Shown piece after piece: positions 1 through 64,000 of a DNA stretch of 64,000 bases (positions within the stretch are counted from its first letter, which is position 1; each line of letters begins with the position of its first letter). The DNA is from Pseudarthrobacter enclensis (GTDB lineage: Bacteria > Actinomycetota > Actinomycetes > Actinomycetales > Micrococcaceae), in the NCBI RefSeq assembly GCF_001457025.1, contig NZ_KQ758607.1, positions 1-64,000 on the forward strand. The letters run 5' to 3'. A program made the translations under genes and the position numbers. Below the pieces are notes generated by a model that saw only the letters and a program-made list of their open reading frames with translations, did no database searches and was not told the DNA's origin.

Positions 1-1413
<1,413 letters not shown>

Positions 1414-1437
1414 ACCCCAACAGCCGGCCGGAGCGCG

Positions 1438-1983
1438 TTAGTTGTTGAACGCCGCCCAGGCATTCAAGGTGGTCGCGTACACCAGCCACGCAACGTACGG
1501 CAGCAACAGCAGCCCGGCCGTCCGGCTGACGGGGCCGAAGTACAGCACCGTGACCACCACCGCTGCGATCAGCGCCACGATGATGACGAGCGACAGCCAC
1601 AGGGCGGCCGTGCCCAGCGCAGGGTAGAGCCCGAAGAACATCGGGGTCCAGGCCAGGTTCAGGACCAGCTGGACGGCGTAGGCCACCATGGCCGGACGGG
1701 TGCGGTCTGTCCGCCGGCGCCACACGAGCCAGGCGGCCACCGCCATCGCCGTGTACAGGACGGTCCACACCGGCCCGAAAACAAAGTTCGGCGGCGTCCA
1801 AGGGGCTTTGTCCGCGGTGGTGTACCAGCCGTCGACGTTGTTTGCCGATGCCGTACCGCCCAATGCGGCCACCAGGAAGGAAGCGGCGAGGAAGCCCGCG
1901 AGGGCTGCCACTTGCACGCCCGTCCGGTACGGCCTGCTCTGAGGGGTTTCCTGTACGGTCTGATGTCCCGGATTCGGCTCCAT
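1438..1983 (-). CDS. tspO: TspO/MBR family tryptophan-rich membrane protein
   Basis: A 181-residue integral membrane protein of the TspO/peripheral benzodiazepine receptor family, which binds porphyrins and related tetrapyrroles; its exact role in bacteria is unsettled. Five hydrophobic helices are visible. Family signatures include WTPPNFVFGPVWTVLY around residues 61-76 and LNLAWTPMFFGL around residues 108-119. The first 25 residues are a polar extension. It is convergent with the serine dehydratase and divergent from the Fem genes, so it is probably monocistronic. Confidence 0.92.
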   Translation of the reverse strand: MEPNPGHQTVQETPQSRPYRTGVQVAALAGFLAASFLVAALGGTASANNVDGWYTTADKAPWTPPNFVFGPVWTVLYTAMAVAAWLVWRRRTDRTRPAMVAYAVQLVLNLAWTPMFFGLYPALGTAALWLSLVIIVALIAAVVVTVLYFGPVSRTAGLLLLPYVAWLVYATTLNAWAAFNN

Positions 1984-2101
1984 CTTCCCACCCTTCCGAA
2001 GCGGGGTACCCGAGTCAAGGACGCCACTCCGTGGCGGTGCGGGCCGGGCGCGGAGACCGCCGCGGGCTGTCCTGGCGGACGGTCTGCGGCGCGGCAGGCT
2101 T

Positions 2102-2107
2102 TAGACT
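2102..2107 (+). promoter_or_regulatory. candidate -10 element (TAGACT) ahead of the fem genes
   Basis: TAGACT fits the actinobacterial TANNNT -10 pattern and lies about 85 bp upstream of the chosen femX start. Transcription would begin near 2113, four bases before an ATG (2117) that opens a 38-codon frame ending at 2233, inside the femX start region. The same TAGACT-then-ATG layout occurs at 47.39 and 48.29 kb. No convincing -35 is visible. Confidence 0.35.
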
Positions 2108-2189
2108 TGAGGTTGCATGTCCGCACCTAGCCACGAGTACAGCAGCCCCGAGAACCGCAGAGCATCAACCCCGATTGGACACGGCCCCC

Positions 2190-3263
2190 TTGCGAGAATT
2201 CACCGCGCGTTTTGCCACAGCCGAGGAAATTGAAAACTGGGACAAGCACGTTACGGCGAACCCGAACGGCGGCAACATGCTGCAGTCCGCCGCCTATGCG
2301 TCCGTGAAGAACGGCAGCGGCTGGAAGGTCCGGTTCCTGGTTTTTGAGGGGCCCGGTATTGCCAGCTACAACCTGGTACTGGAAAAGAAGTTCCCCCTGC
2401 TCGGCCGGCTCTGGTACCTCATCAAGGGCCCCGACCTGGCGGACCCCGGCCAGCTCAAACCGGCCCTGGAGGCCTGCGCCGCCCTGGTCCTGGAACACAA
2501 GCTGAACGTGTTCACCATCAAGATCGAGCCCGACATCGTTGACACCGCGGACGCCCGGGCCACGCTCTCCGGCGCCGGACTGGTGAAGGCCCCCAACATC
2601 CAGTCCAACGACTCCACGGCGGTGCTGGACATCTCCGGCACCGGCGAGGAGGTACTCAAGGCCATCTCCTCCCGTGCCCGCAACGCTGTCCGCCGGGCCG
2701 AACGCGAAGGCTGCGAAGTGGTGCGCAAGGAACAGGGACCCGAAACCTACCGCGCCCTCTACGACCTCATGGCCGACACCGTCAAAGCCAAGGGGTCCAT
2801 GCCGCTGCGCAGCTATGACTACTACGCGCAGTTCTGGGATGAGTTTTGCAACCGGGGCCAGGGCAACTTCTTTTTCGCCTATGAGGACGGCAAGCCCAGC
2901 GTGGGCGCTTTCGTGATCAACTACGGAGCCAAAGCCACCTACAAGGACGGCGGATCCACCCAGAACCGCAAGCAATACGGCGATTCGCACCTGGTGCAGT
3001 GGACTGCCATCACCAGGATGCAGGAGCTGGGCTGCACGGAGTACGACTTCTGCGGCACGCCGCCGGCGGCACGGATCAAGGACAAGAGCCACAACCTGTA
3101 CGGCATGGGGATGTTCAAGACCAGCTTCACCAAGACCGTCACCGACTTCGTGGGATGCCACGACTACGTCCTGGCCCCGCTGCGGCACAGGCTCTGGGTC
3201 AAGGGCGGTGAGCGGGTGTTCCGCCGGATCGACACCGCACGCACCGGCCAGCAGTTCTACTGA
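2190..3263 (+). CDS. FemABX family peptidoglycan bridge aminoacyltransferase (first copy)
   Basis: Adds an amino acid from aminoacyl-tRNA to the lysine side chain, or growing bridge, of lipid-linked peptidoglycan precursors. The protein has the two GNAT-like lobes of FemX, with an N-lobe segment near GGNMLQSAAYASVK and a C-lobe ending in EYDFCGTPP and KDKSHNLYGMGMFKTSF. The frame is open far upstream to 1842 but that part is not Fem-like. I chose TTG at 2190 (MREFTARFATAEEI); TTG at 2175 is an alternative, and neither has a strong ribosome-binding site. It is followed 113 bp later by a second Fem gene, then by a ThrE-like exporter. The amino acid added (Ala, Ser or Thr) cannot be read from sequence. 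Confidence 0.85.
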   Translation: MREFTARFATAEEIENWDKHVTANPNGGNMLQSAAYASVKNGSGWKVRFLVFEGPGIASYNLVLEKKFPLLGRLWYLIKGPDLADPGQLKPALEACAALVLEHKLNVFTIKIEPDIVDTADARATLSGAGLVKAPNIQSNDSTAVLDISGTGEEVLKAISSRARNAVRRAEREGCEVVRKEQGPETYRALYDLMADTVKAKGSMPLRSYDYYAQFWDEFCNRGQGNFFFAYEDGKPSVGAFVINYGAKATYKDGGSTQNRKQYGDSHLVQWTAITRMQELGCTEYDFCGTPPAARIKDKSHNLYGMGMFKTSFTKTVTDFVGCHDYVLAPLRHRLWVKGGERVFRRIDTARTGQQFY

Positions 3264-3375
3264 CAGCAGCGCCGGCCACCGTTGCCCGGCCACCCCGGGC
3301 AACACTCCCGACGACGACGCTCCCGCCCCAGCGCCTGCCCGCCAGGTTGCGACAAGCTCCAAAGAAGGTAATCCC

Positions 3376-4689
3376 TTGAACCAGGTTTCCACCGCCGCCG
3401 CCCTTGAATACACAGTCCTTTCCGAGGACCAGTTCGCCGACTTCGCGGTAAAGCACCCGCAGAACAGCTTCCTGCAGTCAGCCGACTTCGCCCGCTTCCA
3501 GCGCGCCCGGGGGCAGGAGGTGGAACTGTTCGGAGTCCGCCGCGGCGGCGAGCTCGTGGCGGCCGGGAAACTGAACTTCACCACCACCCGCCTTGGCTAC
3601 ACCGTGTGCGAATGCGCCAAGGGACCACTGATGGACTACAGCGACCCCGCCCTGGTCCGTGACGTCGTCGTCCTGCTGCGCCAACGGGCCGCCGCGCGCA
3701 AGGCCGCTGAGCTGCGCATCTCGCCGAACCTGAAATACATCGCCAGGGACGAGGACGGGGCGGAGCATCCCGAGATCCTGGACAACCGTCCACTGGTTGC
3801 CCGGCTGGACGGCTTGGGATTCCGGCACCAGGGCCTGGACATGGACTTCGTCAACGTCAACTGGATGTTCATCAAGAACCTCGAGGGCATCGCGGATGCC
3901 GAGGAACTGATCATGGGCACCAGCTACCGCACCCGCAAAGCCATCCGGAAGGCTGAAAAGAACGGCGTCTTCCTGGAACAGGCCACGCTGGACACCCTTG
4001 ACGACTTCTACGGTGCACTCAGCAAAGCCGGCGACGAGAAGGGCTTCGTCTACCGGGAACGGGACTACTACGAGCAGCTGCTGCGCACCACGTCTCCCGA
4101 ATTCACCAAACTGATGATGGCCAAGATCGACATCCCGGCCTACCGCAAATCCATCACTGACCGCCTGGCCACCGAATCGGCTACCGCAGCAGACCTCCGC
4201 CGCGACGTGGAGGAAACGGGCAGCAAGAAGAAGGCCAACAGGCTCAAAGTGGTCCAGGACCTCGTGGACAGCTACGAGCGGAGCCTCAAGGACATTGAGC
4301 GGTTCCCCGACTCCGTGGGTGTAGCCACCGTCGCCGCCATCCACTTTGTCTGCTACGGCGACGAAGTGGTGTGCGTCATCGGCGGCACCGTGCAGGACTA
4401 CATCTACTTCAACGGCGCCACCTCGCTGTACTGGGGCATGATGCTGCACGCACTCGAGAAGGGGTATCCCAGGTACAACTTCTACGGCACCTTCGGCATC
4501 TCCGGGCAGGACGAGGAAGGCCACGGCGGCTACGAATTCAAGAAGGGGTTCGGCGGCGACGTGGTCCAGCTGGTGGGCAGCTTCGCCATGCCCGTCCGGC
4601 CCGCCGTGTTCCACGCCAACAGGCTGGCCAGATCAGCGGCTGCAGCAGCACGCACCGTGCTGGGCAGGCTCCCGCTGAAGCGGGCCTGA
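3376..4689 (+). CDS. FemABX family peptidoglycan bridge aminoacyltransferase (second copy)
   Basis: A 437-residue paralogue of the preceding gene. It presumably adds the next residue of the interpeptide bridge. TTG at 3376 was chosen because AAAGAAGG lies 7 bases upstream and the product then starts MNQVSTAAALEYTVLSEDQF. A charged helical insertion of about 80 residues, with KKKANRLKVVQDLVDSY in it, matches the coiled-coil arm of the FemA/FemB type that contacts tRNA; the first copy lacks it. The closing YNFYGTFGISG and YEFKKGFGG motifs are typical of FemAB. Two different Fem types in tandem suggest a bridge of at least two steps. Confidence 0.9.
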   Translation: MNQVSTAAALEYTVLSEDQFADFAVKHPQNSFLQSADFARFQRARGQEVELFGVRRGGELVAAGKLNFTTTRLGYTVCECAKGPLMDYSDPALVRDVVVLLRQRAAARKAAELRISPNLKYIARDEDGAEHPEILDNRPLVARLDGLGFRHQGLDMDFVNVNWMFIKNLEGIADAEELIMGTSYRTRKAIRKAEKNGVFLEQATLDTLDDFYGALSKAGDEKGFVYRERDYYEQLLRTTSPEFTKLMMAKIDIPAYRKSITDRLATESATAADLRRDVEETGSKKKANRLKVVQDLVDSYERSLKDIERFPDSVGVATVAAIHFVCYGDEVVCVIGGTVQDYIYFNGATSLYWGMMLHALEKGYPRYNFYGTFGISGQDEEGHGGYEFKKGFGGDVVQLVGSFAMPVRPAVFHANRLARSAAAAARTVLGRLPLKRA

Positions 4690-4743
4690 CCGGCGACCCA
4701 GAACCAGCAAAGAACACCCCGGCGCAGCAGGGAGGAGCAGATC

Positions 4744-6279
4744 ATGGCCGATCGGCGCGATCACCCAAAAATTCACCCATCCGGAGCCGCGGACCGGCCC
4801 CCCACGGGGCCGGCCACCCCGCTGCCGCGCACTGACGCCCTCCCCAAAACGGAACCGCTCACGGCCGCGCAGGTCCGCCAGAACGCCGCGGCCAAGAAAA
4901 TGCTGCGGCGCCTGGTGCAGGGCGAAAACCCGCCCACCGCCCCGATGAGCATCGTGGACCGGCTGACGGGCAGCCCCTACGCCAACCCCACCATCCAGGT
5001 GGGCGGCGTGGACGCTTCCGCCCGCAAGACCCTTGACTTCGTGCTCCACCTCGCCGAAACCATGTTCCGCTACGGCGCCGGCGCCCTCGAAGTCGAAACC
5101 AGCATCATCGCCGTCACCGCGGCACTGGGGCTGAAAAACGTCGAAGTGGACATCACCAACCAGTCCGTCGGCATCAACTACGCCCCCAAGGACCAGCCTC
5201 CCATCGCGCTGCTGCGGGTGGTCCGGTCCTGGACCAACAACTATGCCGGCCTGGCCAAGGTCCACCAGCTGGTGACCGACATCGTGGCCGGGGGAGTGGG
5301 CCGTGACGAGGCCATCCGGCGGCTCAACGAGGCCATCACCAGCCCCAAGCCTTTCCCGCGCTGGATGGTCACCGTGGCCTTCGGCGTCTTCGCGGCCGTG
5401 TTCGTCGGTGTCCTGGGCGGCGGTCCCGTGTCCTCAGCCATCGCGTTCGCGGCCAACATCGGCATCAGCCTGCTGGCCCGGCAGATGGGCCGGTGGCGGG
5501 TCCCCGACTTCTTCGTGACCGCCAGCTGCTCGTTCGTGGTCACCCAGCTGGCCCTGCTGCTCTGGCAATTTGGCCTCACCACCTCACCGGCCATCGTGGT
5601 GGTGGGCGGCATCCTGCTGCTGCTCCCCACGGGACGCCTGGTTTCTTCCGTGCAGGACGCCATCAACGGGTTCCCTGTAACGGCAGCCGGCCGGTTCCTT
5701 TCCACCCTGCTGACGTTCGGCGCCATCGTGGCGGGCATCGCCGTGGCCTTCGTGGTGGGTGAGCTGCTCGGCCTGCAGCGGATCGACGTCACCGAAACCT
5801 TCCCGCCCGCCTACGACCTCTGGGTCCTCATCCTCTTCGTCGCCATCGCCGTGATGGCCATCGGCATCACCGAGCAGACCAGCTGGCAGCTCCTGCTGCC
5901 CACTGCCGCGGTTGGCGTCTTGGGCTACCTGGTACTGCTGGGCGGGGGCCTCCTGGGTATCGGTGACCGGTTCGCGCCGGCACTGGCCGCAGTGGTGATC
6001 GGCCTGCTGGCCCGCGTGGTGGCCCTGCGGATGGGCGCCCCGCAGCTGGTGGTGGCGGTTCCGGCGGCCCTCATCCTGCTTCCCGGCCTCACCATCTTCC
6101 GGTCCATGTATGCCCTGACCATTGAGGAGTCGGAAATCCTGCTCGGTGCCGGGGGAATGCTCAGCGCGGGTGCCATTGTGCTGGGCACTGCCGGCGGCAT
6201 CGTCCTGGGCGACACCCTGGCCCGGCCCTTCACCAGGAGCCTGGCCAGCAACGAGCGGCGCCGCGCCCGGCGCCGCTAG
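4744..6279 (+). CDS. ThrE-like threonine/serine exporter
   Basis: A 511-residue membrane protein with the two ThrE modules fused. Residues of about 75-330 form a soluble hydrolase-like domain (DUF1212 type) leading into the first helices, and the C-terminal part is a second five-helix bundle (DUF3815 type). The known relative is Corynebacterium glutamicum ThrE, which exports L-threonine and L-serine by proton-motive force. GGAGGAG lies just upstream of ATG 4744. It sits 54 bp after the second fem gene, so a shared transcript is likely. The substrate is inferred from family only. Confidence 0.85.
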   Translation: MADRRDHPKIHPSGAADRPPTGPATPLPRTDALPKTEPLTAAQVRQNAAAKKMLRRLVQGENPPTAPMSIVDRLTGSPYANPTIQVGGVDASARKTLDFVLHLAETMFRYGAGALEVETSIIAVTAALGLKNVEVDITNQSVGINYAPKDQPPIALLRVVRSWTNNYAGLAKVHQLVTDIVAGGVGRDEAIRRLNEAITSPKPFPRWMVTVAFGVFAAVFVGVLGGGPVSSAIAFAANIGISLLARQMGRWRVPDFFVTASCSFVVTQLALLLWQFGLTTSPAIVVVGGILLLLPTGRLVSSVQDAINGFPVTAAGRFLSTLLTFGAIVAGIAVAFVVGELLGLQRIDVTETFPPAYDLWVLILFVAIAVMAIGITEQTSWQLLLPTAAVGVLGYLVLLGGGLLGIGDRFAPALAAVVIGLLARVVALRMGAPQLVVAVPAALILLPGLTIFRSMYALTIEESEILLGAGGMLSAGAIVLGTAGGIVLGDTLARPFTRSLASNERRRARRR

Positions 6280-6340
6280 CAGGCCCGCGAACCCGGGATG
6301 GATCGGCGCGGGCCGCCGGGGGATGCCGCGGCGGGTGCCG

Positions 6341-7177
6341 TCAGACCTTGCCTACCGGAAGCTTCTTCTCGGCCTGGAAAACGTCCTCCACACGGCCCTG
6401 CGCCCAGTATCCGGACAGCGACACCTGGCTGCGGTCAAGGCCGCGCTGGGTGAAGAAGACCTCCCGCAACGCCTTCATGTAGCCGCGTTCCCCGTGGGCA
6501 AAGACGTCCACCCTGCCGGCAGGCCAATGGGCGCCCGCCACCGCGTCCACCAGCAGGCGGCTGGAACCGGCCGGTTCCCCGTTGCGGGTCAGCCAGCTCA
6601 CCTGCACCCCTTCCGGGGCGGAGAGGGGCTGGACATCGGCATCCGAGTCCACTTCCAGGAAGGCAAGCCCCGCCGCGTCGGCAGGCATCGCCTCCAGGGC
6701 TGCCGCGATGGCCGGCAGCGCGGCTTCATCACCGGCGAGCAGGTACCAGTCGGCGTCCGGGCTGGGGCGGTAGGCGCCGCCGGGCCCGGTGAAGGTCAGT
6801 GTTTCACCGGGACGGGCCCCGGCCGCCCACGGGCCGGCGAGCCCCTCGTCGCCATGCACTACGAAGTCGATGGCAAGCTCCCGGGCAGCTTCATCCACCC
6901 ACCGCACGGTGTAGGTGCGGGTGGTGGGCCACTGCTCCCGGGGCAGCGCCTCGCGGGCCGTGGCCAGGTCAAAGGGTTCGGGGTAGGTGACGCCGGGCTG
7001 CGGGAAAATGATCTTGACGTAGCTGTCGGTGAAGCCGTTGTCGACGAAGTCGCCGAACCCCTCGCCGCCGGCCACGATCCGCACCATGTGGGGGGAGAGC
7101 TGCTCTTTCCTCAAGACCGTGAGGGAAACTTGGGGACGGTTTTTCCTGGGGGCGGCAGCGGCGGGAACAGAGCTCAT
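6341..7177 (-). CDS. Siderophore-interacting protein (FAD-binding ferric-siderophore reductase type)
   Basis: A 278-residue cytoplasmic flavoprotein of the SIP/ViuB family, expected to release iron from imported ferric siderophores by NAD(P)H-dependent reduction. The FAD-binding signature RTYTVRWVDE, the HGDEGLAGPWAAGARPGE segment and the C-terminal GYWAQGR motif are visible. A DtxR-type iron box overlaps the start codon (7176-7194), so the gene should be repressed when iron is plentiful. It starts 9 bp downstream of the ung stop on the same strand, and its own box allows separate control. No siderophore transporter is adjacent. Confidence 0.88.
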   Translation of the reverse strand: MSSVPAAAAPRKNRPQVSLTVLRKEQLSPHMVRIVAGGEGFGDFVDNGFTDSYVKIIFPQPGVTYPEPFDLATAREALPREQWPTTRTYTVRWVDEAARELAIDFVVHGDEGLAGPWAAGARPGETLTFTGPGGAYRPSPDADWYLLAGDEAALPAIAAALEAMPADAAGLAFLEVDSDADVQPLSAPEGVQVSWLTRNGEPAGSSRLLVDAVAGAHWPAGRVDVFAHGERGYMKALREVFFTQRGLDRSQVSLSGYWAQGRVEDVFQAEKKLPVGKV

Positions 7178-7194
7178 AAGGCAAGCCTAAGCGA
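7176..7194 (-). promoter_or_regulatory. DtxR/IdeR-type iron box at the start of the siderophore-interacting gene
   Basis: On the plus strand the site reads ATAAGGCAAGCCTAAGCG. It matches most positions of the DtxR consensus TWAGGTWAGSCTWACCTWA. It overlaps the ATG (7175-7177) of the gene it would control and the stop codon of ung. The likely regulator is the DtxR-family gene at 28189. Confidence 0.6.
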
Positions 7195-7960
7195 GCGGTG
7201 TTGGGGGAAGCTCCCAGGTTACGTCCCCGGACCCCTGGTCCCGCAGCAAACGGTTCACCTGGCTGAAGGGCCGGGAGCCGAAAAAGCCCCGCGACGCCGA
7301 CAACGGGCTGGGATGGGCGCTGGAGACAACCGGAAGGCCCCCCAGCAGCGGGCGCACCGACTCCGCGTCCTTGCCCCACAGCACGGCAACCAGCGGCAGG
7401 GGCGACCCGTCCGCGGAGGTGCGTGACGCCAGCGCGGTGACTGCCGCCGTCGTAATCTTCTCCCAGCCCTTGCCCCGGTGGGATCCGGCTGCCCCGGCAC
7501 GGACGCTCAGGACCCGGTTCAGCAACAGCACGCCCTGCCCGGCCCACGCGGAGAGGTCCCCGTGCACCCGCGGCGGCAGGCCCAGATCAGATTCCATCTC
7601 CCGATAGATGTTCGCCAGGCTCCGGGGTATGGGCCGGACGTGCCCGTCCACGGCGAAGGACAGGCCTATGGGATGGCCGGGGGTGGGGTAGGGGTCCTGG
7701 CCAATGATGAGGACCCTGACGTCCCGCAGCGGTTGCCGGAAGGCCCTGAGCACGTTCGACGGCGACGGCAGGACCCGGTGCCCGGCGGCCTCCTCCGCTG
7801 CCAGGAACCTGAGCGCCTGCCGGAGACCTCCCTCGGCGTCCGCCAGGGCCACCGCCCAGTCCGGCGCCATGAGCTCTTCCAGCGGCCTGTCCGCAAGGCC
7901 GGCGAAACCTCCGTCCGACGGTTCCTGCTCCAGCTCGAACAACGCATCTGATTCAGCCAC
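7187..7960 (-). CDS. ung: Uracil-DNA glycosylase, family 1
   Basis: Removes uracil from DNA, the first step of base-excision repair. The water-activating motif [11 protein letters not shown] and the DNA-intercalating motif [11 protein letters not shown] are intact, which identifies family 1. The start is GTG at 7960 ([12 protein letters not shown]), giving 257 residues; the frame continues upstream to 8032 but the added residues look non-coding. It is divergent from the DUF3263 gene. The iron-regulated siderophore gene follows immediately. Confidence 0.95.
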
Positions 7961-8032
7961 CGGCCCATTCTCGCAGCAAGCGCCCTGCGCCGGCCCGCGG
8001 CCGGAAGCCCCGACGAACCGTGCAGCGGCCAA

Positions 8033-8061
8033 ATGACAAGGATGTTATTCGTCCGTAGCAT
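8033..8061 (+). promoter_or_regulatory. candidate sigma-70-type promoter of the DUF3263/LytR_C pair
   Basis: ATGACA (8033-8038) and TAGCAT (8056-8061) are separated by 17 bp and point toward the gene starting at 8102. The match is good for a high-GC organism but unverified. Confidence 0.45.
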
Positions 8062-8101
8062 GGAGGGGTGACATTTTCCGTAACCAGCGAAGGAGTATGC
8101 C

Positions 8102-8455
8102 GTGGCTGAACCGGCCCGGGAACATCTGACCGGTTACCTTCCGGAAGAGGGCACAGCGGGTGCAGCGGCTGCTTCCCTCCTCGCGGATTTCACCCCCAGG
8201 GATTCTTCCCTCACGGAGCGCGAACAGCAGATGCTCGCCCTGGAACGGCAGTGGTGGAAGTACGCCGGCGCCAAGGAACAGGCAGTCAGGGAACTGTTCG
8301 ACCTCTCCGCCACGCACTATTACCAGCTGCTGAACGCCCTGATCGACAGGGAGGATGCGCTGGCCCATGATCCCATGCTGGTGAAGCGGTTGCGTAGACT
8401 ACGTACGTCGCGCCACCGTGCACGCACCGCGCGGCGCCTGGGCTCCGACGCCTAG
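8102..8455 (+). CDS. DUF3263 protein (small DNA-binding-like protein)
   Basis: A 117-residue protein of the actinobacterial DUF3263 family, whose function is unknown. Residues of about 38-95 hold the conserved core LTEREQQMLALERQWWKYAG followed by LFDLSATHYYQLLNALID, which looks like a helix-turn-helix; the C-terminus is very basic. GTG at 8102 has AAGGAG six bases upstream. It precedes the LytR_C gene by 45 bp and probably shares its transcript. A role in transcription control is an inference from the fold-like pattern only. Confidence 0.8.
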   Translation: MAEPAREHLTGYLPEEGTAGAAAASLLADFTPRDSSLTEREQQMLALERQWWKYAGAKEQAVRELFDLSATHYYQLLNALIDREDALAHDPMLVKRLRRLRTSRHRARTARRLGSDA

Positions 8456-8500
8456 CGCGCCCCCGCCTCCCCGCAGCAACCAGCAAGGATCCACCCCGCC

Positions 8501-9148
8501 ATGACCAAATACGCCCGCGATGAATTCGACAAGGTCCCGGAGACCGCGTCGCGACAAGGTGTCCACCGTACGGCGTCCACGCCGCAGTCGCGGGGACGGC
8601 TGTGGCCCATCCTTGCCGTGGGTGTGGCCGCGCTGGCCATTGGCCTGGTGTCCTTCCTGATCCTCCCCAAGCTCGGCCTGGGCGGGGCGGACAGCCAGGC
8701 CTCCGCCGTCGTCTCCGAAGCGCCGTTGGCTGAAACGGGTACTTCCCCGTCCGCCGTTGCCGGGCCCACGCCGGGCCCGTCGGCTACGGCCGGTCCCACC
8801 GAAGCTGCCGGTAACGAACCCACCACGGAACCCGAACCGGTGCCCAACACGACGACGGCCCCCGGCGCGGTGCTGGACAAGACCCAGCCCGTAGCCGTGT
8901 ACAACGCCGCTGGAACCTCCGGACTGGCCGGGCGCGTTGGCGGCACCGTCCAGGCGGACGGCTGGACCCTGGGGCAGGTGGGGAACTGGGCCGGTGCGCC
9001 CCAGCAGGGCTCCACGGTGTTCTACTCCGGCGCGGACCAGCTGGCCAACGCCCGTGCCCTGGCCAACCTGCTCGGCGTGCCGTCGGTGGTGGCTAGCACC
9101 GAATTTCAGGCGCCCCTGGTCGTGGTCCTGGGACCTGGCTACCGGTAA
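8501..9148 (+). CDS. Membrane-anchored LytR C-terminal domain protein
   Basis: A 215-residue protein with a cytoplasmic N-terminus, one membrane helix (about residues 27-52), a Pro/Thr/Ala-rich linker and a C-terminal LytR_C domain (from about residue 125, VAVYNAAGTSGLAGRVGG). LytR_C domains occur after LCP ligase domains that attach wall polymers, but here no LCP domain is present, so it is a stand-alone extracytoplasmic module. It follows the DUF3263 gene. Confidence 0.82.
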   Translation: MTKYARDEFDKVPETASRQGVHRTASTPQSRGRLWPILAVGVAALAIGLVSFLILPKLGLGGADSQASAVVSEAPLAETGTSPSAVAGPTPGPSATAGPTEAAGNEPTTEPEPVPNTTTAPGAVLDKTQPVAVYNAAGTSGLAGRVGGTVQADGWTLGQVGNWAGAPQQGSTVFYSGADQLANARALANLLGVPSVVASTEFQAPLVVVLGPGYR

Positions 9149-9313
9149 TCCCCGGCAGGCGGTCACGCCTGAGTAACGTTTGCCGCCGCCCCTGTCCGCC
9201 GTCCGCAGGCCTGGGCCGGCGTTGACTAGAGTGGCATCAAGGCTTCTGTACCGGGCCTTCGCAGCGCACCGCGGCGCGGGCCACCCGGGTCTCAACGGAA
9301 AGAGTTGGTCATC

Positions 9314-9520
9314 ATGGCACTGGGAACCGTCAAGTGGTTCAACGCCGAAAAGGGCTACGGCTTCATCACCGTGGACGGGTCCGGGGACGATATCTTCGTC
9401 CACTGGTCCGCCATCCAGGGCGAAGGCTACCGTGCCCTCAACGAGGGCCAGCGGGTACAGCTTGAAGTCGGTGAAGGCGACAAGGGCCCGCAGGCCGAAA
9501 GCGTCCGGCCCGCCGAGTGA
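9314..9520 (+). CDS. Cold-shock protein, CspA family
   Basis: A 68-residue single cold-shock domain. It carries RNP1 (KGYGFI) and RNP2 (DIFVHWSAI), which bind single-stranded RNA and DNA. ATG at 9314 follows GGAAAGA. TAGAGT at 9226-9231 is a possible -10 and would leave a 5' leader of about 75 bases, as is usual for csp genes. Its TGA overlaps the ATG of the next gene, which is an unusual partner for a csp. Confidence 0.95.
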
Positions 9521-10800
9521 TGCACCCCCGCCGCCCCGCGGCCCGACGCCGTCCCGTGTCCGCCGCGTTCCTCGCCGCTGCCCTGGTCCTCTCCGTGTCC
9601 GCCTGTTCCGGCGTCACCGGCAACGCCCGGGTGGAAACAGTTGAGGCCTCCGGCGACGGCATCCTCCGGGTCGGGCTGATCCTGGACAACACCGGCGACA
9701 GCAGCTTCCTCAACGATTCCCAGCGTGCTGCGGCCGAGCTTGCGGTCAGGGAGATCAACGCATCCGGCGGCCACAAGGGCCGGCCGGTGGAGCTCCTGCC
9801 CGTCCAGGCGGACCAGGACACCGCCATGCAGGCCCACTCCCTGGTCTCCGACAAAGCCGACGTGGTCATCGGTCCCACCGACTCGAGCCATGCCACCGAG
9901 GCCATCGACGTCCTGTCCAGGGCCAGGACCCCGCTCATCTCCCCGGCCAACACCGCGTCCGCGCTCAGCAGCGCCGAGTCCGGCGGCTACTACTTCCGCA
10001 CCGCTGCCGCGGACGTGGCCCAGGGACCGGTCCTCGCCAAGCTCGCCAAGGATGGCGGCGCAGCCACCCTGTCGGTCCTCCATGAGGAGGGCTCGTACGG
10101 GAAGGACGTTTCAGCCGCCGTCGCCGACTCAGCCCGCCAGATCGGCCTGCGCGTGCTGGACAACACCGGGTTCACGCCCGGTGAGGCCGGAACCGCCGCC
10201 CGGACAGCCGCAGGCGCGGCGCCGGATGCCGTCGTCGTGATTGCCCGCGAAGGTGCGCAGGGGGCCTTGGCCGAGCTGAACAATGCAGGGCTTTCCGGGG
10301 CGCGGCTGCTGCTCAGTGACGGCGCCTTCGCCCGGTACGGTTCGAAACTCGGTGCAAAGGCCTTGGACGGGGCCAAGGCGGTGGTGCCCGGGCACCTGCC
10401 CTCAGCCGGCTTCCAGGCCCGGCTGCTTGAGGTGGACCCGGACCTCAGGGACGTTTCCTTCGCAGCCGAAACCTACGACGCAGTGACCCTCGCGGCCTTG
10501 GCCGCGGCGCGGGCGCAGGACGACGCGGGCCGTTCCATCGCCGCCAACCTGGTGGCCGTGTCCGGCGGAACCGGCGCGGACAACTCTTCCGGCGGCGCCC
10601 CGGCGCCCTGCCTCTCCTACAAGGCCTGCGTTCCCGGGCTGGCCTCGGGCGGGGAGGTCAATTACGACGGCGAGTCCGGCCCGGTTGCCTTCGACAGCAA
10701 GGGGGACATCACCACGGCAACATTCACGGTGTTCACCTACGGCAGCGACAACATTCCCGCCGCTACCGGACGCGAGACGGCGGGCCGCGGCGGCAGCTGA
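9520..10800 (+). CDS. Substrate-binding lipoprotein of branched-chain amino acid (LivJ-like) type
   Basis: A 426-residue exported protein with a basic N-terminus, a hydrophobic core and a lipobox LSVSAC, so the mature cysteine is lipid-anchored. The rest is a type-1 periplasmic-binding fold (from RVGLILDNTGDSS through VVIGPTDSSHATEA and FAAETYDAVTLAALAAAR). No permease or ATPase gene is adjacent, so either the transporter lies elsewhere or the protein acts as a sensor. The start is ATG 9520, overlapping the csp stop as ATGA; a GTG lies one codon earlier. Ligand unknown. Confidence 0.82.
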   Translation: MHPRRPAARRRPVSAAFLAAALVLSVSACSGVTGNARVETVEASGDGILRVGLILDNTGDSSFLNDSQRAAAELAVREINASGGHKGRPVELLPVQADQDTAMQAHSLVSDKADVVIGPTDSSHATEAIDVLSRARTPLISPANTASALSSAESGGYYFRTAAADVAQGPVLAKLAKDGGAATLSVLHEEGSYGKDVSAAVADSARQIGLRVLDNTGFTPGEAGTAARTAAGAAPDAVVVIAREGAQGALAELNNAGLSGARLLLSDGAFARYGSKLGAKALDGAKAVVPGHLPSAGFQARLLEVDPDLRDVSFAAETYDAVTLAALAAARAQDDAGRSIAANLVAVSGGTGADNSSGGAPAPCLSYKACVPGLASGGEVNYDGESGPVAFDSKGDITTATFTVFTYGSDNIPAATGRETAGRGGS

Positions 10801-10851
10801 TCGCCCTCGGCGAAGCGCAGCCCGCAAACCCGCGGAAGGGCGCCCCGGTCG

Positions 10852-10878
10852 CTTGCACTCTCACCGGGGGAGTGCTAA
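10852..10878 (+). promoter_or_regulatory. CIRCE operator 1 (HrcA site)
   Basis: CTTGCACTC, a 9-bp spacer, then GAGTGCTAA. The spacing and arms are those of CIRCE, the operator of the heat-shock repressor HrcA. One arm base departs from the consensus TTAGCACTC. Confidence 0.88.
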
Positions 10879-10886
10879 TTATTGAC

Positions 10887-10913
10887 TTAGCACTCTGACG
10901 CACCGACTGCTAA
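10887..10913 (+). promoter_or_regulatory. CIRCE operator 2, with overlapping -35-like TTGACT
   Basis: TTAGCACTC, a 9-bp spacer, then GACTGCTAA (one mismatch in the right arm). It starts 8 bp after operator 1. TTGACT at 10882-10887 reads as a -35 element, so HrcA bound here would block the promoter. The groEL coding region starts about 180 bp downstream. Confidence 0.85.
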
Positions 10914-12719
<1,806 letters not shown>

Positions 12720-12759
12720 GCCTCCCGGCCGGGACCTGTCCCGCCAGTAGCACCACCAG

Positions 12760-12793
12760 AAAGCGGCCCCCTCCTGGGAGGGGGCCGCTTTTT
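12760..12793 (+). terminator. Rho-independent terminator after groEL
   Basis: A GC-rich stem (AAGCGGCCCCCTCC paired with GGAGGGGGCCGCTT) is followed by a run of T. The A-run on the other side may let it also stop transcripts from the convergent sugar-binding gene. Confidence 0.9.
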
Positions 12794-12824
12794 GGTCTGC
12801 CGGGTAATGCCGGGTACCGCCGGG

Positions 12825-14135
12825 CTACTTCCTGGCGCTGGCGAGCATCCCTTCGACTTCCTGCTTGAAAGCCTCCGCCGCGGCCTGCGGCGTCAGGCGG
12901 TCATACAGGACTTCATCGGTGTAGCGCTTGATGACGTTCTGTACGCTGCCGGCACCGACGGGTGGAACCGGCGGAGCGTCCTTGATGTCCGGGGCGATCT
13001 CCTTCAGGAACGACACCACGGTGGTGTCGGCCGGCTTGAGGCTGGGCGTGATGCTTTCGACGATCGCGGAGTTGGTGGGGACGCCACGGTCCGTCATCAG
13101 GATGGCTCCCGCCTCCGGGCTGTTGGTGAGGTAGTCGATGAAGGTGGCGGCTTCCTTGGCGTGCTTGGACCGCGACGAAGCCGACCAGAACATCGTGGGC
13201 TTGTAGTACATGCCGTTACCTGCCGCGGTACCGTCCCCGCTCGGGGCGCGGAGCATCTTGATGGGGCTGCCCGTGGTGGATTCCAGGGAGCCCAGCTGGT
13301 TGGTCCACCACCAGGCCATGCCCACCCGGTTGGTGCCGAACAGGCTTTCCTCCAGGCCGGCGCCCGCGTCTTCGGTGGCTATGGTGGCCGGAGGGCTGGC
13401 CTTGGAGTCCCGCTGTTCCCTCAGCCGCTCCCAGAAGGACGCGGCGGTTGCGGTGTCGAAGTCCAGTTTTCCGTCGTCCGAGTACAGGTTCTGCCCGTGC
13501 TGCCGGAGCCAGATGATGAGGTCAGCCTCGTTGGAGCCGTAGGCCGCACCATACGTCTTGCCGTCGCCGGATGCACTGATTTTCGCAGCGATGTCCTTGA
13601 AGTCGTCCCACGTCCACTTCGTGTCATCGGGCAACGGCACGTTTGCGGCCTCGAAGACCTTGGTGTTGGCCATGATCACATATGCGTTCTGGCCGGTGCT
13701 CAGGCCATACTGCGCGCCGTCGTACTGGCCCGAGGCGAGGGCTTCCTTATCCAGCTTGGAGGTGTCGATGCCGTCCTGCTTGGACAGGTCCAGGAGGGCT
13801 CCGCGGCCGCCGTACTCGGCAATGTACTTCTGGTCCATCTGGATGATGTCCGGAGCATCGTTGGCCGCGGTCTTGGTGGCCAGTTTGTCCCAGTAGCCGC
13901 CCCACTCGCCGGGTTCTGACTCGATCTTGATGTTGGGATGGGAGGCCTCGAAGGCGTCGATGACCTTTTCGGTCTGGGCGTTGAGGTACTCGTTTCCCCA
14001 CCAGGCGAAGCGCAGCGTCACCTCGCCGTCGCTGCCGGAGCCGCCGGATGCGCCGCAGCCCGTCGCCAGCAGGGAGATGGCCAGGGCTGCGGCACCCAGC
14101 TGGAACCGCCGCCGGCTTACGGTTGGAATCGTCAT
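12825..14135 (-). CDS. Extracellular sugar-binding lipoprotein of an ABC transporter (SBP family 1)
   Basis: A 436-residue solute receptor for a carbohydrate importer. The signal begins with a twin-arginine-like SRRRFQLG and ends in a lipobox LLATGC, suggesting Tat-type export and lipid anchoring. The mature part opens VTLRFAWWGNEYLNAQTEKVIDAFE and contains YGLSTGQNAYVIMANTKVFE and TFIDYLTNSPEAGAILMTDRG, typical of family 1 SBPs. No permease genes adjoin it. Two LacI-type operators lie 74 and 144 bp upstream, so sugar-responsive repression is likely. The sugar cannot be deduced. ATG 14135 was chosen; the upstream open frame lacks a signal peptide. Confidence 0.88.
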   Translation of the reverse strand: MTIPTVSRRRFQLGAAALAISLLATGCGASGGSGSDGEVTLRFAWWGNEYLNAQTEKVIDAFEASHPNIKIESEPGEWGGYWDKLATKTAANDAPDIIQMDQKYIAEYGGRGALLDLSKQDGIDTSKLDKEALASGQYDGAQYGLSTGQNAYVIMANTKVFEAANVPLPDDTKWTWDDFKDIAAKISASGDGKTYGAAYGSNEADLIIWLRQHGQNLYSDDGKLDFDTATAASFWERLREQRDSKASPPATIATEDAGAGLEESLFGTNRVGMAWWWTNQLGSLESTTGSPIKMLRAPSGDGTAAGNGMYYKPTMFWSASSRSKHAKEAATFIDYLTNSPEAGAILMTDRGVPTNSAIVESITPSLKPADTTVVSFLKEIAPDIKDAPPVPPVGAGSVQNVIKRYTDEVLYDRLTPQAAAEAFKQEVEGMLASARK

Positions 14136-14208
14136 TGATGTGCCTTCCACGAAATATCGGATGCGCTGTCCACGGGTTCCGGAGGCATCCTTGCTGCCGG
14201 CCACCCGT

Positions 14209-14228
14209 ATGAGAAAGCGTTTTCTCAT
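14209..14228 (-). promoter_or_regulatory. LacI-family operator candidate 1
   Basis: ATGAGAAAGCGTTTTCTCAT is a near-perfect 20-bp palindrome (one mismatch) with the central CG typical of LacI/GalR-family sites. It lies 74 bp upstream of the sugar-binding gene. Confidence 0.65.
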
Positions 14229-14278
14229 TGTGTATAAGTGATTCTGTCCCTGCCGGGTGCTGGCAGTCAAGGCTTTTC

Positions 14279-14292
14279 GGTAAACGCTTTCC
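14279..14292 (-). promoter_or_regulatory. LacI-family operator candidate 2
   Basis: On the minus strand GGAAAGCGTTTACC has the central GCG and A-rich/T-rich arms of LacI-family operators. It lies 50 bp from candidate 1 in the same divergent region, which would allow looping or cooperative binding. It could also affect the RNase H gene at 14352. Confidence 0.5.
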
Positions 14293-14351
14293 ATGGAAGG
14301 CTGCGCAGGGGTGGCACCGGTATTGCCGGTCCTGTCTGGCAGGATGGATTG

Positions 14352-15395
14352 GTGACGATTACTGCAGCGGCTGACGGTTCGGCCTTGGGAAACCCCGGCC
14401 CGGCCGGATGGGCCTGGTATGTGAATGACGATTGCTGGCGGGCCGGCGGCTGGCCGCATGGAACCAACAACCAGGGCGAATTGATGGCGGTCCTTGACCT
14501 GCTCCGTGCCACTGCGCATGTACCGCAGGAGGACCTGCGGATCCTGTGTGACAGCCAGTACGTCATCAACTCCATCACCAAGTGGATGCCGGGCTGGAAG
14601 CGCAAGGGCTGGCGCAAAGCCGATGGCAAGCCTGTGCTCAACGTTGAGCTGCTGAAGGAACTGGACCGGGAACTCTCCGGACGCAAATACACCTTCGAAT
14701 GGGTCAAAGGCCACGCCGGCCACGACCTGAACGAAGCTGCCGACGAGCGCGCCCGGGCTGCAGCAACCGCTTACCAGCAGGGCGTGGCCGCCCGTTCGGG
14801 CCCGGGGTTCCAGCCGGCCCGCCCGGAGTCTGCACGGCCGGCGGCCGCCGCCCGCCCGGAGGCCGGCCCTGGGCCGCTCGCGGCCGGCGAATCACACACC
14901 AGCGCCAGCCCCGCCCGGCAACAGCCGGTGGCCCCGTCCCGGAACGCCGTGGCGGAACCGGACCTCTTCAGCCAGCCGGATCCCTTCAGTGAACCGGACC
15001 TTTTCAGTGAGCTGGAAAGTGAAGCCTTCGCAGGTGAAGCGGGCTCGGCTGATGCCCCGGCAGAGGCCCAGGTTGAGGAGTTGGAGCGGGAACTGCTTGG
15101 CCCGCTGGTCCGCGGGGACATCGGGCGCACCGCCGTCCTGCTGCACCCCGACTTCATGGAGATTGGCAGCTCGGGCCGGGTCTGGACCCGGGATGCCATG
15201 ATGATGGCGCTGGAGGAGGACCCGGGGGAGCGGACAGACATCGAGATCCTCGGCGCGGACCGCATAGGCACCAGCGCAGTCCTGCTGACGTACCGCAGCT
15301 TTGCCCGCGCCGGCACGACCCTCCGCAGTTCACTCTGGGTGCTTGACGGTGGCCGCTGGCGGCTGCGGTTCCACCAGGGCACGCCAGAGGCATAA
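14352..15395 (+). CDS. RNase HI fused to a C-terminal DUF4440 (NTF2-like) domain
   Basis: A 347-residue two-domain protein. Residues 1-145 are a complete RNase HI that cleaves the RNA strand of RNA-DNA hybrids: Asp8, Glu43, Asp67 and Asp131 fill the catalytic positions, and His121 lies in VKGHAGH. A low-complexity linker (about 146-240) contains three repeats of the form DLFSQPDPFSEPDLFSE. The last 105 residues are DUF4440, an NTF2-like fold with LLHPDFMEIGSSGRVWTRDAM. GTG 14352 is preceded by GGATGGATT; the upstream open frame has no homology. The fusion is unusual; what DUF4440 contributes is unknown. Confidence 0.88.
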   Translation: MTITAAADGSALGNPGPAGWAWYVNDDCWRAGGWPHGTNNQGELMAVLDLLRATAHVPQEDLRILCDSQYVINSITKWMPGWKRKGWRKADGKPVLNVELLKELDRELSGRKYTFEWVKGHAGHDLNEAADERARAAATAYQQGVAARSGPGFQPARPESARPAAAARPEAGPGPLAAGESHTSASPARQQPVAPSRNAVAEPDLFSQPDPFSEPDLFSELESEAFAGEAGSADAPAEAQVEELERELLGPLVRGDIGRTAVLLHPDFMEIGSSGRVWTRDAMMMALEEDPGERTDIEILGADRIGTSAVLLTYRSFARAGTTLRSSLWVLDGGRWRLRFHQGTPEA

Positions 15396-15413
15396 GCCGC
15401 GCGGCACAGCCGC

Positions 15414-15701
15414 TCAGCTGAAGCGCTGGGTGTTGCCCTGCTCCGCTTGGGCGTAGGTTGCCGCCGCGGATGCAAGGGCGGCATTGATGGAAGCGAGGGA
15501 GGCCTCCACCCTGCCTTGGGTGATGGTCCATTCGGTGATCAGCGCCTGGAAGTTCGTGGCTGCTGCGCCGCGCCAGGAGCCCTGCAGTTCATCCAGTCCC
15601 CGCTTCATGGCCTGCACGTCGGTGCTGATCCGGTCCACGGTGGCCTGGACGTTGGCGGACTTCAGTTGAAGGAGTTCGGTGTCAACGGAAATGATGCTCA
15701 T
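15414..15701 (-). CDS. WXG100 (ESAT-6-like) protein
   Basis: A 95-residue helical-hairpin protein. Trp43-Arg-Gly45 in the turn is the WXG motif, and the length is right for the WXG100 family secreted by ESX/type VII systems. GAAAGG precedes ATG 15701. No EccC ATPase, partner Esx gene or other ESX component lies in this window, so it is an orphan here. Its stop lies 18 bp from the convergent RNase H gene. Confidence 0.85.
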   Translation of the reverse strand: MSIISVDTELLQLKSANVQATVDRISTDVQAMKRGLDELQGSWRGAAATNFQALITEWTITQGRVEASLASINAALASAAATYAQAEQGNTQRFS

Positions 15702-15809
15702 GGCCGTGCCTTTCGCTCTCAGCGGGCAGCCCTGCCGCCCCGGCCCGGCCTTTCCGGACCTCTGACACGAGCCTAGGGACGGCCCGGCGGGGCGGACCAC
15801 GGGCACAGG

Positions 15810-17285
15810 TTATATGTGGATAACCCTGCCGTCGGCCTCCTCGGCGGGGGCCGCTGCCGGTGCCTCGCTGCGGTGCGGAAGGCTGACCACCATGGTGGCG
15901 CCGCCGCCGTCGGTCTCCTGGACACGGACCGAGCCGCCGTGCGAGCCGACGATGGCAGCAACGATGGCAAGGCCCAGCCCGCTGCCCCCGGTGTCGCGGG
16001 TGCGGGAAGTGTCGGCACGGTAGAAGCGCTCAAAAACCTTGGAAGCGTCCTCCTCGGAGATGCCCGGGCCATGGTCCCGCACCTCCAGCACCGAACGTTC
16101 AAGCCCGTCCAGGGTGCGCACGCCGACGGCAAGCTCAATCGGGCTGCCCTCCGGGGTGTAGCGCAGGGCGTTGCCCACGAGGTTGCCCACCACCTGGCGC
16201 AGCTTGGCTTCGTCGCCGAGTACCGGGGCCGGTGACGCCTGGCGTCCGTCCAGCCCCGTCAGGGTGATGGTCCGGGAGCGGTCGCTTGCCTGGGTATCCA
16301 CCACGGCATCATGGGCGATCAGTTGCAGGTCCACGGGCTTCTGCTGCAGGGGACGCTGTTCGTCCAGCCGCGCCAGCAGGAGGAGGTCCTCCACCATGGA
16401 GCCCATCCGCTTGGCTTCGCTCTCGATCCTGCCCATCGCGGTGGCAACATCCTCATCCGTGGTGAGCGCTCCGTGGCGGTACAGCTCGGAGAACCCGCGG
16501 ATGGTGACCAGCGGTGTGCGCAGCTCATGGGAAGCATCCGCGGCGAACCGGCGCATCCGGGCCTCCGACGCCGTGCGGGCGGCAAAGGCGGTTTCGATGT
16601 GGGCGAGCATGGCGTTAAGCGAGCTGCTCAGCCTGCCCAGCTCTGTGGCCGGGTTCTCCACGTCGACGCGGCGTGAGAGGTCGCCTGCGGCAATGGCGGC
16701 GGCGGTCTTCTCCACCCGCGCCAGGGGGCGGAATGCCCGGGACACGGTCCAGCTGGCAATCAGTGAGGCCAGGAGCAGGGTGAGCAGGCCGACGCCGGTG
16801 ACCACCAGCGTGGCATGCTTGAGGACGTCGTCCACGCCCTCCAGCGGCAGGCCGATCAGTACGACGGCGGGCTGGCCGTTGGCCTGGACGTCCACCGCGA
16901 CGACCCGCCAGTTCTCGCCGTCAGTTCCGCCCACCTGGAAAGGTACGCGGCCGCGGGCCTGGGCCTGTTCAGGGGTGATGGAACTGACAGCGGGATGATT
17001 GTCCGGATCGCCGCCCAGCCTTAGGGCCTGCTGGCCCGGGCTGAACAGGAGCAGGGAGTAATCGGTGGGAACCTCGGGGCTGGTGGCTTGGAGCTGGGAG
17101 AACGACTGTTGCTTGACAGCCAGCACCACGGCGGCGTTGAGCTTGTCGTCCACCTGCCCCTGGAGGTAGCTGTGCAGCAGCGTCAGTGTTCCCGCCCCGG
17201 TCACTGTCAGGGCGACAATCAACAGTGCCATGATCATGGCCACCAGCTGTGTCCTCAAGGACGAGGACTTCCACCGTTCCAGCAA
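15810..17285 (-). CDS. Sensor histidine kinase
   Basis: A 491-residue membrane kinase that signals to the response regulator encoded just upstream. Order: membrane helix 1 (about 14-38), extracytoplasmic sensor region (39-157), helix 2 (158-180), HAMP (181-235), HisKA with phospho-acceptor His253 (ASHELRTP), then the ATPase domain with Asn372, DHGPG (404-408) and GGSGLGLA (433-440). TTG 17285 is two bases after the regulator stop, so translation is coupled. The signal is unknown; actinobacterial relatives include TcrY/MtrB-like kinases. Confidence 0.92.
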   Translation of the reverse strand: MLERWKSSSLRTQLVAMIMALLIVALTVTGAGTLTLLHSYLQGQVDDKLNAAVVLAVKQQSFSQLQATSPEVPTDYSLLLFSPGQQALRLGGDPDNHPAVSSITPEQAQARGRVPFQVGGTDGENWRVVAVDVQANGQPAVVLIGLPLEGVDDVLKHATLVVTGVGLLTLLLASLIASWTVSRAFRPLARVEKTAAAIAAGDLSRRVDVENPATELGRLSSSLNAMLAHIETAFAARTASEARMRRFAADASHELRTPLVTIRGFSELYRHGALTTDEDVATAMGRIESEAKRMGSMVEDLLLLARLDEQRPLQQKPVDLQLIAHDAVVDTQASDRSRTITLTGLDGRQASPAPVLGDEAKLRQVVGNLVGNALRYTPEGSPIELAVGVRTLDGLERSVLEVRDHGPGISEEDASKVFERFYRADTSRTRDTGGSGLGLAIVAAIVGSHGGSVRVQETDGGGATMVVSLPHRSEAPAAAPAEEADGRVIHI

Positions 17286-17287
17286 GG

Positions 17288-17998
17288 TCAGCGCTTTTCT
17301 GCCGTCCGGAGCACGTAACCGACGCCGCGCTTGGTCTGGATCAGGGCCGGGGCCTCGGGGTCGATGTCCACTTTGCGGCGCAGGTAGGAAATGTAGGATT
17401 CCACGATCGAGGCATCACCGTTGAAGTCGTACTCCCAGACGTGATCGAGGATCTGGGACTTGGACAGGACCCTGTTGGGGTTGAGCATCAGGTAGCGGAG
17501 CAGCTTGAACTCGGTGGGGGAGAGCTCAATGACCGTCCCGCCCCGGCGCACCTCGTGGGCGTCGTCGTCGAGCTCCAGATCGCCCACCCGGATGACGGCG
17601 TCGTCGTCCAGGAGCGGCTGGGTGCGGCGGAGGACCGCGCGGATGCGGGCCACTACCTCGTCAAGGCTGAAGGGTTTGGTGACGTAATCGTCCCCGCCGA
17701 CCGTCAGGCCGGTGACCTTGTCCTCGGTATCGTCCTTGGCCGTCAGGAAGAGCACCGGGAAATGCTTCCCGGAAGCGCGCAGTCTGCGGGTCACGGTGAA
17801 GCCGTCCATGTCCGGGAGCATGACGTCCAGGACGGCAAGGTCCGGAGCATGCGTATCCGCAGCGGCCAGTGCGTCCCGGCCGTTGGCGGCGGACACCACT
17901 TCGAAGCCGGCGAACCGCAGGGAGGTGGAAAGCAGTTCGCGGATGTTGGGTTCGTCATCAACAACGAGGAGCTTCGCTTCGGGGCCGTTCTTGTTCAT
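17288..17998 (-). CDS. OmpR-family response regulator
   Basis: A 236-residue two-domain regulator. The receiver has acidic residues Asp14 and Asp15, phospho-acceptor Asp58, Thr86 and Lys108. The C-terminal winged helix ends in SYISYLRRKVDIDPEAP and KRGVGYVLRTA. ATG 17998 follows GGGAG. It forms an operon with the histidine kinase. A 7-bp inverted repeat (18011-18027) lies just upstream and may be a self-regulatory site. Confidence 0.93.
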   Translation of the reverse strand: MNKNGPEAKLLVVDDEPNIRELLSTSLRFAGFEVVSAANGRDALAAADTHAPDLAVLDVMLPDMDGFTVTRRLRASGKHFPVLFLTAKDDTEDKVTGLTVGGDDYVTKPFSLDEVVARIRAVLRRTQPLLDDDAVIRVGDLELDDDAHEVRRGGTVIELSPTEFKLLRYLMLNPNRVLSKSQILDHVWEYDFNGDASIVESYISYLRRKVDIDPEAPALIQTKRGVGYVLRTAEKR

Positions 17999-18321
17999 GC
18001 TCCCATCATGCTCCCAGTCTCTGGGAGTTGTCTGGATGTTCCATGGAAGAATGTTGCGTATTGCTGCGGCCCTCCCCGCCGGTTTAGGTAGCCCCTGCAG
18101 CACCGGCAGACCTGCCCAGGCCGGGCCGCCGCAAGGGTTGCACGCCCCCTGCATTTCCGGCGCCGCCCCCTTATTCCGGCCTCCGCCGTCCGCCTGCTAC
18201 CCCGGCTGGCCGGCGGCTTCCCCCCAAGCGGCGGAAGCCGTTTACTTCGGTTCCCTGGCGGCCATAGTGTTCAGGTCCGGGCGGATTTTCCGCTGCCTGC
18301 GGGACTGGGAGGATGAGCACG
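17999..18321. promoter_or_regulatory. Divergent intergenic region between the two-component system and the polysaccharide deacetylase
   Basis: No gene is seen in these 323 bp. CTCCCAG-TCT-CTGGGAG (18011-18027) is a perfect 7-bp inverted repeat next to the response-regulator start. TTCCATGGAA (18040-18049) is a second small palindrome. On the plus strand TTTACT (18241-18246) and TAGTGT (18265-18270) are spaced 18 bp and could form the deacetylase promoter. Confidence 0.4.
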
Positions 18322-19059
18322 ATGAAGAGCAAAACAGCATCAGTGGCAGCGGCCGCGGCGGCCGTGGTCTTCACCCTGCTGGCCGGGCCCGCCCCCGCGG
18401 CCACCGCCGCCGACGAACCCCTTGTGGGCCTGACGTTCGACGACGGGCCCTCACCCCAGCGCACCGCTTTCGTCCTCGACGTCCTCCGGGATAAAGGCGT
18501 CAAGGCCACGTTCTTCCTCCAGGGTTCGCAGGCGCAGGCCTACCCCGAACTGGTGCGCAGGATCAAAGCCGAGGGGCACGTCATAGGGAACCATTCCTGG
18601 GACCACCCGGACTTCCCCACCATCAGCCAGGCAGAGCAGAGGCAGCAGATCGACCGCACCAACGAGGCCATCAGGGCAGCCACGGGACAGGCGCCCCGCC
18701 TGATGCGCTTCCCGTTCGGCAACAGCACGCCGTATGCGGTGGACTATCTCCGCACCGTCGGCATGACCGGCGGGATCCTTTGGCGCTGGCACATCGGCCA
18801 GCCCGGTGACTTCGAGTGCCCGGGCGCCGCAGGCGTGCAGAAATACGTCCTGGACGAGGCCGCACCCGGCGCGATCATCCTTCTCCACGACGCCGAGGAT
18901 GTCCTGAGCTGCCCGGCGTCCCAGTGGGATTACCTGCCCGCCACCATCGACGCCCTGCGCGCCCGGGGCTACGGGTTCGGTGTGGTGGCCCCGTCGGCTA
19001 CGGCCAACCCCTTGAATGAGGGTTCGCCCGCCGTCGTGGTGGCACCGGCCGGACAGTAA
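18322..19059 (+). CDS. Secreted polysaccharide deacetylase (NodB homology, CE4)
   Basis: A 245-residue exported esterase expected to remove N-acetyl groups from peptidoglycan, chitin or a similar polymer. A signal peptide (MKSKTASVAAAAAAVVF, cleavage near ATA-ADE) precedes the NodB domain. Motifs visible: TFDDGPS (catalytic base and metal Asp), HSWDHPDF (metal histidines), RFPFG, and ILLHDA near the end. ATG 18322 was chosen over 18313 because GGGAGG lies 9 bases upstream of it. It faces away from the adjacent two-component system. Confidence 0.92.
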   Translation: MKSKTASVAAAAAAVVFTLLAGPAPAATAADEPLVGLTFDDGPSPQRTAFVLDVLRDKGVKATFFLQGSQAQAYPELVRRIKAEGHVIGNHSWDHPDFPTISQAEQRQQIDRTNEAIRAATGQAPRLMRFPFGNSTPYAVDYLRTVGMTGGILWRWHIGQPGDFECPGAAGVQKYVLDEAAPGAIILLHDAEDVLSCPASQWDYLPATIDALRARGYGFGVVAPSATANPLNEGSPAVVVAPAGQ

Positions 19060-19060
19060 G

Positions 19061-19561
19061 CTACCAGCCGGCAGTTCCGGGACCGCCCTTGAACGGGCCC
19101 GCCACCCGGCTGGTGATCCAGCCGCCGTAGTACCCGCCGGGCTGTGGCTGTACCTGCTCTCCGTCCACCTCACAGCGGTCCATCGACCCGGGGTAGACGG
19201 CAATCCTGTCCGCCAGGTCCGCGTAGCCGGGCGACGGTTCCGGGTAGAACCAGGCGGCGCGCTCGGCAACCACCCCGCCTCCCCGGACCGCAAGGTACTT
19301 GGCGGTGCCTTTGTACTCGCAGAAACTGCTCCCGGGGGCAGGCTCCAGTGCCCCCGGGATGAATGCTGACCGGGGCAGGTAGTAGACCGGAGGGTGGCTG
19401 GTTTCCAGCACCCGGAGCGAATCCGTGGTGTCGAGGATCAACTCCCCGCCCAGGAAAATCCTGATCCGCTGGGAAGCGGGTTCGACGCGCGGCGGCCGCG
19501 GATAATCCCACACGGACTCCTGCCCGGGGCCGGGCTCTGCCGGCACGATTTTTTTACGCAT
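19061..19561 (-). CDS. DUF427 protein
   Basis: A 166-residue protein of the DUF427 family, a small beta-rich domain of unknown function. The core RIRIFLGGELILDTTDSLRV, YYLPRSAF, CEYKGTAKYLAV and AAWFYPEPSPGYADLADRIA is well conserved. The start ATG 19561 yields a short N-terminal extension before the domain. Its stop meets the stop of the deacetylase gene with a single base between them, so the pair converges without a terminator. Confidence 0.85.
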   Translation of the reverse strand: MRKKIVPAEPGPGQESVWDYPRPPRVEPASQRIRIFLGGELILDTTDSLRVLETSHPPVYYLPRSAFIPGALEPAPGSSFCEYKGTAKYLAVRGGGVVAERAAWFYPEPSPGYADLADRIAVYPGSMDRCEVDGEQVQPQPGGYYGGWITSRVAGPFKGGPGTAGW

Positions 19562-19792
19562 GTGTCCAGTGTGCGGCCGGGCGGACCCATCCGCACCCGG
19601 GAACTCAAATCGCGGCAAGAACGTTAGCCCGCGGGCATCTTCCCCGGTTCGGGAAGCGGGCATACAGTGATGCTTGCCGGGCCAGGGCCCGGCACCAACG
19701 GACCACCGGGAGACCTTTCCTGTTGCCGGTGGCCCCTTCATACAACGGCAGTACCCCACACACTTCCCGGCCATCGAAGGGGATCGACCATC

Positions 19793-20050
19793 ATGACTGA
19801 CCTGAGCGCCACCGACAACACCACCGCGGGCGACCGCACCATCCGCGACTGGGCGGACCTTGCCGAGGAGATGTGGTCCTACCTCACCGGCAAAGGCGCC
19901 GCCATCAACTACCAGTTCATTGACATGACGGTGGAAGTTCCCCGGGACATCGGCCCTGATGCGCCGCGCGCCACCTGGAAGCTCAACGGCACCCTCCGGG
20001 TCACCACCAGCGACCGGGATGCGGCCGGTCCGGACGCGGACCGCGGCTGA
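19793..20050 (+). CDS. Hypothetical 85-residue protein
   Basis: I do not recognise the family. The product is acidic and soluble, with a helical N-terminal half (DWADLAEEMWSYLTGKGAAINYQF) and a beta-like half (IDMTVEVPRDI then ATWKLNGTLRVTT). ATG 19793 has GAAGGGGA upstream. It is followed after 5 bp by the FHA-like gene, so the two are probably translated from one transcript. The 231 bp before it, shared with DUF427, hold no other gene I can support. Confidence 0.7.
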   Translation: MTDLSATDNTTAGDRTIRDWADLAEEMWSYLTGKGAAINYQFIDMTVEVPRDIGPDAPRATWKLNGTLRVTTSDRDAAGPDADRG

Positions 20051-20055
20051 CCGCT

Positions 20056-20925
20056 ATGCCGGAGAACCGTCTGGACATTGATCTGGACTTTTCAATCACC
20101 GACGAGTCAGGCGCGGTCACCACGGGGCGGGCCGAAGCAGCCGGCACCGAAGTCACGGTGTCCCTGGCCGGCGTCGGGCCATTGTCCGGCGGCGGACTTA
20201 CGTCGCTGGAAGCCATCAAACCGCTGGCCGAGTTCCTGGCACGCCAGGGGATCAGTGTCACCCTGGCGGGACCGGACGGAAACATTGTCAGCCTCGGCAA
20301 GGTGGACAGCCCGGCGGCGCAGCGGCTGGTCACGCGCTCGCCGCACATCAAGCTGGGCAAGCTGGGGTCCCTGCTGCCCCTGGTCCGGCAGGGGCGGCGA
20401 CAGCCCGGGGGCACGCCGCTGCTGCCGCCGGTCACTCCCTTGCCGCTGTTTCCCACCGTCCAGCGGAAGGTCGTCCGCCGCGTCACCACGACGCACTACG
20501 CCAGGGGCGGCGGCCGTCCACGGCTGATCTTCGTCCAGGACGCCGCTTCCTGGACCGGCCAAATACCCCGGGAAGTGGCCCTGACGGAGGACATCACCAC
20601 GATCGGCAGCAACCCCGGCTCAGGCCTGGAGCTGGAGGGGCTGGAGGCGCTCCACGCCGAGATCCGGCACGACGACCAGGACGAGTACGTCCTGGTGCCG
20701 CACGGCCCGGTCAGCGGCAGCGTTGCGCGGTCCGGGCCATCCGTCCTGCGGACCGGTGCGAGGATCCAAATGGGGGAATGGTGCCTGGCGTTCTTCCGGG
20801 AGGAATTCGCCGACCACGGCCGTCCCTTCGGCGGACGCAGCGGCGGCGAGCTGGCCTACGAGCGCCCCCAGTTGGATCCGCGGACAGGAACCATGGAACG
20901 GGACAGCTCCGAAGGCGTGTGGTGA
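20056..20925 (+). CDS. FHA-like domain protein
   Basis: A 289-residue soluble protein. Residues of about 175-260 look like a forkhead-associated domain: TTIGSNPGSGLELEGLEALHAEIRHDD, then VSGSV and LRTGARIQMGEWCLAFF. The usual FHA arginine before GS is replaced (IGSNPGS), so phosphothreonine binding is uncertain. The N-terminal 130 residues carry no known domain. It follows the 85-residue gene after 5 bp and converges on the XPB helicase. Confidence 0.65.
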   Translation: MPENRLDIDLDFSITDESGAVTTGRAEAAGTEVTVSLAGVGPLSGGGLTSLEAIKPLAEFLARQGISVTLAGPDGNIVSLGKVDSPAAQRLVTRSPHIKLGKLGSLLPLVRQGRRQPGGTPLLPPVTPLPLFPTVQRKVVRRVTTTHYARGGGRPRLIFVQDAASWTGQIPREVALTEDITTIGSNPGSGLELEGLEALHAEIRHDDQDEYVLVPHGPVSGSVARSGPSVLRTGARIQMGEWCLAFFREEFADHGRPFGGRSGGELAYERPQLDPRTGTMERDSSEGVW

Positions 20926-20944
20926 TGTATGTGGGCGCCGCCCG

Positions 20945-22591
20945 TCACTCGGGGGCGTCCACGTCCTTGGCATCCATGATCCGGTACGCATAACCCTGCT
21001 CGGCCAGGAACCGCTGCCGCTTGGCGGCGAACTCCTGGTCCAGGGTGTCCCGGGCCACCAGCGAGTAGAACCGTGCCGCCCGGCCGTCCTTCTTGGGCCG
21101 CAGCAGCCTGCCCAGGCGCTGCGCCTCCTCCTGCCGCGACCCGAAGGAGCCGGACACCTGGATGGCCACGGAGGCCTCCGGCAGGTCGATGGAAAAGTTG
21201 GCCACCTTGGAGACCACCAGCGTCCGGATTTCTCCCGCCCGGAACGCGTCGAAAAGCTTTTGGCGGGCCTTGACCGGGGTGTCTCCCTTGATGACAGGTG
21301 CCTGCAGGCGCTCGCCGAGCTCATCGAGCTGGTCGATGTACTGGCCGATCACCAGCAGCTGTTCACCGGTGTGGCGTTCCACCAGTTGCTCCACGACGAG
21401 GGTCTTGGATTCGGACGTCGAGCAGAGCCGGTACTTGTCGGCGTCGTCTGCCATGGCATAGGCCACCCGTTCGTCCTTGGGCAGGTCCACCCTGACCTCC
21501 ACGCAGTCCGCGGGTGCGATGTAGCCCTGCGACTCGATGTCCTTCCACGGTGCGTCATACCGCTTGGGTCCGATCAGGCTGAAGACCTCGCCCTCACGTC
21601 CGTCTTCCCGGACCAGGGTTGCGGTCAGCCCCAGGCGGCGGCGGGCCTGCAGATCGGCCGTCATCCGGAAGATGGGGGCCGGGAGGAGGTGGACCTCGTC
21701 GTAGATGATCAGTCCCCAGTCGTGCCCGTCCACCAGCTCCAGGTGCGGGTACAGGCCGCCGCGCCTGGTGGTCAGCACCTGGTAGGTGGCGATGGTGACC
21801 GGGCGGACCTCCTTCAGCGCTCCCGAGTATTCGCCGACCTCGTCCTCCGTCAGCGACGTCCGCTTCAGCAGTTCGTCCTTCCACTGCCGGGCCGCCACCG
21901 TGTTCGTTACCAGGATCAGGGTGGTGGTGGAACCGGTGGCCATGGCCGCGGCGCCCACCAGCGTCTTGCCGGCACCGCACGGGAGGACCACCACGCCGCT
22001 GCCGCCGGACCAGAAGTTCTCGCTGGCCAACCGCTGGTAGGGGCGCAACTGCCAGCCGTCCTCGTTCAGCGCGATCAGGTGCGGCGTGCCGTCGACGTAC
22101 CCTGCGAGGTCTTCCGCCGGCCAGCCGATCTTCAGCAGGAGCTGCTTGAGCTGGCCGCGCTGCGAGGCATGGACCACCACCGTTTCGCCGTCAATCCGCG
22201 GCCCCAGCAACGGCTGGATCTTCTTCGCCCGGATTACTTCCTCCAGGACCGGATAGTCGTCGGTCCGCATGACCAGTCCGTGTTGCGGGTCCTTTTCCAG
22301 CCGCAGCCGGCCGTACCGGGACATCGTTTCCTCGATGTCGATGAGGAGCGAATGGGGTACCGGGAAGCGGGAGTACTTCAACAGCGTGTCCAGCACCTTT
22401 TCGGCGTCCAGGCCGGCGGCGCGCGCATTCCACAGGCCAAGCGGGGTCAGCCGGTAGCTGTGCATGTGTTCCGGTGCGCGCTCCAGCTCGGCGAACGGCG
22501 CAATGGCATGGCGCGCCTCGGTGGCAAGGCTGTGGTCCACTTCGAGCAGGATGGTTTTATCGCTCTGGACGATCAGGGGTCCGTCATTCAC
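20945..22591 (-). CDS. XPB-type DNA repair helicase
   Basis: A 548-residue superfamily 2 3'-5' DNA helicase/translocase. An N-terminal damage-recognition-like domain is followed by helicase motifs: PCGAGKTLVGA (Walker A), YDEVHLLPAP (Walker B, DEVH), LTATLVREDG and the C-terminal motif VI region GSFGSRQEEAQRLGRLLRPK. GTG 22591 was chosen because GAAGGACT lies upstream and homology begins there. It starts 13 bp after the Helicase_C_3 gene, implying that the two proteins act together. Confidence 0.93.
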   Translation of the reverse strand: MNDGPLIVQSDKTILLEVDHSLATEARHAIAPFAELERAPEHMHSYRLTPLGLWNARAAGLDAEKVLDTLLKYSRFPVPHSLLIDIEETMSRYGRLRLEKDPQHGLVMRTDDYPVLEEVIRAKKIQPLLGPRIDGETVVVHASQRGQLKQLLLKIGWPAEDLAGYVDGTPHLIALNEDGWQLRPYQRLASENFWSGGSGVVVLPCGAGKTLVGAAAMATGSTTTLILVTNTVAARQWKDELLKRTSLTEDEVGEYSGALKEVRPVTIATYQVLTTRRGGLYPHLELVDGHDWGLIIYDEVHLLPAPIFRMTADLQARRRLGLTATLVREDGREGEVFSLIGPKRYDAPWKDIESQGYIAPADCVEVRVDLPKDERVAYAMADDADKYRLCSTSESKTLVVEQLVERHTGEQLLVIGQYIDQLDELGERLQAPVIKGDTPVKARQKLFDAFRAGEIRTLVVSKVANFSIDLPEASVAIQVSGSFGSRQEEAQRLGRLLRPKKDGRAARFYSLVARDTLDQEFAAKRQRFLAEQGYAYRIMDAKDVDAPE

Positions 22592-22604
22592 GCAGGACAG
22601 TCCT

Positions 22605-25082
22605 TCACTGGTGCAGTTCTTCTGCAGCTTCGATGTCGATGATGCGGTGGATGGACAGGACCCGTTCGGTATCCCTGGCGGGGTCGAAGACCCGGACGCG
22701 TCCACCGCTTACGGATAACGGAACAACGGTTTCCAACGTGGCATTCCCGACGCTGTCCACCACGTTCATGCTGATCCGCTGTTTCAACCGGATGGCGCGC
22801 TGCAGCGCTTCCAGCCCCAGCTGGGTGGCCGCCTCCGCGTCCCGGCCCGCACCAGGGTGAGGCGCGACGCCGGCGCCGGCCTGCCGCAGCACGGCCAGTT
22901 GGGCGTCCACGTCCTCAGTGGAGGGAGCCATCCGCGGTGCCGTGTAGACAGGCCGCGGATTCTCCGGCGGTTCGGCGCTGCGCCGCAGGCGCACGGCCGG
23001 GTCCTCCGCGCCGTCGACTGCGGGGGAGAGGCCCAGGCTCCGCAGCACCTGGACCGTTTCCCGCGGCGCCGAGGACGAGGCCAGGACGGTGGGGGCAAGC
23101 CGTACCAGCCCCAACGCCGCTGCGCGGGGACCGGCCATCAGCTCCTCGAGGGCGGCTTCGTCGTCGCTGTGGATGAAGCTTGCGGCGGAGCCCACCCGGA
23201 GCTGCCCGTGGCGGGACGCGGTGTCCTCGATCAGGTACTCGAGGGGCTGCGGCACGGCAGTGGCGGAATGTTCGCGCAGGAAGGCCAGCAGGCGGCCGGC
23301 ATCGTGCCCGGCATCCAGCGCCCGCCTCACCGACGCTTCCGAGAACCGGTAGATGGTTGCCGGTCCCTGGCCTTCGGCGTCCGCCATGGCCAGGAGCTTT
23401 TCCGCCAGGTCGGGCGACAGGTAGCCGGGGGCCACGGCGGTGAGGTCGGCCTGGAGCAGTACGTGGTTCAGCGCTGCCGGCAGGTGTTCCCCCAGGAGGG
23501 TAAGGGCCTGGTCAGGGTGGTCCGCGGCCAGGGCCGCGCCCAGCTGGCTGAGGGCACCGGACCCCACGAGGCCCAGCAGTTCGGCTTCGGCCAGGACGCC
23601 GCGGATCAGGGAGCTGAAGCGCCGTGCCATCCGCGGCTGCGCCCATTCGGCGCGCTGGAGGACCGCTGCGGCGTCGAGGACGGGCGCCGTACCGTCGGCG
23701 GACGCAGCCTCGCCGGTGAGCTCCAGCAGTATTTCCAGGATGCGTTTGCGGATGACCGGGGCGTCCGGGCGCTGCGCTTCGGCGGACAACGGGACGATGG
23801 AGCCACCGGCACCGGACCGGTGCGCGGCAGGGACCCCGGACGCACCGTTGACCGGTTGGCCCACCAGGGACGGGACACGCTCACTGGACAGCCACGCGTT
23901 GACCAGCCAGAGCCACTGTTCCTGCCGGGGCAAAACCAGCCATTCCAGCTGCGGCGGCTGCACCCAGGAGGAGGAATCGACGTCGAGGCGGATGAGTCCG
24001 GCCAAGGCGCAGAGTTCCAGGAGCACTCCCACCTGGGGCTGTCCGATCCGCAGCATGTCGGCAAGCCGCCGCGTCTCCCGGACGCCGACCCCGCCGCTGC
24101 GCAGGGTGGCCAGCGGCTGGCGCTGCACCGCGTGGAGGAGTTCTCCCACCAGGCGCAGGGTGTCCGAGATGGCGCTCAGGGCGGCGTTCCGGCGGAGGGC
24201 CGCGGAGGTGCTGCCGAGCTCCGGGACCGGAGGCGTCAGCGTGAAGTCGTTAATGATGGCGCCGCCGCGCAGGGACAACCCCACGCTGTGGGGCAGTTCC
24301 ACGTGGGCGGCGTCCAGCGGGACCAGCAGGCCCCGCGCCAGGAGCCAGTCGATGGGGCCGGCGTCGGCGCCCTCGGTGAGCACTGACGCCTTGCGCTGTG
24401 CCTGGGGGACGGCACCCATGGCCCAGTTCCGGAACCTGGCGAGCAGCGCCGTCGTCCGTTCCGGGGCGTGGGCCAGGATCTGCTGCAGGGCTTCCGGCGA
24501 TGATGTCCAATGCTGCAGCGCCAGTGCCGCTTCCATCGGTGTGGTGGCGTCCTGGATGTCCACACCGCTGCGGTGCAGTTCGGAGACCACCTGGACTGCC
24601 CGCTGCGCGAACGCGGGCTGGAGCCGGACCAGCTCCGTGTAGCTCCGCCCCAGGCCGGCCGGATAGATGCCCACGACGTCCTTGAGGCTGCCCACCGGGA
24701 GGTAGAAGCGCTGGCGGCCGGCGGACGTGCCGGGCGGGGGATCGGCGCGGTGCACCAGGGCAAGTTCCTGCAGGCGGCCCAGGATGCCTTCAAGCGTGGC
24801 CTGGGATGAACCGGTGATCAGCTTCCGGAGCGTGGCCGCCGTGGCGCTGTGCCCGGTATCCGTGTTGGTGCACAGATGAAGGGTCTCCAGAACCTGCATC
24901 TGCGGCCGGTTGAGCCGTTCAAGGGCCCGCTGGACGCTGACCCGCGAACTTGCCCGGGCGGCGAGGGCGGGGAAATCCGGCACGGAAGGGGAGAGCAGAT
25001 CCGGCCGCGCGTCGAACAGCTCCCGCAACGAGTCGTCGCTGCGGGCCGCCAGGTCCTTGCTGAGCGCGCGAATGAGGGACAT
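22605..25082 (-). CDS. Helicase-associated (Helicase_C_3 type) large protein
   Basis: An 825-residue soluble protein that in actinobacteria is regularly encoded next to XPB. It lacks Walker motifs. The N-terminal half contains winged-helix-like repeats (RLNRPQMQVLETLHLC, TLRKLITGSSQATLEGILGRLQEL). The C-terminal third has the Helicase_C_3 segment (ALNHVLLQADLTAVAPGYLSPDLAEKLL). The last 75 residues (AIRLKQRISMNVVDSVGNATLETVVPLSVSG) resemble a WYL-like barrel. Start ATG 25082 (MSLIRALSKDLAARSDDSLREL). Probably the XPB partner; function unproven. Confidence 0.8.
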   Translation of the reverse strand: MSLIRALSKDLAARSDDSLRELFDARPDLLSPSVPDFPALAARASSRVSVQRALERLNRPQMQVLETLHLCTNTDTGHSATAATLRKLITGSSQATLEGILGRLQELALVHRADPPPGTSAGRQRFYLPVGSLKDVVGIYPAGLGRSYTELVRLQPAFAQRAVQVVSELHRSGVDIQDATTPMEAALALQHWTSSPEALQQILAHAPERTTALLARFRNWAMGAVPQAQRKASVLTEGADAGPIDWLLARGLLVPLDAAHVELPHSVGLSLRGGAIINDFTLTPPVPELGSTSAALRRNAALSAISDTLRLVGELLHAVQRQPLATLRSGGVGVRETRRLADMLRIGQPQVGVLLELCALAGLIRLDVDSSSWVQPPQLEWLVLPRQEQWLWLVNAWLSSERVPSLVGQPVNGASGVPAAHRSGAGGSIVPLSAEAQRPDAPVIRKRILEILLELTGEAASADGTAPVLDAAAVLQRAEWAQPRMARRFSSLIRGVLAEAELLGLVGSGALSQLGAALAADHPDQALTLLGEHLPAALNHVLLQADLTAVAPGYLSPDLAEKLLAMADAEGQGPATIYRFSEASVRRALDAGHDAGRLLAFLREHSATAVPQPLEYLIEDTASRHGQLRVGSAASFIHSDDEAALEELMAGPRAAALGLVRLAPTVLASSSAPRETVQVLRSLGLSPAVDGAEDPAVRLRRSAEPPENPRPVYTAPRMAPSTEDVDAQLAVLRQAGAGVAPHPGAGRDAEAATQLGLEALQRAIRLKQRISMNVVDSVGNATLETVVPLSVSGGRVRVFDPARDTERVLSIHRIIDIEAAEELHQ

Positions 25083-25092
25083 CAGTCCAACG

Positions 25093-25326
25093 TTACCGCT
25101 GGTCAGCTTTTCCTGCCCGGCGCCGACCGGCAACACTGTCCAGGACGAGGAAGAGCATGAGGACAAACGCGGCTGGGAGTCCGTACAGCGCGGCATACGT
25201 TACCCAGGCCGGAGCCACCGCGCCCGCGAAGGCGAAGGCCATCACCGCTGCCACGGCGGCCAGGGAGAGCACTGCAATGACGGCGGCGGCAATCATGAGG
25301 GGCCGCCGGTAGCGCGAGGGTGTCAT
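25093..25326 (-). CDS. Small two-helix membrane protein
   Basis: A 77-residue hydrophobic protein with two membrane helices (about 11-32 and 37-62), a basic start and a basic end. No family recognised. Its stop lies 10 bp ahead of the Helicase_C_3 start, so it is probably the first gene of the helicase operon. The 203-bp region upstream, shared with the divergent cold-shock gene, should contain both promoters. Confidence 0.65.
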   Translation of the reverse strand: MTPSRYRRPLMIAAAVIAVLSLAAVAAVMAFAFAGAVAPAWVTYAALYGLPAAFVLMLFLVLDSVAGRRRAGKADQR

Positions 25327-25529
25327 GGACGTAACGCTACCGTTCCTCCGCCGCGGTGCGTGAACCCTGCCGTCCGGCCCCCGCAAGGCGTGAATGTGCC
25401 GCCGGGCAGGATAACCTTGATGACAGACCAACACGTGCACGGCCGCCATGCCTTGAACCCGCACAACGGCGCGGATGCGGTGGCCGCCGGCCGTGTCTCA
25501 TGAACAGCAGAACGAAGAAGGTTGATTAC

Positions 25530-25913
25530 ATGCCTACCGGCAAGGTCAAGTGGTACGACAAGGACAAGGGCTTCGGGTTCCTCGCAGGCGAGGACGGCCA
25601 GGAAGTCTTCCTCCCCAAATCGTCGCTGCCCGAGGGCGTGACGGAACTTAAAGCCGGCACCCGGGTGGAGTTCGGCGTGGCCGACGGACGCAAGGGCGCC
25701 CAGGCCCTGGGCCTGCGGGTCCTGGACAAGACCCCCTCGATCGCCAAGGCCAAGCGGCCCAGCGCCCGCGACCTTGCGCCGCTGGTCCAGGACCTGGTGA
25801 CGGTACTGGACAACCTCTCCGGCACCCTCTCCAAGGGCAAGTACCCGGACGGCAACAAGGGCAAGGCCATCGCTGCCGCCCTGCGTAAGGTTGCCGACGA
25901 GCTGGACGTTTAG
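25530..25913 (+). CDS. Cold-shock-domain protein with C-terminal helical extension
   Basis: A 127-residue protein. Residues 1-66 form a cold-shock domain with RNP1-like KGFGFL and RNP2-like EVFLPKSSL, where the usual histidine of VFVH is leucine. Residues 67-127 form a basic and helical tail (RDLAPLVQDLVTVLDNLSGTL). GAAGAAGG lies 8 bases before ATG 25530; an in-frame ATG at 25500 would add ten residues. It is followed after 6 bp by the DUF3027 gene, an arrangement common in actinobacteria. Confidence 0.9.
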   Translation: MPTGKVKWYDKDKGFGFLAGEDGQEVFLPKSSLPEGVTELKAGTRVEFGVADGRKGAQALGLRVLDKTPSIAKAKRPSARDLAPLVQDLVTVLDNLSGTLSKGKYPDGNKGKAIAAALRKVADELDV

Positions 25914-25919
25914 GCGCCC

Positions 25920-26609
25920 ATGAACCCGGAAGCTGAACAGGCCAACGCAGGCGTGCAGGCACCAGCCCAGGAACCGGCCGGCGCCGCCGCCGGACGTCCC
26001 GCGCCGTCCCGTGCAGCCGCGAAGCCGGCCACCAGGCGCAAGGCGGGCGTCCCGGTATGGCGGACAGGAAAGCCGGACGCGTTCCTGGCCGCCGCCGCGG
26101 ACATTGCCCGTACCGCCATTGAAGGCATCACCGACGCCTCGCACATAGGCCCGCACCTGGCCGCCAAGAGCGAAGGCGACCGGCTGGTGACGCACCTGTT
26201 CGAGTCCAGGCTGCCCGGCTACGCGGGGTGGCAGTGGTTCGCCGTGCTGACCCGCAACTCCCGCTCCAAGGTGGTCACGGTCAGCGAACTGGGCCTGTTG
26301 CCGTCCGAGGACTCCATCCTGGCGCCGGAGTGGGTGCCGTGGGCGGAGCGGGTCCGGCCGGAGGATGAGCAGGAGCAGGACGCGGAGCAGGAGGCGTCCG
26401 CGGAACAGCCCGGCTCCGCATCCGGACAAGGGGACCCTGCGGGACCGGCCGCTCCGGAAGAAACTCCTGCCGGACAGGATTCCGCCGGTCAAAATTCTTC
26501 CGGGCAGGACTCTGCCGGGCCGGACACAACAGAAGCGGACCCCGGCGAGCAGGACACAGCGGACGTGGACTCTGCCGATGACGGCGGCCGGCCGGCAAAG
26601 GCTGACTGA
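25920..26609 (+). CDS. DUF3027 protein
   Basis: A 229-residue protein of the actinobacterial DUF3027 family, function unknown. The folded core (about 38-150) includes VWRTGKPDAFLAAAADIAR, GYAGWQWFAVLTRN and ILAPEWVPWAERVRPED. The last 75 residues are a low-complexity acidic tail of Asp, Glu, Gln, Ser and Gly with repeats of the type GQDSAGQNSSGQDSAG. Its tight link to the cold-shock gene suggests a role with RNA or stress, which is inference only. Confidence 0.85.
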   Translation: MNPEAEQANAGVQAPAQEPAGAAAGRPAPSRAAAKPATRRKAGVPVWRTGKPDAFLAAAADIARTAIEGITDASHIGPHLAAKSEGDRLVTHLFESRLPGYAGWQWFAVLTRNSRSKVVTVSELGLLPSEDSILAPEWVPWAERVRPEDEQEQDAEQEASAEQPGSASGQGDPAGPAAPEETPAGQDSAGQNSSGQDSAGPDTTEADPGEQDTADVDSADDGGRPAKAD

Positions 26610-26620
26610 CGGCGCAGAGC

Positions 26621-26734
26621 GGCGCCGTCCGGGATGAACCCGGGCGGCGCCGTCGTGCTTAAACGTTCTGTCCTGCTGACGTGCCCGGGAAGGCAAAGGC
26701 CTGCCCGCAGGCCGGAGCCCGGAAGGCTCCGGCC
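26621..26734. terminator. Two hairpins between convergent DUF3027 and serC genes
   Basis: The first stem (26621-26653) pairs GGCGCCGTCCGGG with CCCGGGCGGCGCC around ATGAA. The second (26710-26734) pairs GGCCGGAGCC with GGCTCCGGCC around CGGAA. Neither has a long T-run, so they may be weak intrinsic terminators or simple stabilising 3' hairpins for the two genes. Confidence 0.5.
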
Positions 26735-26773
26735 CGCGAACAGGCCCCTGACTAACCAGGCCGACGGCGGGAG

Positions 26774-28093
<1,320 letters not shown>

Positions 28094-28098
28094 TCAAA

Positions 28099-28117
28099 AT
28101 AGGCTAAGCTTGCCTCC
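28099..28117 (+). promoter_or_regulatory. DtxR-box-like site upstream of the dtxR-family gene
   Basis: AATAGGCTAAGCTTGCCTCC contains AGGCTAAGCTTGCCT, an imperfect palindrome close to the DtxR/IdeR box. It lies about 72 bp before the regulator gene and suggests self-regulation by iron. Confidence 0.5.
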
Positions 28118-28188
28118 GGACCACGCCGCGCTGAAGGCGGCGACACGGCGGGAACACGCAGGGTATTGCGCTCGAGGAGCTGAGCTGG

Positions 28189-28884
28189 ATGACGGATCTG
28201 ATCGACACTACGGAGATGTACCTTCGCACCATTCTGGAGCTGGAGGAAGAGAACATCGTCGCCCTGCGTGCCCGTATTGCCGAGCGGTTGCGCCACTCCG
28301 GGCCCACAGTGTCCCAGACCATCGGCCGGATGGAGCGCGACGGGCTGGTGGTGGTGTCCGGCGACCGGCACCTGGAACTGACCGAAACCGGCCGCAAACG
28401 CGCCACGGAGGTCATGCGCAAGCACCGGCTCGCCGAGCGCCTGCTGGCCGATGTCATCGGCCTGGACTGGGCCTATGTGCACGACGAAGCCTGCCGCTGG
28501 GAACACGTCATGAGTGAGCGCGTCGAGCGCCGGATCTACGAAATGCTCGACCACCCCACCGAGTCTCCCTACGGCAACCCGATCCCGGGCCTCGCGGCGC
28601 TGGGCGGCCAGCCCGGCCAACCGGCCGGCGACGACGCCATCAGCCTCCTGGAGGCCATGAAGTCCTACGCCGCGGCGTCCACCGTGACCATCAGCAGGCT
28701 TGCCGAGCCCATCCAGGTGGAACCGGAGCTGCTGGCCCAGCTGGACGAGGGCGGCATCCGCCCCGGCGCGGGTGTTTCCCTGGAACGCGTGGGGGACTAC
28801 ATTTCGGTCCGCGTGCCCGGCATCGAAGGCGCCCTCGAGCTGCCTCCTGAAGTGGCCGCCCACGTGTTCGTCGCCGTCCGCTGA
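28189..28884 (+). CDS. DtxR/IdeR family metal-dependent repressor
   Basis: A 231-residue regulator that binds DNA when loaded with ferrous iron or manganese. It has three parts: a winged helix ([29 protein letters not shown]), a metal-binding and dimerisation domain ([27 protein letters not shown], with the [13 protein letters not shown] segment) and a C-terminal SH3-like domain. The full three-domain length favours the DtxR/IdeR class over MntR. GAGGAG precedes ATG 28189. Likely targets in this window are its own promoter and the siderophore-interacting gene. Confidence 0.92.
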
Positions 28885-28953
28885 GGGACGAAACAGCACC
28901 GAACGCCTGGTGTCCATACCCCGTGAGGGCTGCATCACGCAAAGATAACGGAA

Positions 28954-28983
28954 TTGTTACTAAGGGACTTAAGCCCCTATAGT
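28954..28983 (+). promoter_or_regulatory. Promoter of the first c-di-AMP riboswitch transcript
   Basis: TTGTTA (28954-28959) and TATAGT (28978-28983) are separated by 18 bp. The start would be near 28990, about 35 bases before the riboswitch core. The promoter sits in a locally AT-rich stretch. Confidence 0.55.
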
Positions 28984-29024
28984 TGAGTCCAAGCGTTGAT
29001 ACTTAAGCGTTACCTGATCCGGAG

Positions 29025-29241
29025 CCGAGCTCTGCCAGCGGATCGGGCGTACAAGCAATTACTGGCAGAGGCGGGGGAACCACAACAGGCAGCGGGGGAC
29101 TGCCTTGGGGTGAAGTCCGTCAGCAGCAAGCCTCTTCCAGTGAAGGAACCTTCCGGGGATATCTCTGTGCCGCAGCTTGCCAACGGCGGACCGGGTCTTT
29201 GTGCTCTCTGACCCGAATCCGACAGCTAACTTCGCAGGCTA
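29025..29241 (+). ncRNA. ydaO/yuaA-type c-di-AMP riboswitch 1
   Basis: The conserved elements of this class are in order: CTCTGCCA pairing with TGGCAGAG, GGCGGGGGAACC, CTTGGGGTGAAG, then CCCGAATCCGACAGCTAAC and TTCGCAGGC near the 3' end. Known members bind c-di-AMP and turn expression off. It ends about 20 bases before the M23 peptidase start. The insert between the two conserved halves is longer than in copy 2. The boundaries given are approximate. Confidence 0.93.
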
Positions 29242-29259
29242 TCCAGAGAGGAACCCTTC

Positions 29260-30096
29260 TTGACCATGCAGACCCCCCGGGGCCGCCGGCGAGCGGCTGG
29301 CCCCGCTGCGACGCCGCGTGCTGTCGACGTCGCCCCCGCAGGTGACTCCACGCGCCCCCGCGATATCCACCGTGATGCGCGCCGCCGTCGGGGTCCGTTC
29401 AGGCAGATCACAGAGTTCGCCTCGGCCAGCGGCATCGGCCAGAAAGCCGGCGTGGCCCTGGCGGCCACCGGCCTGGTATTGACGGTCGCCGTCCCGGCAA
29501 CCGGTCCCGTCATGGCCACCGGCACCGCCGGAACGGGATCCGTGGCGGCATCTTCCGTGACGCCGCAACCGGAGATTTCCGCGGAAGCAGGCGCCCAGAT
29601 CGACTTCAGCCGCTCCGCGGTGGTCACCCAGGCGGACCCTGACGGCAAGCTCAAGCAGCTGCTCAGTGCCCAGTCTGCCGGGTCCGTTTCGCGGGCCGCG
29701 TCCGCAGGGACCCTGGGTGCCCCGCTGGCCAGCATGGCCACGGCCTCCCCGTTCGGCTACCGGGTCAGCCCCATTACCGGCGGCATGGGCGACTTCCACC
29801 GCGGCCAGGACTATGTGGCACAGTGCGGCACCTCGGTGATGGCTGCTGCCACCGGGACGGTAACGTTCGTGGGCTGGCACCAGTACGGCGGCGGCAACCG
29901 CGTGGTGGTGGACCACGGCAACGGCCTGGAGACCACCTACAACCACCTCTCGTCATTCAACGTGACAGAGGGCCAGACCGTGTCGCGCGGCGATGTCATA
30001 GCCCTGAGCGGGACCACCGGCGCTTCCACCGGCTGCCACCTGCACTTCGAGGTGCAGGTCAACGGTGAAGTCGTTGACCCCACCGGCTGGCTCTAG
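29260..30096 (+). CDS. Secreted M23 (LytM) peptidase
   Basis: A 278-residue exported zinc endopeptidase expected to cut peptidoglycan cross-bridges. A long basic N-terminus (about 60 residues) precedes a hydrophobic signal (VALAATGLVLTVAVPATGP). The catalytic LytM domain contains His180 and Asp184 (FHRGQDY) and the His260-x-His262 pair in GCHLHFEV. GAGAGGAA favours TTG 29260; ATG 29266 is the alternative. Expression is governed by the c-di-AMP riboswitch just upstream. The related secreted hydrolases downstream make this a cell-wall remodelling locus. Confidence 0.9.
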   Translation: MTMQTPRGRRRAAGPAATPRAVDVAPAGDSTRPRDIHRDARRRRGPFRQITEFASASGIGQKAGVALAATGLVLTVAVPATGPVMATGTAGTGSVAASSVTPQPEISAEAGAQIDFSRSAVVTQADPDGKLKQLLSAQSAGSVSRAASAGTLGAPLASMATASPFGYRVSPITGGMGDFHRGQDYVAQCGTSVMAAATGTVTFVGWHQYGGGNRVVVDHGNGLETTYNHLSSFNVTEGQTVSRGDVIALSGTTGASTGCHLHFEVQVNGEVVDPTGWL

Positions 30097-30145
30097 TCAA
30101 ATGATGGCGGACTCTCGATTGACCGTGACCCGCCGTGACCTGAAT

Positions 30146-30174
30146 GTGACATTCAAGCAAAAGTCCTGTACCGT
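30146..30174 (+). promoter_or_regulatory. Promoter of the second c-di-AMP riboswitch transcript
   Basis: GTGACA (30146-30151) and TACCGT (30169-30174) with a 17-bp spacer. Transcription would start near 30181, about 45 bases before the riboswitch core. The gene therefore has its own promoter rather than relying on read-through from the M23 gene. Confidence 0.5.
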
Positions 30175-30223
30175 CTAACTCGCGTCAACTTTTCCGAAGT
30201 TGACGCTCTTGAGTGGATTGCCT

Positions 30224-30391
30224 AACTCTGCCACCGCTCAAGGTCCGTTCGCATTTCATCGTCTGGCAGGGGCGGGGGAACCAATTTTGGCCTTCTGACC
30301 GAAGGCCTTGGGGTTAAGTCACGAAAGCTTCCCAGGAAGCCGTGTGGCCGGGTGACTCCCATCCGAATCCGACAGCTCACCTCGCAGGCAT
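30224..30391 (+). ncRNA. ydaO/yuaA-type c-di-AMP riboswitch 2
   Basis: Same ordered elements as copy 1: CTCTGCCA with TGGCAGGG, GGCGGGGGAACC, CTTGGGGTTAAG, ATCCGAATCCGACAGCTCAC and CTCGCAGGCATTG. It ends 18 bases before the GTG of the NlpC/P60 gene and a GGGAGAGG ribosome-binding site overlaps its 3' edge, so control of translation as well as transcription is possible. Confidence 0.93.
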
Positions 30392-30408
30392 TGGGAGAGG
30401 CTACCTTC

Positions 30409-31143
30409 GTGTCTTCACGCCATAATGCTGCGCGCCACCGTGCGCAAACGGTTCGTACCAACCCTTTGGACGCCGTGTCCAAGGCCGTTAGTGCCAATGC
30501 CGGGACAGTGGGTCGCCAGGCTGCAGTAGTTGCAGCTGCATCCGGCCTTGTCCTGGGTATGGGCCTGCCGGCCGTCGCGGACACCACCGCCGGTGTCTCG
30601 GCCTCCACCGAGTCGGGTTCGGCACAGACCGCCCTCGCCGTTACCGCGGCACCCACTGCCACCGTTTCCTTCGAGCGCCCCGTGATCAAGACCACGGCCG
30701 CCCCGAAGCCCGAGCCGGTGCGTACCCAGTCCACGGACACCGCTGAGCGCGACTCCGCGGCAGACGCTGCCGGCGCTGCGACTGAGAAGCTTGCCGAGAC
30801 CGTCTCCTCGGCCGCCACTTCGGGCCTGGCCGCCATTGCCTACACCGGCATCGGCCACCCGTACGTCTGGGGCGGCACCACCCCCAACGGCTGGGACTGC
30901 TCAGGCTTCACCCAGTGGGTCTACGCCCAGGCCGGCATCAGCATTCCCCGCGTCAACGCCTGGACTGCCATGAAGCCCACCTCCACCCCGCAGCCGGGCG
31001 ACCTTGTCATGCAGAATGGCGGCGCACACGTGGGCATCTACGTAGGCAACGGCATGATGATCAGCGCACTCAACCCCTCCCAGGGCACCCTGCTCCACGC
31101 AGTTGCCGCTACCGGAACCTCCTCGTTCTACACCATGAACTAG
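30409..31143 (+). CDS. Secreted NlpC/P60 peptidoglycan endopeptidase (paralogue 1)
   Basis: A 244-residue exported cysteine peptidase. The N-terminus (ARHRAQTVRT then VGRQAAVVAAASGLVLGMG) is a signal region shared with the next gene. A Pro/Ala/Thr linker leads to the NlpC/P60 domain: Cys164 in GWDCSGFTQWVY and His207 in GGAHVGIYVG are the catalytic pair. GTG 30409 has GGGAGAGG eight bases upstream. It is the direct target of riboswitch 2. A hairpin follows its stop. Confidence 0.92.
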   Translation: MSSRHNAARHRAQTVRTNPLDAVSKAVSANAGTVGRQAAVVAAASGLVLGMGLPAVADTTAGVSASTESGSAQTALAVTAAPTATVSFERPVIKTTAAPKPEPVRTQSTDTAERDSAADAAGAATEKLAETVSSAATSGLAAIAYTGIGHPYVWGGTTPNGWDCSGFTQWVYAQAGISIPRVNAWTAMKPTSTPQPGDLVMQNGGAHVGIYVGNGMMISALNPSQGTLLHAVAATGTSSFYTMN

Positions 31144-31180
31144 TTCCCGGGGCCATTGGCCCCAGGAACTATTTCTTTGC
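31143..31180 (+). terminator. Terminator-like hairpin after the first NlpC/P60 gene
   Basis: GTTCC-C-GGGGCC pairs with GGCCCC-A-GGAAC around ATT, followed by TATTTCTTTG. It starts at the last base of the stop codon and separates this gene from its paralogue. Confidence 0.6.
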
Positions 31181-31297
31181 CCCCGATTTTCACCAAATCA
31201 CATCCCCGTTCGGGACGCGCCGACGTACCCCCAAGATGCCGGCGCGTCCATACCCCCGTGTTGCCCACAGGCCCGGGGACAACGAAAGAGAGAACTG

Positions 31298-32068
31298 ATG
31301 ACTACTCGTGCTACCGCACGGCATCGCGCCGAAGTCACCAAGACCAGCTCAATCGCCATCATCGCCAAGGCTGTCGGCGACAACGCCGGTGGCGTCGGAC
31401 GCCAGGCAGCGGTCATCGCCGCAGCCTCCGGCCTGGTGCTGACCAGCGGCATCGCAGCCAACGCGGCTGACGCCAACATCCAGCGCGACTCCGCCCCCGC
31501 GTCCACCCTGGAAGTCGAATCAGCCGTTGACGCCCCCATCTCCGCTGCTTCCACCATCAGCATCTCCTTCGAGAAGCCGGCCGTGAGCACCACTCCTGCT
31601 CCGGTCGTTGAGGAAGAGCCCGAGGTTGCTGTGCAGGAAGCGGCCCCCGCTCCCGCACCGGCTGCAGAAACCGCAGCGGCTCCGCAGGTCACGGCCACCG
31701 TGAACGCGCAGCCCGCCTCCGCTCCGCAGGCGTCCGCCAGCGGCAAGGGTGCAGCCATCCTCTCCGCCGCTTACGCCCAGCTCGGCGTGATGCAGGACTG
31801 CACCATGCTGGTGACCAACTCCCTGGCTGCCGTGGGCATCAACTTCCACGACTGGCCCGCAGGGTACCTGTCCCTGGGCCGCACGGTCAGCGCTGCCGAA
31901 GCGCAGCCGGGCGACCTCATCTACTACGCGGACGGCGGCGCCGGCATGGCCCACATCGCTGTCTACGCCGGCAACGGCCAGGCCGTGCACGGCGGCTACA
32001 ACGGCAACCAGACCGTTGTCTTCAGCGCCAACGTCGGTTCCGGCCCGGTCTTCATCCGCGTCAACTGA
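31298..32068 (+). CDS. Secreted NlpC/P60-like hydrolase (paralogue 2)
   Basis: A 256-residue exported protein. Its first 60 residues closely match the previous gene (TARHRAEVTKT, VGRQAAVIAAASGLVL), which points to tandem duplication. After a long Pro/Ala/Glu linker, the catalytic domain has Cys168 in MQDCTMLVTNSLA and His219 in MAHIAVYAGNGQ. The Cys motif diverges from the usual DCSGF, so substrate or activity may differ. GAAAGAGAG precedes ATG 31298. It has no riboswitch, unlike the two genes before it. Confidence 0.85.
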   Translation: MTTRATARHRAEVTKTSSIAIIAKAVGDNAGGVGRQAAVIAAASGLVLTSGIAANAADANIQRDSAPASTLEVESAVDAPISAASTISISFEKPAVSTTPAPVVEEEPEVAVQEAAPAPAPAAETAAAPQVTATVNAQPASAPQASASGKGAAILSAAYAQLGVMQDCTMLVTNSLAAVGINFHDWPAGYLSLGRTVSAAEAQPGDLIYYADGGAGMAHIAVYAGNGQAVHGGYNGNQTVVFSANVGSGPVFIRVN

Positions 32069-32115
32069 TGTCCCGCCCTGTGGATGACTGAACCGCCATC
32101 CACCGCGGAACGACA

Positions 32116-32147
32116 AGGGCCCCTGCCTTCCACGGCAGGGGCCCTTT
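32116..32147 (+). terminator. Terminator after the cell-wall hydrolase cluster
   Basis: AAGGGCCCCTGCC pairs with GGCAGGGGCCCTT around TTCCAC, ending in TTTC. It is a strong GC stem with a short T-run. Confidence 0.8.
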
Positions 32148-32317
32148 CGGCTGTCCGGGCCCGTCCTGCCATGCGGAGCCGTGAGCATGGGATGTGCCGG
32201 GATTAGCTGATCCTGCAATTCTTTGTTTACTCTTGTGGTGTCGATCCATAGCCCGGCCATGCCGAGGGCAGCCGGCCCTCGTGCCCCTGACGGGTGCGGC
32301 CGTGAAGAGGTACGTGC

Positions 32318-32818
32318 ATGCGCACTCTCGTTCTGAATGCTGGATATGAACCGCTGGCGGTTGTGACTTTCCGCCGGGCGCTGGTACTTGTGCTGACGGG
32401 CAAGGCAAGCGTAGTGGCCGAAGGGGATGACCCTGTGGTCGGTCCGCGGGAGATCCTGGGCCGCCCGTCCGTGATCCTCCTCAACCGCTACATCCGCCCC
32501 AGATACAACCATGCCACCGCGGTCAGCCGCCGGGGTGTGTTGAGACGGGATGGGCAGAAATGTGCGTACTGCGGTAAAGCAGCGCACACCATCGACCATG
32601 TGCACCCCAAATCGCGTGGCGGGGCCGACTCGTGGGAGAACCTGGTAGCGGCTTGCCTGCGCTGCAACAACGCCAAGGGAGACCACACGCCCGCCGAAAT
32701 GGGCTGGAAGCTGAGGTTCGAACCGGCGCCCCCGCGTGGCACCATCTGGCAGATCAAGGAACTTGAGAAGCCAACCCCGGCCTGGGATCCGTTCCTGCTG
32801 CCGGAGCGCGCCGCCTGA
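32318..32818 (+). CDS. HNH endonuclease domain protein
   Basis: A 166-residue protein of a type widespread in actinobacteria. The N-terminal part (MRTLVLNAGYEPLAVVTFRR) is characteristic. The HNH nuclease core follows: CAYCGKAAHTIDHVHPKSRG, then NLVAACLRCNNAKGD, with both CxxC zinc pairs, the His-Asp-His catalytic region and the Asn. The function is not established; the context gives no partner. The preceding 169 bp after the terminator should hold its promoter. Confidence 0.88.
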   Translation: MRTLVLNAGYEPLAVVTFRRALVLVLTGKASVVAEGDDPVVGPREILGRPSVILLNRYIRPRYNHATAVSRRGVLRRDGQKCAYCGKAAHTIDHVHPKSRGGADSWENLVAACLRCNNAKGDHTPAEMGWKLRFEPAPPRGTIWQIKELEKPTPAWDPFLLPERAA

Positions 32819-32869
32819 CCTTCGCGGCACGGGCGTCACAGTACCCGCGCCGCTGGGTACGCTTGGAGC

Positions 32870-33514
32870 ATGCCGGACACCCTGCCGCCCTTTGATGCCC
32901 TGATCCTGGCCGGAGGGCGCTCTTCGCGGCTGGGCGGAGTTCCCAAGCAGGGGCTGGTCTTCGACGGCGTTACCCTCCTTGACCGCGCGCTGCTCGCCGC
33001 TGCCGGTGCCCGCCGGACAGTGGTGGTTGGCCCGGAACCCGGCCGTCTGCCCGACGGAGTCATCTGCTGCCGCGAGCAGCCGGAATTCGCCGGACCGGCC
33101 GCCGCGATCGCCACCGGACTTGGGGCCCTGGGACCGGACCCTGCCCCTTACACCCTGGTGCTGGCCTGCGACATGCCCCTGGCGTCAGGCGCGGTGAACA
33201 TCATCAAGCAGTTCCTGCCGGTGGAGCCTTTACCGGAATCAGCCCCGGAAGCGCTGGTCGCATGTTCCGCTGACGCCGACGGGCAGGGGAAGGCCCAACC
33301 CCTGGCCGCTTTTTATGGCACAGCTGTGCTGGATAAGTCGGCGCGGGAACTGGCGGCCGCCGGGCGGCTGGTCAACGGATCGGTGCGGTCACTCCTTGCT
33401 AGTCTGGACGTGCAGCTCGTGCCTGTCCCTGCCGCCTTCACGGCGGATGTGGATACGTGGGATGATGCCGCCGCACTGGGGATAGCCGGCCGCCAGGACG
33501 TGCAGGGACAATGA
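32870..33514 (+). CDS. mobA: MobA-like molybdenum cofactor guanylyltransferase
   Basis: A 214-residue nucleotidyltransferase expected to attach GMP to molybdopterin, or a related nucleotide. The signature LILAGGRSSRLGGVPKQGL gives the nucleotide-binding loop and lysine; VLACDMPL holds the metal-binding Asp. It is followed by DUF6457, moeA and fdhD, so it serves molybdenum-cofactor assembly for formate dehydrogenase-type enzymes. No molybdoenzyme itself lies in the window. Confidence 0.87.
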   Translation: MPDTLPPFDALILAGGRSSRLGGVPKQGLVFDGVTLLDRALLAAAGARRTVVVGPEPGRLPDGVICCREQPEFAGPAAAIATGLGALGPDPAPYTLVLACDMPLASGAVNIIKQFLPVEPLPESAPEALVACSADADGQGKAQPLAAFYGTAVLDKSARELAAAGRLVNGSVRSLLASLDVQLVPVPAAFTADVDTWDDAAALGIAGRQDVQGQ

Positions 33515-33548
33515 CCGGCGCAGCGACAGCTAGCTTGGGAGGCATGTG

Positions 33549-33842
33549 GTGAAGAGCCAGGACGAAACGCTGGAGGAGTGGTGCAGGTCCCTGCTCCAGG
33601 CCTACGAACTGGAGGACGTCCAGGTGGATATCAACGCCATCCTGTCCCTCGCAGGGGTCGCGGCGCACTCCGTGGTCCGGCCCGCCGCCCCGCTCACCAC
33701 CTTCATCGCCGGGTATGCGGCTGGCCTCGCCGCCGGGTCCGGCTCATCTGCAGAAGCCGGTTCCATGGACAAGGCCCTCGCGGTGGCGCGCGCGCTGGCT
33801 TCCGACTACGACGCTGAAGCCGCCGGGACCCCCGGCGAATGA
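33549..33842 (+). CDS. DUF6457 protein
   Basis: A 97-residue soluble helical protein of the DUF6457 family (WCRSLLQAYELEDVQVDINAILSLAGVAAHSVVRPAAPLTTFIAGYAAG split over two helices). The family is found with, or fused to, MobA, and its role in cofactor synthesis is not known. GGGAGG lies 6 bases before GTG 33549, preferred over GTG 33546. Its TGA overlaps the moeA ATG. Confidence 0.8.
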   Translation: MKSQDETLEEWCRSLLQAYELEDVQVDINAILSLAGVAAHSVVRPAAPLTTFIAGYAAGLAAGSGSSAEAGSMDKALAVARALASDYDAEAAGTPGE

Positions 33843-35221
33843 CAGAAGCCCCCGGACCGGAGGCAGCCTCACCCGGCCTGCCGCAGGAGGGCCAGGACCA
33901 CCACCACCTGGACCACACTTGGCAGGAGGCACGGCGGGCCGCCTTTGACGCCGCCACTCCCATACCGCCAGGGCCCGTGCCCCTGCAGCATGCCCTGGGC
34001 CGGAAGCTCGAAGAGGACATCGCCGCGCGCCAGGACATGCCGCACTACGCTTCCTCCGCCATGGACGGCTGGGCGGTCAACGGCTCCGGACCCTGGATCC
34101 TGGTGGAGCCCGGCACCCGCCTGGCCCCGCACCAGGCCAGCCCCATCGTCACCGGCGGCGTCATCCCGCCCGGAGGCAAGGCTGTCCTGCGCAGCGAAAG
34201 CGCAGTCCTTGCCGAAGACGAGGACGGGCTGCCGTTGCTGGTCACCGGCGGAACCGCCCGGCCGGGCGAACCCCGCAACGGCCAGCACGTCCGCAGGGCC
34301 GGGGAGGAGGCCCATGAAGGCGATCTGCTGGTCCCGTCCGGCGTGATCCTGAATCCCGCCCACCTGGCACTGGCAGCACTGGCCGGCTACGACGAACTCC
34401 AGGTCCAGGGCAAGCCTCTGGTGCGCCTGCTGCTGACCGGAGCCGAGGTGGTGATGCACGGAGTGCCGGAGCCGGGCAAGGTGCGGGACACCTTCGGCCA
34501 CCAGCTGCCGGCCGTCGTCGGAATGCTGGGCGGCATTCCGGGGGGCCAGCAGCGCATCGGCGACTCCTACGAAGAATGGCTCGGTGCACTCGAGGACGTG
34601 GTCCCCGACGATCCGGCCGGACCCGGCCAGCCGGCCGACGTCGTCATCACCACCGGCGGAACCGGACGCTCCGGCACTGACCATCTCCGACGGGCCGTTG
34701 CGGAGCTGGGTGGACGGCTGGTTGTTGACGGTGTGGCGATGCGTCCCGGGCACCCGGCGGTGCTCGCGGAACTGCCTGACGGGCGGTTCGTCCTGGGCCT
34801 GCCCGGCAACCCGCTGGCAGCCATGATGGCCCTGTGCACGCTCGGTGCGCCCCTGCTGGCGGCACTCGGACACGGCAACCTCCCTGCCGTCCAGGAGGTG
34901 GCGTCAGGAGCCCTCATCGAACCCGACCCCGGACGAACGCGGCTGATGCCCTTCCGGCTGCTGTACGGGATGGCAGCACCGGCCCAGCACACCGGGCCGG
35001 GCATGATGCGGGGGCTCGCCACTGCGGACGGCGTCATGGTGGTGCCGCCGCACGGGGTGCAGCTGGGAGAGCAGGTTCCTGCCTTCGCGCTGCCGTGGGG
35101 TCCACCCATCGCTGTGCCAACAGACCGGGACAAGCCGAAGCCGCGCAGCGGGCGCACGTCCAGGCAGGCCGGGAAGCCCGCGCCGAAAGGCCCCGTGGAC
35201 TGGAGCGCGCTGCTGGACTAG
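33839..35221 (+). CDS. moeA: Molybdopterin molybdenumtransferase MoeA
   Basis: A 460-residue enzyme that inserts molybdate into adenylylated molybdopterin. Motifs: MPHYASSAMDGWAV (domain I), VLRSESA and HVRRAGEEAHEGD, the MPT-binding segment DVVITTGGTGRSGTDHLRRA, VDGVAMRPGHPA, and GLPGNPLAAMMALCTLG. The common PPFDNSAMDGYA of other MoeA proteins is here MPHYASSAMDGWA. ATGA overlap with DUF6457 implies coupling. The C-terminus is a 35-residue basic extension. Confidence 0.92.
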   Translation: MTEAPGPEAASPGLPQEGQDHHHLDHTWQEARRAAFDAATPIPPGPVPLQHALGRKLEEDIAARQDMPHYASSAMDGWAVNGSGPWILVEPGTRLAPHQASPIVTGGVIPPGGKAVLRSESAVLAEDEDGLPLLVTGGTARPGEPRNGQHVRRAGEEAHEGDLLVPSGVILNPAHLALAALAGYDELQVQGKPLVRLLLTGAEVVMHGVPEPGKVRDTFGHQLPAVVGMLGGIPGGQQRIGDSYEEWLGALEDVVPDDPAGPGQPADVVITTGGTGRSGTDHLRRAVAELGGRLVVDGVAMRPGHPAVLAELPDGRFVLGLPGNPLAAMMALCTLGAPLLAALGHGNLPAVQEVASGALIEPDPGRTRLMPFRLLYGMAAPAQHTGPGMMRGLATADGVMVVPPHGVQLGEQVPAFALPWGPPIAVPTDRDKPKPRSGRTSRQAGKPAPKGPVDWSALLD

Positions 35222-35314
35222 CCGGCCGCTGCAGGTCCGGACGGCGGCCTCCTCCGGAGTTGAGCCGCGTCCCCGCGGTTGCGATGATGGTGGAATGAAC
35301 AGGCAGGCCGGCCC

Positions 35315-36193
35315 ATGGGACGAGTAACGCAGCGCCGCAAAGTGCATAAGTATGTACTGGACGGTTCGCCCGGTGCACTCGAATATCCGGTCCGCTACCG
35401 GGAGGATGTCCTGGCGGTAGAGGAACCGCTTGAGATCAGGCTCGGCAGCCTCTCCTACTCGGTGACCATGCGCACCCCGGGCGACGACTTCGACCTGGTG
35501 GCAGGGTTCCTGGTGTCCGAAGGCGTCATCTGGGAGCCTTCCCAGCTGGTGTCGCTGCGCTTCTGCGCCGGCGAGGACGAAAACGGTGTCCAGACCTTCA
35601 ACGTGGTGGAAGCCCAGCTGCGGCCCGACGTCCCGCTCCCCGAAACCGGCCGCAACGTCTACACCTCCAGCTCCTGCGGCATCTGCGGGACCGATTCCAT
35701 CGAAGCGGTGCAAAAGTCCTCGCACCACAGCCCTGCGGACGATCCCCTTGCCCTTGACGCGCACGTCCTTGCATCGCTTCCGGCGCTGCTGCGGAAGTCC
35801 CAGCGCGTCTTCGACGACACCGGGGGAGTGCACGCGGCAGGCCTCTTCCGGATCACGGACGACGGCGGCGCGGAGCTGATGTGCCTGCGTGAAGACGTGG
35901 GACGGCACAACGCCGTGGACAAGGTCGTTGGCTGGGCGCTGCGCGAAGGCCTCCTGCCGCTGCGCGGCACCGTGCTCCAGGTCTCCGGCCGGGCGTCGTT
36001 CGAGCTGGTCCAGAAAGCCGCCCAAGCCGGTATCCCGGTCCTGGCCGCCGTCAGCGCGCCGTCCAGCCTCGCCGTGGAGCTCGCAGAAGCCAGCGGCCTC
36101 ACACTCGCCGGCTTCAGCCGCGGAACCAGCCTCAACGTCTACGCCGGCGCCGCCAGGATCACCGGCCCCAGGGTTCCGACCGCGGCCCCCTGA
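35315..36193 (+). CDS. fdhD: Formate dehydrogenase accessory sulfurtransferase
   Basis: A 292-residue FdhD family protein that passes sulfur from a cysteine desulfurase to the molybdenum cofactor of formate dehydrogenase. Cys121 and Cys124 in SSCGICG are the sulfur-transfer cysteines. VHAAGLF, DVGRHNAVDKVVGWAL and VSGRASFELVQKAA are conserved. It closes the mobA-DUF6457-moeA group, separated by 93 bp, so it may have its own promoter. Confidence 0.95.
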   Translation: MGRVTQRRKVHKYVLDGSPGALEYPVRYREDVLAVEEPLEIRLGSLSYSVTMRTPGDDFDLVAGFLVSEGVIWEPSQLVSLRFCAGEDENGVQTFNVVEAQLRPDVPLPETGRNVYTSSSCGICGTDSIEAVQKSSHHSPADDPLALDAHVLASLPALLRKSQRVFDDTGGVHAAGLFRITDDGGAELMCLREDVGRHNAVDKVVGWALREGLLPLRGTVLQVSGRASFELVQKAAQAGIPVLAAVSAPSSLAVELAEASGLTLAGFSRGTSLNVYAGAARITGPRVPTAAP

Positions 36194-36258
36194 GGCCGCC
36201 GCACCACCTCCGTGCTGCGGGGCAAAGGGTTGGTTTGCCGGCCGCCAGCGGGTAGATT

Positions 36259-36285
36259 TGTCCACCGAATGGACACCATGGTCCA
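36259..36285 (+). promoter_or_regulatory. Interlocking dyad repeats upstream of the alpha-mannosidase
   Basis: TGTCCA-CCGAA-TGGACA-CCATG-GTCCA: two overlapping inverted repeats share the central TGGAC arm. It lies 30 bp before the start codon. The arrangement resembles a repressor operator, possibly of GntR type, but the regulator is unknown. Confidence 0.4.
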
Positions 36286-36314
36286 GTTCTTCCAAGCGCT
36301 AAAGAGGGCCCACA

Positions 36315-39300
36315 TTGCATGACGACCGCAGGATCACGGAAGTCCGCCTGGCAAGGTTCGTGCGTGAGCGCATCGACCCCGCCGTCTACGGCCGGACCCT
36401 TCCACTGACCCTGAGCAGCTGGGACGTGCCGGATGAGCCGGTCCCCGCCCTGGAAGCCATGCGGCAGCAGTTCCACCCCCAGGAGCACGGTGCTGCCTGG
36501 GGACACCCCTGGAGCACCAAATGGTTCCGGCTGCAGGGCGAAGTGCCCGAGTCATGGGGCACCGGACCGGACACTGGCGTCGAAGTGGTGGTGGACCTTG
36601 GATTCACGGTGCAGACCCCCGGTTTCCAGTGCGAAGGGATCGCCTGGCGGCCGGACGGCACCATCATCAAGGCGATTTCACCCCGGAACCAGTACATCCC
36701 CCTGAAACTGCTGGGCACCGGCATGGCAGTGGATTTCTATGTGGAGGCCGCCGCCAACCCCGACCTGGCGCAGGCCTGGACCTTCGCTGCCACTCCCTAC
36801 GGCGACAAAGCCTCCGCCGGGACGGCCCCGCACTACCGCCTGGGCACCATCGCGATCGCCGAGTTCAACCAGCACGTCTGGGAACTGCAACAGGACGTCT
36901 GGACCCTGGGCGGCCTGATGGAACAGCTGCCGCCGGAGCTGCCCCGCCGCCACGAAATCCTCCGCGCCCTGGAACGCATGATGGACGTGATGGACCCCGA
37001 CGACGTCGCGGGAACGGCCGCAGCAGGGCGGGACCAGCTCGCGGAGGTCCTCTCGCGTCCTGCCTACGCCTCAGCGCACCAGCTGGTGGCCACTGGCCAT
37101 GCCCACATCGACTCGGCCTGGCTTTGGCCGGTCCGCGAGACAGTGCGCAAGTGTGCCCGGACTTTTTCCAACGTGGTGGCACTGATGGATGAAAACCCGG
37201 ACTTTGTCTTCTCCTGCTCCTCCGCGCAGCAGCTTGCCTGGATCAAGGAAGGCTACCCGGAGCTTTTCAGCAGGATCCGGGAAAAGGTCCGGGCCGGACA
37301 GTTCGTTCCGGTGGGCGGCATGTGGGTGGAGTCAGACACCAACATGCCCGGCGGCGAGGCCATGGCACGCCAGTTCATCGAGGGAAAGAGCTTCTTCCTC
37401 AACGAGTTCGGCGTCGAATGCCGGGAAGCCTGGCTTCCGGACTCGTTCGGCTACTCGGCCGCTCTTCCCCAGATCGTCAAGGCTGCCGGAAGCCGGTGGT
37501 TCCTGACACAGAAGATCTCCTGGAACCAGACCAACCGGATGCCGCACCACACGTTCAACTGGGAAGGCATCGACGGCACCCGGCTGTTCACGCATTTCCC
37601 TCCGGTGGACAGCTACAACGCCGAGCTCAGCGGCCGGGAACTCGCCCACGCGGAACGGAACTACCGGGACCACGGGCGCGGCACGGTGTCACTGGTGCCC
37701 TTCGGCTACGGCGACGGCGGCGGCGGCCCCACCCGGGAGATGCTCGCCGCCGCTGCCCGCACGGCAGACCTGGAAGGATCACCCAAGGTCCGGATCGGAT
37801 CCGCCGAGAGCTTCTTCCGCCAGGCAGAGGACGAATACCCGGCGTTGCCCGTGTGGGTGGGCGAGATGTACCTGGAGCTGCACCGCGGCACCTACACCAG
37901 CCAGGCCCGGACCAAGAAGGGAAACCGGCGCTGTGAACACCTGCTCCGGGAAGCGGAACTGTGGTGCGCCACCGCCGCTGTACGGACCGGGGGAGGGTTC
38001 GCCTACCCGGCCGAGGAGCTGAAGCGGCTCTGGCGGCTGGTCCTGCTGCAGCAGTTCCACGACATCCTGCCCGGCAGCTCCATCGCCTGGGTCCACCAGG
38101 ACGCCGAACGGAACTACCTGGCCATTGAGTCCGCACTTGAGGAGCTGATCAGCCAGGCGGCCGCGGCAGCACTGGGAACAGGGGAGCGAACCTTCCTGCT
38201 CAACTCCGCTCCCCACGGCCGCAGCGGGGTCCCGGCCATGGCTGCGGCGGAAGTGGAGGCGCCGGCCGGGCAGGTACGCGCCGATGCCCTCGATGGCGGC
38301 TTCGTCCTGGACAACGGGCTGGTCCGGGCTGTCATCGACGCTGACGGACTCCTGTCCTCGCTGCTGGACCACCCCTCCGGACGCGAAGCCATAGCTCCGG
38401 GACAGCGGGGGAACCTGCTGGAACTGCACCGCGACACCCCCAACGAATGGGACGCCTGGGACATCGACGAGTTCTACCGCCGGAACGTCACGCCGCTGAC
38501 GCGGGCTGAATCGATCCGGCTGGAGGAAAGCCCGGGCGGTGCCGCCGTGGTGGTGGAGCGGCTGGCCGGAGCGTCACCGCTCACGCAGCGCATCAGCCTC
38601 GCCGCCGGCAGCCCGTCACTGGAGATCACGACGTCGGTGGACTGGCAGGAGCGCGAGAAGCTCCTGAAGCTGGGTTTCGCGCTGGACGTCCGCGCGGACC
38701 GGTCGGCGTCCGAAACCCAGTTCGGGCACGTCTTCCGGCCCACGCACACGAACACGTCCTGGGAAGCGGCCAAGTTTGAGATTTGCGCCCACCGCTGGAT
38801 CCACGTCGGGGAACCCGGCTACGGCGTGGCGGTGTCCAACTCCTCCACCTACGGACACGACGTGTCAAGGAACATCAGGGAGTCCGACGGCGGCACCACC
38901 ACCACCGTGCGGCTGTCCCTGCTGCGGGCGCCCAAGTTCCCCGACCCCCAGGCCGACCGCGGCAGCCACGAACTGACGGTGACGGTGCGCCCCGGTGCGG
39001 ACATCGCCGCCGCCGTGGAAGACGGCTACCGGACCAACCTCGCACCGCGCATTGTCCGCGGTGCCGCGCCGGTGGAGGCGCTGTTCTCCGTGGACAATCC
39101 GCAGCTGGTCGTCGAAGCGGTCAAGCTGGCCGAGGACGGTTCCGGTGATGTGGTGGTGAGGCTGTACGAGTCGCTGGGCCAACGCTCGGCCGGACGGATC
39201 ACGGCCAACTTCCCGGTGCGGGACGTGGCGGCCACCGACCTGCTGGAGCGGCCGGAGCAGGCACCGGGGGTTGCGCCGGACCGGGAGGGCGCAGCACTGA

Positions 39301-39347
39301 ACCTGCGTCCTTTCCAGCTGGTGACCCTGCGGTTCTCCCGCCCCTGA
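36315..39347 (+). CDS. GH38 alpha-mannosidase
   Basis: A 1010-residue cytoplasmic zinc glycosidase that removes alpha-linked mannose. Zinc ligands His264 and Asp266 lie in GHAHIDSAWLWPVRETVRK; the nucleophile is Asp376 in EAWLPDSFGYSAALPQI. A further histidine region is QFHDILPGSSIAWVH. The C-terminal half is the beta-sandwich typical of the family. The start is TTG 36315 with AGAGGG six bases upstream; a nearby ATG (36319) is out of frame. It stands alone, with no transporter beside it. Confidence 0.93.
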   Translation: MHDDRRITEVRLARFVRERIDPAVYGRTLPLTLSSWDVPDEPVPALEAMRQQFHPQEHGAAWGHPWSTKWFRLQGEVPESWGTGPDTGVEVVVDLGFTVQTPGFQCEGIAWRPDGTIIKAISPRNQYIPLKLLGTGMAVDFYVEAAANPDLAQAWTFAATPYGDKASAGTAPHYRLGTIAIAEFNQHVWELQQDVWTLGGLMEQLPPELPRRHEILRALERMMDVMDPDDVAGTAAAGRDQLAEVLSRPAYASAHQLVATGHAHIDSAWLWPVRETVRKCARTFSNVVALMDENPDFVFSCSSAQQLAWIKEGYPELFSRIREKVRAGQFVPVGGMWVESDTNMPGGEAMARQFIEGKSFFLNEFGVECREAWLPDSFGYSAALPQIVKAAGSRWFLTQKISWNQTNRMPHHTFNWEGIDGTRLFTHFPPVDSYNAELSGRELAHAERNYRDHGRGTVSLVPFGYGDGGGGPTREMLAAAARTADLEGSPKVRIGSAESFFRQAEDEYPALPVWVGEMYLELHRGTYTSQARTKKGNRRCEHLLREAELWCATAAVRTGGGFAYPAEELKRLWRLVLLQQFHDILPGSSIAWVHQDAERNYLAIESALEELISQAAAAALGTGERTFLLNSAPHGRSGVPAMAAAEVEAPAGQVRADALDGGFVLDNGLVRAVIDADGLLSSLLDHPSGREAIAPGQRGNLLELHRDTPNEWDAWDIDEFYRRNVTPLTRAESIRLEESPGGAAVVVERLAGASPLTQRISLAAGSPSLEITTSVDWQEREKLLKLGFALDVRADRSASETQFGHVFRPTHTNTSWEAAKFEICAHRWIHVGEPGYGVAVSNSSTYGHDVSRNIRESDGGTTTTVRLSLLRAPKFPDPQADRGSHELTVTVRPGADIAAAVEDGYRTNLAPRIVRGAAPVEALFSVDNPQLVVEAVKLAEDGSGDVVVRLYESLGQRSAGRITANFPVRDVAATDLLERPEQAPGVAPDREGAALNLRPFQLVTLRFSRP

Positions 39348-39397
39348 CGGCCGGGCCGGCAAGCCCGCCGGCGCGGCGAAAGGGCCGTTAAATAGGC

Positions 39398-39433
39398 TGA
39401 GTGGGGGCGGTCCCCAACGGCCGCCACCACTCA
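39398..39433 (+). terminator. Hairpin downstream of the alpha-mannosidase
   Basis: TGAGTGG pairs with CCACTCA, extended inward by GGCGG/CCGCC. It is followed by C-rich rather than T-rich sequence, so termination is uncertain. The rest of 39348-39569 contains no gene; its last 50 bases are strikingly AT-rich for this genome. Confidence 0.4.
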
Positions 39434-39569
39434 TCCCCCCAATGCGTGCAAAGGCCCCCGAAGCAGGGCTGCGTCCAAGAATTTATCCCCGTTCAAAAAC
39501 GCGCCGTGCCTCACCTTCACACATTCATGATTGTTTCATATTCTAATGATTTTGTGAAAGCCGTTTAGG

Positions 39570-40307
39570 TTACTTTTCGGTAAATGACGAGGTGCTGCCC
39601 GCACGCTTGTCCTGGCGGATCCGTGCGGCCCAAATCAGGGCCAGTCCCAGCACGAAGCACAGGACGGCCGTGTAGTTCACCACGAACTCCAGGGCACCGA
39701 GTTCCGGCGGGATGACGGGGAAGAGCAGCGAAAAGGCGATGGCCACCCCGCCCAGGCCCAGCAGGCCTGCGGCAATGCGGACCAGGACAGGAAGGCGGCC
39801 CGCCACGGCGCGCGTCATCGCCGGCAGGAGCACGAGCGAGACGAACGCAGGGTAGGCGCGTCCTGCCGCCCCGTAGTACTCCACCAGCGCATAGTTGCGG
39901 GGATCCTTGCCCGAGACGGAAACCAGCCCCGCCGAAGACCCCGCTGTGTCCATGAGCAGGAAGACTACGACCACCAGGGCGGAGAAGATCAACAGGGCGA
40001 GCCTGCCCGTCCTGCCGGTGATCAACCGATATGCGCCGGTGGCGCCAAAAGCTTTGGAGATGCGGATGCCCAGGAAGAAGATGGCGCCAAAGATCACAAA
40101 CCGCAGCAGCAGGTTGGCCATGTTGATGCCACCCATCGCCTGGTCGATGGCGACGTAGGGTTTCTCGATGCTGAGCAGGATGGCCAGCGCCATCAAGGCG
40201 AAAATGTAGAACAGCGAGGTATTCCGGCCCTTCAGGGCTTCGGGAATACGGGCGACGGCTACCAGGCCGCATACTGCCAGTGTGGTCCACTGCAGGATTT
40301 CGATCAT
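39570..40307 (-). CDS. Polytopic (about 7-helix) membrane protein of unknown function
   Basis: A 245-residue protein with about seven membrane helices, an outside N-terminus (MIEILQWTTLAVCGLVAVARIP) and a short basic tail. No transporter or enzyme signature is recognised. Its ATG overlaps the stop of the HTH gene (ATGA), so the two are translationally coupled. In pattern it resembles membrane proteins paired with Cro/C1-type regulators in actinobacteria, but its job is unknown. Confidence 0.75.
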   Translation of the reverse strand: MIEILQWTTLAVCGLVAVARIPEALKGRNTSLFYIFALMALAILLSIEKPYVAIDQAMGGINMANLLLRFVIFGAIFFLGIRISKAFGATGAYRLITGRTGRLALLIFSALVVVVFLLMDTAGSSAGLVSVSGKDPRNYALVEYYGAAGRAYPAFVSLVLLPAMTRAVAGRLPVLVRIAAGLLGLGGVAIAFSLLFPVIPPELGALEFVVNYTAVLCFVLGLALIWAARIRQDKRAGSTSSFTEK

Positions 40308-41041
40308 CCCAGGTTCTCCCAGATCTTTTCCGTCTGCGCCTGGTCCTGTTCCTGGCGGCGCAGGACCTTGCCCAATGCCTGAAGCCTGTCGCCGGCCAAG
40401 GCGGTCAGGTCGCCGTCGGACATGCTGTCCAGGGCGTCCTGGCGGGCGCCGGGCGGCCAGCCCGCCTCCTCCTCGGTGACCAGGCCGGTGGCCACCAGGC
40501 CGCCGGCCGGTCCGACCCCGGCTGCCAGGGCCGTGGCCACCGCCAGCTCAGGGGTGAGCCTGTTGGCCGTCAACTGGGCCGAGTAATTCTGTGGTGCGAT
40601 TCCGGTGGCAGCGGAGACCCGATGCCGGACCTCGCCGTCGTCGATGGCATCCACCCAGTTCTTGACCGACGTGGCGTGCGGGGCGGGGCTGAGCGGCGCG
40701 GGCGCTGCTTCTTCGCGGCCGAAGGCACCCATGGCCGGCCGTGCCAGGACGGCGCGCAGGAGGTCCGCCGTGGAAACCTGGCTGACCAGTTCGCACCGCG
40801 TGGGCGGCTGCGGCGGCCCGGCCAGGACGCGGTAGGCCTCGAACTCCCCGAGCGCACTCACGGGGTTGATGTTGTAGGCCCGGCTGATGCTCACGACGGT
40901 GCTGACCGACACCTTGCCGCGCACCAGCTGCTGGGCAAGGGTGGTCCGCTTGATTCCGGAGACCCGGCAGACATCTGCCGTGCTGGCATCAGGGGCGATG
41001 CCTTGCAGCCAGCGCTGGAACGCCTTGGCGGAAAGGGTCAT
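40304..41041 (-). CDS. Cro/C1-like helix-turn-helix protein paired with the membrane protein
   Basis: A 245-residue soluble protein. The N-terminus (about 18-70) is a Cro/C1-type DNA-binding domain: STADVCRVSGIKRTTLAQQL then VVSISRAYNINPVSALGEFE. This layout recalls actinobacteriophage immunity repressors. A second similar segment (about 145-190, RVSAATGIAPQNYSAQLTANR) could be another HTH. Start ATG 41041. The 237-bp region shared with the ABC-F gene should contain both promoters. Its overlap with the 7-helix gene suggests regulator and membrane protein act together. Confidence 0.75.
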   Translation of the reverse strand: MTLSAKAFQRWLQGIAPDASTADVCRVSGIKRTTLAQQLVRGKVSVSTVVSISRAYNINPVSALGEFEAYRVLAGPPQPPTRCELVSQVSTADLLRAVLARPAMGAFGREEAAPAPLSPAPHATSVKNWVDAIDDGEVRHRVSAATGIAPQNYSAQLTANRLTPELAVATALAAGVGPAGGLVATGLVTEEEAGWPPGARQDALDSMSDGDLTALAGDRLQALGKVLRRQEQDQAQTEKIWENLG

Positions 41042-41123
41042 GGAATGCTCTCTGCTGAACGGACAGTACGTCGATTTTACCGCGCCGGCCGGCCCCGATT
41101 TTACCCCTGCACCTGTTTCGACT

Positions 41124-41282
41124 ATGCTTGATGGTCGAGCCCGTTGGTCCGTACACCCCCCAAGTCCGGACCAGCGGGTTCTTTCATGCCCGCAGAATGC
41201 CCCGCCTTCCCCGGCGCGGGATCCGGGCCTGCCCCTGCACGGCGGCGCATGGCACCGCGCGGGTGAAAGGACGCACCAATGA
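41124..41282 (+). other. Possible 52-codon leader ORF ahead of the ABC-F gene
   Basis: An open frame from ATG 41124 runs to a TGA that overlaps the ABC-F ATG (ATGA, 41279-41282). It spans the hairpin at 41140-41178. The product (starting MLDGRARWSVHPPSPDQ) is Pro/Arg-rich and unlike known proteins. It may be a regulatory leader peptide, or chance. No strong ribosome-binding site is visible. Confidence 0.3.
41140..41178 (+). promoter_or_regulatory. Attenuator-like hairpin in the ABC-F leader
   Basis: CCCGTTGGTCCG pairs with CGGACCAGCGGG (12 pairs, one G-T) around a 15-base loop, followed by TTCTTTC. It lies about 100 bp before the ABC-F start and after a likely promoter, the place where antibiotic-induced ABC-F genes carry attenuators. 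Confidence 0.5.
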
Positions 41283-42934
41283 CCGCGACCCTCGTTGCCA
41301 AGGACATCTCCGGCGGCCACGGACACCGCAGGCTGTTCGAAAGCCTCTCCTTCACCGTCGCACCCGGGGATGTCATAGGGGTGGTGGGAGCCAACGGCGC
41401 CGGCAAGTCCACGCTTTTGCGCCTCCTCGCCGGCGTGGACCAGCCCCAGGCGGGGTCGGTCAGCCTGGCACCCTCCGACGCTTTTGTGGGCTGGCTGCCC
41501 CAGGAGCACGAACGCGTGGCCGGCGAGACCGTAGCGGGGTACATCACCCGCCGGACGGGATGCGCACAGGCCACGAAGGACATGGAAACCACCGCGGAGG
41601 CACTGGGCTCGGGTGCGCCCGGGGCTGATGACGCCTACTCCCGGGCCTTTGACCGGTGGATGGCTTCAGGTGCCGCCGACCTCGACGAACGCATGCCCGG
41701 CGTCCTGGCCGGGCTGGGCCTGGACACGGGAGCGGACGCCCTGATGACCGGGCTTTCCGGCGGCCAGGCCGCCCGGGTGGCGCTCGCCGCGCTCCTGCTG
41801 AGCCGCTTCGACGTGGTGCTCCTGGACGAGCCCACCAATGACCTGGACCTCGCCGGGCTCGCCACCCTGGAGGAATTCGTCACCGGCCTGCGAGGCGGCG
41901 TGGTTCTCGTCAGCCACGACCGGGAGTTCCTGGCCCGCTGCGTCACCACCGTCGTGGAGCTGGACCTGGCCCAGAACGCAGTGGCCGTGTACGACGGCGG
42001 CTACGATGCCTTCCTGGAAGAACGCGCCGTTGCGCGCCGCCACGCCCGGGAACGGTATGAAGAGTTCGCAGCCACCAAGGCGGACCTGGTGTCCCGGGCC
42101 CGGACCCAGCGGGAATGGAGCTCGCAGGGCGTGCGGAACGCCATGAAGAAGAACCCGGACAATGACAAAATCCGGCGCGCGGCCAGCGTCGAGTCCTCGG
42201 AGAAGCAGGCCCAGAAAGTCCGGCAGATGGAATCCCGGATCGCCCGGCTGGAAACGGTGGAGGAGCCCCGCAAGGAATGGCAGCTCCAGTTCTCCATCGG
42301 CCAGGCGCCACGGTCCAGCTCAGTGGTGTCCACACTCCGTGATGCTGTCCTCCGGCAGGGCGACTTCACCCTCGGGCCCGTGAACCTGCAGCTCAACGCA
42401 GGAGAACGGATCGGCATTACCGGACCCAACGGCGCCGGGAAGTCCACCCTGCTCCGGCTGCTGCTGGGGGCGGTGGAACCGGACTCCGGCAACGCGGCCA
42501 TGGGCGCCTCAGTTGCCGTAGGCGAAATCGACCAGGCACGCGGCCTGCTGCCCGGGCACCTTCCGCTCGCTGCCGCCGTCGAACACGTCCTGCCGGACAT
42601 GGGCCAGGCGGACGTCCGGACGCTGCTGGCCAAGTTCGGGCTGAAGGCGGACCACACGTCGCGGACCGTTGATTCCCTCTCGCCGGGCGAGCGGACCAGG
42701 GCTGCCCTGGCTCTGCTCCAGGCCCGCGGCGTGAACCTGCTGGTCCTGGACGAACCCACCAACCACCTGGACCTTCCGGCCATTGAACAGCTCGAAGAGG
42801 CGCTCGAAAGCTACGACGGCGCGCTGCTCCTGGTCACCCACGACCGCAGGCTCCTCGAGAACGTGCGCCTGGATGTACGTTGGAATGTCGACAACGGCCG
42901 GGTGGTTGAAGAGCGGGTCGGCAGCAATAACTGA
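41279..42934 (+). CDS. ABC-F family ATPase
   Basis: A 551-residue soluble protein with two ATPase domains and no membrane helices. Walker A motifs GANGAGKST and GPNGAGKST, signatures GLSGGQAARVA and SLSPGERTRAA, and Walker B motifs LLDEPTND and VLDEPTNH are all present. The interdomain linker (about 250-340) is highly charged. ABC-F proteins act on the ribosome; some free it from antibiotics, others are translation factors. GAAAGGA precedes ATG 41279. Next to an ABC exporter and behind an attenuator-like leader, a resistance role is plausible but unproven. Confidence 0.92.
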   Translation: MTATLVAKDISGGHGHRRLFESLSFTVAPGDVIGVVGANGAGKSTLLRLLAGVDQPQAGSVSLAPSDAFVGWLPQEHERVAGETVAGYITRRTGCAQATKDMETTAEALGSGAPGADDAYSRAFDRWMASGAADLDERMPGVLAGLGLDTGADALMTGLSGGQAARVALAALLLSRFDVVLLDEPTNDLDLAGLATLEEFVTGLRGGVVLVSHDREFLARCVTTVVELDLAQNAVAVYDGGYDAFLEERAVARRHARERYEEFAATKADLVSRARTQREWSSQGVRNAMKKNPDNDKIRRAASVESSEKQAQKVRQMESRIARLETVEEPRKEWQLQFSIGQAPRSSSVVSTLRDAVLRQGDFTLGPVNLQLNAGERIGITGPNGAGKSTLLRLLLGAVEPDSGNAAMGASVAVGEIDQARGLLPGHLPLAAAVEHVLPDMGQADVRTLLAKFGLKADHTSRTVDSLSPGERTRAALALLQARGVNLLVLDEPTNHLDLPAIEQLEEALESYDGALLLVTHDRRLLENVRLDVRWNVDNGRVVEERVGSNN

Positions 42935-42967
42935 AGCACCACTACACACGAACGCGGAGCAGCACAC

Positions 42968-44881
42968 ATGAGCATGGATCGGGTTGCCTGGGGATCCCTC
43001 CACACCATCACCCGGGCCAAGAGCGGCTCCAAGCCGTTCTCCAAGGCCACCCTGAAGCGTGTCATGGCATTCGCCCGCCCGTACCGGGTCAAGCTGCTGG
43101 CCTTCGTGGGCATGTCCGTGGCCATGGCCTTCCTGGCCGTTGCCACCCCGGTCCTGGCCGGGCAGGTGGTGGACGCCATCGTGGCCAAGGCCGACTCCGC
43201 CGAGGTGATCCGGCTGGCCCTCCTCATCGCCGCGGTTGCCGTCGCCGAAGCGGGTTTCGGGCTGCTGAACCGGTGGTTGTCCTCCAACATCGGCGAAGGC
43301 GTGATCGTGGACCTGCGCACCCGCGTGTTCGACCACGTCCAGAAGATGCCCATTGCGTTCTTCACCCGGACCCGCACGGGAGCCCTGGTCAGCCGCCTGA
43401 ACAACGACGTGATCGGTGCGCAGTCGGCCTTTGCCGGCACCCTGTCCGGCGTGGTGAGCAACATTGTGGCCCTCATCCTGACCCTCATCGTCATGCTCGG
43501 CACCTCCTGGCAGGTGACTGTCCTGGCCATGGTCCTGCTGCCGGTGTTCCTCATCCCGGCCCGGCGCATGGGGTCGCGGCTCGCTGACCTGCGCCGCGAA
43601 GCGGCCGAGCACAACGCCGCCATGAGCACCCAAATGACGGAGCGGTTCTCCGCCCCCGGCGCCACCCTGGTGAAGCTGTTCGGCCGGCCCGACGAAGAGT
43701 CCCGGGAATTCGCCGTCCGTGCCGGCCGCGTGCGTGACATCGGGATCCGCACCGCGATGCTGCAGTTCACCTTCGTGACGGCGCTGACGCTGGTGTCCGC
43801 CCTTGCGCTGGCGCTCGTGTACGGCCTGGGCGGCTGGTTCGCGATCACCGGGCAGCTGGCCGCCGGCGACGTGGTGGTGCTTGCCCTCCTGCTGACCCGC
43901 CTCTACGCCCCGCTCACGGCGTTGTCCAACGCCAGGGTGGAAGTCATGAGCGCCCTGGTCAGCTTTGAGCGGGTCTTCGAAATCCTCGACCTGCAGCCGC
44001 TGATCCGCGAGAAGGAGGACGCCCGCGCGGTGCCGGCTGGTCCCGTCTCGGTGGAGTTCGACGACGTCCGGTTCGCCTACCCGTCCGCGGACAAGGTGTC
44101 GCTCGCCTCGCTGGAAGAGGTGGCCACCCTGGACACCCGCGGCGGGGAAGAGGTGCTGCACGGCATCAGCTTCCGGGTGGAGCCGGGCCAGACCGTGGCC
44201 CTGGTGGGCTCCTCCGGTGCCGGAAAGTCCACCATCGCCCAGCTGCTGTCCCGCCTGTACGACGTCGACTCCGGCGTGGTCCGCCTGGGCGGCAGCACGC
44301 CCGGAACGGGGCTGGACATCCGCGACGCCACGTTCGAATCGCTCCGCGACACCATGGGGATGGTCACGCAGGACGGCCACCTCTTCCACGAGACCATCGC
44401 CTCCAACCTGCGCCTGGCCAAGCCGGACGCCACGGAGCACGACATATGGGAGGCCATCCGGAAGGCACGGCTCGAATCGATGATCCGTGCCCTGCCCGAT
44501 GGCCTGGACACGGTGGTGGGGGAGCGCGGCTACCGGCTGTCCGGCGGCGAACGCCAGCGGCTCACGATCGCCCGGCTGTTGATCGGCCATCCGAGGGTCG
44601 TCATCCTGGACGAGGCGACCGCGGCGCTGGACTCCACGAACGAGGCCGCCGTCCAGGCTGCCCTGGGCGCCGCGCTGGAAGGACGGACCGCCGTCGTGAT
44701 TGCGCACCGGCTCTCCACCATCCGGGCCGCTGACGCCATCCTGGTGGTGGAAGACGGGCGGATCGTGGAGCGCGGGACGCACAGCGAACTGTTGGCGGCA
44801 GAGGGCCGCTACGCGGAGCTTTACCGGACCCAGTTCGCCGAGGCCGCGGCCGTGGCCCAGGACGCGGTCCCGGAACTGTAG
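42968..44881 (+). CDS. ABC exporter (fused permease and ATPase, multidrug type)
   Basis: A 637-residue half-transporter. An N-terminal six-helix permease (about 30-335; LLAFVGMSVAMAFLAVATPVL to LARLYAP-like LLTRLYAPLTALS) is fused to an ATPase domain with Walker A GSSGAGKST, signature RLSGGERQR and Walker B VVILDEATAALDS. It works as a dimer and pumps lipids or drugs outward. It starts 33 bp after the ABC-F gene, so the two are likely co-transcribed. Its stop is only 2 bp from the convergent NUDIX stop. Confidence 0.92.
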   Translation: MSMDRVAWGSLHTITRAKSGSKPFSKATLKRVMAFARPYRVKLLAFVGMSVAMAFLAVATPVLAGQVVDAIVAKADSAEVIRLALLIAAVAVAEAGFGLLNRWLSSNIGEGVIVDLRTRVFDHVQKMPIAFFTRTRTGALVSRLNNDVIGAQSAFAGTLSGVVSNIVALILTLIVMLGTSWQVTVLAMVLLPVFLIPARRMGSRLADLRREAAEHNAAMSTQMTERFSAPGATLVKLFGRPDEESREFAVRAGRVRDIGIRTAMLQFTFVTALTLVSALALALVYGLGGWFAITGQLAAGDVVVLALLLTRLYAPLTALSNARVEVMSALVSFERVFEILDLQPLIREKEDARAVPAGPVSVEFDDVRFAYPSADKVSLASLEEVATLDTRGGEEVLHGISFRVEPGQTVALVGSSGAGKSTIAQLLSRLYDVDSGVVRLGGSTPGTGLDIRDATFESLRDTMGMVTQDGHLFHETIASNLRLAKPDATEHDIWEAIRKARLESMIRALPDGLDTVVGERGYRLSGGERQRLTIARLLIGHPRVVILDEATAALDSTNEAAVQAALGAALEGRTAVVIAHRLSTIRAADAILVVEDGRIVERGTHSELLAAEGRYAELYRTQFAEAAAVAQDAVPEL

Positions 44882-44883
44882 CG

Positions 44884-45315
44884 TTACCCTTCTGCCGGGT
44901 CCGCCGCAGGGTCCGCCAGGACTGGCAGGATGTGGTCCGTCAGCAGGGGCGCGAGGTCGCCGGGCAGGGCGGCACTGTCCGCCCCGTCGATGGGCAGCCA
45001 GCGGATCTCGGCGATCTCCGCCGACGGGTGCGCCTCCCAGGTCCCTGAAGCCACGTAGACGGTTGCCTCGATGTCGGTGTCGGCCTCGTTGGCGGCGTCG
45101 GCGATCCAGACCCCCAGCAGCCGGAGGTCCTGCGGGGGGATGGCGATGCCCACCTCCTCCTGCAGTTCGCGGGACGCCGCCTGGACGGCGGTTTCGCCGG
45201 GTTCGGGTTTGCCGCCCGGGTGCATGAACATGCCGGTGCCGCGTTTGCGGACGGTAAGCAGGCGGCCGGCGGCGTCGAACACGCAGACGGCGGACACCAC
45301 GATCCTGTGCTTCAT
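44884..45315 (-). CDS. NUDIX hydrolase
   Basis: A 143-residue pyrophosphohydrolase. The Nudix box is GGKPEPGETAVQAASRELQEEVGI (split: G-x5-E then REL-x2-E-E-x-G), complete. The start (VVSAVCVFDAAGRLLTVRKRGTGMF) and length suggest a MutT-like house-cleaning enzyme, but the substrate is unknown. ATG 45315 overlaps the stop of the DUF6314 gene (ATGA), so it is translated with it. Confidence 0.92.
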   Translation of the reverse strand: MKHRIVVSAVCVFDAAGRLLTVRKRGTGMFMHPGGKPEPGETAVQAASRELQEEVGIAIPPQDLRLLGVWIADAANEADTDIEATVYVASGTWEAHPSAEIAEIRWLPIDGADSAALPGDLAPLLTDHILPVLADPAADPAEG

Positions 45316-45761
45316 GCGGTTGCGCTCCGGGTCAGGTGCGAGGTCAGCAGCAGGTCCTTTCGGGGTCCGGCCACGTCCCAGCTGTAGCTGAACCGGTCCG
45401 GACCCTCGAAGGCATAGGCCACGCGGTAGGTATCCGGATCGCACCAGTGGTTGTCCAGGTTGGCCTCCGGGCTGAAACTCATGTGGTGGAACGGGCGCCC
45501 GTCCGGGAAGAAGACCGCCATTTCCTCCGGACGGCTGCCGGACCTGAGGACGTAGTCACGGGTGGCGGGTCCGGTGAAGGTGGGCCAGCGCATGGTGCCT
45601 TCCTCATGCAGGTCCAGGCCGCCGTCGGGCGTTGGCGTGAAGAGGACGACGCCGGAAAAGGTTCCGCGGGTGCCGGACGCCCGGTCCAGCAGGTCCCGTT
45701 CGACGGTCCACCGGCCGGCGAGATAGGCGCGCAGGTCAAACGCGGGGGACCGGTCATTCAA
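45312..45761 (-). CDS. DUF6314 protein
   Basis: A 149-residue soluble protein of the DUF6314 family, a small beta-barrel-like fold of unknown function (YLAGRWTVERDLLDRASGTRGTFSG, MRWPTFTGPATRDYVLR, FHHMSFS, HWCDPDTYRVAYAF). The only start in the right frame near the N-terminus is TTG 45761, two bases after the tRNA-Arg gene, which puts any ribosome-binding site inside the tRNA. A downstream start is therefore also possible. Its stop overlaps the NUDIX start. Confidence 0.75.
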   Translation of the reverse strand: MNDRSPAFDLRAYLAGRWTVERDLLDRASGTRGTFSGVVLFTPTPDGGLDLHEEGTMRWPTFTGPATRDYVLRSGSRPEEMAVFFPDGRPFHHMSFSPEANLDNHWCDPDTYRVAYAFEGPDRFSYSWDVAGPRKDLLLTSHLTRSATA

Positions 45762-45762
45762 G

Positions 45763-45835
45763 TGCCCTCGATTGGAATCGAACCAACGACACCGGCTTTA
45801 GGAGAGCCGTGCTCTATCCACTGAGCTACGAGGGC
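45763..45835 (-). tRNA. tRNA-Arg (anticodon CCU)
   Basis: A 73-base cloverleaf. Acceptor arm GCCCTCG pairs with CGAGGGC; the D arm is AGCTCAGTGGATAGAGC; the anticodon stem CGGCT/AGCCG encloses CTCCTAA with CCT at 34-36; the T arm contains GGTTCGATTCC. The discriminator is A. CCA is not encoded. It reads the rare arginine codon AGG. Confidence 0.96.
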
Positions 45836-45918
45836 GGGCATCCAGGGGACCGGCGGGGCCGGTCCGGACGGACACGCATACCAGCATACAAGGTGTGGGG
45901 CCGTACTACGCTCAAGGC

Positions 45919-46677
45919 ATGAGTTCAGCCCCGTCCGCCGCGCCCGCTGCCGCTTTCGTCCCGGACACCGCGTCCACGCGGCAGTACATCGGCGCGTGGT
46001 CCGTGTTGAGCGTGCTGCAGTATTTCGCGGCGGAGGCCGCGGTGGTCATGGCCTGGGCCGGGCCGCGGCCGTACGACCTGCGGACCGGCTACATCAGCGA
46101 CCTCGGTGCGCTCAACTGCGGCATCTACGACGGGCGGCAGGTGTGTTCGCCGCTGAACTGGCTGATGAACGCCTCGTTCGTGGTCCAGGGGCTGGGGATG
46201 ATCCTGGGGGCGGTGCTGCTGACGTCCGGCCTGCTGTGCGTCGCCGCCCGCCCCGGAGCAACGGTGCAGCCGGGCCGCCGCAGGCCCTGGTTTGCGGCGG
46301 CAGCCGTGCGGGTGCTGAGCGGCGCCGCCGGCGCCGGGACAGTGGTCGTGGGGTTGGTGCCCGAGGACGCAGGATCACCCTGGCACTTCATCGGGGCGGT
46401 CACGTACTTCCTCACCGGGGCGGCGGCCCTGCTGGTGCTGGGAGTGCTGTGGCTCCGCAAGACCCGGATGGCCTGGTTCATCCTCGCCTGCGGCGCAGTG
46501 TCGCTGGCCGCGCTCGCCACCGGCGGCCTGACCGGGATGGCGGTTCCCGAACCCGGCACGCTGGAACGGCTGATGGGCTACCCGGTCACGGTGGGCATGG
46601 CCATGGCCGGCATCGTGATCGCGCGCCGCGTGCACCGGCACCGGAAACACCTGAGGGCTTCAGCGATTGCTCCGTAA
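45919..46677 (+). CDS. DUF998 membrane protein
   Basis: A 252-residue membrane protein with about six helices and the DUF998 pattern (WAGPRPYDLRTGYISDLGA, CSPLNWLMNASFVVQGLGMI, VPEDAGSPWHFIGAVTYF). The family includes uncharacterised bacterial proteins related to the Frag1/CREST fold; function unknown. ATG 45919 follows CAAGGC. Its last four codons and stop lie inside a 16-bp-arm inverted repeat shared with the convergent gene's 3' region. Confidence 0.85.
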   Translation: MSSAPSAAPAAAFVPDTASTRQYIGAWSVLSVLQYFAAEAAVVMAWAGPRPYDLRTGYISDLGALNCGIYDGRQVCSPLNWLMNASFVVQGLGMILGAVLLTSGLLCVAARPGATVQPGRRRPWFAAAAVRVLSGAAGAGTVVVGLVPEDAGSPWHFIGAVTYFLTGAAALLVLGVLWLRKTRMAWFILACGAVSLAALATGGLTGMAVPEPGTLERLMGYPVTVGMAMAGIVIARRVHRHRKHLRASAIAP

Positions 46678-46716
46678 CTGCCGTTTTGGGGGTCCAAAAG
46701 GGCAGTTACGGAGCAA
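46667..46716. repeat. Long perfect inverted repeat spanning the DUF998 stop codon
   Basis: TTGCTCCGTAACTGCC (46667-46682) is repeated exactly inverted at 46701-46716. Inside, TTTTGG and CCAAAA form a second stem. The 50-bp unit could act as a bidirectional terminator for the two convergent genes, or be a dispersed palindromic (REP-like) element inserted at a gene end. It supplies the codons Ile-Ala-Pro-stop. Confidence 0.9.
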
Positions 46717-46725
46717 CGGTTAGCG

Positions 46726-47370
46726 TCAACCGGCCTTCGCGGCCGTTGCTGCCTTGCGTTTCCGCGTTCCCATGACCACGGCCGCCGCTCCTGCGATGAG
46801 GCTCAGGACCAGCAGGACCCAGCCGGCAATGGTGAGGCCGGACGCCAAAGCCACCTGTCCGGCGTCGGGCGCCTCCGCGGCCAGCACGCCGTCAACGGCC
46901 ACGTTGGCCCACAACCGGACCACGACAAACAGCAGCGGCAGCGCCCACAGCACCCAGCGCAGCGCCTTCCGGGCCACGTTGGTGCCGATCAGCAGCAGCC
47001 AGGTGAACCCGAAGATCAGCGGAAACAGGGTGCCCGCAGTCTTGTGCACGTAGTTGAGCTGGCCGCGGGCATCGTCATCCATGACGCCGCGCAGTTCAGA
47101 GATGTACGCGGCGTCGAAGCCGCCCACCAGGGAATCGGGCATCGGCCGGCCGCTGGTCAGCTGGGTGAGCTGGTCCAGGGCCAGCAAATGCAGGTACCAG
47201 AAGAGGAACAGGCTGGCCACCACGCCGGCGATCAGGATCAGGTTGCTGTTGCCCTGTGCCTTCTCCGGGGTGCGGGCGGTGGTGGGGTTCAGCACCGGGG
47301 GGAGGTGGTGCTGCGGCACCGCCGCCTTCGCGCCGTGCTTCTTGATCCGCTGGGCAGGGGTTTTGGCCAT
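46726..47370 (-). CDS. Four-helix membrane protein of unknown function
   Basis: A 214-residue membrane protein with a basic cytoplasmic N-terminus (AQRIKKHGAKAAVPQHHLPP), about four helices and a basic C-terminus (GTRKRKAATAAKAG). Not assigned to a known family with confidence. Start ATG 47370 lies only 32 bp from the divergent inositol monophosphatase gene, so their promoters must overlap. The inverted repeat at its 3' end may terminate it. Confidence 0.75.
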   Translation of the reverse strand: MAKTPAQRIKKHGAKAAVPQHHLPPVLNPTTARTPEKAQGNSNLILIAGVVASLFLFWYLHLLALDQLTQLTSGRPMPDSLVGGFDAAYISELRGVMDDDARGQLNYVHKTAGTLFPLIFGFTWLLLIGTNVARKALRWVLWALPLLFVVVRLWANVAVDGVLAAEAPDAGQVALASGLTIAGWVLLVLSLIAGAAAVVMGTRKRKAATAAKAG

Positions 47371-47389
47371 GGCTCCATTATCCCGCCCC

Positions 47390-47395
47390 CTAGAC
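47390..47395 (+). promoter_or_regulatory. Candidate -10 of a leaderless transcript
   Basis: TAGACT ends 7 bases before the ATG at 47403. A transcript starting at the usual distance would begin at or next to the start codon, and no ribosome-binding site is present. This indicates leaderless translation. Confidence 0.5.
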
Positions 47396-47402
47396 TGAAG
47401 CC

Positions 47403-48233
47403 ATGACCATCGGCCGACACAGCGCAGCTGACCTTGACCCCGCACTTGACGATTACCAGCTCGCGGCAGCTCTGGTCCGGGAAGCCGGGCAACTGGCCCT
47501 CCTCATGCGGATGGCGGGCCTGCAGTCGCGGCAGAAGACCTCGGTCTCGGACGTGGTGACCGCAGCGGACCACGCGGCGGAGGAATACGTGCTGGAGCAG
47601 CTGCGCCGTTGCCGCCCCGGGGACGGCATCCTGGGGGAGGAGGGCGCCTCCGTGGCAGGAACCAGCGGCCGGACCTGGGTCATCGATCCGGTGGACGGCA
47701 CCTACAACTTCCTGCACGGTTCCACCTACTGGTGCTCGGCGATCGCGCTCAAGGACGAACGCGACGTGCTGCTGGGGGCCATCTTCCAGCCTGAGGAGGA
47801 CAAGTTGTGGCTGGGCGGCACCAGCCGTCCCGCCACGCTCAACGGAGACACCCTCACCGCCTACCGCGACAACCACGGGGAACGCAACGCAACCCCGGCC
47901 GCCCAACTGGGCGCCGCCACCTACATCCACCCCACCTGGCTGATGGACCCGCTCTGCGCCATGCCCTGGCACGCCGCAGCAACCTCCGCGGCAGCGCTGC
48001 GCATGCTCGGTTCAGGCTCCTGCGACCTGGGCAGGGTGGCCGACGGGCAGCTCGGCTGCTGGTTCCAGCACAGCTGCCCCGAGTGGGACTGGCTCCCCGG
48101 CAAGGCGATTGTCCGTGCCGCCGGCGGCGCCGTGGACACCGTCCGCGTCAACGGCCTGGAGTGGTTCATGGCGGGAGGAACGACGGCGGTCCGCGAGTTG
48201 CGTGCCGCGCTTGAATCCGGCTCGGTGGCCTGA
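47403..48233 (+). CDS. Inositol monophosphatase family protein
   Basis: A 276-residue metal-dependent phosphatase of the IMPase/FBPase/CysQ fold. Metal ligands are in GEEG (around residue 80), WVIDPVDGTYNF (about 97-108) and the C-terminal SCPEWDWLPGKAIVRAAGG. The substrate may be inositol phosphate, histidinol phosphate or another sugar phosphate. No ribosome-binding site precedes ATG 47403, consistent with a leaderless mRNA from TAGACT. The iol operon lies 8 kb away and is not obviously linked. Confidence 0.9.
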   Translation: MTIGRHSAADLDPALDDYQLAAALVREAGQLALLMRMAGLQSRQKTSVSDVVTAADHAAEEYVLEQLRRCRPGDGILGEEGASVAGTSGRTWVIDPVDGTYNFLHGSTYWCSAIALKDERDVLLGAIFQPEEDKLWLGGTSRPATLNGDTLTAYRDNHGERNATPAAQLGAATYIHPTWLMDPLCAMPWHAAATSAAALRMLGSGSCDLGRVADGQLGCWFQHSCPEWDWLPGKAIVRAAGGAVDTVRVNGLEWFMAGGTTAVRELRAALESGSVA

Positions 48234-48293
48234 GTCCGTCCCGGTTTCCGGCAGCGTCATCCACAGGCCGGGAGTGGGTGTCGGTCCCACCGC

Positions 48294-48299
48294 CTAGAC
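48294..48299 (+). promoter_or_regulatory. Candidate -10 of the helicase gene
   Basis: TAGACT lies 11 bases before ATG 48311. The transcript would have at most a handful of untranslated bases. Same layout as at 2.10 and 47.39 kb. Confidence 0.45.
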
Positions 48300-48310
48300 T
48301 TGTAGGCACC

Positions 48311-50821
48311 ATGGATATGTTGTTTGACCCGTACTCTGACGGACCGTTCAAGGCTGCCCCCGCCACCGCTGCCCGCACCAGGACCAGCCCGGAAGGCGTG
48401 GCAACTGCGGCAGGACCGGGCGGCATGGTGCCCGGCGGGCACTCCGCGGACCAGCACGGGTCCGGACAGCGCCACGGCGGACGCATTGACCCCGGCAAAC
48501 TCCTGGAGGGGCTGAACCCGCAGCAGGAAGAAGCCGTCAAACACGCCGGATCAGCCCTGCTGATCGTGGCAGGTGCCGGATCAGGCAAAACGCGCGTGCT
48601 CAGTAACCGCATCGCCTACCTGATTGCCACCGGCCGCGCCCACCACGGGGAAATCCTGGCCATCACCTTCACCAACAAGGCGGCTGCCGAGATGCGCGAA
48701 CGCATCGAGGCGCTGGTGGGAGGCCGGGCCAAAATCATGTGGATCTCCACGTTCCACTCGTCCTGCGTGCGCATCCTCCGCCAGGAGGCCGCCAACGTGG
48801 GGCTGAAGTCCAACTTCTCCATCTACGACTCCGCCGACTCGCTGCGCCTGGTCACGCAGGTGTCAAAGGCCCTGGACCTGGACCCCAAGAAGTTCGCGCC
48901 CAAGGCCATCCAGCACAAGATCTCGGCGCTCAAGAACGAGCTCATCGACGCCGATTCCTACGCCTCCGCCGCGAACTACAACGATCCGTTCGAACAGGCC
49001 GTGGCGGATGTCTACAAGGGATACACGCAGCGGCTCCGCCAGGCCAACGCCATGGACTTCGACGACCTCATCGCCGAAACCGTCTACATGTTCCGGGCGT
49101 TCCCGGCGCTCGCAGAGTCCTACCGGCGGCGGTTCCGCCACGTCCTGGTGGACGAGTACCAGGACACCAACCACGCCCAGTACGCGCTGGTCCGCGAAAT
49201 CGTGGGTGAAGGCCCGGGGGCGTCGGAGCTGACCGTGGTGGGCGACTCCGACCAGTCCATCTACGCCTTCCGCGGCGCCGACATCCGCAATATCGTGGAG
49301 TTCGAGAAGGACTACCCTGAGGCGCACACCATCAAGCTGGAGCAGAACTACCGCTCCACCCAAAACATCCTCACCGCCGCCAACTCCGTCATTTCGCGGA
49401 ACCCCAACCGGCCCGAGAAACGGCTGTGGACGGCCGAAGGGGAAGGCCACAAGATCATCGGGTATGTCGGCGAAAACGAGCACGACGAAGCCCAGTTCAT
49501 TGCCAAGGAGATCGACCGGCTCCAGGACGAGGAAAACCTCCGCCCCGGGGACGTCGCCATTTTCTACCGCACCAACGCCCAGTCCCGCTCCATTGAAGAC
49601 GTACTGGTACGGGTCGGCCTCCCGTACAAGGTGGTGGGCGGCACCCGGTTCTACGAGCGCAAGGAAATCAAGGACGCCCTCGCGTACCTGCGCGTCCTGG
49701 TCAACCCGGACGACGACGTCAACCTGCGCCGGGTGCTCAACGAGCCAAAGCGCGGGATCGGCGACCGCGCGGAAGGCGCCGTGGCGGCGCTGGCGCAGCG
49801 GGAACGCATTTCCTTCATGGCCGCGGCACGCCGGGCCGACCAGGCACCGGCCATGGCCACCCGGTCGGTCAACGCTGTCCTGGGCTTCGTGAAGCTGCTG
49901 GACGACCTCGCCGAAGTTGCTGCGGGTTCCGGAGCAGCCGCCGCACTGGAAGCGGTCCTGGAGCAGACCGGCTACCTGGCCGCGCTGCGTTCCAGCACCG
50001 ACCCCCAGGACGAGTCCAGGGTGGAAAACCTTGCCGAGCTCGTGGCAGTGGTCCGCGAATACGAACGCGACAACCCGGAAGGCTCCCTGGAGGCCTTCTT
50101 GGAACAGGTGTCCCTGGTGGCGGATGCGGACCAGATCCCGGATGCGCCGGGGGCCGACATCGATTCCGCCGTCGCGGAGGCAAAACGGCTGGGCGTGGTG
50201 ACCCTGATGACGCTGCATACGGCCAAGGGCCTGGAATTCCCCGTGGTGTTCCTGACCGGCATGGAACACGGACTCTTCCCGCACCAGCGCTCTGCCACGG
50301 ACCCCAAGGAACTCGCCGAGGAACGCCGGCTCGCCTACGTAGGCCTGACGCGCGCCCGAAAGCGCCTGTACGTCACACGGTCCGAGGTCCGGAGCATGTG
50401 GGGCCAGAGCCAGTACAACCCTGCCAGCCAGTTCCTCGAGGAAATACCCGCGGACCTGCTGGACTGGAAACGCGAAGGGACCACCAGGCAGGCGGGCAGT
50501 TGGGGCGGCGGATCGATAAGCTCCGGCCGTTACAGCGGCTCCTTCTGGGGTGCAGGCACCGCCCGCGGAACAGGAGCCGACCCCTCGGCAGGCTTCAACG
50601 CGGACGTCCCGGCGGCCATTGCACGGAACCGGGTGCAGCCGCAAAAGGAGATTATCGCCGTCAGCGTGGGGGACAAGGTCAACCACACCAGCTTCGGCAA
50701 TGGCACCGTGCTGGCGGTGGAAGGTGCGGGTGACAAGACCGTGGCCAAGGTGAAGTTCGACGTCGGGGAGAAGCGCCTGCTGCTGCGTTACGCGCCGCTC
50801 ACCAAGCTCGACGCGCAGTAG
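48311..50821 (+). CDS. pcrA: ATP-dependent DNA helicase PcrA/UvrD
   Basis: An 836-residue superfamily 1A 3'-5' helicase for nucleotide-excision repair, replication restart and clearing of RecA filaments. Motifs: GAGSGKTRVLSNRI (I), TFTNKAAAEMRERI (Ia), LVDEYQDTNHAQY (II), VGDSDQSIYAFRGAD (III), EQNYRSTQNIL (IV), LMTLHTAKGLEFPVVFL (V) and EERRLAYVGLTRARKRLY (VI). The first 60 residues are a Gly/Pro-rich extension. The C-terminal 55 residues form a Tudor-like RNA polymerase-binding domain (VGDKVNHTSFGNGTVLAVEG). Confidence 0.96.
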   Translation: MDMLFDPYSDGPFKAAPATAARTRTSPEGVATAAGPGGMVPGGHSADQHGSGQRHGGRIDPGKLLEGLNPQQEEAVKHAGSALLIVAGAGSGKTRVLSNRIAYLIATGRAHHGEILAITFTNKAAAEMRERIEALVGGRAKIMWISTFHSSCVRILRQEAANVGLKSNFSIYDSADSLRLVTQVSKALDLDPKKFAPKAIQHKISALKNELIDADSYASAANYNDPFEQAVADVYKGYTQRLRQANAMDFDDLIAETVYMFRAFPALAESYRRRFRHVLVDEYQDTNHAQYALVREIVGEGPGASELTVVGDSDQSIYAFRGADIRNIVEFEKDYPEAHTIKLEQNYRSTQNILTAANSVISRNPNRPEKRLWTAEGEGHKIIGYVGENEHDEAQFIAKEIDRLQDEENLRPGDVAIFYRTNAQSRSIEDVLVRVGLPYKVVGGTRFYERKEIKDALAYLRVLVNPDDDVNLRRVLNEPKRGIGDRAEGAVAALAQRERISFMAAARRADQAPAMATRSVNAVLGFVKLLDDLAEVAAGSGAAAALEAVLEQTGYLAALRSSTDPQDESRVENLAELVAVVREYERDNPEGSLEAFLEQVSLVADADQIPDAPGADIDSAVAEAKRLGVVTLMTLHTAKGLEFPVVFLTGMEHGLFPHQRSATDPKELAEERRLAYVGLTRARKRLYVTRSEVRSMWGQSQYNPASQFLEEIPADLLDWKREGTTRQAGSWGGGSISSGRYSGSFWGAGTARGTGADPSAGFNADVPAAIARNRVQPQKEIIAVSVGDKVNHTSFGNGTVLAVEGAGDKTVAKVKFDVGEKRLLLRYAPLTKLDAQ

Positions 50822-50925
50822 GCTTCAAAGCCCCCGCGGAGGAACCCGGCGGCGCCGCCGGCATTGTGGAAGGCGCCGGGCCGCCGTCGTCCGCCTGAAG
50901 CCCGCCATGAAGCATAATGGAGGCC

Positions 50926-51633
50926 ATGCGACGGACTGTATGGGGGATGCTCGCCGCCCTGCTGCTGGTGGGTGCCACGGCCTGCAGTGTCACCACTGAG
51001 GACCCTGACTACGTTCCGCCGGCGCCACTGGCGCCCCTGGAACAGCTGAAACAGGCCGCCCTGGCCAACCCCGGCGATTTCACCAACGGTGACGACGTCC
51101 TGTCCTTTGCCACGGAAGACCGGAACATCGTCTGCTCCCTCACCTCGGCCCGCGGCGAGCACGTCAACCTGCCGTACGAGCCGAACAACTTCAGCGACAC
51201 TGCCAACAACAAGCTCGCCACGGTGCCCGTTGCCCACTGCGAACTGGCCGCATACCCGCAGCCGGCCCGGGAGGACGTCAAAGACGACTGCGCCGGGACC
51301 AACCTCGGCTACTTGGGCGGCGTGGCCTTCCTGACCCCGGACAGTGCCCGGTACGGCGAATGCCGCTCCGGGCTGACGCTGACCGAAGCAACCTACGGGT
51401 CCAACGGCAGCAAGGCCGGGCCCCTGCAGCAACTGCACGTCCTGGCCGACGGACAGAACCTCGAACGCAACGGGCTGCGCTGTTCGGCCTACAACGGCGG
51501 CGTGGCATGCGGAAACGTCTCGGCAGGGGTGGGGTTCTTCGTTTCCGGACAGAAATATGAACTCTTCGCCCCGGTCGCTCCCGGCCCGGCGGGCAGCCCT
51601 CCGGCGCTGGCAGAGCCCTCAAAAACCCCGTAA
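50926..51633 (+). CDS. Hypothetical secreted lipoprotein
   Basis: A 235-residue lipoprotein: MRRTVWGMLAALLLVGATAC is a signal with lipobox VGATAC. The exported part carries eight cysteines (for example NIVCSLTS, AHCELAAY, DDCAGTN, YGECRSG, LRCSAYN, VACGNVS), probably forming disulfides. Family unknown. GGAGG lies 2 bases before ATG 50926, which is tight; ATG 50917 is an alternative start. A terminator overlaps its stop. Confidence 0.78.
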   Translation: MRRTVWGMLAALLLVGATACSVTTEDPDYVPPAPLAPLEQLKQAALANPGDFTNGDDVLSFATEDRNIVCSLTSARGEHVNLPYEPNNFSDTANNKLATVPVAHCELAAYPQPAREDVKDDCAGTNLGYLGGVAFLTPDSARYGECRSGLTLTEATYGSNGSKAGPLQQLHVLADGQNLERNGLRCSAYNGGVACGNVSAGVGFFVSGQKYELFAPVAPGPAGSPPALAEPSKTP

Positions 51634-51647
51634 TTCCGCGGTTTTTC
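51621..51647. terminator. Terminator overlapping the lipoprotein stop codon
   Basis: AAAAACCCCG and CGCGGTTTTT flank TAATTC. The stop codon TAA is in the loop. A-run and T-run on both sides allow action in both directions. Confidence 0.7.
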
Positions 51648-51857
51648 TACGCTCCATAGAATAGTGTCGTTACTCACATAAGAGGTAGTCTGGGACGGCC
51701 CGGTCCTCCCAAAGGACTAGAGTTCCCCATGGAGCATTACGCCGCGTGGCTCGTTTCCAGACAGGCCGCCGGTGCGTGCAATCCGCAGCCCGGTCACCCT
51801 CATATCGTTGGTGTCCGGCTGTAAAGAAACTACTTCGACGTAGAAGGACACTAAACC

Positions 51858-53027
51858 GTGGACCTGTTTGAATACCAGGCGCGCGATATGTTCGAGGCGC
51901 ACGGTGTACCCGTGCTGGCCGGCATCGTGGCGCACACCCCTGAAGAAGCAAAGGCAGCTGCCGAAAAGATCGGCGGCGTTACTGTCGTCAAGGCACAGGT
52001 CAAGGTTGGCGGCCGCGGCAAGGCCGGCGGCGTCAAGGTCGCAAAGTCCGCTGATGAGGCACTTGAGCACTCCACCAACATCCTGGGCATGGACATCAAG
52101 GGCCACACCGTCAACAAGGTGATGATCGCCCAGGGTGCGGACATCGCCGAGGAATACTACTTCTCCGTCCTGCTGGACCGGGCCAACCGCAACTACCTGG
52201 CCATGTGCTCGGTTGAAGGCGGCATGGAAATCGAACAGCTCGCCGTCGAACGCCCCGAGGCCCTGGCGAAGATCGCCATTGACCCCGCGGTCGGCATCGA
52301 CCAGGCCAAGGCCGACGAAATCGTCGCAGCCGCCGGCTTCGCTGAGGAACTGCGCGGCAAGGTCGCCGATGTCATCCTCAAGCTCTGGGACGTCTTCAAG
52401 AAGGAAGACGCCACCCTGGTGGAGGTCAACCCGCTCGTCAAGACCGGCGCCGGCGACATCGTCGCACTGGACGGCAAGGTCTCCCTGGACGAGAACGCCG
52501 AGTTCCGCCACGCCAAGCACGCCCAGCTTGAAGACAAGGACGCCGCAGATCCGCTTGAGGCCAAGGCAAAGGCGCAGGACCTCAACTACGTCAAGCTCGA
52601 CGGCGAAGTAGGCATCATCGGCAACGGCGCAGGCCTGGTCATGTCCACCCTGGACGTCGTTGCCTACGCCGGCGAAAACCACGGCAACGTCAAGCCCGCC
52701 AACTTCCTGGACATCGGAGGCGGCGCCTCCGCAGAGGTCATGGCCGCAGGCCTGGACGTCATCCTGGGCGACGAGCAGGTCAAGTCCGTGTTCGTCAACG
52801 TCTTCGGTGGCATCACCGCCTGCGACGCGGTCGCCAAGGGCATCGTGGGCGCACTGGCCGAGCTCGGCCACACCGCCAACAAGCCGCTGGTAGTCCGCCT
52901 CGACGGCAACAACGTCGAGGAAGGCCGCCGCATCCTGAACGAGGCCAACCACCCGCTGGTTACCCTGGCCGCCACCATGGACGAGGGCGCCGACAAGGCC
53001 GCCGAGCTCGCCAACGCAGCTAAGTAA
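51858..53027 (+). CDS. sucC: Succinate-CoA ligase (ADP-forming), beta subunit
   Basis: A 389-residue ATP-grasp subunit that binds nucleotide and succinate in the TCA cycle enzyme converting succinyl-CoA to succinate with ATP formation. Visible: [60 protein letters not shown], and [16 protein letters not shown] 51858 follows GAAGGA. It is the first gene of the sucCD operon, with a 5' leader of up to 200 bases in which no other gene is seen. Confidence 0.97.
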
Positions 53028-53038
53028 AGGGACGCACC

Positions 53039-53941
53039 ATGTCTATCTACCTCAACAAGGACTCCAAGGTCATCGTCCAGGGCATCACCGGCGGCGAAGG
53101 CACCAAGCACACCGCCCTGATGCTCAAGGCCGGCACCAACATCGTGGGCGGCGTCAACGCCCGCAAGGCCGGCACCACTGTCCTGCACGGCGACAAGGAA
53201 ATCACCGTCTTCGGCACCGTCAAGGAAGCCATGGCGGAAACCGGCGCGGACGTCTCCATCGTCTTCGTCCCGCCGGCATTCACCAAGGCAGCCGTGGTTG
53301 AAGCCATCGAGGCAGGCATCGGCCTGGTCGTGGTCATCACCGAAGGCGTCCCGGTCCAGGACTCCGCCGAATTCTGGGCACTTGCCCAGGCCACGGTAGA
53401 CGCCGACGGCAAGCAGGTCACCCGCATCATCGGACCGAACTGCCCCGGCATCATCACCCCCGGCGAAGCACTGGTGGGCATCACCCCCGCCAACATCACC
53501 GGCAAGGGCCCCATCGGCCTCGTGTCCAAGTCCGGCACCCTGACCTACCAGATGATGTACGAACTGCGCGACCTGGGCTTCTCCACGGCCATCGGCATCG
53601 GCGGCGACCCCATCATCGGCACCACCCACATCGACGCCCTGGCCGCCTTCGAGGCTGACCCCGAAACCAAGGCCATCGTCATGATCGGTGAAATCGGTGG
53701 CGACGCCGAAGAACGCGCAGCCGACTTCATCAAGGCGAACGTCACCAAGCCGGTTGTCGGCTACGTGGCCGGCTTCACCGCCCCCGAAGGCAAGACCATG
53801 GGCCACGCGGGCGCCATCGTCTCCGGTTCCGCCGGAACCGCCCAGGCCAAGAAGGAAGCCCTCGAAGCTGCCGGCGTGAAGGTCGGCAAGACGCCGTCCG
53901 AGACCGCCAAGCTGCTGCGCGAGGTCTACGCAGCCCTCTAG
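53039..53941 (+). CDS. sucD: Succinate-CoA ligase, alpha subunit
   Basis: A 300-residue subunit that binds CoA and carries the phospho-histidine (His256 in [10 protein letters not shown]). The CoA-binding Rossmann part opens [22 protein letters not shown], and the [16 protein letters not shown] and [16 protein letters not shown] motifs are intact. It starts 12 bp after sucC. A long terminator follows. Confidence 0.97.
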
Positions 53942-53955
53942 GGTCCCACCCGCCG

Positions 53956-54004
53956 CAAAGCGGCACCTCCGCCGTCCTTCGGGACAGCGGGGGTGCCGCT
54001 TTTT
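53956..54004 (+). terminator. Terminator after sucCD
   Basis: AAAGCGGCACC pairs with GGTGCCGCTTT around an internal CCGC/GCGG stem and loop, followed by a T-run. Strong intrinsic terminator. Confidence 0.9.
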
Positions 54005-54117
54005 GCTGTTAAGGCAGTGTTGCCAAGCACGACGGCGGTCCCGCGCCCGGGCGCCCACGGCCGCCCGCCGCCGTCGTGCTGCTGCTCCGTCGTCGCTGGG
54101 CCTTGGACCTGGTCCTG

Positions 54118-54600
54118 TCAGACTTTGGCCGCGTTGAGCAGTTCGTCCAGCCGTTCATACCCTTCCGTCATGCCACCCTCCATGCCGGACTGTGCCATGC
54201 CGTCCCGCGCTTCCAGGCTGGGGTAGACCGAGTGCCCGCGCAGCCTGCACCGGCCGCCGCCGAGGTCCTCGAACGTCATGTATTCCAGGCTCACGACATC
54301 GGGGTACCCGCCGAATTCGAAGGTCTGCAGGGCAAATTCATTCTCGCGGACGGTGTGGAAGACACCTTTGAACTCGTAGGGGATGCCCTCAGTGCCGGTG
54401 TGGATGTACCGGTACGTTCCGCCGCTGCGGAAGTCGTAGTGGTCCATCTCCATTTTCATGCCGCGGGGCCCGAGCCACTGGGTTATCAGGTCCGGCTCCT
54501 TGTGGGCGCGGAACACATCCGCGACGGGGAAGTCGAACTCGCGCTCGTAGTCAATGAAGGGCAGGCCTTCGGGAACCGTCAGTTTCAGGGGATTGTTCAT
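54118..54600 (-). CDS. SRPBCC/AHSA1-type protein
   Basis: A 160-residue START-like (Bet v1-type) protein: FDFPVADVFRAHKEPDLITQWLGPRGM opens the domain and YEFKGVFHTVRENEFALQTF, SLEYMTFEDLGGGRCRL follow. The fold has a hydrophobic pocket, but no ligand is known. Its start ATG 54600 overlaps the stop of the ArsR-type regulator (ATGA). Such ArsR-SRPBCC pairs are common in bacteria and are probably regulated by their own repressor. Confidence 0.88.
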   Translation of the reverse strand: MNNPLKLTVPEGLPFIDYEREFDFPVADVFRAHKEPDLITQWLGPRGMKMEMDHYDFRSGGTYRYIHTGTEGIPYEFKGVFHTVRENEFALQTFEFGGYPDVVSLEYMTFEDLGGGRCRLRGHSVYPSLEARDGMAQSGMEGGMTEGYERLDELLNAAKV

Positions 54601-54956
54601 GATGTGTCCTTCGACGTGGCGCCGCTTCGCCCGGCGCTGGATTGAAGCACGGCATCCAAGGTGCGGAACTGCGCCTCGCGGACCAGCCGGTATTGGTCGA
54701 TCCACGCCGTCAGCGCCTCGAGCCGTGCGGGGTTCAGGTGGACGGGCCTGCGCTGGGCATCCCGGGTCCGGGTGACCAGTTGAGCCTGCTCGAGTACCTG
54801 GATGTGCTTCGAGACCGCCTGTTTGGAAATCTCGAAAGGCTCCGCCAGTTCATTCACGGTGGCCGGCCCCCGGCTCAGCCGGGCGATGATGCTTCGGCGC
54901 ACGGGGTCGGCCAGGGCCAGGAAGGCCACGTCCAGTGCCGCGTCGTCGGGCCCCAT
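54597..54956 (-). CDS. ArsR-type winged-helix regulator
   Basis: A 119-residue repressor with one winged-helix domain (LADPVRRSIIARLSRGPATV, ELAEPFEISKQAVSKHIQVL). No clustered cysteines, so it is not a metal sensor of the classical kind. It is cotranslated with the SRPBCC gene. A perfect 36-bp palindrome sits 35 bp upstream of its start and is the likely operator. Confidence 0.93.
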   Translation of the reverse strand: MGPDDAALDVAFLALADPVRRSIIARLSRGPATVNELAEPFEISKQAVSKHIQVLEQAQLVTRTRDAQRRPVHLNPARLEALTAWIDQYRLVREAQFRTLDAVLQSSAGRSGATSKDTS

Positions 54957-54990
54957 GCCGTTCCCTGCTTTCCGAATGGACCAGCTCTGT

Positions 54991-55026
54991 AAACAACCAA
55001 TCAGTTGATCAACTGATTGGTTGTTT
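54991..55026. promoter_or_regulatory. Perfect 36-bp palindrome upstream of the ArsR-SRPBCC pair
   Basis: AAACAACCAATCAGTTGA is followed at once by its exact reverse complement. It probably is a double operator site of the ArsR-type regulator; the core CAATCAGTTGATCAACTGAT is AT-rich in a GC-rich genome. It could also form a cruciform or hairpin. Confidence 0.85.
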
Positions 55027-55085
55027 AAGGGTACTGCTGCACTCGGCGGTCGGCAAGGAAAATCCTTGTCTTTGTCGACAGCAGT

Positions 55086-55108
55086 TTGTTAGTATGTCAG
55101 TACAAACC
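55086..55108 (+). promoter_or_regulatory. Operator-like sequence A (tautomerase)
   Basis: TTGTT then AGTATGTCAGTACAAACC. Apart from one base, the 23 bp recur at 55564-55586 ahead of the iol operon. TTGT at the left and ACAA at the right make a loose dyad. On the minus strand TGTACTGACA fits 9 of 10 positions of the C. glutamicum IolR motif KGWCHTRACA as I recall it. Confidence 0.7.
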
Positions 55109-55128
55109 CTTCAAAAGGAGATCATTCC

Positions 55129-55533
55129 ATGCCCCTGGTTCGCATTGACGTTAACGAAGGCCGCAGCCCTGAGGAGCTGCAGCGGCTCAGCCGCGGAATC
55201 CACGATGCCATCCTTGCCGAGTACGGCATTCCGGAACGTGACTACTTCCACATCCTCACCGAGCACCCGAGGGGCCAGATTGTGGCGCAGGATGCCGGGC
55301 TGGGATTCGAGCGCACCGGGGGAGTGGTGATGATCCAGATCTTCACCCAGGGCGGCCGTTCGCAGGATGCCAAGCAGAGCCTCTTTGCCGCCGTCGCGAG
55401 CAAGCTGTCCGCCGAGGGGGTGGCCGGCGAGGACGTCTTTATCGGGTACGTCGAAAACACTGCCGGTGACTGGTCCTTCGGCTACGGAAGGGCGCAGTAC
55501 GTTACGGGCGAGCTTGCGGTTCCCAGGAAGTAG
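55129..55533 (+). CDS. Tautomerase family protein
   Basis: A 134-residue protein of the 4-oxalocrotonate tautomerase superfamily. The catalytic proline is residue 2 (MPLVRIDVNEGRS), exposed after Met removal. The length is that of the longer (two-repeat or MIF-like) members. AAAAGGAG lies 8 bases before ATG 55129. An operator shared with the iol operon suggests a link to inositol or a related sugar acid, though no such reaction is known to me. Confidence 0.88.
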   Translation: MPLVRIDVNEGRSPEELQRLSRGIHDAILAEYGIPERDYFHILTEHPRGQIVAQDAGLGFERTGGVVMIQIFTQGGRSQDAKQSLFAAVASKLSAEGVAGEDVFIGYVENTAGDWSFGYGRAQYVTGELAVPRK

Positions 55534-55563
55534 CATCGCGCAAAATTAGCGCGCTCCAAAGTG

Positions 55564-55586
55564 TTGTAAGTATGTCAGTACAAACC
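55564..55586 (+). promoter_or_regulatory. Operator-like sequence B (iol operon), with TTGACA beside it
   Basis: TTGTA then AGTATGTCAGTACAAACC, identical to sequence A except for one base. Two bases on, TTGACA (55588-55593) reads as a -35 element, so a repressor here would block iol transcription. The extra match in the left arm (TTGTA facing TACAA) makes B more symmetrical than A. Confidence 0.75.
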
Positions 55587-55707
55587 TTTGACAGGACAAT
55601 TTATCTAAGGCAAAGTAGTGCTTGTGGCCCACACCACGGCCTGCCAGTCCCAGGAACAGCCGCCCTCAAAGGTTCACCGTTCCACACCAGAAAGGTCCAC
55701 GATTCCC

Positions 55708-56736
55708 GTGACCCACGAGCTTCTTACGATCGGGCGCATCAGCGTTGATATCTACCCGAACGACATCGGGGTTGGCCTGGAGGACGTCAACTCCTTCGGC
55801 AAGTACCTCGGCGGTTCGCCCTCCAACGTTGCTGTTGCTGCCGCCCGGCACGGCCGCCGCACGGGCGTGATCACCCGCACCGGCGACGACGCATTCGGCA
55901 CCTACCTGCACCGTGAGCTGCACAAGTTCAACGTCGACGACGCTTACGTGACACCGGTCAAGGACTGGCCCACAGCGGTCACCTTCTGCGCCATCAAGCC
56001 CGCTACGGACGAGTTCCCGCTCTACTTCTATGGCCGGTTTCCGACGGCGCCGGACCTGCAGATCAAGGCCGAAGAGCTGGACCTCGACGCGATCCGTGAA
56101 GCCCGCATCTTCTGGTCCACGGTGACCGGGCTGTGCCAGGAACCGAGCCGTTCCGCGCATATCGCCGCACACGAGGCACGCCCCCGCGCCGAACTCGCTG
56201 AGGGCCAGTTCACCATCCTGGACCTGGACTACCGGCCGATGTTCTGGGCCTCCGAGGAGGAAGCCCGGGCCGAGGTCGCGAAGATCCTGCCGCATGTCAC
56301 TGTCGCGATCGGCAACGATAAAGAGTGCGCCGTGGCTGTCGGCGAAGGGACTCCGGACGAGCAGGCGGACCGCCTGCTGGCCGCCGGCGTTGAAATCGCC
56401 GTCGTCAAGCTCGGCGCGGAGGGCGTGATGGCCAAGACCCGCACCGAACGCGTTGTCTCCGCGCCGGTCCCGGTGGAAACCCTCAATGGCCTGGGCGCCG
56501 GGGATTCCTTCGGCGGAGCTTTCTGCCACGGGCTGCTGTCCGGCTGGCCGCTGGAGCAGGTCCTGGACTACGCCAACGCTGCGGGCGCGATCGTCGCCTC
56601 CCGCCTCTCCTGTGCCGATGCCATGCCGACGCCGGATGAGGTCACCTCGCTGCTGGCAGAACGGGGCCGTGCCGTCCCGGGCAGCGCCACGGGCACCACC
56701 ACCGCCGCGCTTGCCACCGAAGGAGCAGCACTGTGA
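55708..56736 (+). CDS. iolC: 5-dehydro-2-deoxygluconokinase
   Basis: A 342-residue PfkB/ribokinase-fold kinase that phosphorylates 5-dehydro-2-deoxy-D-gluconate in inositol breakdown. Opening VTHELLTIGRISVDIYPND, GGSPSNVAVAAARHG, and the catalytic LNGLGAGDSFGGAFCHGLL are typical. GTG 55708 lies 12 bases after AGAAAGG; GTG 55618 would add 30 residues without homology. First gene of the iol operon; its stop overlaps the aldolase start. Confidence 0.93.
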   Translation: MTHELLTIGRISVDIYPNDIGVGLEDVNSFGKYLGGSPSNVAVAAARHGRRTGVITRTGDDAFGTYLHRELHKFNVDDAYVTPVKDWPTAVTFCAIKPATDEFPLYFYGRFPTAPDLQIKAEELDLDAIREARIFWSTVTGLCQEPSRSAHIAAHEARPRAELAEGQFTILDLDYRPMFWASEEEARAEVAKILPHVTVAIGNDKECAVAVGEGTPDEQADRLLAAGVEIAVVKLGAEGVMAKTRTERVVSAPVPVETLNGLGAGDSFGGAFCHGLLSGWPLEQVLDYANAAGAIVASRLSCADAMPTPDEVTSLLAERGRAVPGSATGTTTAALATEGAAL

Positions 56737-57668
56737 CGCTCACCCCCGTGACCACCGACCACGCCGTGGACGACGATCCCCGCCGCTATGAGCACCTGAG
56801 CACCATCCGGCTGGAGGACCCGGACGCCGTGGCCCGGGCGGCCAAAGCGCGCCGCCGCCACCCCGGGCTGAAGGCCGGCCGGCAAAACTTCATCGTTGCC
56901 GCCGACCACCCGGCCCGTGGCGCCCTGGCCGTCGGCAGCGATCCGGTGGCCATGGCCGACCGCCGGCAGTTGCTGGACCGGCTGCAGATCGCCCTGGCCA
57001 ATCCTGCGGTGGACGGCATCCTGGCCTCCCCGGACATCATGGATGACCTGCTGCTGCTGGGTGCCCTGGAGGGCAAGCTGGTGTTCGGTTCGATGAACCG
57101 CGGCGGCCTGGCCGGGTTGGTCAACGAGTTTGATGACCGGTTCACCGGCCACACCGCCGCCGCCCTCGAAGCGTTGGGTGCGGACGGCGGCAAGATGCTG
57201 ACCCGAATCTGCCTGGGCGACCCGGACACCGTGGCCACCCTGGAAGCTACAGCCAAGGCGATTGATTCGCTGGCCGAGCGGAAGCTGATCGCCATGGTGG
57301 AGCCGTTCCTCTCGGTCCGGGAGAACGGCCGGGTCCGCAACGACCTGTCTACCAACGCGGTGATCAAGTCCATCGGGATTGCCGAAGGGCTGGGGTCCAC
57401 CAGCGCCTACACCTGGATGAAGCTGCCGGTCGTGGCCGAGATGGAACGCGTCATGGCGGCCACCACGATGCCCACCGTCCTGCTGGGCGGCGACCCGGAC
57501 GGGACCCAAGACGAGGTGTTTGCCACCTGGGGCGCCGCGCTGTCGCTGCCGGGCGTTCAGGGCCTCACGGTGGGCCGTACCCTGCTCTATCCCGCGGACG
57601 GGGACGTCGCCGGCGCTGTCGCCGCGGCCGCCTCGCTGCTGCACCACACCACAGAAGCATCGGAGTAA
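56733..57668 (+). CDS. Putative 6-phospho-5-dehydro-2-deoxygluconate aldolase (Cgl0159-like TIM barrel)
   Basis: A 311-residue class I aldolase-like (beta/alpha)8 protein of the type found in actinobacterial iol clusters. It has IVAADHPARGALAVGSD, VDGILASPDIMDDLLLLGALEGK, FGSMNRGGLAGLVNEFDDR and MVEPFLSVRENGRV. It sits where iolJ, the aldolase that splits the phosphorylated ring-opened sugar, is expected, so it probably does that step; direct proof is lacking. GTG 56733 overlaps the iolC TGA. Confidence 0.82.
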   Translation: MTLTPVTTDHAVDDDPRRYEHLSTIRLEDPDAVARAAKARRRHPGLKAGRQNFIVAADHPARGALAVGSDPVAMADRRQLLDRLQIALANPAVDGILASPDIMDDLLLLGALEGKLVFGSMNRGGLAGLVNEFDDRFTGHTAAALEALGADGGKMLTRICLGDPDTVATLEATAKAIDSLAERKLIAMVEPFLSVRENGRVRNDLSTNAVIKSIGIAEGLGSTSAYTWMKLPVVAEMERVMAATTMPTVLLGGDPDGTQDEVFATWGAALSLPGVQGLTVGRTLLYPADGDVAGAVAAAASLLHHTTEASE

Positions 57669-57673
57669 CCGCC

Positions 57674-59647
57674 ATGGGCACAACAGGAACGCGCAGGATG
57701 ACGGTGGCGCAGGCCGTCGTCGAATATCTTTCCCAGCAGTACACCGTGGACACGGTGGGCGGCGTTGAGTACCGGGAGCGGCTGATCCCGGGCACGTTCG
57801 GGATTTTCGGTCACGGCAACGTGGCCGGTGTGGGCCAGGCGCTGAAGCAGTACCAGCAGCAGGATCCCACCCTGATGCCGTACTACCAGGGCCGGAACGA
57901 GCAGGCCCAGGTCCACCAGGCCGTCGGCTACGCCCGGCACACCCGCCGCCGCCAGACCTACGCGATCAGCACCTCGATCGGCCCGGGCTCGTCCAACCTG
58001 CTGACCGGCGCCGCCCTGGCGACCACCAACCGTCTTCCGGTGTTGCTGCTGCCGTCCGACACGTTCGCCACCCGCGCGGCGGACCCCGTGCTGCAGCAGC
58101 TGGAGCAGCCGTACGCGTACGACATCACCGTCAATGACGCGTTCCGGCCGTTGTCCAAGTTCTTCGACCGGGTCAACCGGCCCGAGCAGCTGTTCTCCGC
58201 GTTCCACCACGGCCTGCGCGTCCTGACCGACCCGGCCGAGACCGGTGCGGTGACCATTTCGCTGCCGCAGGACGTCCAGGCCGAGGCCTTCGACGTCCCG
58301 GTCGAGTTCCTGGCCGAGCGGGAATGGCGGATCCGCCGCCCCGACGCGGACGACGCCGACATCGCCCGCGCCGTCCAGGCGATCAAGGCCGCGAAGCGTC
58401 CGCTGATCATTGCCGGCGGCGGTGTCCTCTACGCCTACGCCAACGATGAACTGGCGAAGTTCGCCGAGCTGACCGGGATCCCGGTGGGCAATACACAGGC
58501 TGGCGTCGGTGTCCTGCCCTGGGACCACCAGCAGTCCCTCGGCGCCATTGGTTCTACGGGCACGACGGCGGCGAACGCCATCGCGGCCGAGGCGGACCTG
58601 ATCATCGGCATCGGCACCCGCTACGAAGACTTCACCACCGCGTCCCGCACCGCGTTCCAGAACCCGGACGTGCGCTTCGTGAACATCAACGTCGCCCCGA
58701 TCGACGCGTACAAGCACGGCACCACGCTGCCGATCGTCGCCGACGCCCGCAAGGCGCTGGTCAAGCTCAACGCAGCCCTGGGCGGCTACCGCGTTGGGGC
58801 CGACCTGAAACAGAAGATCGAGGCGGAGAAGCAGCGCTGGGACGCCACCGTGGACGAGGCCTTCGACACCCGCTACACCCCGCTGCCGGCGCAGAACGAG
58901 ATCATCGGCGCCACCAACCGGGCCATGGACGCCCGCGACGTCGTCATCTGCGCGGCGGGGTCGCTGCCCGGTGACCTGCACAAGATGTGGCGGGTCCGCG
59001 ACCCGTTCGGCTACCACGTGGAATACGCTTACTCCTGCATGGGCTACGAAATCCCCGGCGGCCTCGGCGTCAAGCGGGCAGCGATCGCCGAAGCGGCAAG
59101 CACGACGGCGGCAGGCGGGGAAAAAGCGCCGGCGCGGGACGTCGTCGTGATGGTAGGGGACGGCTCCTACCTGATGATGCACACCGAACTGGTCACCGCC
59201 GTCGCCGAACGCATCAAGCTGATCGTGGTCCTGATCCAGAACCACGGCTACGCCTCCATCGGCTCGCTCTCGGAGATGCTTGGTTCGCAGCGGTTCGGCA
59301 CCCAGTATCGTGCCCTGAACGAAGAGCAGCACAGCTTCGACGAGGGTGAAACCCTCCCGGTGGACCTGGCCCTGAACGCCGAATCCCTCGGCGTGAAGGT
59401 GGTCCGGATCGAACCCGGCGAGAAGGTCATCGCCGAACTCGAACAGGCCATCCGCGACGCCAAAGCAGCCCCCGAAGGGTCCGGCCCGATCCTGATCCAC
59501 GTCGAGTCCGACCCGCTGCTGGACGCCCCGTCCTCCGAGTCCTGGTGGGATGTTCCCGTTTCCCAGGTCTCCGAGCTGGACTCCACCAAACAGGCCTTCC
59601 AGACCTACGTCGACCACAAGTCCCGCCAGCGCAAGCTGCTCGGCTGA
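57674..59647 (+). CDS. iolD: 3D-(3,5/4)-trihydroxycyclohexane-1,2-dione acylhydrolase (decyclizing)
   Basis: A 657-residue thiamine-diphosphate enzyme that opens the inositol-derived ring to 5-deoxy-glucuronate. The ThDP motif GDGSYLMMHTELVTAVAERI ends in IQNHGY. GHGNVAGVGQAL near the N-terminus and TSIGPGSSNLLTGAALAT are family marks. It starts 5 bp after the aldolase gene. The iolB isomerase that would use its product is not in this window. Confidence 0.95.
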   Translation: MGTTGTRRMTVAQAVVEYLSQQYTVDTVGGVEYRERLIPGTFGIFGHGNVAGVGQALKQYQQQDPTLMPYYQGRNEQAQVHQAVGYARHTRRRQTYAISTSIGPGSSNLLTGAALATTNRLPVLLLPSDTFATRAADPVLQQLEQPYAYDITVNDAFRPLSKFFDRVNRPEQLFSAFHHGLRVLTDPAETGAVTISLPQDVQAEAFDVPVEFLAEREWRIRRPDADDADIARAVQAIKAAKRPLIIAGGGVLYAYANDELAKFAELTGIPVGNTQAGVGVLPWDHQQSLGAIGSTGTTAANAIAAEADLIIGIGTRYEDFTTASRTAFQNPDVRFVNINVAPIDAYKHGTTLPIVADARKALVKLNAALGGYRVGADLKQKIEAEKQRWDATVDEAFDTRYTPLPAQNEIIGATNRAMDARDVVICAAGSLPGDLHKMWRVRDPFGYHVEYAYSCMGYEIPGGLGVKRAAIAEAASTTAAGGEKAPARDVVVMVGDGSYLMMHTELVTAVAERIKLIVVLIQNHGYASIGSLSEMLGSQRFGTQYRALNEEQHSFDEGETLPVDLALNAESLGVKVVRIEPGEKVIAELEQAIRDAKAAPEGSGPILIHVESDPLLDAPSSESWWDVPVSQVSELDSTKQAFQTYVDHKSRQRKLLG

Positions 59648-59691
59648 CCACACTCCGCACGTCCCCTTCGATCCACTCAAGGAAGAGTCCC

Positions 59692-61206
59692 ATGACTGCC
59701 ACCACCACCGAAACTGCCGTGATCAACCACTTCATCAACGGCGCCGAGACCGCCGGCGAGGGCGACCGGACCACCCCCGTGTACAACCCGGCCACCGGCG
59801 CCGTGACCGGCGAACTGCGCCTGGCCAACCGTGCCGACCTCGACGCCACCGTCGCCGCCGCCCGGGCCGCCGCCGATAGCTGGGGCGACATTTCCCTGGC
59901 CAAGCGCACCGCGGTGCTGTTCAAGTTCCGCGAACTCGTCGCCGCCCACGTGGACGAACTCGCCCAGCTCGTGACGGCTGAGCATGGCAAGGTCCTCTCC
60001 GACGCCAAGGGCGAGATCGGCCGCGGCCTGGAAGTCATCGAGTACGCCTGTGGCATCCCCACCCTGCTCAAGGGCGACTACTCGGACCAGGTCTCCACCG
60101 GCATCGACGTCTTTTCCTTCCGCGAACCCCTCGGCGTCGTCGCCGGGATCACGCCGTTCAACTTCCCCGTCATGGTCCCGCTGTGGATGGCCCCGATGGC
60201 CATCGCCACCGGCAACGCCTTCATCCTCAAGCCCTCCGAACGCGACCCCTCCGCCTCGCTGCTCCTCGCCAAGCTCTGGAAGGAAGCCGGCCTGCCGGAC
60301 GGCGTGTTCCAGGTCCTGCACGGCGACAAGGAAACCGTCGACGGGCTGCTCACCCACCCGGACGTGGACGGCATTTCCTTTGTCGGGTCCACCCCGATCG
60401 CCCAGTACGTCCACGAGACCGCCACCAAGCACGGCAAGCGCGTCCAGGCACTCGGCGGGGCGAAGAACCACGCCATCATCCTTCCCGACGCCGACCTCGA
60501 CAACGCCGCCGACCACCTCGCCGCCGCCGCGTTCGGCTCCGCCGGCGAACGCTGCATGGCCATCTCCGTCGCGGTCGCCGTCGGAGACGCCGCCGACGCC
60601 CTCGTCGCCAAAGTCCAGGACCGCGCCGAAGCCGTCAAGGTCAACAACGGCACCGAACCCGACGCTGAAATGGGCCCGGTGATCACCCCCGCCTCCAAGG
60701 AACGCATCCTGCGGATCGTCACCGAAGCCGAAACCGCCGGCGCCGCCATGGTCGTTGACGGCCGCGACCTCGTGGTCCCCGGCCACGAAGACGGCTTCTG
60801 GGTGGGCCCCACCGTGATCGACCACGTCAAGACCGAAATGACCGCCTACCAGGAGGAAATCTTCGGACCCGTCCTCGTCGTCGTCCGCGTCGACACCCTC
60901 GAAGACGGCATCAAACTGATCAACGCCAACCCCTACGGCAACGGCACCGCCATCTTCACCTCCTCCGGCGCAGCAGCCCGAAAGTTCCAGCGCTCCGTCA
61001 CCGTCGGCATGATCGGCATCAACGTGCCCCTGCCCGTCCCGGTGGCCTACCACTCCTTCGGCGGCTGGAAAGCCTCCCTCTTCGGCGACAAGCACATCTA
61101 CGGCCCCGAAGGCGTCTCCTTCTACACCCGCGGGAAGGTCATCACCTCCCGCTGGCCCGAAACCCACCACGCCTCCGGCGCCTCCTACAACTTCCCCTCC
61201 AACTGA
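59692..61206 (+). CDS. iolA: CoA-acylating methylmalonate/malonate-semialdehyde dehydrogenase
   Basis: A 504-residue aldehyde dehydrogenase that turns malonate semialdehyde into acetyl-CoA, carbon dioxide and NADH, the last step of inositol breakdown. The catalytic cysteine is Cys288 in SAGERCMAIS. GITPFNFPVMVPLWMAPMAI and the family-specific EIGRGLEVIEYACG are present. GGAAGAG precedes ATG 59692. It is also called mmsA when used for valine. Confidence 0.94.
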   Translation: MTATTTETAVINHFINGAETAGEGDRTTPVYNPATGAVTGELRLANRADLDATVAAARAAADSWGDISLAKRTAVLFKFRELVAAHVDELAQLVTAEHGKVLSDAKGEIGRGLEVIEYACGIPTLLKGDYSDQVSTGIDVFSFREPLGVVAGITPFNFPVMVPLWMAPMAIATGNAFILKPSERDPSASLLLAKLWKEAGLPDGVFQVLHGDKETVDGLLTHPDVDGISFVGSTPIAQYVHETATKHGKRVQALGGAKNHAIILPDADLDNAADHLAAAAFGSAGERCMAISVAVAVGDAADALVAKVQDRAEAVKVNNGTEPDAEMGPVITPASKERILRIVTEAETAGAAMVVDGRDLVVPGHEDGFWVGPTVIDHVKTEMTAYQEEIFGPVLVVVRVDTLEDGIKLINANPYGNGTAIFTSSGAAARKFQRSVTVGMIGINVPLPVPVAYHSFGGWKASLFGDKHIYGPEGVSFYTRGKVITSRWPETHHASGASYNFPSN

Positions 61207-61229
61207 CACCCGAGAGAGACAACGCTGTC

Positions 61230-62141
61230 ATGACTGAGAACAAGCTGATCATCGGCACGGCCCCCGATTCCTGGGGTGTCTGGTTCCCGGACGATCCCCA
61301 GCAGACGCCGTGGGAGCGCTTCCTGGATGAGGTGGCCGAATCCGGCTACAAGTGGATTGAGCTCGGCCCGTACGGCTACCTTCCCACCGACCCCACCCGC
61401 CTGGCCGAAGAACTGAAGCAGCGCGACCTGCAGATCTCAGCCGGCACCGTCTTCACGGCTTTCCACCGCGGACTGGACCAGTGGGAGACCGCCTGGGAGC
61501 CCGCCCGCCAGGTGGCCGAACTGACCGCCGCGATGGGCGGCGAACACATCGTGGTCATCCCCGCCATGTGGCGCGACGACGTCACCGGTGAGGCCGTGGA
61601 AAGCGGCACCCTCAGCGACAAGGCATGGAGCGACCTGTTCGCCGGGCACAACCGCCTGGGCAAGACCCTGCTGGAGGACTTCGGCCTCAAGCAGCAGTTC
61701 CACTCCCACGCCGATTCCCACGTGGGTGCGCAGGCGGACATCGAAACGCTGCTCGGTGCCACGGACCCGCAGTACCTCAACCTCTGCCTGGACACCGGCC
61801 ACGCCGAATACTGCGGAGCATCCAGCCTCGAACTGATCAAGAACTACCCGGACCGGATCGGCTACCTGCACCTGAAGCAGATCAACCCGGACATCCTCAA
61901 GAAGGTCAACGAGGAAAACATGACCTGGGCAGCCGCCAACCTGGCCGGCGTCATGACCGAACCGCCTAACGGCCTGCCGGACCTGCGCGCCGTCATCGAG
62001 GCCGTCGAGGCCCTGAACCGGCCCATCTTCGGCATCGTGGAACAGGACATGTACCCCGTCGCCTTCGACGTGCCCATGCCCATCGCCAAGCGCACCCGCA
62101 ACTACCTGCTGTCCTGCGGCTCCCGCACCGCTGTCAGCTGA
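61230..62141 (+). CDS. iolE: Inosose (myo-inosose-2) dehydratase, TIM-barrel type
   Basis: A 303-residue sugar-isomerase-like TIM barrel. GTAPDSWGVWFPDDPQQTPWERFLDEVAE and ELGPYGYLPTD are typical of IolE; metal ligands are in HADSHVGAQ, CLDTGHAEYCG and YLHLKQIN. The reaction dehydrates 2-keto-myo-inositol to the trihydroxycyclohexanedione used by IolD. It is 23 bp after iolA. Confidence 0.9.
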   Translation: MTENKLIIGTAPDSWGVWFPDDPQQTPWERFLDEVAESGYKWIELGPYGYLPTDPTRLAEELKQRDLQISAGTVFTAFHRGLDQWETAWEPARQVAELTAAMGGEHIVVIPAMWRDDVTGEAVESGTLSDKAWSDLFAGHNRLGKTLLEDFGLKQQFHSHADSHVGAQADIETLLGATDPQYLNLCLDTGHAEYCGASSLELIKNYPDRIGYLHLKQINPDILKKVNEENMTWAAANLAGVMTEPPNGLPDLRAVIEAVEALNRPIFGIVEQDMYPVAFDVPMPIAKRTRNYLLSCGSRTAVS

Positions 62142-62171
62142 CACCCCTTACAGACCCCGAAGGACAGAACA

Positions 62172-63185
62172 ATGACTGAAACCCTCCGCGTAGCCGTCAT
62201 CGGTGCCGGACGCATGGGCGCCGACCACATCCAGCGCCTCCACAAGCGCATCCACGGCGCGGAAGTTGCCGCCGTCGTCGACGTTGACCTGGCCCGCGCC
62301 CAGGCCGCCATCGAAGGCATCCCCGGCGCCGTGGCACTCGCCGACGCCGAGGAAGCGCTGAACAACGGCGACGTCAACGCCGTCCTGATCGCCACGCCCG
62401 GTTTCCTGCACGAGGACATCCTCCTCAAGGCCCTCGCCAGGGACATCCCCATCCTCTGCGAAAAGCCGCTGACCCCGGACGCCGAGTCCTCGCTCAAGAT
62501 TGTCGAGGCTGAGGTCGAACTTGGCCGGAAGCGTATCCAGGTGGGCTTCATGCGCCGCTTCGACGCTGAGTACGCCGCCCTGGGCTCCATCATCCGCAAC
62601 TCCGAATTGGGCGAGCTGCTCATGCTGCACCACCAGCACCGCAACCCCAGCACCCCTGAGGGCTTCACCAACGAGATGCTGATCAACGACTCCGTGGTCC
62701 ACGAGTTCGACGCCATCCGGTTCTTCACCGGCGAGGAAATCACCAGCGTCCAGGTCCGCCTCGGCAAAGCCACCAGGAACGCACCCAGCGGACAGCACGA
62801 TCCCCAGCACGTCCTGCTGGAAACCGAGTCCGGTGTCCTGGCCGACGTCGAAATCTACGTCAATGCCAAGTTCGGCTACGAGGTCGCCACGCAGGCTTCC
62901 TTCGAGGACGGCATCGTCAGCATCGGCGGCGACAAGGGCCCCTACACCCGCAGCGCCGGCCGCTGGGGCGGCAACGTCACGCCCGGCTTCGAGGAGCGCT
63001 TTGGCGCGGCGTACGACGTCGAAATCCAGTCATGGGTCGACGCTGCCCTCAAGGGCGAGATCGGCGGCCCCTCCGCCTGGGACGGCTACGCCACCGCAGC
63101 CTGCTGCGAAGCCGGCGTCGAAGCCCAGAAGAACGGCGAGAAGGTGGCCGTCAAGCTGGCCGCCAAGCCGGACCTCTACCGTTAG
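62172..63185 (+). CDS. iolG: myo-Inositol 2-dehydrogenase (Gfo/Idh/MocA family)
   Basis: A 337-residue NAD-dependent dehydrogenase that oxidises inositol to 2-keto-inositol, the first step of the pathway. Rossmann motif VIGAGRMGADH; Glu97-Lys98-Pro99 is the family EKP; NDSVVHEFDAIRFF holds the catalytic His-Asp region. A scyllo-inositol substrate cannot be ruled out. It follows iolE by 30 bp. Confidence 0.92.
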   Translation: MTETLRVAVIGAGRMGADHIQRLHKRIHGAEVAAVVDVDLARAQAAIEGIPGAVALADAEEALNNGDVNAVLIATPGFLHEDILLKALARDIPILCEKPLTPDAESSLKIVEAEVELGRKRIQVGFMRRFDAEYAALGSIIRNSELGELLMLHHQHRNPSTPEGFTNEMLINDSVVHEFDAIRFFTGEEITSVQVRLGKATRNAPSGQHDPQHVLLETESGVLADVEIYVNAKFGYEVATQASFEDGIVSIGGDKGPYTRSAGRWGGNVTPGFEERFGAAYDVEIQSWVDAALKGEIGGPSAWDGYATAACCEAGVEAQKNGEKVAVKLAAKPDLYR

Positions 63186-63224
63186 ACCCTTCCAGCCGCC
63201 CAGATCCACAATGGAGTGTTTTCC

Positions 63225-64000
63225 GTGAAAATCGCACTTGACCCCACCCCGTACCACCACTCGCACAGCCTGCTCGAGTTTCCCAAGGTGGTGGCGGACC
63301 TTGGCTACAAGTACATGCAGATGACCCCGCACCCGGACTTCATCCCCTTCTACAACCATCCCAAGGCTGACGACGAACTGGTGGGACAACTGAAGAAGGC
63401 CTGCACGGACGCCGGCATCGAAATTGCCTCCATCCTGCCGGTACTCCGGTGGTCCGGTCCGGACGAGGATGCCCGCGAAGCTGCTGTCCGTTACTGGAAG
63501 CGGGCCATCCAGATCGCCGTGGACCTGGGCGTCAGCACCATGAACACCGAGTTCAGCGGCCGCCCGGAGAAGGCCGAGGAGTCAGAACGGGCCTTCTACC
63601 GGTCCATGGAGGAACTGGTGCCGATCATCGAGCGGGAAGGCATCGACCTGCTGATCGACCCGCACCCTGACGACTTCGTGGAGGAAGGCCTCGCTGCCAT
63701 CCGCGTGATCCGGGGCGTGAACTCGAAGAACGTGGGCATGGTCTACGTGGCCTCGCACAGCTTCCACATGAAGGACTCCCCATTGGAGATCATGCGCGCG
63801 GCGGGGGACCGGCTGCGCCTGGTCCATGTGGCTGACACCATGGACCACCACGCCTCCCACGGCCTGCGCTACATCACCAACCCGCCGGGCAACCCGGTCC
63901 GCGTCCACCAGCACCTGAAGGTGGGCGACGGCGATGTGAACTGGGACGAGTTCTTCGGCGGCCTCAAGGAAATCGGCTTCCTGGACCGCGAGGACACCGT
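63225..64000 (+). CDS. iolH: IolH-like sugar phosphate isomerase/epimerase, 3' end outside the window
   Basis: The first 258 residues of a TIM-barrel protein. VKIALDPTPYHHSHSLLEFPKVV, YMQMTPHPDFIPFYNHPKADDELV, NTEFSGRPEKAEESERAFYRSM and HPDDFVEEGLAAIRVI match the IolH proteins of actinobacterial iol operons, whose reaction is not firmly established. GTG 63225 has GGAG eight bases upstream. The frame is still open at base 64000; the first in-frame stop lies outside. Confidence 0.88.
   Translation, partial: MKIALDPTPYHHSHSLLEFPKVVADLGYKYMQMTPHPDFIPFYNHPKADDELVGQLKKACTDAGIEIASILPVLRWSGPDEDAREAAVRYWKRAIQIAVDLGVSTMNTEFSGRPEKAEESERAFYRSMEELVPIIEREGIDLLIDPHPDDFVEEGLAAIRVIRGVNSKNVGMVYVASHSFHMKDSPLEIMRAAGDRLRLVHVADTMDHHASHGLRYITNPPGNPVRVHQHLKVGDGDVNWDEFFGGLKEIGFLDREDT

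Follow-up and report, generated by a model that had tools for sequence, protein, structure and literature searches.

Why should a tautomerase gene share a regulatory element with genes of inositol catabolism? In the 64,000-nt stretch of Pseudarthrobacter enclensis DNA analysed here (the window), a tautomerase-family gene stands ahead of an iol operon, and a sequence-only reading of this DNA had joined the two through a shared operator. We examined what the protein may be, how closely its gene follows the inositol genes in relatives, and what may control both.

Identity of the Tautomerase-Family Protein

The gene lies on the + strand at 55129..55533, with AAGGAG ahead of it at 55115-55120, and encodes 134 aa that match PF14552 (100 bits) and PF01361 (54 bits). 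The closest solved relative of the protein was the malonate semialdehyde decarboxylase (MSAD) of coryneform bacterium FG41 (3mjz; E 5.7e-42), and the next was the Pseudomonas MSAD (2aag; E 1e-22). The FG41 enzyme, which is reportedly known from a 3-chloroacrylate degrader, is equal in length to the window protein and 52-53% identical to it over the full length. With Pro numbered as residue 1, the FG41 active-site signature was complete in the window protein, and the same eight residues (P1, D37, T72, Q73, R76, W114, F116, and Y123) are found in both. According to sections of PMC10606566, FG41-type MSADs have an N-terminal catalytic proline and Asp-37, together with Thr-72, Gln-73, and Tyr-123 in place of an arginine pair; all of these were present in the window protein. 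The MSAD of Pseudomonas pavonaceae (2aag), a member of the same family with 33% identity to the window protein, has the arginine pair, whereas the window protein has T72/Q73/Y123 instead.

The sequence-only reading had taken the protein for a 4-oxalocrotonate-type tautomerase. The NCBIfam models for 4-oxalocrotonate/2-hydroxymuconate tautomerases scored under their cut-offs (PRK02220, 30 against 55 bits; PRK02289, 27 against 103; TIGR00013, 20 against 57). These scores, and a length of 134 aa against a subunit of about 60 residues, rule out a 4-oxalocrotonate tautomerase. By its best structure match and its signature, the window protein instead looks like an MSAD of the FG41 type. This was the one gene call that had to be replaced; the others were right.

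Linkage to the Inositol Genes

In inositol catabolism, cleavage of a phosphorylated deoxy-keto-gluconate gives dihydroxyacetone phosphate together with malonate semialdehyde, and IolA converts the latter to acetyl-CoA. The genes that follow MSAD in the window are all on the + strand. The first is iolC (55708..56736), the 5-dehydro-2-deoxygluconokinase gene (TIGR04382, 359 bits, cut-off 300), with a presumed GTG start. It is followed by a Cgl0159-like gene (56733..57668; PF22649, 394 bits) with a putative IolJ role, whose product is presumed to be the aldolase that releases malonate semialdehyde. Next come iolD (57674..59647; TIGR04377, 830 bits, cut-off 715) and iolA (59722..61206; TIGR01722, 737 bits, cut-off 448.5; start uncertain), which encodes the CoA-acylating (methyl)malonate-semialdehyde dehydrogenase. 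Two further genes scored under their cut-offs and were named with the help of their position in the cluster, namely an iolE-like TIM-barrel gene (61230..62141; TIGR04379, 139 bits against 290) and an iolG-like inositol dehydrogenase gene (62172..63185; NF052679, 309 bits against 540). A sugar isomerase-like TIM-barrel gene (63216..64000; PF01261, 159 bits) continues past the window, and a sugar-porter MFS gene (Sugar_tr, 358 bits) is the next one outside it.

Since the inositol-pathway aldolase produces malonate semialdehyde, an MSAD would have its substrate here, and the link between the two would be chemically direct. Action on a keto-sugar intermediate, as had been suggested earlier, need not be assumed, because the pathway itself normally yields malonate semialdehyde. 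Replacement of IolA by MSAD was ruled out in the own genome, in which iolA lies within the cluster. Among the 80 named loci, which are the best 80 of 395 relatives, 78 also had iolA (some of the stretches are truncated). IolA is termed malonate-semialdehyde dehydrogenase in a part of PMC9430895. Replacement of IolB was likewise ruled out, as the own genome has iolB at L039:15464-16357. Because IolA is present, MSAD would be dispensable for growth on inositol.

We then looked at the family, using 120 genomes including the own one and an MSAD threshold of E 1e-10. MSAD was present in 23 of the 120 genomes (own included) and iolD in 39. All 23 MSAD carriers were iolD-positive and none of the 81 iolD-negative genomes had MSAD (Fisher p 1.4e-14, kinship ignored), while 16 of the 39 iolD-positive genomes were without it. 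Among the 22 family relatives with MSAD, the gene was inside the iol cluster in 20, standing directly before iolC in 19 and at the opposite end of the cluster in one; in the remaining 2 of 22 (60% and 43% identity) it was outside. The 80 named loci are nearly all from Arthrobacter, Pseudarthrobacter, Paenarthrobacter, and Sinomonas, and overlap partly with the family sample, so the two sets of counts are not independent. Having been taken as the best 80 of 395, they are close relatives, and in every one of the 80 iolC lies downstream of MSAD at a distance of no more than 1 kb.

The order sample comprised 248 genomes, of which 35 matched MSAD at E 1e-10; the 29 that matched at E 1e-20 were counted. 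None of the six weaker matches dropped in this way lay within 20 kb of iolD. In 23 of the 29 MSAD genomes (own included), MSAD was within 20 kb of iolD, and these genomes belong to three families with differing gene orders (f1, 8; f11, 10; f14, 5). The exceptions were two genomes (G106 and G125) and three fragmented genomes of genus g62, all with MSAD on a contig other than that of iolD, and one genome without iolD (G159). In f11, MSAD-iolC-aldolase-iolB-iolG is divergent from iolD-iolA-iolE. The MSAD of f14 lies 6-18 kb beyond iolD and has the arginine residues of the Pseudomonas type, as in the P. pavonaceae enzyme.

In the first MSAD tree (37 rows), iol linkage needed three changes, all forced by well-supported branches. 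In the second tree (40 rows, with three long rows dropped and six added), it needed four, of which well-supported branches force only one. A single origin of the linkage is disfavoured by the changes required in the two trees, and the linkage has probably arisen more than once. The FG41 enzyme was placed beside the iol-linked clade in the first tree and its place is unresolved in the second, so that its recruitment from inside this clade is unsupported. The position of the Pseudomonas MSAD shifted between the two trees.

Outside the order, MSAD was near iolD in none of the five MSAD genomes of a 296-genome phylum sample, which indicates that the enzyme has other roles too. Plasmid matches from Streptomyces, Klebsiella, Frigoribacterium, B. 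licheniformis, Nicoliella, and Agrobacterium had no iol neighbours, and the Agrobacterium homologue adjoins genes annotated as oxo-heptenedioate hydratase and aldolase. Twenty-two Klebsiella plasmid records matched. On one of them, NZ_CP127519.1 (L201), the tautomerase-family gene (44% identity) lies beside dgcN/dgcA and an ABC transporter, and its role, judged by this neighbourhood, is not inositol-related.

It is unlikely, in our judgment, that the window protein is a member of the regulon that genuinely tautomerises, or hydrates, some other intermediate, such as a diketo or keto-sugar acid. The superfamily is promiscuous, homologues of about 40% identity serve in other pathways, and IolA already deals with malonate semialdehyde. 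However, the complete FG41 signature and the low scores of the 4-oxalocrotonate tautomerase models argue against such an activity, and MSAD clades with differing active sites are all iol-linked, which fits malonate semialdehyde as their shared substrate.

The Operator Pair and Its Conservation

Operator 1, TTGTTAGTATGTCAGTACAAACC, is located on the + strand at 55086..55108, and its partner, operator 2, TTGTAAGTATGTCAGTACAAACC, at 55564..55586 on the same strand, upstream of iolC. A near-identical 23-bp pair before the tautomerase gene and the iol operon had been claimed, and both elements were found in their places; the 23-mers differ at a single base, and the repeat stretches to 26 nt with 24 of 26 identical. 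Between the 3' end of operator 1 and the MSAD ATG at 55129 we counted 20 nt rather than the 21 bp given before. Operator 2 is followed by one base and then by TTGACA (55588-55593), the hexamer already noticed beside the iol copy. The 18-nt core AGTATGTCAGTACAAACC has + strand copies at 55091-55108 and 55569-55586, and its minus strand includes TGTACTGACA, as the sequence-only reading had it.

Allowing up to three mismatches, there was no third copy of AGTATGTCAGTACAAACC in the window and no further copy in the whole genome (4,226,231 bases, 18 contigs), and the backwards control of the core gave zero genome matches. Shuffled windows gave a mean of 0.01 matches, and two matches in 0 of 100 shuffles. 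A degenerate shorter core, TTTGTNCTGACATA, had 14 genome strand matches at up to two mismatches against four for its backwards control, and its zero-mismatch matches were operators 1 and 2.

The family was searched with ATGTCAGNACAAA at up to one mismatch, within 100 nt before MSAD and 300 nt before iolC. In the 20 iol-linked family loci, a site was found before MSAD in 16, before iolC in 16, and before both in 14; no site was found before the two iol-unlinked MSADs. Three genomes of genus g20 were without MSAD's own site. In the named loci (best 80 of 395), a near-match preceded MSAD in 79 of 80, iolC in 77 of 80, and both in 76, compared with 31 of 15,013 random windows from the same stretches. 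The consensus in these loci was TTGTTAGTATGTCAGGACAAACTA before MSAD and TTGTAAGTATGTCAGTACAAACCTTTGAC before iolC, and a distinct consensus at each position argues for two separately maintained sites. The site was also seen in other families. In f14, the operator lies 27-32 nt ahead of MSAD, with one mismatch in four of five loci and two in the fifth. In f11, no site stood before MSAD (0/6), and sites with up to two mismatches were present before iolC in 4/6 and before iolD in 5/6. On a Pseudarthrobacter plasmid with MSAD-iolC-aldolase and, further on, iolB-GntR, there were three sites, one ahead of MSAD, one ahead of iolC, and one next to GntR.

The shuffles, the genome scan, and the conservation in the named loci rule out a chance repeat. 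Nor was the 23-mer widespread apart from iol genes in the genome and relatives scanned, the counter-sign that the sequence-only reading had named. The two operators are thus genuine elements that have practically no other copies in the genome and persist in relatives, which makes it very probable that the tautomerase gene is part of the inositol regulon, as had been proposed.

Regulator and Promoters

A -10-like TAGTAT at 55090-55095, with TTGTCT 18 nt upstream (both by eye), is overlapped by operator 1. A sigma-70 promoter scan gave no 9-of-12 match. The position of operator 1 over this putative -10 and that of operator 2 beside the TTGACA, a putative -35, would both suit a repressor. Further upstream, a perfect 38-bp palindrome (window 54990-55027; 19-nt arms, spacer zero) lies between a divergent ArsR/SdpR-like gene and the MSAD promoter, and it is probably the operator of that ArsR/SdpR-like regulator itself.

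The genome has 29 GntR matches. One of these genes, encoding GntR and UTRA domains (C9:79376-80116), is located about 15 kb past the window, beside iolB and divergent from a sugar porter, and the spacer between it and the porter gene holds a weaker own-genome site, ATTGTGCTGACATT. A GntR homologue was near the iol cluster in the stretches of 11 of 22 family relatives, and a site with up to one mismatch was upstream of it in 4 of these 11. In both f14 stretches that contain GntR as well as iolC (2/2), these genes are arranged divergently and the operator lies in the space separating them. The regulator gene was present in two of the 80 named loci (best 80 of 395). According to portions of PMC9603128 and PMC8634428, IolR of C. 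glutamicum is a GntR-type repressor of inositol genes. The genome studied here likewise has a GntR-family regulator gene near its iol genes, a likeness at the level of the family. Against the reported C. glutamicum IolR motif, KGWCHTRACA, TGTCCTGACA of the relatives fits at 10/10 positions and TGTACTGACA of the window at 9/10. The GntR/UTRA protein is most likely the repressor of both units, a case that is good but not certain.

Other elements were observed around these genes. A LacI-family gene adjoins iolB (L039:14410-15426). With up to one mismatch, TTAGAGCGCTCTAA occurs exactly twice in the genome, at C9:80323-80336 in the GntR/sugar-porter spacer and at C9:148847-148860 before a TIM-barrel gene, each time beside an operator-like site. 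The LacI protein is a natural candidate for TTAGAGCGCTCTAA, which would mean dual control. The TIM-barrel gene (sugar isomerase-like; ATG at C9:148818; PF01261) has upstream of it the perfect palindrome TTTGTCATGACAAA at C9:148876-148889 (L040:5876-5889), where the genome has its one additional match to TTTGTNHTGACAWA without mismatches. This gene could be another regulon member. In genome G231 (L218), a homologue of it (52%) lies between an iolG-like gene and MSAD, accompanied by LacI-family genes, and this arrangement supports an inositol link of the TIM-barrel gene.

The operators could also be a shared site of another regulator, be it a general regulator or the LacI-family protein encoded nearby, with the inositol link a mere matter of neighbourhood. 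We consider this quite improbable. The LacI-type gene does adjoin iolB, the tie between operator and GntR protein is one of sequence, and a good site lies upstream of GntR in just 4 of the 11 relatives; however, the site follows iol promoters across families and onto a plasmid, and the LacI-like candidate TTAGAGCGCTCTAA differs in sequence and occurs at two other places. It is hardly credible that the repeat is an inert duplication left when the tautomerase gene was inserted before iolC: a recent duplication would give such a 26-nt stretch of identity, but most relatives, down to 67-75% protein identity, retain both copies, each copy has its own distinct consensus, and the site precedes MSAD even where iolC is distant (L056 and the f14 loci).

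Discussion

The reading that we consider probable is that the window gene encodes an MSAD of the inositol regulon which is repressed by the GntR/UTRA protein and decarboxylates malonate semialdehyde beside IolA. The repressor would bind the imperfect palindrome RTATGWCAGNACAAAC at the MSAD and iolC promoters, and its release by inositol or an inositol breakdown product would lead to joint derepression of the MSAD and iolC units. Malonate semialdehyde released by the Cgl0159-like aldolase would then be converted by MSAD to acetaldehyde and CO2 in a reaction that needs neither CoA nor NAD, giving a branch parallel to IolA, which makes acetyl-CoA. This branch may serve overflow, protection against the reactive aldehyde, or CoA sparing. 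As IolA is present and MSAD is missing from 16 of the 39 iolD genomes, the branch would be auxiliary.

A precedent exists in Lactobacillus. IolK of Lactobacillus casei BL23 is reported to be the MSAD-family gene of an inositol operon (Yebra 2007), and the earlier remark that no tautomerase step is standard in inositol catabolism overlooked it. We also found a tautomerase-family gene within the iol operon of a Ligilactobacillus salivarius plasmid. Like the window gene, these Lactobacillus genes are of the MSAD family and lie among inositol genes beside iolA. Unlike the window MSAD, the L. salivarius protein is from Bacillota and has an arginine-type active site, and the Lactobacillus gene belongs to the last gene group of one operon, whereas the window MSAD stands apart as a unit under an operator of its own. 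The Lactobacillus IolR is DeoR-type. Part of PMC10606566 counts IolK among the studied MSADs.

Inositol operons that include a gene of the MSAD family are thus known already, with IolK as the example. Beyond mentions of IolK, a search of mainly open-access papers gave no link between MSAD or tautomerase genes and inositol operons. As far as searched, three points are new: an FG41-type member from actinobacteria that has an operator to itself, the recurrence of this operator in several families, and the repeated linkage seen for MSADs of different types.

Bacteria that degrade synthetic chlorinated compounds are the best-known source of MSADs. The operator and the gene linkage give the FG41-type enzymes a concrete natural source of substrate. 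It is conceivable, though we hold it doubtful, that inositol catabolism is a native and widespread job of MSAD in this actinobacterial order, that three MSAD active-site types were each brought into inositol clusters, the same operator preceding two of these types, and that the MSADs of chlorinated-hydrocarbon degraders are recruits from such a pool. If this were true, there would be a CoA-independent branch from inositol to acetaldehyde. Most members of the tautomerase superfamily are uncharacterised, according to part of a survey (PMC11641302). If the proposed role is right, Arthrobacter-type bacteria would have, in their inositol breakdown, a side branch under regulation that disposes of a reactive aldehyde, and a testable function could take the place of the label "tautomerase family protein" in such operons.
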